Assembly (NCBI GenBank): GCA_027486765.1
Contig: JAIXOO010000379.1
Span: forward strand, 1-32,434
Length of the DNA: 32,434 nt
Source: Saprospiraceae bacterium
GTDB lineage: Bacteria; Bacteroidota; Bacteroidia; Chitinophagales; Saprospiraceae
Direction: 5' to 3'
The position numbers were made by a program, and so were the translations under genes. The notes under the pieces are model-generated. The model searched no databases and was not told the origin of the DNA. It saw only the letters and a program-made list of their open reading frames with translations. Shown one piece after another: positions 1 to 32,434 of this stretch (within the stretch, counting starts at the first letter, position 1; each line of letters opens with the position of its first letter).

Positions 1-1332
1 GAAGGCACCGCTACCTTTAATGCCAGTTTTACGGAAGTGTTTTTCACCCGCTGCACCGGTACCAAAAAGGAAGACCAGTTTTGCAAAATCATGTACAGTG
101 TGTTTGATGGGACTTCCTGGATTGCCCCCGAGCCCTTGAGCTTCCAAACGGCAGGGGTGAACTATGGGCAACCCTGTTTGTCGCCCAATGGCAAACAGCT
201 CTATTTTTCCGCCAATCACCCCGATGGCTGGGGTGGGCACGACATTTGGATGAGTGAGCGGGTCGGCAGCGAATGGACCGAACCCAAACTCCTGCCCCGC
301 TCAGTGAATACCTTGGGCAATGAGATGTTCCCCAGCATGGATCACGATACCTTGTACTTCTCTTCAGACACCCATCCAGGTATGGGTGGACTGGATATTT
401 TCAAAACCTATCGCCTCAAAAATGGGGATTGGGCACCCGTATTCAACCTCAAGCCCCCCATCAACTCCATGGGCGACGATTTTGGCTTTTTGGTAGACTA
501 CCAGTCCAAACGTGACTCGGGTGTCACCAGCATCGGCTATTTGGCCTCAAACCGCAACGACGGGCAAGGCAATGACGACATCTACACTTTTGAGCGGCGT
601 TATGTGCCCCCTCCTCCTCCCCCACCAGTGGCTGAACGGCCTAAAGAAGAGCCCAAAGCCAGGCTGATTTTGGATGGTTTTGTACTGGAAAAAATCTTTC
701 AGGATGCCAACAATCCCAACAGCAAAGTGCTTGGCCGCAAACCCCTGCCTGAATCGAAAGTAGACATCAAAATTGGCAATAAAACGGAAACCGTGACCGT
801 AGATGCGGAAGGCCATTTCCGCATCGAGCTCTCCGAAAACCTGGATTACAACTTCCTGGCCTCGCACCAGGGTTACCTCAACAACTCAGCGAAATTCTCG
901 ACCAAAGGCATCGCCAAAGACCCCGCAAATCCCGAGCAAATATTTGAAATCGAGATCATCCTGGACAAAATCTACCTGGATAAAGAGATCCGCCTGGAAA
1001 ACATCTACTATGACCTGGACAAATGGGACATCCGTGCCGATGCCCAACCAACCTTGGATAAACTGGCCGAAACCTTAAAATTGAATCCCAAAGTCAAGAT
1101 TCAATTGTCTTCACATACGGACTGCCGGGGCACCGTTCCCTACAACGAAACCTTGTCGCAAAAACGGGCGCAATCTGCCGTCGATTACCTCATCAGTAAA
1201 GGTATTGAGGCCCAACGGCTGGAAGCTCGTGGGTATGGCGAAGGGGTGCCCGAAGCGACTTGTGCTTGCGCAACCTGTAGCGAGGATGAGCACCAGTTGA
1301 ATCGGCGGACGGCGTTTCGGGTGGTGGAGTGA
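1..1332 (+). CDS. OmpA-family protein with PD40 propeller (5' end outside window)
   Basis: The reading frame is open from base 1, so the N-terminus lies outside the window; an apparent GTG at 37 is internal. Numbering codons from base 1, PD40/WD40-like propeller blades come first (SPNGKQLYFSA, DTLYFSSD, GYLASNRNDG). A Pro-rich linker follows at about 203-209, then a carboxypeptidase-regulatory-like beta domain at about 215-320, and a C-terminal OmpA peptidoglycan-binding domain from about 325. The OmpA domain has the HTDCRG motif at 372-377 and the NETLSQKRAQSAVDYL helix. A Cys-rich loop (CACATC) precedes the final QLNRRTAFRV strand, as is usual in Bacteroidota members. Propeller, CRD and OmpA in this order match PorE-type proteins of the type IX secretion system, and also many uncharacterised paralogues. 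It probably anchors an outer-membrane or periplasmic complex to peptidoglycan. It converges on the next gene with a gap of only 4 bp. Confidence 0.9.
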   Translation, partial: EGTATFNASFTEVFFTRCTGTKKEDQFCKIMYSVFDGTSWIAPEPLSFQTAGVNYGQPCLSPNGKQLYFSANHPDGWGGHDIWMSERVGSEWTEPKLLPRSVNTLGNEMFPSMDHDTLYFSSDTHPGMGGLDIFKTYRLKNGDWAPVFNLKPPINSMGDDFGFLVDYQSKRDSGVTSIGYLASNRNDGQGNDDIYTFERRYVPPPPPPPVAERPKEEPKARLILDGFVLEKIFQDANNPNSKVLGRKPLPESKVDIKIGNKTETVTVDAEGHFRIELSENLDYNFLASHQGYLNNSAKFSTKGIAKDPANPEQIFEIEIILDKIYLDKEIRLENIYYDLDKWDIRADAQPTLDKLAETLKLNPKVKIQLSSHTDCRGTVPYNETLSQKRAQSAVDYLISKGIEAQRLEARGYGEGVPEATCACATCSEDEHQLNRRTAFRVVE

Positions 1333-1336
1333 GGTC

Positions 1337-2395
1337 CTATTTTAAACGATACCGCCTCACTAGTTTTTGAGCTCTTTTATGGTAAAGAGATGCTTCGTCA
1401 TTGGCAATGGCTTTAATGCGTTGTTTGCCTTGCTCAGGATTTGTCTTGAGCTCGGTGACGGCTAAAAACCATTTGGTGCTTTCAAAAAACTTCGATTTGG
1501 GTCGCTGCATGAGCAGTTGAAATGCTTTTTCAGCCCTTTGATAATCACCTTTGTGCAAACTGGCGATGCCAAGGTAAAATTGGCCAGTGTTGTCCTTGGG
1601 AAATTCAGCTACATAACTTTTCAAGTCCTGATAAGCGGTGTCGAACGACCCTTTCTTGTAGTATTCCAGTGCATCGTCAAGCGCGACTGCCTGATAGACC
1701 ATGTCCTCTTCACCTGGCCCACCCATCTCTAAAAGGGATTTTTGAACACCATCCAATAACGCTCCTTCCGGCAGGCTTATGTTTTGGGCAAAGATTCCAA
1801 TGTCCACGGATGGATTGTGAAGAAGCGACCAAAGGCCATAGCCCATGGCCAGGATAATGCTGGCGGCTGCGAGACGGTACATCAATTTCAGGGGCTTTAT
1901 ACGCGGCTCAGGGGGCGACAGCACAGTCGTAGGATTAGAGTCAATTTCTTCTTCAAACACTACTTCCTCTTCAAAATTTGCTTCGACGTTGGCCAAAATT
2001 GACCTGATCTCGCTTTCCTCCTGAAATCCTTGCAGCCCTTTGATCAAGGCTTCAAACTCCTCAATCTGTCGGGCAAAAGTCGGGTCTTCCGCACGCCTTT
2101 TTTCAAAAATGGGAATAAGCTCAGGAGAAAGTGTTCCTAAATGGTATTGTTCAATGCTTTGCTCGTCTAAGAAAAAACCTTCTGCTTCTAATTTGGCGGA
2201 AAGACTGGTCAGCACTTGTTGGGTATGGAATTGTTGGACTCCCGCGTAAAGTTCTTGAAAAGCTTGGACTTCCGCTTGCAGCCAAGCTTCGTTTTGCAAC
2301 CGTATTTCAAAGGAAGCCAAGGCTTCATCATCTAAATTGCCTAATAGGTAAGCCTCAATGAGCAAATATTCTTCTTGGGTTAATTGATGGTCCAT
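1337..2395 (-). CDS. Membrane anti-sigma-factor-like protein with TPR repeats
   Basis: 352 residues, starting 12 bp after the ECF sigma gene on the same strand, which suggests a sigma/regulator pair in one operon. The N-terminal cytoplasmic part contains two related segments, EEYLLIEAYLLGNLDDEAL near residue 8 and EQSIEQYHLGTLSPELIPIF near 79. Each is followed by a charged helix with an FExR or FEKR motif, so it looks like an internal duplication of an anti-sigma-type helical domain. An acidic linker and one transmembrane segment follow at about 173-191 (YRLAAASIILAMGYGLWSLL). The C-terminal half has TPR-like helices (ALEYYKKGSFDTAYQDL, GQFYLGIASLHKGDYQRAEKAF). No Cys/His zinc site of the classical ZAS type is visible. 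The role as anti-sigma factor is inferred from position and topology; the TPR part may sense an extracytoplasmic partner. Confidence 0.75.
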   Translation of the reverse strand: MDHQLTQEEYLLIEAYLLGNLDDEALASFEIRLQNEAWLQAEVQAFQELYAGVQQFHTQQVLTSLSAKLEAEGFFLDEQSIEQYHLGTLSPELIPIFEKRRAEDPTFARQIEEFEALIKGLQGFQEESEIRSILANVEANFEEEVVFEEEIDSNPTTVLSPPEPRIKPLKLMYRLAAASIILAMGYGLWSLLHNPSVDIGIFAQNISLPEGALLDGVQKSLLEMGGPGEEDMVYQAVALDDALEYYKKGSFDTAYQDLKSYVAEFPKDNTGQFYLGIASLHKGDYQRAEKAFQLLMQRPKSKFFESTKWFLAVTELKTNPEQGKQRIKAIANDEASLYHKRAQKLVRRYRLK

Positions 2396-2407
2396 TTTAT
2401 TATAAAT

Positions 2408-2983
2408 TTATAGTAATGGGTTATTGGCACAAATTCTAAGGTCCTGCATGCATCTAAACCTACGTACTCTCACATAGCCCAGCTCCCAGCCAAAAACCTT
2501 AGCAATTTCCTGGTCGCTTTTGCGCTCGATGTAAGTCATCAAAATTACTTTTTGGCAGATTTCTCCAATGGTCTTCATACATTCTTTGTAAATTTTTACG
2601 TGGTCGATAATGGGTTCTTCTAGTATAGGAACCAGCTCTTCTGAGGCATGGTCTTTTAGGGTATCTTCTATATCCAATATTCTGATTTTTTTTCCCGCAC
2701 GCCTGTGATTGAACCACTTGTACCTAAAAATGGTGATCAAAAACGTGGAAACTTTGGCTTTTTTGTCGGCTAAAAATTTGTTGAACTTTGCTTCATCCAA
2801 TAAAACCATAATGGCCTCCTGGAAAAAATCTTTTGCTTCGTCTTCCGTTCCGCCATTCATTAGGATGAAATGTTTACATACATGAAAGCATTGAATGTAA
2901 AGGCATTCAAAGGCTTCTTCTGAGCGTGCCTGTAAGCCGATGATTAATTCATCTTCGCTTAGTTTGCATTTTTCGTGGGCCAT
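2408..2983 (-). CDS. ECF-type RNA polymerase sigma factor
   Basis: 191 residues, the usual length for extracytoplasmic-function sigma-70 factors. Region 2 is seen at about residues 20-95: ARSEEAFECLYIQCF, then GTEDEAKDFFQEAIMVLLD in the place of the region 2.2 core-binding helix, then STFLITIFRYKWFNHRR in 2.3/2.4. Region 4 is at about 130-185, with the helix-turn-helix SDQEIAKVFGWELGYVRVRR that would contact the -35 element. It is transcribed together with the downstream membrane anti-sigma-like gene, which would be expected to hold it inactive until a signal arrives. The target regulon cannot be read from the sequence. Confidence 0.88.
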   Translation of the reverse strand: MAHEKCKLSEDELIIGLQARSEEAFECLYIQCFHVCKHFILMNGGTEDEAKDFFQEAIMVLLDEAKFNKFLADKKAKVSTFLITIFRYKWFNHRRAGKKIRILDIEDTLKDHASEELVPILEEPIIDHVKIYKECMKTIGEICQKVILMTYIERKSDQEIAKVFGWELGYVRVRRFRCMQDLRICANNPLL

Positions 2984-3312
2984 AATTGTGGTATTTGATA
3001 ATTTATTGTGACTGAAAGTAGGAATAAGTTTTTAATTGTGATTATTCAAAGTACTTTTTTTCTGGTCATTGTTTACAAGTGCTTGGGGGTTGAGTGGGGT
3101 TTTATTTGTTATAGTAGTTAATGTCTGAAGATGTCATGGGTTATCACGGAGAATGAAAGAGAATTTTTGGGAATTTTGTCTCGTCCTAAAATCAACTTAC
3201 ACGTAAAAGGCTTGTATTAAAATAGGTTTACATCCACCAAATATTTTAATTTTTTAGTTTTAAAATAAAAAACAAAACACAATTACTTTATCTTAGTGGA
3301 AAATTTTCCACG
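2984..3312. other. Divergent intergenic region, sigma operon / Rpn cassette
   Basis: 329 bp between the leftward sigma gene and the rightward nuclease gene. It is AT-rich, especially 3220-3295, and has no convincing ORF. It must hold both promoters. TAnnTTTG-like sequences occur (for example TAGTTTTA near 3255), but none is a full match with a well-spaced TTTG. The clearest element is the palindrome at 3296-3311. Confidence 0.6.
3296..3311. promoter_or_regulatory. 16-bp perfect palindrome abutting the Rpn start codon
   Basis: GTGGAAAATTTTCCAC is a perfect 16-bp inverted repeat that ends one base before the ATG at 3313. It lies where a ribosome binding site would be, and no purine-rich Shine-Dalgarno sequence is present. 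It could be an operator for autoregulation of the cassette or an RNA hairpin over the start codon. The symmetry is seen directly; the function is inferred. Confidence 0.5.
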
Positions 3313-4284
3313 ATGCCTAAAAAACCCTCAAAACCGCACGACGAATTTTTTAAAGCCACCTTCGGGCGCCTGGATATTGCATTGGAATATCTACAACAAA
3401 TGTTGCCCAAGGATATTCAGCACAATCTGAATTTAGGTGCTTTGGAACGAATCAATGGGTCATTCGTTTCTCCGCAGTTGAAGGAGTATTTTTCGGATGT
3501 GGTGTATCAATGCCCAATTGTTGGGCTTAAGAAGCAGGCTTTTTTAACTTTTATCCTTGAGCATAAAAGCGATGTTGTACCGCATCCTCACTTTCAACTA
3601 CTTCGTTACATGTTGGATACCTGGGAAGATCAACTTAAAAACAAAAAAGCCCTGACTCCCATTATCCCCATTGTGTTGTATCAGGGAAAGGAAAAATGGA
3701 TAAAACGCGATTTGTATGCTTACTTTGATAAAAAACTGCCAGCCAGTTTTCGCCCATTTTGCCCCAATTTTGATTACTTTTTAACTGATGTACAAACCTT
3801 AAGTGATGAACAGATTTTGGAACTAAACAAAGGGCTGCTGATCAACACGCTACTGATGATGAAGCACATTTGGGAGCCAGAGTTTGTGCTCAAGAATCCC
3901 GATCTGATCTTCGTTCATATAGAGGATGATCAGTATTCTGATTTTCAAATTTCCATTCTTGCATATTTTTTCAGAAATGCCGATATTGCAGAAGAAAAAG
4001 TGCAAACATTCATCAAAGCTTTGCCAATAGCCATAAACAAAAATGCCATGAGTACTTACGATATGATTGTTGAAAAAGGGGTTGCAAAAGGAATTGAACT
4101 AGGGCGAGAAGAGGGCCAAAAAGAAATGCTCCTACAGCTTACGCGAGAAATGCTGCTCAAGGGCTTTGATTACAACATTATCATTGATATTCTGCACGTA
4201 GAATCCGAGTTTATTGACACGGTTAGAGAGGCCTTGTTACTAGAACAAGAGGGGCTTTCTTCTGAAGATGCTAGCAATGATTAA
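3313..4284 (+). CDS. Rpn-family recombination-promoting nuclease / Transposase_31 (PD-(D/E)XK)
   Basis: 323 residues. The N-terminus KPHDEFFKATFGR is the hallmark of the Rpn/YhgA-like (PF04754) family. Catalytic-type residues of the PD-(D/E)XK fold are visible as D62 (FSDVVYQ) and E83-x-K85 (ILEHKSD). They are followed by the family's PHPHFQLLRYMLDTWEDQ helix and the PIIPIVLYQGKEKW strand. The C-terminus is helical and charged (GIELGREEGQKEMLLQLTREMLLKGFD). Known E. coli Rpn proteins are DNA nucleases that promote RecA-independent recombination. Rpn genes are often scattered as multicopy solo genes, but this one overlaps a xisI gene, which suggests a functional pair. No transposon ends were found, so 'transposase' should not be taken literally. 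Confidence 0.88.
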   Translation: MPKKPSKPHDEFFKATFGRLDIALEYLQQMLPKDIQHNLNLGALERINGSFVSPQLKEYFSDVVYQCPIVGLKKQAFLTFILEHKSDVVPHPHFQLLRYMLDTWEDQLKNKKALTPIIPIVLYQGKEKWIKRDLYAYFDKKLPASFRPFCPNFDYFLTDVQTLSDEQILELNKGLLINTLLMMKHIWEPEFVLKNPDLIFVHIEDDQYSDFQISILAYFFRNADIAEEKVQTFIKALPIAINKNAMSTYDMIVEKGVAKGIELGREEGQKEMLLQLTREMLLKGFDYNIIIDILHVESEFIDTVREALLLEQEGLSSEDASND

Positions 4285-4606
4285 TCCTCAGATAACAGTA
4301 CTCGAACTAGTAGCGCGTTTGGCCAAGGTTGATTCAAACGAGCAAGCAGATGCCACCATCAAAATTATCGATGAGCCAGGGGGGCACTACCTCCTGTTCA
4401 ACAACACCTGGAAAGATGGCCGAAGATATTACGGTTGTTTTTTACACATTGATTTATCAGCCGATAGCAAGATTTGGATTCAGCATGACGGCACAGACAT
4501 AAATGTAGCTGAACAATTAATGGAGGCGGGGATTGCGAAAGAGGAAATTGTTTTGGGTTTTCAGCCACCTTCGGTGAGGGTGGTGTTAGGGTTTGGAGTG
4601 GGGTAG
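4268..4606 (+). CDS. xisI: XisI-family protein (fdxN element excision controlling factor)
   Basis: 112 residues from ATG 4268. An in-frame ATG at 4277 overlaps the upstream stop codon by 8 bases and is an equally likely, translationally coupled start. The protein matches XisI over nearly its whole length: HYLLFNNTWKDGRRYYGCFLHIDL, KIWIQHDGTD, VAEQLMEAGIAKEEIVLGFQPP and the final GFGVG are family hallmarks (HYQL.NVGW...R.HGC.IHIDI, KIWIQ.DGTE, L...GVPKEDIVLGFHPP..R..TGFAV). In Anabaena, XisI acts with XisH and the recombinase XisF in excision of the fdxN element. XisI genes are usually overlapped by xisH, which is absent here; the Rpn nuclease gene holds that place. The biochemical role of XisI is unknown to me. 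Confidence 0.88.
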   Translation: MLAMINPQITVLELVARLAKVDSNEQADATIKIIDEPGGHYLLFNNTWKDGRRYYGCFLHIDLSADSKIWIQHDGTDINVAEQLMEAGIAKEEIVLGFQPPSVRVVLGFGVG

Positions 4607-4646
4607 AATACCTAATTCTTAAAATCAAAACTATTAATTTTAAGTA

Positions 4647-6284
4647 ATGGAACTGAAAGGATTTGGGATAAAAAATTATAGAAGCTTTGATGAAAATGGA
4701 GTTTTTATAGATTCGATTAAAAAAATCAACATTTTCATTGGTAAGAACAACTCGGGAAAATCAAATGTGCTTCGCTTTCTAAAAAAGGCTCAAGAAGTAG
4801 CACTCAAAACCAAAAAAAGATCTTATCCCCTAAATGATGAATTTAGAAGAAATGGAAAAAGTCCATCTATAACTTTTATTTTTAGTTCTGAAGATCTTAT
4901 TGAGAAAGCAGACATAAAACATACGCAAATCACAATTGAAGTACCTTTAGAACGTTTTGAATCCATTTTTAATAGTTCATTGTTTGCAAGTCACACAAAT
5001 AGTGAATTAGTATCGTTTAAACATCAAGATTTGTTGTCAAAAAGTGAAATATTATCGATTAAAGATGCAATAGTACGAAAAGGAAACAATTTTTTCAAAC
5101 CATTGACTAAGATAGAATACATTCCTCAATTCAGGCAAATCATTGAAACTAATCATGCAGATGAGGCAACCCCATTAGATTTCAATGGAAATGACATTAT
5201 CCACCTAATGTTCAAAATGCAGAACCCAGACATCGGGCATGAAGCAGATCGAATAAAATTTGATAATGTACAGGAATTTGTTCGCGAGCTCTTAAAAAAT
5301 GATGAACTGAAAATAGAAATCCCCAATACAAAAGATAAAATAATAGTTGAGATAAACGAAGCAAGGCTCCCATTGTCGCACCTAGGTACAGGAATCCATC
5401 AACTCATTATTTTGTGCTGTGCGTTGGAAATATACACGGATACAATCTTTTGCATAGAAGAGCCTGAAATACACTTGCACCCAGAATTACAACGAAAATT
5501 TCTGGACCTCCTTAAACGCACTGACAATACATACTTTATCACCACCCACTCCAATGTATTTCTCGATTACGATGAAGATATTTCTGTGTATCACGTTACT
5601 CATGACGGTAAAAAGTCCAGTGTAACAAACATCGATAGCTCGAAGAAGAACCATGATATTCTGGATGATCTGGGCTACAAAAATAGTGATATTCTTCAAG
5701 CAAATGGAATTATTTGGGTAGAAGGCCCAAGTGACAGGGTTTTCATTAACCAATGGCTTAGTTTGAAAAGGCCTGATTTGGAAGAAGGTCTCCATTATTC
5801 AATTTTATTTTACGGAGGTCGGCTGCTCTCAAATTTATCCTATTCACTAGAGTTAATTGATAGGAATCTCATTCCTCTGCTAAAGATCAATCGGAATGCA
5901 TACGTAGTCATCGATAAAGATGGTAAAAAGATCAGTGATAAGTTAAACGCGACCAAGGAAAGGATTAAAAAAGAAATTGGGGATAACAAATGCTGGATCA
6001 CCAAAGGTCGAGAAATTGAAAACTATTTATCAGAATCAACCATCAAACAATGGTTAAGGAAAAAAAACGGGGTAGAAATTCCATTCGAGTACTCACCTCA
6101 GGAAAAAATTGAGGACTCTATTAAAAAGGCCAATACTTCCAGCAAGTCCATAAAATATGAAGAAAATAAGAATGTATTTTCAAAAGAAATTATACATTTT
6201 ATTGAAAAAGATGCATTTTCGACTCTAGACTTAGGAGAAAAAGTGGATGAAATTATTGCCTGGATTGACAAATGGAATACTTAA
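4647..6284 (+). CDS. OLD-like AAA ATPase with C-terminal TOPRIM domain
   Basis: 545 residues, 40 bp downstream of xisI and on the same strand. The N-terminal ABC/SMC-type ATPase has Walker A GKNNSGKS at 32-39, an LSHLGTGIHQL signature-like segment near 247, Walker B IFCIEEPEIHLHPELQ with E271/E272, and the H-loop FITTHSN. The TOPRIM half has the acidic E359 (WVEGPSDR) and D423-x-D425 (VIDKDGKK), then GREIENYL. This is the architecture of OLD (overcoming lysogenization defect) nucleases, which act in phage exclusion and nucleic-acid cleavage. No UvrD-like helicase gene is adjacent, so it resembles stand-alone class 1 OLD rather than a GajA/GajB pair. The gene is clearly more AT-rich than the metabolic genes on either side, which supports horizontal acquisition. 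Target and trigger are unknown. Confidence 0.87.
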   Translation: MELKGFGIKNYRSFDENGVFIDSIKKINIFIGKNNSGKSNVLRFLKKAQEVALKTKKRSYPLNDEFRRNGKSPSITFIFSSEDLIEKADIKHTQITIEVPLERFESIFNSSLFASHTNSELVSFKHQDLLSKSEILSIKDAIVRKGNNFFKPLTKIEYIPQFRQIIETNHADEATPLDFNGNDIIHLMFKMQNPDIGHEADRIKFDNVQEFVRELLKNDELKIEIPNTKDKIIVEINEARLPLSHLGTGIHQLIILCCALEIYTDTIFCIEEPEIHLHPELQRKFLDLLKRTDNTYFITTHSNVFLDYDEDISVYHVTHDGKKSSVTNIDSSKKNHDILDDLGYKNSDILQANGIIWVEGPSDRVFINQWLSLKRPDLEEGLHYSILFYGGRLLSNLSYSLELIDRNLIPLLKINRNAYVVIDKDGKKISDKLNATKERIKKEIGDNKCWITKGREIENYLSESTIKQWLRKKNGVEIPFEYSPQEKIEDSIKKANTSSKSIKYEENKNVFSKEIIHFIEKDAFSTLDLGEKVDEIIAWIDKWNT

Positions 6285-6501
6285 CCCCTTTTGTTCAAGA
6301 CAATTACACTGGTATTACGAAGACTGAAGCCGAGCTGCGCATTCTAATGATGTTCAATCGTGGGTAAAATCCCAACTAAACCACCACCCGAGTTTTAAAC
6401 CCTCCATTTTCATCCGCCCCTTCTTTCTTATCGCCAGAATTTTTCCTACTTTGTCCAGACAATTGATCGCAATTCATTTCTGGTTTCAATCCTACACCTA
6501 C

Positions 6502-7872
6502 ATGGAAAGTTTCAACATCAATCGCCGCCGTTTTTTAAAAGGTGCTACTGCTGCCTTAGCGCTCAACACGCTGGGCTTATATGGCATCGACCTGATCAAT
6601 CCCCTCGCCCCGCTACGGGTCGCCTTGATTGGCACGGGTTGGTACGGAAAAAGTGATTTATTCCGCCTGATTCAGGTCGTACCCGTAGAGGTAATCGCCC
6701 TTTGTGACGTGGATAAAAATATGCTAAACGCCGCCGGGCAACTGGTGAGCCAACGCCAAAAATCGGGCAAAGTCCCCAAATTGTACAACGATTATCGGAA
6801 GTTGCTGGCTGAAAACCAGCTCGACATCGTGCTCATTGGCACCCCCGACCATTGGCATGCCCTCCAAACCATCGAGGCGGTAAAAGCTGGGGTGAATGTA
6901 TACGTACAAAAACCGATCAGTGTAGATGTTATTGAAGGGGAAGCCATGCTGGCCGCTGCTCGGAAATACAACAAGGTAGTGCAAGTGGGTACCCAACGCA
7001 AAAGTACGCCCCACCTGATCGATGCCAAAACCAACATTGTCGACGCTGGCCTGCTCGGCAAGGTATCCCACGTAGAAATGTGCTGCTATTTCCACATGCG
7101 CAACAACGGAAATCCACCCGTACAACCTGTGCCCGACTTCTTGGATTACGAAATGTGGACCGGCCCCGCGCCAATGCGCCCGTATGACGGCCTACCCCAC
7201 ATCCGCTGGTGGCGTACCTTCAAGGAATACGGCAATGGCATCATGGGCGATATGTGTGTGCATATGCTGGACACCGTGCGCTGGATGCTCAAACTAGGCT
7301 GGCCAAACTCCGTTGAATCCAGCGGTGGAATTCTGGTACAAAAAGAGGGCAAATCCAACATCCCCGATACCCAAACCGCCATTTTCAAATTTGATGAACT
7401 CGACTGCGTTTGGCAACACCGCAGCTGGGGCACACCACCCAATCCCGACTACCCCTGGTCATTCACGCTTTATGGGGAAAAAGGCACGCTGATCGCCAGT
7501 ACCATGCGTTATGACTTCATTCCGGTAGGTGATGGCAAAGAAAAAATCCGCAAAGATGTGGTGTACGAAAAGGAAAAATACCCGGAAGATCTGACCGAAG
7601 AGCGCATCGAATTGAATGCTGCTCCTGCTACCCGCCTGCACATGCTCAATTTCCTGGAAGCCATCGACAAAAAAAGCCGCCCTGTAGCGGACATTGAAGA
7701 AGGGCATATTTCTACAGCATCTTGTATCCTGGCCAATATTGCGATGGAAACTGGGCGAAAACTGACCTACGATCCCAAAAAGCGGGTTGTGGTGGGGGAT
7801 AAAGAAGCTACCACATTGTTGCAGCGGCCGTACCGGAAGCCGTGGGTGCATCCTGATCCGACGAAGGTGTAG
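6502..7872 (+). CDS. Gfo/Idh/MocA-family oxidoreductase, Tat-exported
   Basis: 456 residues from ATG 6502; the in-frame TTG at 6451 would add 17 residues before the signal and is unlikely. The N-terminus carries a twin-arginine signal (NINRRRFLKGATAALALNTLG). The Rossmann domain follows with VALIGTGWYG, ALCDVD and LIGTPDHWHALQTIEAVKAG; the catalytic lysine sits in the QKP form of the EKP motif. The C-terminal alpha/beta domain has the NGIMGDMCVHMLDTVRWML segment typical of exported family members. It probably performs NAD(P)-dependent oxidation or reduction of a sugar or glycoside in the periplasm. The substrate cannot be assigned. It stands alone, 217 bp downstream of the OLD-like gene, and faces a large palindrome at its 3' end. 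Confidence 0.9.
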   Translation: MESFNINRRRFLKGATAALALNTLGLYGIDLINPLAPLRVALIGTGWYGKSDLFRLIQVVPVEVIALCDVDKNMLNAAGQLVSQRQKSGKVPKLYNDYRKLLAENQLDIVLIGTPDHWHALQTIEAVKAGVNVYVQKPISVDVIEGEAMLAAARKYNKVVQVGTQRKSTPHLIDAKTNIVDAGLLGKVSHVEMCCYFHMRNNGNPPVQPVPDFLDYEMWTGPAPMRPYDGLPHIRWWRTFKEYGNGIMGDMCVHMLDTVRWMLKLGWPNSVESSGGILVQKEGKSNIPDTQTAIFKFDELDCVWQHRSWGTPPNPDYPWSFTLYGEKGTLIASTMRYDFIPVGDGKEKIRKDVVYEKEKYPEDLTEERIELNAAPATRLHMLNFLEAIDKKSRPVADIEEGHISTASCILANIAMETGRKLTYDPKKRVVVGDKEATTLLQRPYRKPWVHPDPTKV

Positions 7873-7917
7873 TTGACTTTATATAATTTGATTATCAAGT
7901 AATTGGTTGTTTTTTTT

Positions 7918-8052
7918 GAGTTACGAGTTCCGAATACATGACTTACGAGTTTTGAAGTGGGCTACCGCAGCGGCTTAGACCAAGGCTATGTCAAATTTTC
8001 TGCGGTAGCCCACTTCAAAACTCGTAAGTCATGTATTCGGAACTCGTAACTC
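7918..8052. repeat. Palindromic element 1: 53-bp perfect arms, shared GCTACCGC core
   Basis: Arms at 7918-7970 and 8000-8052 are perfectly complementary over 53 bp, around a 29-bp loop. The inner end of the stem is GCTACCGCAG/CTGCGGTAGC, also found in the palindromes at 14809-14924 and 16101-16216. The outer arm is locus-specific and contains TTACGAGTT twice. It lies between convergent genes (stops at 7872 and 8063), so here it could act as a bidirectional terminator, but there is no run of T after it. Confidence 0.92.
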
Positions 8053-8062
8053 GTAAAGGACC

Positions 8063-8827
8063 TTACAACATCATCCCTCCCGACAACTCAATCCGCTGCG
8101 CATTGATCCAACGCGCATCTTCCGTGCACAGGAAAGCGACAACTCCACCAATGTCTTCTGGCAAACCTACCCGGCCAAGTGCCGTCATTGAAGCGACCTG
8201 AGCGTTCAAAGCGGCATTGTCCCGCACCGCTCCTCCACCAAAATCAGTTTCAATGGCTCCTGGAGCAACTACATTGACCCTAATGCCTTTTGAGCCTAGT
8301 TCTTTCGCCTGGTATTTAGTCAAGGTTTCTATTGCGCCTTTCATCGAGCCGTAGGCGGCATACCCTGGGAAAGAGAAACGTGTCAATCCCGTAGAAATGT
8401 TGATGATTCCACCGCCTTCATTCATCAAGGGCAAAGCCTTTTGTGCCAGGAAGAAGCTACCTTTAAAATGGATATTCAACAGTTCATCAAACTGCTCCTC
8501 AGTGGTTTCCGCAAAGGAAGCATGGATGCCGATGCCCGCGTTGTTCACCAAAAAGTCAATTTTATCCGCATTGAAATGGGTTTCTAGGAGGGTTTCTACC
8601 TGGCCAAAAAATGCAGCCAAACCTTTCGTCTGCCCTACATTTAGTTGCAGCGCCGCAGCTTTTTGGCCCAGCGCTTCAATTTCTTGCACTACGGCCAGAG
8701 CTTCGTCCTGTTTGCTGTTGTAAGTTAAGATGACGTCGAGGCCTTTTTGAGCAATACGCAAAGCCATCTCCTTGCCGAGTCCACGGCTACCGCCCGTGAT
8801 CAGCGCAATTTTTGAATTGGATATCAT
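8063..8827 (-). CDS. SDR-family NAD(P)-dependent oxidoreductase
   Basis: 254 residues, the typical length of a classical short-chain dehydrogenase/reductase. The cofactor motif TGGSRGLG is at 11-18, LVNNAGIG marks the structural NNAG motif, the active-site Ser is in NISTGLTRF, and the catalytic Y-x3-K is in YAAYGSMKGAI. RVNVVAPGAIETDF is the usual post-catalytic loop and the protein ends with SGGMML. It reduces or oxidises a small carbonyl or hydroxyl compound in the cytoplasm; the substrate is not assignable. The AraC-family gene lies just upstream on the same strand, and two candidate AraC sites plus a TAGTTTTG promoter lie in the gap, so it is probably that regulator's target. Confidence 0.92.
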   Translation of the reverse strand: MISNSKIALITGGSRGLGKEMALRIAQKGLDVILTYNSKQDEALAVVQEIEALGQKAAALQLNVGQTKGLAAFFGQVETLLETHFNADKIDFLVNNAGIGIHASFAETTEEQFDELLNIHFKGSFFLAQKALPLMNEGGGIINISTGLTRFSFPGYAAYGSMKGAIETLTKYQAKELGSKGIRVNVVAPGAIETDFGGGAVRDNAALNAQVASMTALGRVGLPEDIGGVVAFLCTEDARWINAQRIELSGGMML

Positions 8828-8853
8828 TGTTTGAGTTGTTTAAAATGATACCA

Positions 8854-8921
8854 CAAAACTAAGGGCTTCTGATACCTCTGTAAATGCTGAAATCAAACCA
8901 ATAACTGCAAAAATCAAACAA
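8854..8921 (-). promoter_or_regulatory. SDR promoter with two 21-bp-spaced direct repeats
   Basis: On the minus strand TAGTTTTG (8854-8861) fits the Bacteroidota -7 box TAnnTTTG, and would start transcription near 8848. Plus-strand AAATCAAACCA (8890-8900) and AAATCAAACAA (8911-8921) are direct repeats 21 bp apart, two helical turns. They lie about 42-73 bp upstream of that start, the usual place for AraC activator sites. The same 11-mer recurs in the AraC gene's own promoter. Binding is inferred. Confidence 0.45.
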
Positions 8922-8928
8922 CAGAGAA

Positions 8929-9834
8929 TTAATTGGACGATTCTCGGAAAGTTTTAGGCGTAAGCTCTACCTGTTTTTTGAAAAAATTGATGAAATGGGG
9001 TGGCTCCTCAAAACCCAGGCTCCAGGCGATTTCGCCAATGTTCCAGTTGGTATGCATCAGCAACATTTTGGCTTCTTGTACCACTCGCTCGGCAATGATT
9101 TGGGAAGTGGTTTTGCCGGTAGTTTCTTTGAGTGCCCGGTTAAGGTGATTGACGTGTACGGCCAATTGTGTAGCAAAATCATTGGGCGAGCGGAAGGCAA
9201 TTTGTTGTCCATTGGATTCAATGGGGAACTGCCGTTCCAGCAATTCAGTAAACATGGAAGAGATACGCGTCGACGCATTGGAGGCTTCATACACCGAAAT
9301 TTGCGCGGGTTGTAACTTAAGCGCCAGGTGCACCAATTGCAGCACCAAAGTACGCATCACATCGTATTTGTATTGAAAATCGGAAGCCATTTCTTCGTGC
9401 ATTTGCAGGAAAATCAGGCGGATTGGCTCAATTTGGTCTTCAGTTAATTGGAACAAGGGCGTACCTCCGGGTTGAAAAACGGGATAGTCCTTGATGTTGC
9501 CAAAGTTGGTAAAAAATGACTCAGTGAAAATGCAAAAGTGCCCTGAGTAGGTGCTTTGCAGCGGCTCCCAATTGTAAGGAATCTGTGGATTGGCAAAAAG
9601 CAGGGTGGGGCCATTCGTTTCAACCACTTTATCGGCGTAGTGGGCGCGGTTTTCACCCAGGATGAAACTGATTTTGAAAAAATCCCTCCGGTTGTAAGGC
9701 ATGGGTTTGGCTTGTGGGCCATTAAAGTCGTCCAGCTTGAAGACATTGAAATGCCCTAAACCTTTTTTAAGGTTGTCGGGCATCCATTGAAGTTTGTTGC
9801 GGTAAAAGTCTTCGATGCTTTCGGTCTTGTTCAT
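8929..9834 (-). CDS. AraC-family transcriptional regulator
   Basis: 301 residues. The N-terminal part (about 1-180) is a cupin-type sensing domain as in Bacteroidota AraC regulators (GPTLLFANPQIPYNW, GHFCIFTESFF). The C-terminal part from about 205 has the two helix-turn-helix motifs: DFATQLAVHVNHLNRALKETTGKT, and NIGEIAWSLGFEEPPHFINFFKKQ, the AraC signature, followed by TPKTFRE. It is placed directly before the SDR gene on the same strand with a gap of about 100 bp. The shared AAATCAAACCA motif suggests that it controls both itself and the SDR gene. The inducer is unknown. Confidence 0.92.
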   Translation of the reverse strand: MNKTESIEDFYRNKLQWMPDNLKKGLGHFNVFKLDDFNGPQAKPMPYNRRDFFKISFILGENRAHYADKVVETNGPTLLFANPQIPYNWEPLQSTYSGHFCIFTESFFTNFGNIKDYPVFQPGGTPLFQLTEDQIEPIRLIFLQMHEEMASDFQYKYDVMRTLVLQLVHLALKLQPAQISVYEASNASTRISSMFTELLERQFPIESNGQQIAFRSPNDFATQLAVHVNHLNRALKETTGKTTSQIIAERVVQEAKMLLMHTNWNIGEIAWSLGFEEPPHFINFFKKQVELTPKTFRESSN

Positions 9835-9838
9835 GGAG

Positions 9839-9868
9839 CAAAGTTATAAAAATCAAACCATAATCAAA
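9839..9868 (-). promoter_or_regulatory. Candidate AraC-gene promoter
   Basis: On the minus strand a TTTG (9865-9868) is followed after 18 nt by TAACTTTG (9839-9846), a near-ideal Bacteroidota promoter. The ATG is at 9834, so transcription would begin at or within a few bases of the start codon, giving a leaderless or nearly leaderless mRNA. The plus-strand 11-mer AAATCAAACCA (9850-9860), also present upstream of the SDR gene, lies between the two boxes, where a bound regulator would repress. Confidence 0.45.
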
Positions 9869-9922
9869 ATCCATGGTTTTAAAGGCTATTAGGAATGAAA
9901 ACGAAATACATTGAAAAAATAT

Positions 9923-11119
9923 TCAGTACTTTCCCTTATTCATCCTCCACATCAATCCCCCCGAGATTTGAAACACCGAAGAGTCAATCTGGTCTCCATC
10001 TATAAACGCAGGTATGGTATGTTCAAAAAATGTAGAATAGCGAATGTACTGCCCCATTACCTGTAATTTCATTCTGGAATTCAAGGACTTATTCACCCCA
10101 ATCCCAGCCCTGAAACCAGTACCCATCGCCTGAAAAACGTGAAACGGTGTCTCATAATCCAGACTTGAATCATAAGGCGTATGGCTAAACTTGCGCGAAA
10201 GCGGCACTCCAATTTGTGCCCCCACTTGTACAAAAGGTTGCAATTTTTCAGTCCCAAAACGATACTGCACCAGTAGCGGAATATCCAGATACGTCAATGA
10301 AAATTTGATTCGATTAAAATACTCTGCATAAGTAAAATTGATGTTCACCGAATCTCGGAGCGTACTGCGTTGAAACAAATGCAAGCCCGTTTGAATGGCT
10401 AAATGTTTGCCCACTTGCAGTTCGACAGGGATACCAAAACTGAGCCCCAATTGATCGCGAAAACCTCCTCCTTTAAAATACCGCTCGGCAAAAAGGTTTT
10501 CTTCCATTCCCGTTGAACCCTGATTCAATCCTAACTGCAAGCCCAAATAAAGCTGGGCCGTTTTCTCCTTGTAGGTTTTTGGAGCGGTGCTAGGTCTGCT
10601 TTGGCCAGGATACTTACACTGGCAATAATCTTCACTCATCTCGATCAAAGAGCTGGAGGTGAAGCGGTACTGCTTGTTCTGCGCTTTAAAGCCGGCGCAC
10701 TTGTTTTGCAGGGCAGTCACTACACCAGATAAGGTTGTCAATTTAATGGCATAAAAAACACCTTCCTCTTCCAGGTAATACAAACTTGCTTCGCCAGCAC
10801 TGCGGTACAAATTAACCTTACATTCCAATAGTGTTGTCAGCCATTGGCAGCTTGCACTTTCAGGACAGTAGGGCACGTAGCGCTCCTGCTCGCCAATCCG
10901 CACTTCTTTGATCTGGTTCAGTTCAAAGGAGGTTTCTGATGCGTTTTCCGAGCTTTTAAAGCGCAAAGCTTTGTTGTTTTGAAATTGGGCAGCGATGAGA
11001 CCAGCTTTCGTTTCGCCGTTTTGTAACATGAGTTGGCCCGCTTGAAAGCTATTGCCCGATTGGGAAAATGCAGGAAAACAATGTAGAATACAAATACTGA
11101 GGAATAAGAATGTACGCAT
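9923..11119 (-). CDS. Secreted protein with C-terminal outer-membrane beta-barrel (PorT-like)
   Basis: 398 residues from ATG 11119. A longer frame to 11191 would run into the palindromic repeat and place 24 residues before the signal peptide, so it is rejected. The N-terminus MRTFLFLSICILHCFPAFSQ is a Sec signal peptide. A beta-rich domain (about 21-170) with four Cys (YCPESASCQW, LLECK, NKCAGF) is followed by a barrel domain. The barrel has alternating amphipathic strands (LYLGLQLGLNQG, GLSFGIPVELQVGKHLAIQTGLHLFQRS, YLDIPLLVQYRFG, LQPFVQVGAQIGVPLS) and ends in a strand before the terminal GKY. This is the PF13568 outer membrane beta-barrel type common in Bacteroidota. Function unknown. Confidence 0.82.
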   Translation of the reverse strand: MRTFLFLSICILHCFPAFSQSGNSFQAGQLMLQNGETKAGLIAAQFQNNKALRFKSSENASETSFELNQIKEVRIGEQERYVPYCPESASCQWLTTLLECKVNLYRSAGEASLYYLEEEGVFYAIKLTTLSGVVTALQNKCAGFKAQNKQYRFTSSSLIEMSEDYCQCKYPGQSRPSTAPKTYKEKTAQLYLGLQLGLNQGSTGMEENLFAERYFKGGGFRDQLGLSFGIPVELQVGKHLAIQTGLHLFQRSTLRDSVNINFTYAEYFNRIKFSLTYLDIPLLVQYRFGTEKLQPFVQVGAQIGVPLSRKFSHTPYDSSLDYETPFHVFQAMGTGFRAGIGVNKSLNSRMKLQVMGQYIRYSTFFEHTIPAFIDGDQIDSSVFQISGGLMWRMNKGKY

Positions 11120-11140
11120 GGTTTTGGGATTGAAGGATGA

Positions 11141-11298
11141 ATAATGTGCGACTTCTCCGAAGTCGTAAAAACATCTAAAACTACCTATCACTACAAATGC
11201 GCGACTTCTCCGAAGTCGATCCTGACCTCGGCGAGGTCACACATTTGTAGAAAATGATCATATAAAGGTTTTACGACTTCGGAGAAGTCGCACATTAT
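11141..11298. repeat. Nested palindromic cluster, GACTTCTCCGAAGTC family
   Basis: Four small palindromes are nested in 158 bp. GCGACTTCTCCGAAGTCG occurs at 11149-11166 and 11201-11218, its relative GACCTCGGCGAGGTC at 11224-11238, and the inverted form near 11274-11290. The outer copies lie in 30-bp perfect arms (11141-11170 with 11269-11298). The inner copies are enclosed by 9-bp arms (11191-11199 with 11242-11250). The cluster lies between two leftward genes. It resembles dispersed REP-like palindromes; no transposase was found nearby. Confidence 0.88.
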
Positions 11299-11323
11299 GT
11301 ATTCGTTCGTTCAAAATCAACCT

Positions 11324-14272
11324 TTATTGGTTTTTCTGAAAAGCCTGACTAGCCACCACCTTTTGTTGCGCATCATACACTTTCAGGTAATACTGTCCTG
11401 GTAGCAAAGTTCTCAGGGTCACTTCAGTGCTTTGGCTAAACGAAACAGTTGGTAAAACTCGCCGCCCCAAGCCATCGTACACCTCCAGGTTCAGATTATC
11501 CAGCGGCAACTGCACCTGCAAATAATCTGTACTTGGGTTGGGGTAAAGGGTCAATTTGGGCACATCACCTATAACCAGTTGTGGTGAGGCTACCTGCGCC
11601 AAATCTGCCGTTGGCTCATCAAACGTAGCCACATCCGGCATGGCCGTTTTCCAAAGCTCTTGCCCGATCTTGCCATTGTCGGCACGGAAGTACAATTCAT
11701 CGTGGAACATCGTTAATTCGCTGGGATTGGAGGAAGCTTTACCCTGATTCAAGTCAAAAAACAAATTGGCTGTGCCCGAACTGGAGGATAAATACCACAG
11801 CTCCCGCCCCGTGTTAGGTTCGGTAGCGTTAAAGAACAAAAATGAACCATTTACCAGCAATTCCTGTGGATTACTGCCTGCAAAACCGGGATTGATGTCC
11901 TGTACCAAGCTGGTTCCAACCTTCGTGCCATCGGTTTTCCACAACTCTCTTCCAGAAGCCCCATCGTCAGCGCTGAAATACACCAGGTTATTAAAAACCC
12001 TTAAATCGGTAGGATTGGAAGAGTTCACACCAGGGTTGATGTCTAGCACCAGGCTACTCACTTTGGTTAGGGTATCGTAGCTCCACAGCTCCTGGCCACT
12101 GAGTTGAGCATATCCGTTGAACAAAACTTTTCCTTTGTAGCCCACGACTTGATCGCTGTATCCATTATGGACCAGCTCAACGCTTGTGCCATTGGTACGC
12201 CAGGTTTGGATGTTGAAGTTGTTGTCGATGATGCTGAAATAGGCATACCTACCAACGCGGGTGATGTTTTGAAAATAGCCCGAACCCAGTGTTCCTGGAT
12301 TCAGATCAGCCAACAGGTAAGTCCCGGCCGCCGTACCATTCGTACGCCAGAATTCTATCCCAGAACTGCCATTGTCCGCTTTAAAAATGAGGATGCTATC
12401 GCCAAAGGTACCTGCTTCACCAAAAAAAATAGGCTGAGAAGATGCTGCGCCTGGCCAAATGTCTTTCAATAGTTTGGTTCCGGCACCGGTGCCGTCGCTG
12501 ATCCAGAGTTCACTACCTTGTTCAGGGGTTTGACCACCAAAAAGCACCTTGTCTTTGAGTTTGCCCATTTTGACTGAAACCACTCCTGACAAATTTCCAG
12601 GGTTTACGTCTTTGACCAAAACCCCTTTTTCGTTAAATACCATGCTGCGCCACAACTCCCGGCCAGCCGATTCACTGGTAGCCGCAAAAGTAAAGTTGAG
12701 GTCTTTCAGGGGAAGGAAGCCGGTTGGGAAGCTACTGCCCTGGCCAGGATTGAGGTCAGCAAGCAGCACTGTACTAAAAGGAAGTCCTTTGCTTACCCAT
12801 AGTTCATGTCCTGTAGCAGGTTGGGTGGCGTTGAAAATGAGGTAGCCTTGGTGTACAAAAAAGTTGCCTGGGTTCGAGTCGCCATTGGTGCTGTTCAACA
12901 CCTTAACCAGATTGGTTTTATCAGTGCCATTGCTCATCCATAGCTCTTGGCCCTGCTGCTCATTTTCAGCGTTAAAAAACAGCCGTCCACTTGCAGCTGC
13001 CATGCTGCGAATGCCAGGTGAACCTTTACCGGGATAAATATCTTTGAGCAATCGGGGTGCCGTTTGTGCCGTATTGCGGATCGCCCACAATTCCGTTCCC
13101 CGCTGAGCGTCTCTGGCCATGAAATAAAATACATTGGCGGAAACGAGCCCTTGCAGGAATTTTCCGTCAAGGTAGCCAGGCTCAGACAATGTTTTGACCT
13201 TGAGCTGACGCGAGCCAAACACATCAAAATACCAAAGTTCGTCGGAGCGGATACTATCGTTGTACACAAGGGTAAAAACCCCTCGATCAAAAGCCTGTAC
13301 CGAGCGGAATTGGCTACTACTTTGTTCACTGGAAAAGTAATTACCCGTTGGGCGGGTGCCGTTGGTTGTGCCATCGCTGCGCCACACCTCTGCGCCACCG
13401 TTGGTGGTATGGGCTACAAAAAAAAGCGTCTGGTCGTTCACCGTCAGGTGTTGTGCTGCGCTACTCGTTGATCCGGGCAACACATCCAGGTATATACTGG
13501 CCGTGTTGCCATCGGTAGACCAAATCTCCTGCCCATAAACGCCTTCGCGAGCAATAAACAGCAGTTTTCCTTTGTACAAACGCATGCCTGAAGCCATCGG
13601 GTTGCTGCCTGTAAATTCCTGGAGCAATTGGGTACTGGCATTGGTGCCTTTGCTGCTCCACAACTGTACTGTTCCCGTAAAGTGACGACTACTGAAAACC
13701 AGGGTATTGTCCACACTCCCCATCTCAATCGGCTGTAACAACTCGGGCAAGCTGGTCACCAAATCGACCTGGGTGGAATTGGCGCGAATTTTCCACAACT
13801 CGCCCCCATTGTTCACTTTAATCCAAAAGAAAATTTCGCTTCCCGCACGGGTAAATAAACCATGATTGCCCAAATTAGCATCATTTATGCCCGTAAAATC
13901 TTTCAGGGCTTGTAATTGGCCATTTAAAAGATTGTACCGCCACAAGGTTACCGTCGTGCCTTGATGTGTGAGAAAATAAGCCCGTTCGTTGATCACTTCC
14001 AGGGAAAGGTAATTGCCGCTGGTCGTGCCTTTTGCAGCATCAAGGATCAGTTTGGTCCCCGCCGCAGTGCCATCGCTGTAAAATAGTTCCAGCCCATAAT
14101 CCGCGCTATTGGCCAAAAAAACTACACCTCCGGGAGCAGTACGAATGAAATGTGGATTGGATCCTCGGGCCAATGGGTTGATGTCGGCTACGAGGGTTTG
14201 TGCAGCGGCAAAGCGAGTGGCCAGAAATAGGCTACTCAAGCTGAGGCATAGCAACAGGCTTGTCTTTTTCAT
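11324..14272 (-). CDS. ELWxxDGT-repeat protein with T9SS type A sorting domain
   Basis: 982 residues. The N-terminal Sec signal is MKKTSLLLCLSLSSLFLATRFAAAQ. The body consists of about thirteen repeats of 45-60 residues carrying ELWxxDGT or a variant (ELFYSDGT, EVWRSDGT, ELWISDGT, EFWRTNGT, ELWKTDGT), each preceded by an LLKDINPG-like strand. Together they predict one or more beta-propellers. The last ~75 residues (LTLYPNPSTDYLQVQLP ... LLPGQYYLKVYDAQQKVVASQAFQK) are a type A C-terminal domain for type IX secretion. The protein is therefore expected to be exported across the outer membrane and anchored or released at the cell surface. The role of ELWxxDGT proteins is not established; adhesion or surface display is a guess. 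Confidence 0.93.
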   Translation of the reverse strand: MKKTSLLLCLSLSSLFLATRFAAAQTLVADINPLARGSNPHFIRTAPGGVVFLANSADYGLELFYSDGTAAGTKLILDAAKGTTSGNYLSLEVINERAYFLTHQGTTVTLWRYNLLNGQLQALKDFTGINDANLGNHGLFTRAGSEIFFWIKVNNGGELWKIRANSTQVDLVTSLPELLQPIEMGSVDNTLVFSSRHFTGTVQLWSSKGTNASTQLLQEFTGSNPMASGMRLYKGKLLFIAREGVYGQEIWSTDGNTASIYLDVLPGSTSSAAQHLTVNDQTLFFVAHTTNGGAEVWRSDGTTNGTRPTGNYFSSEQSSSQFRSVQAFDRGVFTLVYNDSIRSDELWYFDVFGSRQLKVKTLSEPGYLDGKFLQGLVSANVFYFMARDAQRGTELWAIRNTAQTAPRLLKDIYPGKGSPGIRSMAAASGRLFFNAENEQQGQELWMSNGTDKTNLVKVLNSTNGDSNPGNFFVHQGYLIFNATQPATGHELWVSKGLPFSTVLLADLNPGQGSSFPTGFLPLKDLNFTFAATSESAGRELWRSMVFNEKGVLVKDVNPGNLSGVVSVKMGKLKDKVLFGGQTPEQGSELWISDGTGAGTKLLKDIWPGAASSQPIFFGEAGTFGDSILIFKADNGSSGIEFWRTNGTAAGTYLLADLNPGTLGSGYFQNITRVGRYAYFSIIDNNFNIQTWRTNGTSVELVHNGYSDQVVGYKGKVLFNGYAQLSGQELWSYDTLTKVSSLVLDINPGVNSSNPTDLRVFNNLVYFSADDGASGRELWKTDGTKVGTSLVQDINPGFAGSNPQELLVNGSFLFFNATEPNTGRELWYLSSSSGTANLFFDLNQGKASSNPSELTMFHDELYFRADNGKIGQELWKTAMPDVATFDEPTADLAQVASPQLVIGDVPKLTLYPNPSTDYLQVQLPLDNLNLEVYDGLGRRVLPTVSFSQSTEVTLRTLLPGQYYLKVYDAQQKVVASQAFQKNQ

Positions 14273-14375
14273 GGTATTACAACAGTGTCTATCAGGATTG
14301 CTTGCAGCAGGAGGTGGGGATACGGCAAGTAACCTGGTGTTTAACGATATACTGTTGCAATTTAAGAGAAATGAA

Positions 14376-14795
14376 TTATTTATCCAAAATATTTGTCTCC
14401 CAGGTAATCTTCGCCGTTTTTTCCAAAATCTTTGCCACCGAGCAATACTTTTCCATCGACATGTCCACTGCCCTTTTGGCTTTGTCTACATCCAGATCGC
14501 CATACAGGTTAAAGGTTACATGAATATCGGTAAACAGCGCTGGCGTTTTGTCTTTTTCCCGTTCCCCATTCAGGGTCACTTTGATGTCATCGAGTGGTTG
14601 GCGCATTTTGCGCAAAATATCGATCACATCAATGGAACTACAAGCCCCCAGGCTACTCAGCAGCATCTCCATCGGGCGCATGCCTTTGCCACCGCCGCCA
14701 ATGGCTGGCGAAGCGTCGGTTTCTACGGTATTTCCTTGTTCGTTGGTCGCCTTCAGATTGAAGGCATCGTCGAGACGTTCGAGTTGAATGAGCAT
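14376..14795 (-). CDS. OsmC-family peroxiredoxin-like protein
   Basis: 139 residues, the normal OsmC length. The two redox cysteines are present: C52 in LLSSLGACSSIDVIDIL and C118 in MEKYCSVAKIL. The GGGGKGMRPMEMLL loop before the first Cys is typical of the YhfA-like branch. OsmC proteins reduce organic hydroperoxides through this thiol pair in the cytoplasm, although the YhfA-like branch is less well characterised. It is followed by palindromic element 2; metX, further upstream on the same strand, may be co-transcribed with it. Confidence 0.9.
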   Translation of the reverse strand: MLIQLERLDDAFNLKATNEQGNTVETDASPAIGGGGKGMRPMEMLLSSLGACSSIDVIDILRKMRQPLDDIKVTLNGEREKDKTPALFTDIHVTFNLYGDLDVDKAKRAVDMSMEKYCSVAKILEKTAKITWETNILDK

Positions 14796-14808
14796 TTGTT
14801 TGGATTGT

Positions 14809-14924
14809 AAGGTTTAGGGAGGGTGAGAAGGTGTAGGGAGGTTTAGGCTACCGCGAGCGATTTTGACAATGTACTTCTCTGAGTCCCTGCGGTAGCCTAA
14901 ACCTTCTCAACCTCCCTAAACCTT
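14809..14924. repeat. Palindromic element 2: shared GCTACCGC core, GGTTTAGGGAGG-type arms
   Basis: Left arm 14809-14854 pairs with right arm 14889-14924. The inner ends are GGCTACCGC/GCGGTAGCC, the core shared with the elements at 7918 and 16101, around a ~34-bp loop. The arms consist of GGTTTAGGGAGG-like words. The left arm has one extra 10-bp unit (TGTAGGGAGG, at or near 14832-14841) with no counterpart on the right, plus one mismatch. It sits in the gap between metX and the OsmC gene, both leftward. Confidence 0.88.
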
Positions 14925-14936
14925 CCTCAACACTAA

Positions 14937-16043
14937 TTAGAATTTTTCCGACCCCGGCAGCGCCACATTCGACACCGTCCAAGCCTGCGAAGGCCTGGGA
15001 CTGGCATCTACCTTAGCTTCCGGGGAGAATAAAAAAAGGCGGATCAAGGTTTCAATGCGTTGAAATTCAACCAAAAAACCATCGTGCCCATAAATACTTT
15101 CCAATACGGTATACTGCGCACCAGTAATGCCTTTGGCAATTTGCTCCTGCTCCCGGATAGGAAACAACAAATCCGAAGCAATGCCAACCACCAGTGTATT
15201 CGCCTTTACCGCCTGGAGTGCTTTTTCTACTCCTCCCCTACCTCGGCCCACGTTATGGCTGTCCATTGCGCGGCTCAGTGTCAGGTAAGAGAAAACATTA
15301 AAACGCCGCCAAAGTTTTAAACCCTGATAGCGTTGATATGAACTTGCCCGAAAATCTTCGAGTTTATCGGCATCATCCGTTTGTGACAACTGATACGTGT
15401 CGTAACTGCGGTAGGACAACATGGCAATGGAGCGCGCAGTTTCCAGGCCTTTTTTTCCCGCTTCGGGGTTGTTTTCTTCCGACAAGGTACTGTCCGCATA
15501 AATGGCCATCCGCTGCGATTCGTTGAAAGCGATACCCCAGGGCGAGTGCAGGGCATTGGTGGCCAAAAGCACGAGGTGCTCAAACAAATCCGGCTTTTGA
15601 ATGGCCCACTCCAGCACTTGCTGGCCGCCCATTGAGCCGCCTAAGGCGACATGGATTTTTTGGATGCCCAGTTCTTCTCGGAGCAATTCGTGCGCCGCCA
15701 CCATATCTCGTACGGTAACCAGCGGGAAACTGTGCCCATAGGCTTTGCCGTTGAGAGGATTGATGCTCAAAGGCCCAGTACTTCCGTAGCAAGAGCCCAG
15801 CATGTTGGCACAAACGATGAAATATTTTTCAGGGTCAAAAATTTTGCCCACGCCTACCAATCCATCCCACCAGTCTGCTGCCTCGGAATTGCCCGTAAGG
15901 GCATGGCAAACCCACACGACATTGTCGCCGGTAGTGGAAAGTTGACCATAGGTATGGTATGCGATTTCGATTTCTGGCAGCGTAGTGCCACATTCCAAAT
16001 GGAAAGCTTGTGCAAGCTTCCAAAGTTTGGGTGATTCGGCCAT
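14937..16043 (-). CDS. metX: Homoserine O-acetyltransferase
   Basis: 368 residues, alpha/beta-hydrolase fold. MetX transfers acetyl from acetyl-CoA to homoserine, the committed step of methionine synthesis by direct sulfhydrylation. Diagnostic segments are NVVWVCHALTGNSEA, the oxyanion region NMLGSCYGSTGP, the nucleophile elbow GGSMGGQQ with catalytic Ser, the catalytic Asp in GIASDLLFP and the catalytic His in YGHDGFLVE. The length and motifs fit bona fide MetX rather than a generic hydrolase. The upstream leader is a SAM-I riboswitch with a well-formed promoter, which independently supports the methionine-pathway assignment. A short extension (KVDASPRPSQ...) follows the catalytic domain. 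Confidence 0.95.
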   Translation of the reverse strand: MAESPKLWKLAQAFHLECGTTLPEIEIAYHTYGQLSTTGDNVVWVCHALTGNSEAADWWDGLVGVGKIFDPEKYFIVCANMLGSCYGSTGPLSINPLNGKAYGHSFPLVTVRDMVAAHELLREELGIQKIHVALGGSMGGQQVLEWAIQKPDLFEHLVLLATNALHSPWGIAFNESQRMAIYADSTLSEENNPEAGKKGLETARSIAMLSYRSYDTYQLSQTDDADKLEDFRASSYQRYQGLKLWRRFNVFSYLTLSRAMDSHNVGRGRGGVEKALQAVKANTLVVGIASDLLFPIREQEQIAKGITGAQYTVLESIYGHDGFLVEFQRIETLIRLFLFSPEAKVDASPRPSQAWTVSNVALPGSEKF

Positions 16044-16052
16044 TGACTTTAA

Positions 16053-16279
16053 GCGATTTTATATGCCCATTAATGGCGGGATTTGGCACCGTTGCTAAGG
16101 AATGAAAAACTAAAAATGAAAAATGAAAAATAAGCTACCGCAGCGACTTTTACGCGTAGTGCTGAACAAGTCACTGCGGTAGCTTATTTTTCATTTTTAG
16201 TTTTTCATTTTTCATTGCCCAAGCATGGTTGCCAGAGGTTCGTCGAGCCCGTTCTCTCCCCTCTTCTGTATAAAATCAC
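16053..16279 (-). ncRNA. SAM-I (S-box) riboswitch with enlarged P3
   Basis: On the minus strand, P1 pairs 16269-16279 (GUGAUUUUAUA) with 16053-16063 (UAUAAAAUCGC). P2 begins with AGAGG/CCUCU and an inner GAG/CUC stem. The loop CGGG can form the pseudoknot with CCCG of J3/4. The conserved GGCAACC (16227-16233) starts P3, UGCUUGGG/CCUUAGCA (16218-16225 with 16093-16100). The conserved CGGUGCCAAAUCCC then follows, and P4 is CCAUUAAUGG. P1 ends 9 nt before the metX ATG, so control of translation initiation is likely. AUCAC at 16296-16300 could pair with the 5' strand of P1 and act as an anti-P1. A 116-bp palindrome fills the P3 tip, making the RNA about 227 nt instead of roughly 110-120. Confidence 0.88.
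16101..16216. repeat. Palindromic element 3, at the tip of riboswitch P3
   Basis: Arms 16101-16143 and 16174-16216 pair at 39 of 43 positions. The inner end is GCTACCGCAG/CTGCGGTAGC as in elements 1 and 2. The stem continues weakly through GACTT/AAGTC in the loop. The outer arms are tandem AATGAAAAA/CTAAAAATG units, unrelated to the arms of the other two copies. The four mismatches come from a different order of these units on each side. The element begins directly after P3 base pair 16100 and ends one base before 16218. Confidence 0.92.
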
Positions 16280-16308
16280 ACCTTACGTAAAAGAAGTGAT
16301 CAGGACGG

Positions 16309-16339
16309 CAAAGTTATGATGCCGTGGGGAAAAATCAAA
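16309..16339 (-). promoter_or_regulatory. metX promoter (TTTG-N19-TAACTTTG)
   Basis: On the minus strand TTTG at 16336-16339 is followed by exactly 19 nt and TAACTTTG at 16309-16316, matching the Bacteroidota housekeeping promoter TTTG-N19/20-TAnnTTTG. Transcription would start near 16300-16303. The transcript would begin with the AUCAC segment that can compete with riboswitch P1 and would have a leader of about 260 nt. Confidence 0.75.
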
Positions 16340-16385
16340 CAGTGATCTAGAAATAGATTAAATAATTGTTAGTTGTCCTGCTTTG

Positions 16386-16403
16386 CTTGCACAATTGCGC
16401 AAG
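16386..16403. promoter_or_regulatory. 18-bp imperfect palindrome upstream of the dehydrogenase gene
   Basis: CTTGCACAATTGCGCAAG is symmetric at all but one base pair position. It lies about 45 bp before the ATG at 16449, in the divergent region with metX. It could be an operator; nothing identifies the regulator. AAGGA at about 8 nt before that ATG is a fair ribosome binding site. Confidence 0.3.
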
Positions 16404-16448
16404 ACACTGCATATTTACATTTTATCTGAATTTTGAAGGATCTAGCAC

Positions 16449-17399
16449 ATGAGCAAAAAAAGAAGGGTCATCTTTATTGACAACACCCATCCTTTTCTAT
16501 TTCAACGCCTTAGTGACCTGGGTTTTGATTGTGAAGCCCATTACCAAACCTCTAGGGAAGCACTTTTACCCCAATTATCCGATTGTTTTGGACTGGTGCT
16601 GCGCAGCCGTTTGCGCATAGATGCCGAGCTCATCAACTCCGCAGAAAATTTAGCATTCATTGCGCGCAGCGGGGTGGGATTGGAGCACATTGATGTAGAA
16701 TTGGCTGAAAAACGGGGCATAAAAGTGATCCCTTCACCCGAAGGAAGTCGGGATACGGTAGCCGAGCACGCCATTGGTATGCTCCTGATGTTGATGAACA
16801 ATCTGGGGCTGGCCGACCGCCAAATTCGCGATGGCCAATGGGTTCGAGCCGCCAATCGGGGCATCGAAATCAAGGGCAAAACCATTGGCATCATTGGTTA
16901 TGGCAATATGGGTTCGGCATTTGCACAAAAAATTCGCGGTTTTGGTACCCGCCTGATCGCCTACGATAAATTCAAAACCAACTACGCGGACGAACTGGTA
17001 GAGGAAGTTACACTGGAACAAATCTGGGCAGAAGCCGATATTGTCACCTTACACATTCCTTATCTGCCCGAAAATTACCATTTCGTCGACCACACTTTTT
17101 TGCAGCGCTTTCAAAAAAACATTTTTCTCATCAACACTGCCCGTGGGACGGTGTTGAATACGAGTGATCTGGTGCAAAATCTCCAGTCGGGTAAGGTACT
17201 GGGCGCGGCTTTGGACGTATTTGAGTACGAAGAGCAATCTTTCGAAAACCTCAAACCGACGGAATTGCCCGAGCCATTTCAGTATTTACGCAAAGCGGAC
17301 AACGTGGTGCTGACTCCCCATTTGGGTGGTAGTTCCGTAGAGTCCAACGAAGGCCATGCCAGGGTTTTGGCACAAAAAATCGAACACTTATTTTGTTGA
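16449..17399 (+). CDS. D-isomer-specific 2-hydroxyacid dehydrogenase (SerA-like, no ACT domain)
   Basis: 316 residues with the full two-domain fold. The NAD-binding motif is TIGIIGYGNMGSAFAQKI near residue 140. The catalytic Arg is in INTARGTVL, the Glu in ALDVFEYEE and the His in LTPHLGGSSVESN. The N-terminal substrate domain has LVLRSRLRID and FIARSGVGLEHID, resembling phosphoglycerate dehydrogenases. There is no C-terminal ACT domain, so if it makes 3-phosphohydroxypyruvate for serine synthesis it is the short, non-allosteric form. Divergent placement next to metX would fit sulfur/serine amino-acid metabolism, but this is inference. Only 3 bp separate its stop from the SNF2 gene. Confidence 0.88.
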   Translation: MSKKRRVIFIDNTHPFLFQRLSDLGFDCEAHYQTSREALLPQLSDCFGLVLRSRLRIDAELINSAENLAFIARSGVGLEHIDVELAEKRGIKVIPSPEGSRDTVAEHAIGMLLMLMNNLGLADRQIRDGQWVRAANRGIEIKGKTIGIIGYGNMGSAFAQKIRGFGTRLIAYDKFKTNYADELVEEVTLEQIWAEADIVTLHIPYLPENYHFVDHTFLQRFQKNIFLINTARGTVLNTSDLVQNLQSGKVLGAALDVFEYEEQSFENLKPTELPEPFQYLRKADNVVLTPHLGGSSVESNEGHARVLAQKIEHLFC

Positions 17400-17402
17400 T
17401 TG

Positions 17403-20366
17403 ATGAGGATGCAATTGTTTTCAAATACCGCAGAAATACAGGGCAAACACGAGGTGGTCTACAACCTGATGGAAGTAGCAGAAGGGCTTTATTTGCCCAA
17501 TGCCTACATCGTAAGTGTGGACCAGTCCAACTTATTTGCACACATCCGGCAAAAAGCCTTGGACGATACCATTGGGGCCTTCAAATTGGAGCTGGATGCC
17601 GTTCGCAGCAAATTGTTCGCCATCATTGAAGAGCTACAGCCCAAAAACCTCGAGAAAAAATACAGCCCGCCAAAAAAAAAGGTCAAGCCGCTGGAGGAAC
17701 TTTGGGCAGACAAAGACATCCAAGGCCCCATCTCCCTCTTTGTACACCGTAAGTTGGATGAATTGTTGGGTCAGATTGTCGAGCATCGTTTGCCCCTCAC
17801 CTGGAACGTTGACCGCCGGGGTTTGGTGAAGGATTTTGTGATGCAATTGCCGGAGAAAAATGTAGAATTGGACGTGCACTTGTATTTCAAAAAAAACCAA
17901 GACAACGTACAATACCGCCTACGCCTCAGTGAAGGCGAAGCAGAGCCCTGGGTAGTCAGTGCAAAGGAGGTAATCCCCATCACCAATCACCCCGCCTGGC
18001 TGTTCATCGATTACCGTTTGTGTAAGGTTGCTGAAATCAACGGCAACATGGTCAAACCTTTCCAAAAGCGCGATGAGGTCATTATTCCGGCCAATTCGGT
18101 TAAAACCTACTTCCAAAAGTTCATCCTCAAAGTAGCTGCCAAGGTCGACATTGAAGCTGAAGGCTTTGACGTGGTCGTTTGGGACGAACTCAAAGCCTGT
18201 CAATTGGAACTGGTGCCCAGCGTATTCAGCGGAGAATGGGTGCTGTCCATGCACATGATTTACCCAGCCCAAGCCAGCTTTAATTGGAATGATAGACGAG
18301 ACAAACGCACCAGCCTCGAGTTTGGCGAAGACGACGTGCGCATCAACCAGGTGCGCCGCAACCGAGGGCAGGAAAAACGTTTTGTGACCGCCATCAAAAA
18401 CCTGGGTTTACACAATCCCGAAGCTTCTTACTTCACTGTGCCAGACAAAGGGGCTGACCCTTTTCACTTGCTCAATTGGCTGCTCGACAATCGGGAGGAA
18501 CTGAGCAAATTGGGCTTCAAAGTGGCACCAGTCCAGTTGGAAGAAAAGAAGGTCTACCTGGCCAAAGCGCAGCTGAGCATCCATTCCGAACGCATCAACG
18601 ACTGGTTCGATATTTATGGCGAAGTACAGGTGGGCGAATTCAGCATTCCCTTCCTGGCCCTGGCCCGCAACATCCGCGAAGAAAACCGCTTTTACCCCTT
18701 GCCCAACGGCGAGTTTTTCATCATCCCCCTGGAGTGGATGGAAAAATTCCGCGCCCTGATGCAGTTTGCCCGCAAAGAAGGCAATGCCCTGCGCCTCAAC
18801 AAAAGCCAGTACACGCTGATCGATGAATTGGGCCTCGCCCAAAAAAGTGGTACCGAAGACGAGGCCACCGACCTCGCCGATTACGTGCCCGGCAAAAAGC
18901 TCAAAGCCGACCTGCGCCCCTACCAACTCGATGGGGTGCGCTGGCTGATCAAATTGTACCGCAATGGCCTCGGGGCTTGTTTGGCCGACGACATGGGTTT
19001 GGGAAAAACCCTGCAAACCATCTCGGTGCTGCTTTACGCCAAGGAACAAAAAGCCGCTGCCCCGAACCCAGCTGCCACGGGCAATCAAATGGATTTGTTT
19101 GCCACCAGTGCTGGCGATGAGGAGTTTTTACAGGCGCTCAATGCCTTGATTGTGCTACCTGCTTCCTTGGTATTCAACTGGGAAGCTGAGATTAAAAAAT
19201 TCGCGCCTACGCTGAGCATTTACAAACACGTAGGCCAACGGCGCTACACCGATATCCGCTTGTTGCGGCGCTTCGATGTGATTTTGACAACGTACCAAAC
19301 TGCCCTGCGCGACGTGGATTTGTTGGGGCAAATGGAGTTTGAATACATCATCCTCGACGAAAGCCAGCAGATCAAAAACCGGGAGAGCAAAATCTTCCAA
19401 TCGGTTCACGATTTGCGGGGCAAACACCGGGTTTCCCTTTCGGGTACCCCGATTGAAAACTCGCTGAGTGACCTCTGGGCACAAATGCAGTTTATCAACC
19501 CGGATTTGCTGGGCAATTATTCTTTTTTCAAACGGGAATTCATCACCCCGATTGAAAAGTACCAGGTAGACGACAAAAAAGTACGGCTGCGGAACCTGGT
19601 CGCACCGTATATGTTGCGACGCACCAAAGAGGAAGTCGCCAAAGACCTGCCGCCACTTACTACCCAAGTCTTCTACTCCGAAATGACCCCCGAACAGAAG
19701 AAATTGTACGAGCGGGAAAAAAGCGCAGCGCGGAATTTTTTATTGGAAAACTACGATGCCAACAGCCCGCAGTACCGCATTCTGGTGTTGCAATCGCTGA
19801 CCAAATTGCGCCAATTGGTGAACCACCCACGCCTGGTTTCGGAGGAGTACACCAAAGAAAGTGGCAAGTTCAACGACATCCTAGAGCAATGGGACACCAT
19901 TCGCCGCAGTAACCACAAGGCGCTGTTTTTTAGCTCCTTCGTGCAATACCTCAGCCTTTTTCGCGAGGAATTTGAGCAACGCAAACAGCAGTTTTCCTGG
20001 CTCACCGGCGACCTGACCGCGAACAAACGGGTGGAAGAAATCAAAAAATTTGAGGCAAACCCCGAAGTGCAATCTTTCCTGATCTCCATCAAATCCGGCG
20101 GCACTGGCCTCAACCTCACCGCCGCCGACTACGTCTTCATCCTCGATCCCTGGTGGAATCCAACCACCGAACAACAGGCAATAGCCCGCGCGCACCGGAT
20201 CGGACAGGAAAAAAGTGTGATCGCCATCAAGTTCATCACCAAAGACAGCATCGAGGAAAAGATCTTGAAGTTGCAGGATAAAAAATCGAAGTTGGCGGAG
20301 GATATCATTGAGAATGTGAATCGGGCGGATTTTTCGAGGGGGGATATTGAGTTTTTGTTGGAGTAG
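17403..20366 (+). CDS. SNF2-family DEAD/DEAH-type helicase
   Basis: 987 residues from ATG 17403. A TTG at 17400 immediately precedes it, and an ATG at 17409 is possible. The first ~490 residues are the poorly conserved N-terminal region of bacterial SNF2 proteins. The ATPase core follows: YQLDGVRWLIKLY, motif I ADDMGLGKT (about 528-536), LPASLVFNWEAEIKKF, DVILTTYQTALRD, motif II DESQ in place of the more usual DEAQ/DEAH, and motif III SLSGTPIENSLSDLW. The helicase C lobe has SGGTGLNLTAADYVFILDPWW and ARAHRIGQEKSV. These proteins translocate on duplex DNA and remodel protein-DNA complexes such as stalled RNA polymerase. Its coupling to a dehydrogenase gene is likely simple co-transcription. 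Confidence 0.93.
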   Translation: MRMQLFSNTAEIQGKHEVVYNLMEVAEGLYLPNAYIVSVDQSNLFAHIRQKALDDTIGAFKLELDAVRSKLFAIIEELQPKNLEKKYSPPKKKVKPLEELWADKDIQGPISLFVHRKLDELLGQIVEHRLPLTWNVDRRGLVKDFVMQLPEKNVELDVHLYFKKNQDNVQYRLRLSEGEAEPWVVSAKEVIPITNHPAWLFIDYRLCKVAEINGNMVKPFQKRDEVIIPANSVKTYFQKFILKVAAKVDIEAEGFDVVVWDELKACQLELVPSVFSGEWVLSMHMIYPAQASFNWNDRRDKRTSLEFGEDDVRINQVRRNRGQEKRFVTAIKNLGLHNPEASYFTVPDKGADPFHLLNWLLDNREELSKLGFKVAPVQLEEKKVYLAKAQLSIHSERINDWFDIYGEVQVGEFSIPFLALARNIREENRFYPLPNGEFFIIPLEWMEKFRALMQFARKEGNALRLNKSQYTLIDELGLAQKSGTEDEATDLADYVPGKKLKADLRPYQLDGVRWLIKLYRNGLGACLADDMGLGKTLQTISVLLYAKEQKAAAPNPAATGNQMDLFATSAGDEEFLQALNALIVLPASLVFNWEAEIKKFAPTLSIYKHVGQRRYTDIRLLRRFDVILTTYQTALRDVDLLGQMEFEYIILDESQQIKNRESKIFQSVHDLRGKHRVSLSGTPIENSLSDLWAQMQFINPDLLGNYSFFKREFITPIEKYQVDDKKVRLRNLVAPYMLRRTKEEVAKDLPPLTTQVFYSEMTPEQKKLYEREKSAARNFLLENYDANSPQYRILVLQSLTKLRQLVNHPRLVSEEYTKESGKFNDILEQWDTIRRSNHKALFFSSFVQYLSLFREEFEQRKQQFSWLTGDLTANKRVEEIKKFEANPEVQSFLISIKSGGTGLNLTAADYVFILDPWWNPTTEQQAIARAHRIGQEKSVIAIKFITKDSIEEKILKLQDKKSKLAEDIIENVNRADFSRGDIEFLLE

Positions 20367-20374
20367 GGATTACT

Positions 20375-20797
20375 CTATTTTGGAGGATGTAGCCCCGCCA
20401 TTTTTAACAATTTCCGCAAATTAAGGTTACTTTCACGATTGACTTGAAGCAATTCGATGGTCGCTCTTCCGATCGGGGTTAGCCCTAGTATTAGCGAATC
20501 ATCTTCACTCCAAGTAAAATGATCTACCCACAAGTGTTGTCTTGGATGGAAAAGCCTGGATATCGTTCCTATTAATGGATCAATGAAATGTGTTTTATTG
20601 TGTTTGTGCCCGTTACATCCTCCACAGGAATAAGCAAGATTTTCTAACTCAGAAACGCCACCTAAACTGATGGGAATAATATGATCAAGCTGGAAAGAGT
20701 CTGGCGAAAATGATGAAGGACAAAAGCAGTATTCGCAATACCCATGGGCAAGTTCTTTTACCTTGCGTTGAAGAATTAAAGAAACCTTGTCTGCCAT
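20375..20797 (-). CDS. HNH endonuclease
   Basis: 140 residues. The beta-beta-alpha-metal motif is intact. Zinc-type pairs C21-x2-C24 (GYCEYCFCP) and C58-x2-C61 (SCGGCNGHKHN) flank DHIIPISLGG with catalytic-type D38-H39 and the central N53 in ELENLAYSC. The C-terminal half (RLFHPRQHLWVDHFTWSEDDSLILGLTPIGRATIELLQVN) is characteristic of a stand-alone HNH family that I recall as common in cyanobacteria and Bacteroidota. The start ATG directly follows the stop of the upstream small gene (TAAATG), so the two are translationally coupled. It is convergent with the SNF2 gene with 8 bp between stops. Confidence 0.9.
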   Translation of the reverse strand: MADKVSLILQRKVKELAHGYCEYCFCPSSFSPDSFQLDHIIPISLGGVSELENLAYSCGGCNGHKHNKTHFIDPLIGTISRLFHPRQHLWVDHFTWSEDDSLILGLTPIGRATIELLQVNRESNLNLRKLLKMAGLHPPK

Positions 20798-21193
20798 TTA
20801 TCCCTGGATTAACCCCATTTGCTCCATTAATTCAAGCACGCCTACATCAGTAAGTTGAGCAAGCTCAATCAAGTATTTCAAACGCTCATTGCGCAATTGT
20901 TCATCCTTTTCGGTTAAGGCAACAAACGCTAAGTGTTCATCCGCTGAAATGGTCTCATTTTCCAGTTTTTCAGCCAATATTAAATACCGAACGCGTTGAT
21001 CTGCATCCAGAATCGTTTGGTTGATTTGCCGGATAAGCTCTCTTTCCTTTAAATTTTTGTCCAAATTTTTTTTCCGCACGATGACTGCGTCGAGTTCACG
21101 GACCAGCCTTTCCAATTCGCTCAATTGCAAATTGGCTGCGCCTAGAATGAGGGCATCAGTATCAATCGTGGTTTGGACTTGTATTTTTGACAT
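20798..21193 (-). CDS. Small helical protein paired with HNH endonuclease
   Basis: 131 residues, without a name I can support. The N-terminus MSKIQVQTTIDTDALILGAANLQLSELERLVRELDAV is followed by a charged coiled-coil-like stretch (VIRKKNLDKNLKERELIRQIN), a helix ending in VRYLILAEKLENETIS and a C-terminal region with TDVGVLELMEQMGLI. From memory, similar small proteins (with an ELE.LV..L.....R segment, then LL..IN, then Y..L..K...E.L...E...L..L) commonly sit directly before this type of HNH gene. It could be a specificity, adaptor or control protein. The zero-gap junction with the HNH gene supports a shared task. Confidence 0.7.
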   Translation of the reverse strand: MSKIQVQTTIDTDALILGAANLQLSELERLVRELDAVIVRKKNLDKNLKERELIRQINQTILDADQRVRYLILAEKLENETISADEHLAFVALTEKDEQLRNERLKYLIELAQLTDVGVLELMEQMGLIQG

Positions 21194-21327
21194 GTTATTG
21201 ACTTGATTGAGTACAAAAATAAGGATTCTTGCTTAAAGTTGCACATCTATTACAACAAGGTGTAAAACCTGATGTAAAGTCAAAATGCAAGCAGTTAGCG
21301 ACCTAATCCCCCAAAAGCTAAGCATTG

Positions 21328-22176
21328 TCAAAATGGAAGCCTTCCCTCTCTCTCTAATTCTTTGTAAATTGAACTAATGAAGTTCTTAGCATCTATTATT
21401 AGGTTATCTATTTCTGTATCTTCGATTTCAACATTTGATCCATTTTTTGTTTTACCATTTCTGTGAACTAAATCATGACGTTTTAAAACATGTTTGAACA
21501 TATCCTTAATTGACGGGAATTGAATTTCGAATGTATCTTCATACATATTTTTGACAGTCGGAAGATTATGAAATATTGTATCGAGTATTGTTTTTTTAAC
21601 TGTTTCTTTAAGCAAATTTTGTTGGGTGAAGATTTCCCTTAATTCAAATTTTCTAGACTTAAATTCAGGATGAGTTTGAACAAACGATTGAAAGTATCTT
21701 TCCTGGTCAAAAACAAGTTTTAAAAATGTTTCTGATAGGAAGGTTTCCATACTACCTATGATGCTGATGAATATCTGCCTGTTTAAGATTCTTTTTAATT
21801 TATCTCCTTTTGTTTGAAGTTGACTTAATTCTTTCAAATCATTAAGCTCATTACTGAATGTAGCTAGGTTAATCCTGCTTTGGGTTATTGCATCAAATTG
21901 GTCATTTATATAATCATACTCTGCATTCCACTCCCAAGGCTCTAAATATACTCGACAAGAGTCTTGAAGTCTTTTGATTTTTGATAATACTTCCTCCGAA
22001 GAGCCTTCTTTAAACTCGATACGGTATGAATAAACCAGACCATCAGTACTCGCATCAGTTTCGATTACCCATTCAAGTTGTATCAAATCTTCATATGAAA
22101 TCCCTAGTAATTTAGCTACATGTCTTTCTTCAGCTTGCTCTTCAAGCTCCATTAATAATTCTTTCATTCTCCCCAT
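21328..22176 (-). CDS. HEPN-domain-like protein (possible RNase/defence)
   Basis: 282 residues, AT-rich compared with its neighbours. The C-terminal half contains FISIIGSMETFLSETFLKLV, then HVLKRHDLVHRNGKTKNG. R233-x4-H238 (RHDLVH) fits the R-x4-6-H active site of HEPN ribonucleases, and the following NG or RNG is frequent in the RiboL-PSP/MAE_28990-type HEPN groups. The N-terminal half (about 15-100) is a separate alpha/beta domain with no recognisable family (VAKLLGISYEDLIQLEWVIETD). HEPN proteins act as toxins or RNases in abortive infection and restriction-modification systems. No MNT nucleotidyltransferase partner lies beside it, so it may be solitary or non-toxic. ATG 22167 is an alternative start. 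Confidence 0.6.
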   Translation of the reverse strand: MGRMKELLMELEEQAEERHVAKLLGISYEDLIQLEWVIETDASTDGLVYSYRIEFKEGSSEEVLSKIKRLQDSCRVYLEPWEWNAEYDYINDQFDAITQSRINLATFSNELNDLKELSQLQTKGDKLKRILNRQIFISIIGSMETFLSETFLKLVFDQERYFQSFVQTHPEFKSRKFELREIFTQQNLLKETVKKTILDTIFHNLPTVKNMYEDTFEIQFPSIKDMFKHVLKRHDLVHRNGKTKNGSNVEIEDTEIDNLIIDAKNFISSIYKELEREGRLPF

Positions 22177-22662
22177 AATAATTTATTTATTGATTTGAGC
22201 TTGTGTGACAAAAATAAATATTACCCCCCTAACTGGCTCAATAGAATTTTCCACAAGGGAATTTTTGACAAAAATACAAAAAAACATATATGATCCGCAT
22301 TTTTTGTTTTTGTGGAATCTAAATTTCCGGTATTCAAGTTTTCATGATTTATGTTTCTTTATATAGAAGTCTCCTCCCCAATGACTCCTGCACCAACAAC
22401 TCCATCTTCAATACCACCACAAAAAAAGCACAATGTAATCGATTGCTAAAATTTCTGTTTTTCACCAGCTTTTGGCGCTAAGTAGCCGTAATAAGTGTGC
22501 ATGAATGCTAAAACCCATAGACCAGGCAAATAAGCTGCTGTGACCGCGGTAGCAGGTGAAATCGATTGAATAGACAAAAATAAGCTGAAATAGTAAAACT
22601 TTTTTTTGTTGCGGTGCGATAAAACCAAATTAATAAGACACGAATAAGTATCTTTTTACAAA

Positions 22663-22680
22663 AATGTAACCGATTACATT
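22663..22680. promoter_or_regulatory. Candidate LacI-family operator
   Basis: AATGTAACCGATTACATT is an 18-bp near-perfect palindrome with a central CG, broken at one symmetric pair only. The form matches LacI/GalR-family operators. It lies about 140 bp before the lacI-type gene and just upstream of its probable promoter, so it is a reasonable autoregulatory site. Confidence 0.5.
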
Positions 22681-22694
22681 AATTTTTTTTGTTG

Positions 22695-22725
22695 ATATTT
22701 GACTAGCTTTGCTCTAGTCAAATAT
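22695..22725 (+). promoter_or_regulatory. Inverted repeat straddling a -7 promoter box
   Basis: ATATTTGACTAG (22695-22706) and CTAGTCAAATAT (22714-22725) are perfect 12-bp arms around a 7-nt loop. TAGCTTTG (22704-22711), an exact TAnnTTTG -7 box, overlaps the left arm and the loop. No good TTTG lies 19-20 nt upstream, so this promoter may need an activator or be weak. A protein binding the repeat would block RNA polymerase directly. Confidence 0.45.
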
Positions 22726-22820
22726 GGAATCAGGTAAAATGTGTTTATTTTATTGTTTTCCATTTATTTACGATTTTGATTCTGTTTTTAAGTATCAGCC
22801 TACAAATGTTAGTGCAGGTT

Positions 22821-23861
22821 ATGAGTAAGACAAAAAAGGATGTAACCATCTACGATATTGCGGCCCAACTGGATATTTCCGTAGCCACGGTGAGTCGGGC
22901 CTTGAGGGATGATCCGGTGGTGAGTGACAAAACCAAAAAAAGAGTCTTTGAATTGGCCGAAAAAAACGGCTACCAAGCCAATCAGTTTGCCCGTAGTTTG
23001 CGGCAACAGCATACCAATACCATTGGGGTGATCATTCCACGGCTCAACAGTTATTTTATGGCTACGGTGATTGCAGGCATCGAAAATGTGGCCAACCAGG
23101 CGGGTTACAACCTGATCATCAGCCAGTCCTCAGAATCAGCGGAAAGAGAAGGCATTAACGTTCGAACCATGTTCAACAACCGGGTTGATGGGCTCCTGGT
23201 TTCCCTCTCTTACCTGACGAGCAATTTGGAGCCCTTTGAAAAATTTGCCAAAAAGAACATTCCCGTCATTTTTTTCGACCGTACTCCCGAGAGTAGTTCC
23301 TTCACCAATATCCGCATCAACAACGTTCAGGCTGGATACGAAGCGACCAAACATTTGCTCAGCCAGGGGCGGCGGCGGATTGCCCACGTCACAATATCCA
23401 GCACACAGAGCATCTACAAGGAGCGTTTTCTAGGCTACGCCATGGCGCTTGCTGAATTTGGCATTCCACTGGATAAAAGCCTGATTTATCTGGCCGATTT
23501 AAGCATGGAGTCGGGAACGGATGCCGCCAAGCATCTGCTTTCCTTGCCCACGCGACCAGATGCGGTGTTTGTAGTCAACGACAACTGTGCCGCAGGCCTT
23601 GTCATTGGCCTGAAAGCCAAAGGCATCCGGGTACCGGAAGATATTGCGGTGGTGGGATTCAATGACGACCCAGTGAGTAGAATTGTGGAGCCCAATTTGA
23701 CCAGCATCCATTACCCGGGGCATCAAATGGGCGAATTGGCAGCGCGCAGCCTGATCAATCACTTAACTGGTGCCGGCGACATCATGTTGACCCAAACGAT
23801 TTTGTTGCGTTCTGATTTGGTAATCCGGCAGTCTTCGGGCGTTCCTGTGCCCAGCCGTTAA
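22821..23861 (+). CDS. LacI-family transcriptional regulator
   Basis: 346 residues from ATG 22821, chosen because the LacI DNA-binding domain begins at once: KKDVTIYDIAAQLDISVATVSRALRDD, with the recognition helix VSRALR, and the hinge NQFARSLRQQHTNTIGVIIP. An ATG at 22776 would add a hydrophobic 15-residue leader that LacI proteins do not have. The rest is a periplasmic-binding-protein-like sensor (FFDRTPESSSFTNIRINNVQAGYEATKHL, VFVVNDNCAAGLVIGLKAKGIRVPEDIAVVGFNDDP, LTSIHYPGHQMGELAARSLINHL). Such regulators respond to sugars or sugar phosphates. Their targets may include the carbohydrate genes 2-3 kb downstream, though this is speculative. It converges on the next gene with a gap of 12 bp. 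Confidence 0.93.
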   Translation: MSKTKKDVTIYDIAAQLDISVATVSRALRDDPVVSDKTKKRVFELAEKNGYQANQFARSLRQQHTNTIGVIIPRLNSYFMATVIAGIENVANQAGYNLIISQSSESAEREGINVRTMFNNRVDGLLVSLSYLTSNLEPFEKFAKKNIPVIFFDRTPESSSFTNIRINNVQAGYEATKHLLSQGRRRIAHVTISSTQSIYKERFLGYAMALAEFGIPLDKSLIYLADLSMESGTDAAKHLLSLPTRPDAVFVVNDNCAAGLVIGLKAKGIRVPEDIAVVGFNDDPVSRIVEPNLTSIHYPGHQMGELAARSLINHLTGAGDIMLTQTILLRSDLVIRQSSGVPVPSR

Positions 23862-23873
23862 ATTTTAACTAGC

Positions 23874-24353
23874 CTATACAGGTTTCTGCCGCATAAACCT
23901 AGCCAGGTTACCCATCACCGTGCTGTTGACTTTTTTACGGAAATAAGGTGTCCAACCCAGAAGGATACCCGTAAACCCAAAAGCCTGTCTGGCCCAGGCG
24001 TAAAAATCAAAGCGGTCGACGTGCTTTTTGATCTTGCCGTTTTCGAACTCAAAACTGGCCTTGATTTTGTTGAGTACTTTCCGTCCAGTGACAGAAAGGG
24101 TATACTTTGCTTCCCAGTAGGCACTTCCGGTATGCTCATCCGCAGTAACCTCCCTGAATTCCAACTGTAAATCCTTGCCATTGCGGATCAACATTTCCCA
24201 CATGGCGCGCACTTGGGTGGCATCCAGGCCGTGAAATGCCTCGTCGCTAAAGGTCGCATCGTCGGTATAGCATGCTTGCATGCCCGCGTAGTCTTTGTTT
24301 TGGAAGCAAGTGTAGAAGTGTTCGAGGAGGAGTTGATTGGGATGTTTGGACAT
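23874..24353 (-). CDS. SnoaL-like / nuclear transport factor 2-like protein
   Basis: 159 residues from ATG 24353 (MSKHPNQLLLEHFYTCF). A frame to 24428 exists, but its first 25 codons overlap a palindrome, so the shorter start is preferred. The pattern LLLEHFYTCFQNKDYAGMQACYTDDATFSDEAFHGLDATQVRAMWEMLI, followed by strands SAYWEAKYTLSVTGRKVLNKIKASFEFENGKIKKHVDRFDFYAWARQAFG, is the SnoaL/ketosteroid isomerase-like cone fold. The fold is used for small-molecule isomerases and also for non-catalytic binding proteins. The conserved H-x-D in KKHVDRFDF fits the family. The substrate is unknown. Confidence 0.85.
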   Translation of the reverse strand: MSKHPNQLLLEHFYTCFQNKDYAGMQACYTDDATFSDEAFHGLDATQVRAMWEMLIRNGKDLQLEFREVTADEHTGSAYWEAKYTLSVTGRKVLNKIKASFEFENGKIKKHVDRFDFYAWARQAFGFTGILLGWTPYFRKKVNSTVMGNLARFMRQKPV

Positions 24354-24410
24354 GACGCTAAGTGTTAGTGTAGCGAAATGTACATCAATTTCCTCAAATT
24401 GGCGTTCATA

Positions 24411-24501
24411 AAGCACAAAGAACAACAAGGGAGCAGCAATAAATCAGCACCTCGTCGATTGTTGACGAGCATCATTGGTGCTGCCTTGGTCCTTTGTGCT
24501 T
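24411..24501. repeat. Imperfect palindromic element with inner hairpin
   Basis: Outer arms AAGCACAAAG (24411-24420) and CTTTGTGCTT (24492-24501) pair perfectly, and pairing continues imperfectly inward through AGCAGCAAT/ATTGGTGCT. An inner hairpin CTCGTC/GACGAG (24451-24456 with 24464-24469) forms the tip. It lies just upstream of the SnoaL-like gene. The sequence is unrelated to the GCTACCGC family. Confidence 0.75.
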
Positions 24502-24653
24502 ACTACTTAGTGTGTGAAAGGTAAAACGAACTAGTCGTTTGTTAGAGTTTTGTTTGAGTGCCCATCATCATTGCCATAGATGATTATTTATGATACAAAA
24601 ATGCAGCATCAACCCCGCAATGAAAAGTACAATTTCACTAAAAATTGGAATAA

Positions 24654-24713
24654 TAAAAAAAGCCCTAATTGTCATAAAAATCAAATTTTCAGACAATTAG
24701 GGCTTCCTTTTTT
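24654..24713 (-). terminator. Rho-independent terminator of the DEAD-box helicase gene
   Basis: AAGCCCTAATTGTC and GACAATTAGGGCTT form a 14-bp perfect stem around an 18-nt loop, starting 17 bp past the helicase stop on the minus strand. In that direction the stem is followed by TTTTTTTATTATT, and in the other direction by CCTTTTTT, so it may work both ways. Confidence 0.85.
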
Positions 24714-24729
24714 ACCTATTCCTGGTTTT

Positions 24730-25875
24730 TTAATACTTCAGCTGCATGTTCGGCGCGTAGGTAATTGTAGGAATATTTTTGGCAATCAGCCGATTGATGT
24801 CGCGCAAGTAAGCTTTTTCTTCACTGTCACAGAAAGACAGTGCGATCCCGCTAGCCCCTGCCCGCCCCGTACGACCGATCCGGTGTACATACGTTTCAGG
24901 GATATTGGGCAAATCGTAGTTGATCACGTGACTGAGGCTCTCTACATCGATGCCCCGAGCCGCAATGTCGGTAGCGACCAGTACGCGGATTTTGCCTTCC
25001 TTAAACCCAGTAAGTGCACTTTGACGCGCATTCTGTGATTTGTTGCCGTGAATGGCATTGGAACGGATACCCGCCTTGACGATGTCGCGGTTGATCTTAT
25101 CTGCACCGTGTTTGGTGCGGGTAAATACCAGCACCGACTTGATCTTGGCTTGTTTCAGCAACTGGATCAAGAGTTCACGTTTGTCTCTTTTTTCCACAAA
25201 ATAAACCAACTGCTCCACGGTTTCAGTGGTAGACGAAACGGGGGTAACCTCTACTTTAGCGGGGTTGTACAGGATGGTATTGGCCAGTTTCTGTATTTCC
25301 GGGGGCATGGTTGCCGAGAAAAACAGGGTTTGACGACGTTCAGGTAATTTGCTGATGATCCGTTTTACATCGTGTACAAAACCCATGTCCAACATCCGGT
25401 CGGCTTCATCCAACACAAATGTATTGAGGTATTGTAAGCTGACCAATTTCTGGTTCATCAAGTCGAGCAAGCGCCCGGGAGTAGCAATCAGGATGTCCAA
25501 ACCCCGGCGGATGTTTTCCACTTGTTTGGTCTGGTTGACTCCGCCAAAAATTACCCCGTGCCGCAGGTTGGTATGCCGTCCATAGGCACTGAAACTTTCG
25601 TTGATCTGAATGGCGAGTTCACGGGTGGGCGTAAGGATCAAAGCTCTGATTTGGCGGGTCCCGATGGTGGGTACTCCGTCATTGTGCAACAATTGGAGAA
25701 TCGGAATGGCAAAAGCTGCCGTTTTCCCGGTCCCGGTTTGGGCACAACCCAGCAGGTCTTTTCGCTGTAGAAGAATGGGAATGGCTTGTTGTTGGATGGG
25801 TGTTGGAGTGGTGTAACCCTCAGTTTCCAGCGCACGCAGGATGGGGTCAATCAAATTTAAATCCTTAAAAGTCAT
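24730..25875 (-). CDS. DEAD-box ATP-dependent RNA helicase (RhlE-like)
   Basis: 381 residues, almost only the helicase core. The Q motif is [14 protein letters not shown], motif I AQTGTGKT, Ia PTRELAIQI, Ib [28 protein letters not shown], then [28 protein letters not shown] and [12 protein letters not shown]. The lack of a long basic or Gly-rich C-terminal tail places it with short RhlE-type helicases, which act in ribosome assembly, RNA decay or cold adaptation. The 5' leader contains two hairpins and the gene ends in a strong terminator, so it is a single-gene transcript. Confidence 0.94.
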
Positions 25876-26193
25876 GTGGTAATGTTAGCTGCTACCTTGG
25901 TATCTGTCTCAGTAGCAATAATGGTGCAGCAGGGGAAAGATAGGCTTTCTCCAGTTTGCACCGTAATCTCCTGAAATTGAATGAATCACAAGGTGAGCAA
26001 GGCAAAAATACCGAGCCGGAAAAACAAATGTAAAAGTGGCTCTTCCGTATCTTGAGCTACAAATCAACATCAAGTATTTTAATATCGCTACAAAGGTACA
26101 GTTTTATCTGGTACCGTGCAGCTTTTTGTTTTTAAGCGCTAAAATCCGACATACCTGTTTATATTTGTTATCACAGCTTTAAGCCAAAGATTT
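25876..26193. other. Divergent intergenic region, DEAD helicase / CBM9-like gene
   Basis: 318 bp without a gene. On the minus strand a hairpin with GGTGCA/TGCACC ends (25923-25962) and an inner GAAAG/CTTTC stem lies about 50-90 nt before the helicase ATG. A second weak stem, GCTAC/GTAGC, lies nearer. These could be a 5'-UTR control structure, as seen in some RNA helicase mRNAs. The rightward promoter elements are at 26131-26167. Confidence 0.5.
26131..26167 (+). promoter_or_regulatory. Promoter with LacI-type operator-like site before the CBM9-like gene
   Basis: TATATTTG at 26160-26167 fits the TAnnTTTG -7 box; the predicted start is about 20 nt before the ATG at 26194. No TTTG lies at the right upstream distance. 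TTTAAGCGCTAAAA (26131-26144) has the palindromic AGCGCT centre common to LacI/GalR-family operators and sits at about -30 to -43. Repression or activation by a LacI-type protein is inferred only. Confidence 0.4.
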
Positions 26194-26880
26194 ATGCTAC
26201 ACCTTTTTCTACTGCTATTTTTTGTCAACATGCACGAACAAAACACCAAAACCATCCAGCTCCGGCCTGGCCAATGGACGCCTCTGGAGACTTCCACTTT
26301 TTTCCACTCCACCGATGGCACTGCTGCCAATTACCCAACCTCGGTGCAATTAAAAGCGGATGAGGACTACCTGCACGTCGCTTTTTTGTGTGAAAAAGAC
26401 GAGTATGTAGCGCAAAACACCTACATGGAGCACAACCTCCCATTGTACAATCAAGAAGTGTTTGAGGTATTCATTGCTGCTGGAACTGCCGACCCAACGC
26501 AGTACCTCGAACTCGAAATTAACCCCAATAACGCCATCTGGGTGGGTAAAATCACCAACCCCTCACTAGGAGATAAAGGTGATCTGAAAGGGGAATTGGT
26601 CGTTCCCGCCAGTAGTAAAATTGTACACCAGGCCAGCAAGGGTGAACAAGCTTGGTCGGGCACTTTGTCGATTCCTTGGGGCTTGATTTCTGCTGAAAAA
26701 TCGACTCAGTACCGCATCAATTTTTACCGCATTGTGGCTACACAAATGCCCAAGGAAAAAAACTGGAAATGCAATGTGGACAATTGTGCGTTCCTCTGCT
26801 GGAGCCCTACGATGAGTGGCAAAACTCCGGCATTTCACCGGCCACGCCGCTTTGGATTGCTTGATATTCTTCCGCGTTAG
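26194..26880 (+). CDS. Carbohydrate-binding family 9-like (CBM9/DOMON-type) protein
   Basis: 228 residues. A short hydrophobic N-terminus (MLHLFLLLFFVN) may be a minimal signal or membrane segment; ATG 26230 is an alternative start. The body is a beta-sandwich typical of CBM9-like proteins of Bacteroidota: SVQLKADEDYLHVAFLCEKDEY, NQEVFEVFIAA, YLELEINPNNAIWVGKI, AWSGTLSIPWGLI, YRINFYRI, and the C-terminal LCWSPTMSGKTPAFHRPRRFGLL, which is almost diagnostic. Such proteins bind sugars or act as small accessory proteins for glycan use. It is followed by an alpha-L-rhamnosidase gene on the same strand, but a 223-bp palindrome separates them. Confidence 0.85.
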   Translation: MLHLFLLLFFVNMHEQNTKTIQLRPGQWTPLETSTFFHSTDGTAANYPTSVQLKADEDYLHVAFLCEKDEYVAQNTYMEHNLPLYNQEVFEVFIAAGTADPTQYLELEINPNNAIWVGKITNPSLGDKGDLKGELVVPASSKIVHQASKGEQAWSGTLSIPWGLISAEKSTQYRINFYRIVATQMPKEKNWKCNVDNCAFLCWSPTMSGKTPAFHRPRRFGLLDILPR

Positions 26881-26890
26881 AGGTACTAAG

Positions 26891-27113
26891 AAGTTTTTGA
26901 AACAACCGTTCTCAAACCTTAGACTCAAAGCGCATGAATTGCCTCCAGCTTTAGCTGGTGGATAAGCAGTGAACTCTATTTTTGGGCTTTAGCCTCATTT
27001 GCAAAATTGAGGTTTGGGCTAAAGCCCATTCTAGACCTGACCTTCTAACCACCAGCTAAAGCTGGAGGCAATTCAAACGCCAGAGCCTAAAGAACGATTA
27101 TTTCAAAAAACTT
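26891..27113. repeat. Nested palindrome (CTTTAGC family)
   Basis: Three nested inverted repeats share one centre. Outer imperfect arms are about 26891-26912 with 27091-27113. The middle arms are perfect over 27 bp (26935-26961 with 27049-27075) and include CCTCCAGCTTTAGCTGG. The inner arms, TGGGCTTTAGCC/GGCTAAAGCCCA, are 26983-26994 with 27017-27028. Middle and inner stems share the word CTTTAGC. It occupies most of the gap between the CBM9-like and rhamnosidase genes. Confidence 0.9.
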
Positions 27114-27142
27114 AATGACATCTCTGACTCATCCCTTTATTT

Positions 27143-29827
27143 ATGAAACCTACATCTACCCGTTTAAGCCTCTGTGCATTAAGCGCATTCTTTTTTCTAA
27201 CATTAGTCCAGAGTTTAGCCAAACCCGTTGAACTCCGCTGTGAGTACCTCGTCAACCCCTTAGGTGTGGACGCAGCCCGGCCACGCTTCAGCTGGCGCTT
27301 GGAAGATCCTCGCCCGGGGGCGAGCCAAATCGCTTACCAAATTTGGGTCGGAACCGATTCGGCAGGATTGCTCCAGGGCAAAGCTTTGATCTGGAATTCC
27401 CTTAAAGTGGCTTCCAACAAAACGCTTATTTCCTATGCAGGCCCAACCTTGCCAGCCTTCAGCAAGTACTACTGGGCCATCGCCTCCTGGGGTGTGGATG
27501 GGCAACGCACCCTATCTTCCGTTGCTAATTTTGAAACAGGTATACAAAAAGCCAGCAATTGGAAAGGTGCCTGGATTTCTGACACCCGCGATGTCAACCT
27601 CAAACCTGCTCCCTATTTCCGCAAAACCTTTGACGCCAAAAAAAGCATCCGCTCTGCACGTGCTTACATCGCCGTGGCGGGTTTGTACGAATTGTCGATC
27701 AATGGCCAGGCCATCGGCAATCACCGCCTCGATCCCATGTACACCCGCTTCGATCGGCGCACCATGTATGTGACCCACGATGTGACCAAACAAGTCCAAA
27801 ATGGCAAAAATGCCATTGGGGTTTTGTTGGGCAACGGCTGGTACAACCATCAATCCACCGCAGTGTGGTTTTTTCATGAGGCCCCCTGGCGCAACCGACC
27901 CACTTTTTGCCTCGATTTGCGGATCACTTACACCGATGGTTCGGTGGAAACCATCAGTTCGGGCAAAGACTGGAAAACAGACCTCAGTCCCATCATTTTT
28001 AACAGCATTTATACCGCCGAGCACTACGACGCCCGCCTGGAGCAGCCCAACTGGAACCAGCCCAATTTTGACGATGCAAAGTGGAAAACGGTGATTCTGC
28101 GCCCTGCGCCCTCCACCAACCTGGTTGCGCAGGTGATGCACCCCATCCGCGACGTGGAAGAAATTGCGGCAAAATCCATGCGCAAAATCAACGACACCAC
28201 CTATTTGTACGACTTGGGGCGCAACATTTCTGGCGTGGTCAGCCTGCGCGTACGCGGCGCAGCAGGCACCCGGGTCCGACTGCGACACACCGAACGCCTC
28301 GATGCAGAAGGCCGCTCCGATATGTCGAACATCGACGTCCATTACCGCCCCACCGACAATACCGACCCTTTCCAGACGGATATTTTTATCCTCAGTGGCC
28401 GCGGCGAAGAGCGTTTTATGCCCCGCTTCAACTACAAGGGTTTTCAATACGTGGAGGTGACGAGCAATCAGGCCATCACCCTCGCGGAAAACAGCCTCAA
28501 AGGCTACTTCATGCACAGCGATTTGCCTGTGCTGGGACAGGTGCAATCGAGCAGCTCTACGCTCGACAAAATCTGGTTTGCCACCAACAATTCCTACCTT
28601 TCCAACCTCTTTGGCTACCCGACCGATTGCCCCCAACGGGAGAAAAACGGCTGGACGGGGGATGCCCACATCGCCAGCGAAACAGGTTTGTACAATTTTG
28701 ACGGCATCACCGTTTACGAAAAATGGTTGGCCGACCACCGCGACGAGCAACAACCCAACGGCGTATTGCCCTCCATCATCCCCACCAGCGGCTGGGGTTA
28801 CGAATGGGGCAACGGGCCCGACTGGACGAGCACCATCGCGATCATCCCTTGGAACATATACCTGTTTTACGGCGACCACAAATTGCTGGAAGACTGCTAC
28901 GACAACATAAAACGCTACGTGGATGCCATCAGCGCCCGTAGCCAGGGTAATTTGACCAGCTGGGGCCTCGGCGATTGGGTGCCCGTGAAATCCAAAGCGC
29001 CCGTAGAATTGACATCCTCGATTTATTATTACGTCGACGCGACGATTTTGGCCAAAACTGCGCAACTCTTGAATAAAAAAGCGGATTACACCACCTATTC
29101 AGCGCTGGCCACCCAAATTAAAGCCGCCATCAATGCCAAGTACCTGAACCGGGAAACGGGGACCTACGGCAACGGCACCCAAACGGAAATGAGTGCCCCG
29201 CTCCATTGGGGAATTGTCCCCAGCGAACTCCAGGCCAAAGTAGCCGCTAATCTTGCCCAAAGGGTCAAAGCCGATGGCGCGCACCTGGATGTGGGCCTTT
29301 TGGGCACCAAAACCATCCTCAACGCCCTCAGCGACCATGGCTACGCCGACCTGGCTTACCAAATCGCTGCGCAGGAAGATTTCCCTTCCTGGGGTTGGTG
29401 GATCAAAAACGGCGCCACTACCCTCTACGAAAACTGGCCCATCGATGCCAAATCGGACATCTCCATGAACCACATCATGTTTGGTGAAATTGGGGCCTGG
29501 TATTACAAGGCACTGGGAGGCATCAAACCCGATCCGTCGGCGCCGGGCTTTAAAAATATTTTGCTAAATCCGCATTTTGTGAAGGGTTTGGATCGTTTTC
29601 AAGCCAATTTTAAAACACCACAAGGGAAACTGGTGTCGAGTTGGGAAAGGACGAAGGAGGGCATCAGTTACAAAGTAGTTGTGCCGCCGAATAGCAGCGC
29701 TAGTTTGAGTTTGGAGCTTTTACCGGGGCAAAAGGTATGGAGCAAGGGGCAGGTGCTGGAAAATCCAGGCAAAAACACCTTAGTTCGCCAATTGAAAGCG
29801 GGTAGTTATGAGTTTGTAATCAAGTAA
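27143..29827 (+). CDS. Alpha-L-rhamnosidase, GH78
   Basis: 894 residues. An N-terminal signal (about 1-27, LCALSAFFFLTLVQSLAKP) is followed by beta-domains with CEYLVNPLGVDAARPRFSWRL, NWKGAWISD, and the carbohydrate-binding-like region with VAGLYELSINGQAIGNHRLDPMYTRFDRR. The (alpha/alpha)6 catalytic domain begins near 460. D495, E500 and D507 in DCPQREKNGWTGDA reproduce the spacing of D567, E572 and D579 of Bacillus RhaB, and E763 in TTLYENWPID matches the catalytic base. A C-terminal beta domain ends the protein. It releases terminal alpha-L-rhamnose from plant, algal or bacterial glycans in the periplasm or outside the cell. It may cooperate with the upstream CBM9-like protein. Confidence 0.94.
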   Translation: MKPTSTRLSLCALSAFFFLTLVQSLAKPVELRCEYLVNPLGVDAARPRFSWRLEDPRPGASQIAYQIWVGTDSAGLLQGKALIWNSLKVASNKTLISYAGPTLPAFSKYYWAIASWGVDGQRTLSSVANFETGIQKASNWKGAWISDTRDVNLKPAPYFRKTFDAKKSIRSARAYIAVAGLYELSINGQAIGNHRLDPMYTRFDRRTMYVTHDVTKQVQNGKNAIGVLLGNGWYNHQSTAVWFFHEAPWRNRPTFCLDLRITYTDGSVETISSGKDWKTDLSPIIFNSIYTAEHYDARLEQPNWNQPNFDDAKWKTVILRPAPSTNLVAQVMHPIRDVEEIAAKSMRKINDTTYLYDLGRNISGVVSLRVRGAAGTRVRLRHTERLDAEGRSDMSNIDVHYRPTDNTDPFQTDIFILSGRGEERFMPRFNYKGFQYVEVTSNQAITLAENSLKGYFMHSDLPVLGQVQSSSSTLDKIWFATNNSYLSNLFGYPTDCPQREKNGWTGDAHIASETGLYNFDGITVYEKWLADHRDEQQPNGVLPSIIPTSGWGYEWGNGPDWTSTIAIIPWNIYLFYGDHKLLEDCYDNIKRYVDAISARSQGNLTSWGLGDWVPVKSKAPVELTSSIYYYVDATILAKTAQLLNKKADYTTYSALATQIKAAINAKYLNRETGTYGNGTQTEMSAPLHWGIVPSELQAKVAANLAQRVKADGAHLDVGLLGTKTILNALSDHGYADLAYQIAAQEDFPSWGWWIKNGATTLYENWPIDAKSDISMNHIMFGEIGAWYYKALGGIKPDPSAPGFKNILLNPHFVKGLDRFQANFKTPQGKLVSSWERTKEGISYKVVVPPNSSASLSLELLPGQKVWSKGQVLENPGKNTLVRQLKAGSYEFVIK

Positions 29828-29830
29828 AAC

Positions 29831-30823
29831 TTAGTAGGCTATCGCCCTTTCCAGCATTCGGTCGCGTTTATTTTGAAGATCAAGGGCGGTGTTGCTGATT
29901 TCAATATCCGGCCGAATGCCATCTTCGGTGTGTTGGCCGTTGGCAGGCAGAAAGTAATTGCTTGATACGTCCACGATCCAACCGTTAGGTAATTCATAGG
30001 GTTGTTTAATGCCACCACCGGGGCCGGTAGTTTCACCAATTATGGTAACATTGGGCAAGGTTTGCATAATGGCGGCAAAATAGGTTTCTGCGTTGAAGGT
30101 ATGCTCACTGGTGAGAATAACAATTTTTTTATGCCCCAAGTATGGCCAAATTGACGGAATGGCTACGGGTACTTTTTTGAAATCTTGTGGACCTTTGCCA
30201 CTTTTATGCACCATTGATCCAACATTGGTAGTTCTCAGAATAAAGTGACTGACTAAACTAAAGGCCGCTTCAGGTGTACCACCACCAGCATAGCGTAAAT
30301 CAAGAATAATTTTTTTACGCGAGCCGTGAGAGAGGTAATTCGCCAAGTTTTGCCAATTATTTCCATCATCAGCATACAAAAAGTCGTGCAAAACGTAAGC
30401 TGTGGTATCATTGATTGCTTCAGCCCAGGTTCCAATATTAAAAAAACGAAGCTTCTGTTTTGTATAGCTAAATGTCACCTCTCGTTTAAACTTATAGTCG
30501 TAGTTACCGAGGGAATAGGGAATGCTGGTGTAAAGTTCGCTGGTTAAGGAGGCTTGTCCATCTTTCAATTCACCTATTAGATTCTGGCAAATGAAAAATA
30601 AGCTGTCTTGCGAAATAAGGTTTGAAACTTGAGGGCGATAGTGTGCCTTAATCAGCTCCCAATCAATTTGTTTGACTTCAAACAAAGCGTAGTTCTCTTC
30701 CAAAAACTGTAATAACTCGTCGAATACGCTAATATTGGAATTTTTTGGAGAGGCAAACTCTTTGGAGCAACTTTGGAGTACGATTACAAGGCATACAAAC
30801 AAAATGGCAATGGATCTTTTCAT
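29831..30823 (-). CDS. S41-peptidase-like lipoprotein, catalytic serine apparently replaced
   Basis: 330 residues. The lipoprotein signal peptide ends in LQSC with C19 as the lipidated residue. The S41 (tail-specific/tricorn-like) fold is seen in KIILDLRYAGGGTPEAAFSLVSHF, HKKIVILTSEHTFNAETYFAA, NVTIIGETTGPGGGIKQPYELPNGW and HTEDGIRPDIEI. In active S41 proteins of this type the nucleophile segment reads TFSAAE; here it is TFNAET, with N244 at the serine position. The protein may be an inactive, peptide-binding relative, or may use another residue. No PDZ domain is visible. Its ATG overlaps the upstream stop by 4 bases (ATGA), so it is coupled to the barrel protein gene. It converges with the rhamnosidase gene (3 bp between stops). 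Confidence 0.8.
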   Translation of the reverse strand: MKRSIAILFVCLVIVLQSCSKEFASPKNSNISVFDELLQFLEENYALFEVKQIDWELIKAHYRPQVSNLISQDSLFFICQNLIGELKDGQASLTSELYTSIPYSLGNYDYKFKREVTFSYTKQKLRFFNIGTWAEAINDTTAYVLHDFLYADDGNNWQNLANYLSHGSRKKIILDLRYAGGGTPEAAFSLVSHFILRTTNVGSMVHKSGKGPQDFKKVPVAIPSIWPYLGHKKIVILTSEHTFNAETYFAAIMQTLPNVTIIGETTGPGGGIKQPYELPNGWIVDVSSNYFLPANGQHTEDGIRPDIEISNTALDLQNKRDRMLERAIAY

Positions 30824-31668
30824 GGTTTTTTGAAACTAAATTGATATGCAAGATTAACATGATGATGGAAACGGAATAAGGGTTTTTCACCTGTGGCAAA
30901 AAGGTAGTTCCATTGATAATTTATACCTATAGCACTACCTCTTTGCCCAATTCTGTGTTGAAGTATCGTTTGAAACTGAAGATGAGCAAACTGTGTAAGT
31001 GTTTGAAATTGTGCGCGCTTAAAGTAGGCAGATTGAAACAACAAAATATCCTCCTCCCAGTCGTAACCATCTTCTGGAAAAGTGAAACTATACGGAGGGC
31101 GTTCTGTAAAAGCCAATAAAGGTAGAGCGCCTGCGATATTTAAATTCCAATTTTTGCCCAATGCCTTATGGTATTTCCCGGTCAATCCAAGAGCGCTCCA
31201 GATCACATAACTGAAACCAGAATTATCTTTAAAACCGGGCCAAGGTCCAGTTCCAGCATATCGATGAGTTGAAAAAGCACCGTGGTCGAGATAAGCACCT
31301 AATTGCCAATTTTTATTTTTAAGCGTTCTTAGGTGTTCATAAAATATCCGCATTTCAGAGATAGATAGAGTCGTAATGAAATTCTTCTGCCAATCAACTG
31401 CGGTATGTGAAAATTTAAGTCCCAGAGTATTGGTGCTGCGTTCACCTTGCAGTGCGTATTGTAAACCATAATTCCAACATTTGGCAGTTCGAAAAACGCT
31501 GCTGTGTCGGGTATCCTTCACTTGAGCGATTGAATAACCCGCATCTAGTTTAAGGCTTCCACCCAAGTTTTGGCCCAGGCAACAATTGAAATTAATCAAT
31601 GCAATAAAAACCAGCAGAACAGACCATTGGGTAATGATTTTTAGTCTCGATTTAACTGGAAAGCCCAT
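30820..31668 (-). CDS. Outer-membrane beta-barrel-like protein, unknown function
   Basis: 282 residues. A signal peptide spans about 1-33, with a long basic n-region and the hydrophobic core WSVLLVFIALINFNCC before LGQNLGG. The remainder alternates short amphipathic beta strands and polar turns: GGSLKLDAGYSIAQ, WNYGLQYALQG, NTLGLKFSHTAV, KNWQLGAYLDHG, NWNLNIAGALPLLAF, GSAIGINYQWNYLF, HHVNLAYQFSFKKP. A final aromatic strand suits an outer-membrane barrel. I recognise no named family. Its stop overlaps the start of the S41-like lipoprotein gene, which suggests that the two proteins work together in the envelope. Confidence 0.7.
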   Translation of the reverse strand: MGFPVKSRLKIITQWSVLLVFIALINFNCCLGQNLGGSLKLDAGYSIAQVKDTRHSSVFRTAKCWNYGLQYALQGERSTNTLGLKFSHTAVDWQKNFITTLSISEMRIFYEHLRTLKNKNWQLGAYLDHGAFSTHRYAGTGPWPGFKDNSGFSYVIWSALGLTGKYHKALGKNWNLNIAGALPLLAFTERPPYSFTFPEDGYDWEEDILLFQSAYFKRAQFQTLTQFAHLQFQTILQHRIGQRGSAIGINYQWNYLFATGEKPLFRFHHHVNLAYQFSFKKP

Positions 31669-31798
31669 CTATTTTGTACTTTAATTTTCAATAAATAGCT
31701 CGTTGTAAACTTATGTAACCTACGATTGCGCAAACATACAATCTGATCTCAAAATTTTTCAATTCCAAGCATTATTTAAACACAACTAACACGAAATT

Positions 31799-32434
31799 TC
31801 ACTTCAATAACCTTTTCAAGCCCTCCAAATTCCCCCGCAGCACCACTTCCACATCTTCATCATCCCGGTGCCCCAGTACCCCGATCCGCCCTTTAAACTT
31901 ACTTTCCCGAATCAATTGAATCATCTCTCGTTCACTTTTCCCGCTGCCAATCGGAAGAATTTGGCCTTTGCTCAGATCCATACCATCCAGATTGATGGCC
32001 ACCAGGTAAGGCAGCATATTTTTCAACATGCTGTGAAAGCGGTTGATTTGGTGATGGCCATGGTGAAAACTGTACACGATGCCAACCCCTTTCAGTCCAG
32101 CTTTTTTGATGATCTCTATTTCGTTTTCTGGCTCGCCAAACCAGCCGCCGTGGTTGTACAAGGCAATTTTGCACTGCAAGGGCGTCAGGATGGAATGCAG
32201 GTATTTCAAAAACGCTGCCCCCTTGGCCACCCTTTCATGGTGAGTCAATCCTTCAAAAAAACCATTGTCAAAACCCAGCCAAAAGGTGGTTTTGAGTTTG
32301 TTTTTGGCCACAATGTCGATCACTTTTTGATTGTCGGCGCTCAATTGCCCGGTTTTATCCACCTGACTGTTGACCCACAGCCAAACGCCTTCCATGGCGA
32401 TGTTGTGTTGTTTGGCCAATTTGATTTCCTGATC
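31799..32434 (-). CDS. Sugar phosphate isomerase/epimerase-like TIM barrel (5' end outside window)
   Basis: At least 212 codons. The frame is open to the window edge (…DQEIKLAKQHN), so the N-terminus is missing; an in-frame TTG at 32419 is not the start. Strand-helix units of an AP-endonuclease-2/xylose-isomerase-like TIM barrel are visible: MEGVWLWVNS, KTTFWLGF, KIALYNHGGWFGEPENEIEII, KGVGIVYSFHHGHHQINRF, YLVAINLDGMD, IGVLGHRDDEDVEVVLRGNLEGLKRLL. The His/Glu/Asp residues in NHGG, HHGHH and GHRDDED are likely metal ligands or active-site residues. Family members isomerise or epimerise sugars and inositols, or bind them. The reaction cannot be assigned from this fragment. Confidence 0.82.
   Translation of the reverse strand, partial: DQEIKLAKQHNIAMEGVWLWVNSQVDKTGQLSADNQKVIDIVAKNKLKTTFWLGFDNGFFEGLTHHERVAKGAAFLKYLHSILTPLQCKIALYNHGGWFGEPENEIEIIKKAGLKGVGIVYSFHHGHHQINRFHSMLKNMLPYLVAINLDGMDLSKGQILPIGSGKSEREMIQLIRESKFKGRIGVLGHRDDEDVEVVLRGNLEGLKRLLK

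Follow-up and report, generated by a model that had tools for sequence, protein, structure and literature searches.

A SAM-I riboswitch upstream of metX has probably gained a dispersed palindrome at the tip of P3, with later replacement of the occupant among sister species

Stem-loop insertions in riboswitches are known already, and stable variable insertions at fixed riboswitch sites have been described (PMC2258182), but the origin of such insertions is rarely visible. The metX leader in the window (the whole 32,434-nucleotide stretch of DNA analyzed here) raises this question directly, since the P3 arm of its SAM-I riboswitch carries a long palindrome. Where did this palindrome come from, and what became of it in related species? 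At this locus, sequence is at hand for the source repeats, for a relative with no insert, and for four different occupants of a single slot, so that ideas on how peripheral RNA helices originate and turn over can be tested directly. The features concerned are as follows.

16056..16276, minus strand: SAM-I (S-box) riboswitch aptamer, complete (RF00162)
16234..16264, minus strand: P2 of the aptamer (RF00162 alignment, fold)
16085..16233, minus strand: P3 arm including the inserted palindrome (cmscan alignment with long P3 insertion; minimum-energy fold)
16065..16077, minus strand: P4 of the aptamer (RF00162 alignment, fold)
16101..16216, no strand assigned: inserted palindromic element, AATGAAA-like heptad arms around a core hairpin (pairing; dispersed copies)
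16134..16183, no strand assigned: core hairpin GCTACCGCAG...CTGCGGTAGC, common to many palindromes with other arms (pattern search)
14937..16043, minus strand: metX, homoserine O-acetyltransferase, downstream of the riboswitch (NF001209)
14809..14931, no strand assigned: dispersed palindrome with GGTTTAG/GTTGAG-type arms and a near-identical core, between the stop codons of metX and its neighbor
7918..8052, no strand assigned: dispersed palindrome with GAGTTACG-type heptad arms and the same core, between convergent genes

The first-pass annotation had placed a complete SAM-I aptamer on the minus strand upstream of metX, and RF00162 matched there over its full length (16276 to 16056; 62.4 bits against a gathering threshold of 44.4; model positions 1 to 108 of 108). 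This was the single Rfam match in the window at the gathering threshold, and a search of the genome holding the window (G000) gave no second SAM-I match beside the metX leader. The four-way junction of P1 to P4, with its GGCAACC and GGTGCCAA strands, was present in both the RF00162 alignment and an unconstrained fold of the leader, in which P1, P2, P3, and P4 all formed and the insert appeared as an extension of P3 (−93.6 kcal/mol; z = −10.8; 0/200 shuffles equally stable). The metX product scored 347.3 bits against NF001209 (NCBIfam, MetX; cutoff of 331) and 372.9 bits against the related model TIGR01392, below its cutoff of 500. The aptamer ends 12 nt from the metX ATG, and the leader sits in a divergent spacer.

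The 116-bp palindrome reported at the P3 tip (16101 to 16216) was borne out by its arms, with 44/49 pairs formed between 16101 to 16149 and 16168 to 16216, and by dispersed copies with the same ends. A chance palindrome was rejected, as 20 dimer shuffles of the window yielded no palindrome of at least 22 pairs and the leader fold had the strongly negative z score given above. The junction between P3 and the element, previously called exact, was close to exact; the minimum-energy fold contained a T·T mismatch (16221/16097) and a bulged C (16217). Likewise, the coaxial helix put at about 50 bp corresponds to an extended P3 helix of ∼53 pairs that is not perfectly continuous at the joint.

With its arms of 7-nt tandem repeats, the insert falls into a class of palindromes that are dispersed in the genome. 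With a 136-nt query made up of the insert (11 to 126) and 10 flanking nt of P3 at either end, matches in G000 at C340, C214, and C72 ran exactly from 11 to 126, and further places did so to within a few bases. In the sister species G003, C142 likewise matched exactly, and the best matches in the other two sister species, G001 and G002, were a few bases off at the ends. The presence of end-to-end copies elsewhere in G000 and in G003 agrees with the earlier claim that the insert is a member of a dispersed palindromic family. Matches to the query numbered 113 in G000, 33 in G001, 52 in G002, and 109 in G003; true copy numbers are lower, since palindromes are matched on either strand and the totals also take in partial heptad hits and the query's own locus. 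The same query gave no match on either strand in G004, the outgroup within the genus. The 20 copies fetched with their flanks consisted mostly of A(A/G)TGAAA heptads around the core hairpin. Searched on its own, the core pattern GCTACCGCAG(N10-40)CTGCGGTAGC occurred at 63 sites in G000 (reversed-pattern control, 0) and went with differing kinds of arms, including those at two more places in the window with an exact or near-exact core.

Long palindromes were sampled in stretches of chosen, not random, contigs (L132-L135, L141-L151, L205-L244, and L255-L264 for G000 to G003). We counted 45 in 400 kb of G000, 28 in 179 kb of G001, 51 in 300 kb of G002, 44 in 398 kb of G003, and 3 in 260 kb of G004 (112, 156, 170, 111, and 12 per Mb, respectively). 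Arms with a period identity of ≥0.5 were found in 116/168 palindromes from G000 to G003, with periods of 7 nt (35 palindromes), 8 nt (29), 9 nt (31), 10 nt (11), and 3 or 12 nt (10); the other 52 lacked a clear period. Some palindromes in these four genomes were modular, with different arm types around the common GCTACCGCAG core. With genes roughly approximated by ORFs of ≥120 codons, 147 of the 168 lay between two called ORFs, 14 lay inside an ORF, and 7 near stretch ends, among them the P3 hairpin of G002, could not be classified. The stop codon was ≤15 nt from the palindrome on 95/193 stop-facing sides, and the start codon was that close on 15/101 start-facing sides (P = 3 × 10−9). They were enriched in convergent spacers (54/147 palindromes versus 126/658 spacers; P = 1 × 10−5) and depleted in divergent spacers (8/147 classified palindromes versus 121/658 spacers; P = 3 × 10−5), and none of these 8 was a metX P3 hairpin. 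Because the palindromes hug stop codons and are scarce in divergent spacers, P3 of the metX leader is an unusual site for one. Titles and abstract openings of the papers listed, with subscription journals largely outside the search, yielded no description of these palindromes in this genus or of repeat elements in P3 of SAM-I.

To follow the P3 tip through the genus, we compared five genomes. The metX orthologs were at L017 (G003), L018 (G001), and L019 (G004); G002 was reached through its SAM-I match, and its metX was then located by tblastn. Protein identity to the window metX was 97% for G003, 96% for G001, and 71% for G004, and DNA identity was 92.1% for G003, 89.4% for G001, 79.0% for G002, and 67.8% for G004. 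In the metX protein tree, G000 to G003 formed one group (99/98) with G004 outside; within it G000, G001, and G003 fell together (88/90), and the branching order among these three was not settled. RF00162 matched upstream of metX in 5/5 genomes (G000, 62.4; G001, 66.6; G002, 66.3; G003, 66.4; G004, 72.9 bits). The gap between the insert-less G004 leader and the four with inserts is moderate, and the sequences differ elsewhere too. Unconstrained folding predicted the same general P1/P2/P4 architecture for all five leaders, with 61 P3 pairs in G000, 45 in G001, 43 in G002, 47 in G003, and 14 in G004. The recurrence of the same core in these predicted folds is consistent with the earlier claim that the aptamer core survives the insert.

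The P3 segment measured 136 nt in the window, 88 nt in G001, 96 nt in G002, 97 nt in G003, and 26 nt in G004. G004 thus supplied an insert-less allele with a P3 of normal length, and every P3 observed in the four-species clade (G000 to G003) was filled. An ancestral long P3, the reading that would have undercut an insertion, was rejected: 56/61 distinct parsed SAM-I P3 segments were ≤35 nt (text pattern applied to loci L017 to L127 plus the window; loci not fitting the pattern went uncounted), and the five longer ones came from G000 to G003 and G053, a genome of the same order and another family. On these comparisons, the long P3 looks derived in this group. The SAM-I riboswitch of G053 (L125) has a 75-nt, imperfect, A/T-rich P3. 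A dispersed origin was rejected for it, since only its own locus matched in its genome; long P3 arms can therefore have an origin other than a dispersed family of this kind.

At the same P3 tip, G001, G002, and G003 each carried a long palindrome built on a different 7-nt repeat dispersed in its own genome. The arm heptads were AATGAAA- in the window, GATGAAA- in G003, GTGATGA- in G001, and AGTGAAA-like in G002, and the P3 flanks directly beside the occupant also varied between species. The G003 insert had 175 matches in G003 versus 6 in G000, 11 in G001, 13 in G002, and 0 in G004. The G001 insert had 81 matches in G001, 91 in G000, 63 in G003, 15 in G002, and 2 in G004, and the G002 heptad TGAAAAG was common at the G002 sites listed for a TGA-heptad pattern. 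Counts of that pattern (G000, 181/226; G001, 99/72; G002, 94/77; G003, 327/286) are weak evidence by themselves because a backwards-read control gave about a third to two thirds as many (87/116, 36/18, 74/50, and 124/89, respectively). Each occupant is thus akin to repeats dispersed in its host. An assembly artifact was rejected, as the four genomes with a long P3 are separate assemblies, one of them with a single 8.37-Mb chromosome contig. The idea that an element landed at P3 is thus supported as far as insertion goes, but a single landing is an incomplete account: with different hairpins at the same tip in three sisters, either the slot was filled anew or one occupant gave way to another.

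One way to obtain four related but different hairpins would be drift in place, in which a single ancestral hairpin diverged through slippage and through correction of one arm by the other, and dispersed copies took no part. The four heptads are indeed related (AATGAAA, GATGAAA, AGTGAAA, and GTGATGA), and the arms are still largely complementary. However, the family of the G003 occupant is far more common in G003 than in its sisters, and the dispersed core GCTACCGCAG...CTGCGGTAGC is found in the window occupant and lacking in the other three. In addition, the orthologous palindromes at other sites of G003 and G001 are still of the AGTGAAA/AATGAAA type. We regard drift in place as quite improbable.

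We also compared turnover at P3 with that of other window palindromes having orthologous flanks on both sides (the 7.9-kb spot was omitted, as its flanks were not both present elsewhere). At P3 the heptad type differed in 3/3 comparisons with sister species. The other spots gave seven comparisons: four kept the same general type (the metX 3′ spacer in G001 and G002, the 11.2-kb spacer in G003, and the 26.9-kb spacer in G003), one had a different type (the 26.9-kb spacer in G001), and two were without a palindrome (the metX 3′ spacer in G003 and the 26.9-kb spacer in G002). On these small numbers, P3 has thus been less stable than the other spots compared. Orthologs of the window element pointed the same way. 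Among 12 fetched G000 copies, 5 had orthologs in the 8 foreign loci fetched, giving six pairs (7/8 foreign loci, counted by pair) in which the family was kept every time; this set is biased toward a kept family because the foreign loci were picked by matching the same query. With orthologous copies elsewhere keeping their family, genome-wide homogenization fails to explain the differences at P3.

The four P3 arms also shared a feature, a period-7 identity of 0.52 to 0.87 with three to four in-phase TGA. We defined a TGA-heptad hairpin, after seeing the arms, as one with ≥3 in-phase TGA on either strand and a period-7 identity of ≥0.45. This class made up 6/45 sampled palindromes in G000, 8/44 in G003, 9/28 in G001, and, with the P3 hairpin of that genome left out, 5/50 in G002, and all four P3 occupants belonged to it (product of shares of 0.0008, a post hoc value). 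This agreement favors replacement inside an existing heptad hairpin, or A/U-rich selection, over free independent insertion; the bias could instead be a sign of selection for A/U-rich stems.

Insertion of the same kind was looked for in other structured RNAs. It was rejected for RNase P RNA (spans of 412 to 420 nt with no palindrome inside, 5/5 genomes) and for the 8 scanned of 11 cobalamin riboswitch matches in the five genomes, none of which had a palindrome inside. Hairpin tips in general are therefore not invaded. One cobalamin riboswitch match in G004 (L201; C18:105563-105930) spans 368 nt, versus 184 to 227 nt for the other ten, and has no long palindrome inside. At the rnpB 3′ end, G000, G001, and G003 shared one palindrome type and G002 had another. 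In all four species (L193-L196), a palindrome with tandem repeats begins at most ∼15 nt from where the RNase P RNA match ends on its 3′ side; it is of the AATGAAA type in G000, G001, and G003 and of a TCAGC type in G002, where a second, AGTGAAA-type palindrome lies on the 5′ side. No rnpB-flanking palindrome was found in the G004 locus (L192).

These observations bear on recurrent independent insertion, in which the ancestral tip was empty and each lineage received its own palindrome, either by hairpin-tip targeting or because the tip is the sole tolerated site in the leader. Four differing occupants that each match repeats of their host genome would be expected under this scenario, as would the varying P3 flanks, and type changes do occur elsewhere (the 26.9-kb spacer in G001 and the rnpB 3′ end in G002). 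Nevertheless, at 110 to 170 palindromes per Mb, four hits within a few bases would be improbable without strong targeting, the RNase P RNAs and scanned cobalamin riboswitches are free of such palindromes, and the shared TGA-heptad type of all four occupants (with the post hoc reservation above) also speaks against it. We consider independent insertion rather unlikely.

We therefore favor, as the probable reading, a SAM-I riboswitch that gained a dispersed palindrome at the tip of P3 and whose occupant was later replaced from the dispersed pool within the clade. Under this model, the riboswitch upstream of metX would have acquired a heptad-arm palindrome at the outer tip of P3, most likely in one early insertion before the split of the four species, and copies out of the dispersed pool would then have replaced the occupants. 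Replacement may have been helped by heptad similarity, with in-phase TGA in all four, and could have proceeded by recombination or template switching between similar heptads. This order of events, early insertion and then replacement by copying, is an inference.

How the riboswitch could tolerate such changes follows from the predicted structure. Since the element is self-complementary, it would add length to the P3 helix alone and leave P1, P2 and its loop, P4, and the core unchanged; SAM binding would probably be preserved despite the insert. The SAM-I fold has P2 stacked on P3 and P1 on P4, and the aptamer has been built from three separate strands for FRET (PMC4971091), a design that, together with this stacking, is in keeping with tolerance at the ends of loops. 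Regulation of metX, which would act at P1, could then persist. This regulation is probably translational: the start codon lies 12 nt beyond P1, translation attenuation is described as most common outside Firmicutes, and in sequestering SAM-I switches the ribosome-binding site lies within the 3′ side of P1 (PMC2258182). The different hairpins at this tip in the sister species suggest a tolerated slot, where repeat elements could arrive and leave while the predicted core fold is kept.

A stronger role for the long helix can also be envisaged. Selection might keep a long P3, with a stem of 43 to 61 pairs tuning cotranscriptional folding, pausing, or RNase III cleavage and the repeats merely supplying sequence. 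The retention of a long P3 by 4/4 clade species despite sequence change would fit this, as would the scarcity of palindromes in divergent spacers noted above. Against it, the position may persist without benefit if removal is rare, and G004 and 56/61 parsed SAM-I P3 segments do without a long P3. We judge such selection unlikely. Equally speculative, and improbable in our estimate, is the combined proposal that the tip acts as a docking slot where palindromes enter and replace one another, with the long helix selected for adjusting folding, pausing, or decay of the metX leader.

Dispersed palindromes as such have well-known counterparts. REP/BIME and the Rickettsia palindromic elements occur as many dispersed palindromic copies in intergenic DNA, and the Rickettsia elements also insert into genes. 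The palindromes described here are alike in being many, dispersed, and intergenic, but their arms are mostly short tandem repeats, and arm types are exchangeable around a common core. Heptads within structured RNA have a counterpart in the cyanobacterial STRR repeats in rnpB, where short tandem heptads lie inside the RNA; there the RNA and the phylum are different, and the likeness is by description, not by sequence.

By analogy, the closest parallel is the P6b stem of the cyanobacterial tRNA-Leu(UAA) group I intron, with its mutually replacing heptad types. In Nostoc trnL, this stem consists of complementary heptads (TDNGATT or NNTGAGT), the stem type has been replaced repeatedly, and mobile elements were considered by the authors (PMC4476775). 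Both cases combine complementary arms of 7-nt tandem repeats in a structured RNA with a change of occupant type. Here, however, the RNA is a SAM-I riboswitch in Bacteroidota, not a cyanobacterial self-splicing intron, and the occupants match genome-wide elements. The P3 insert lies in the riboswitch and not in P6b; the relation is one of resemblance only. Compared to known SAM-I riboswitches (RF00162) with variable insertions, the metX leader is alike in its complete conserved core and its place upstream of a methionine gene, and it differs in that the insertions are traceable to dispersed repeat families and the occupant differs at ∼90% metX DNA identity. A riboswitch insertion traceable to dispersed palindromes, with an occupant differing between sister species, was not found among the titles and abstract openings of the papers listed. 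Through this locus, palindromic repeat elements are tied to the evolution of riboswitches, a connection akin to the one suggested by the cyanobacterial intron heptad stems.

Two further spacers merit description. At L136 4062/4063 (G003), the counterpart of window positions 14809 to 14931 is without a palindrome, and the convergent stop codons nearly touch; the metX 3′ spacer of the window and that of G003 give one filled and one empty site at which insertion or loss could be studied. In the 26.9-kb spacer, the palindromes at window positions 26935 to 27075 and at L153 2630 to 2768 (G003) belong to the same family, but between the two the inner segment seems to have the opposite orientation with respect to the arms.
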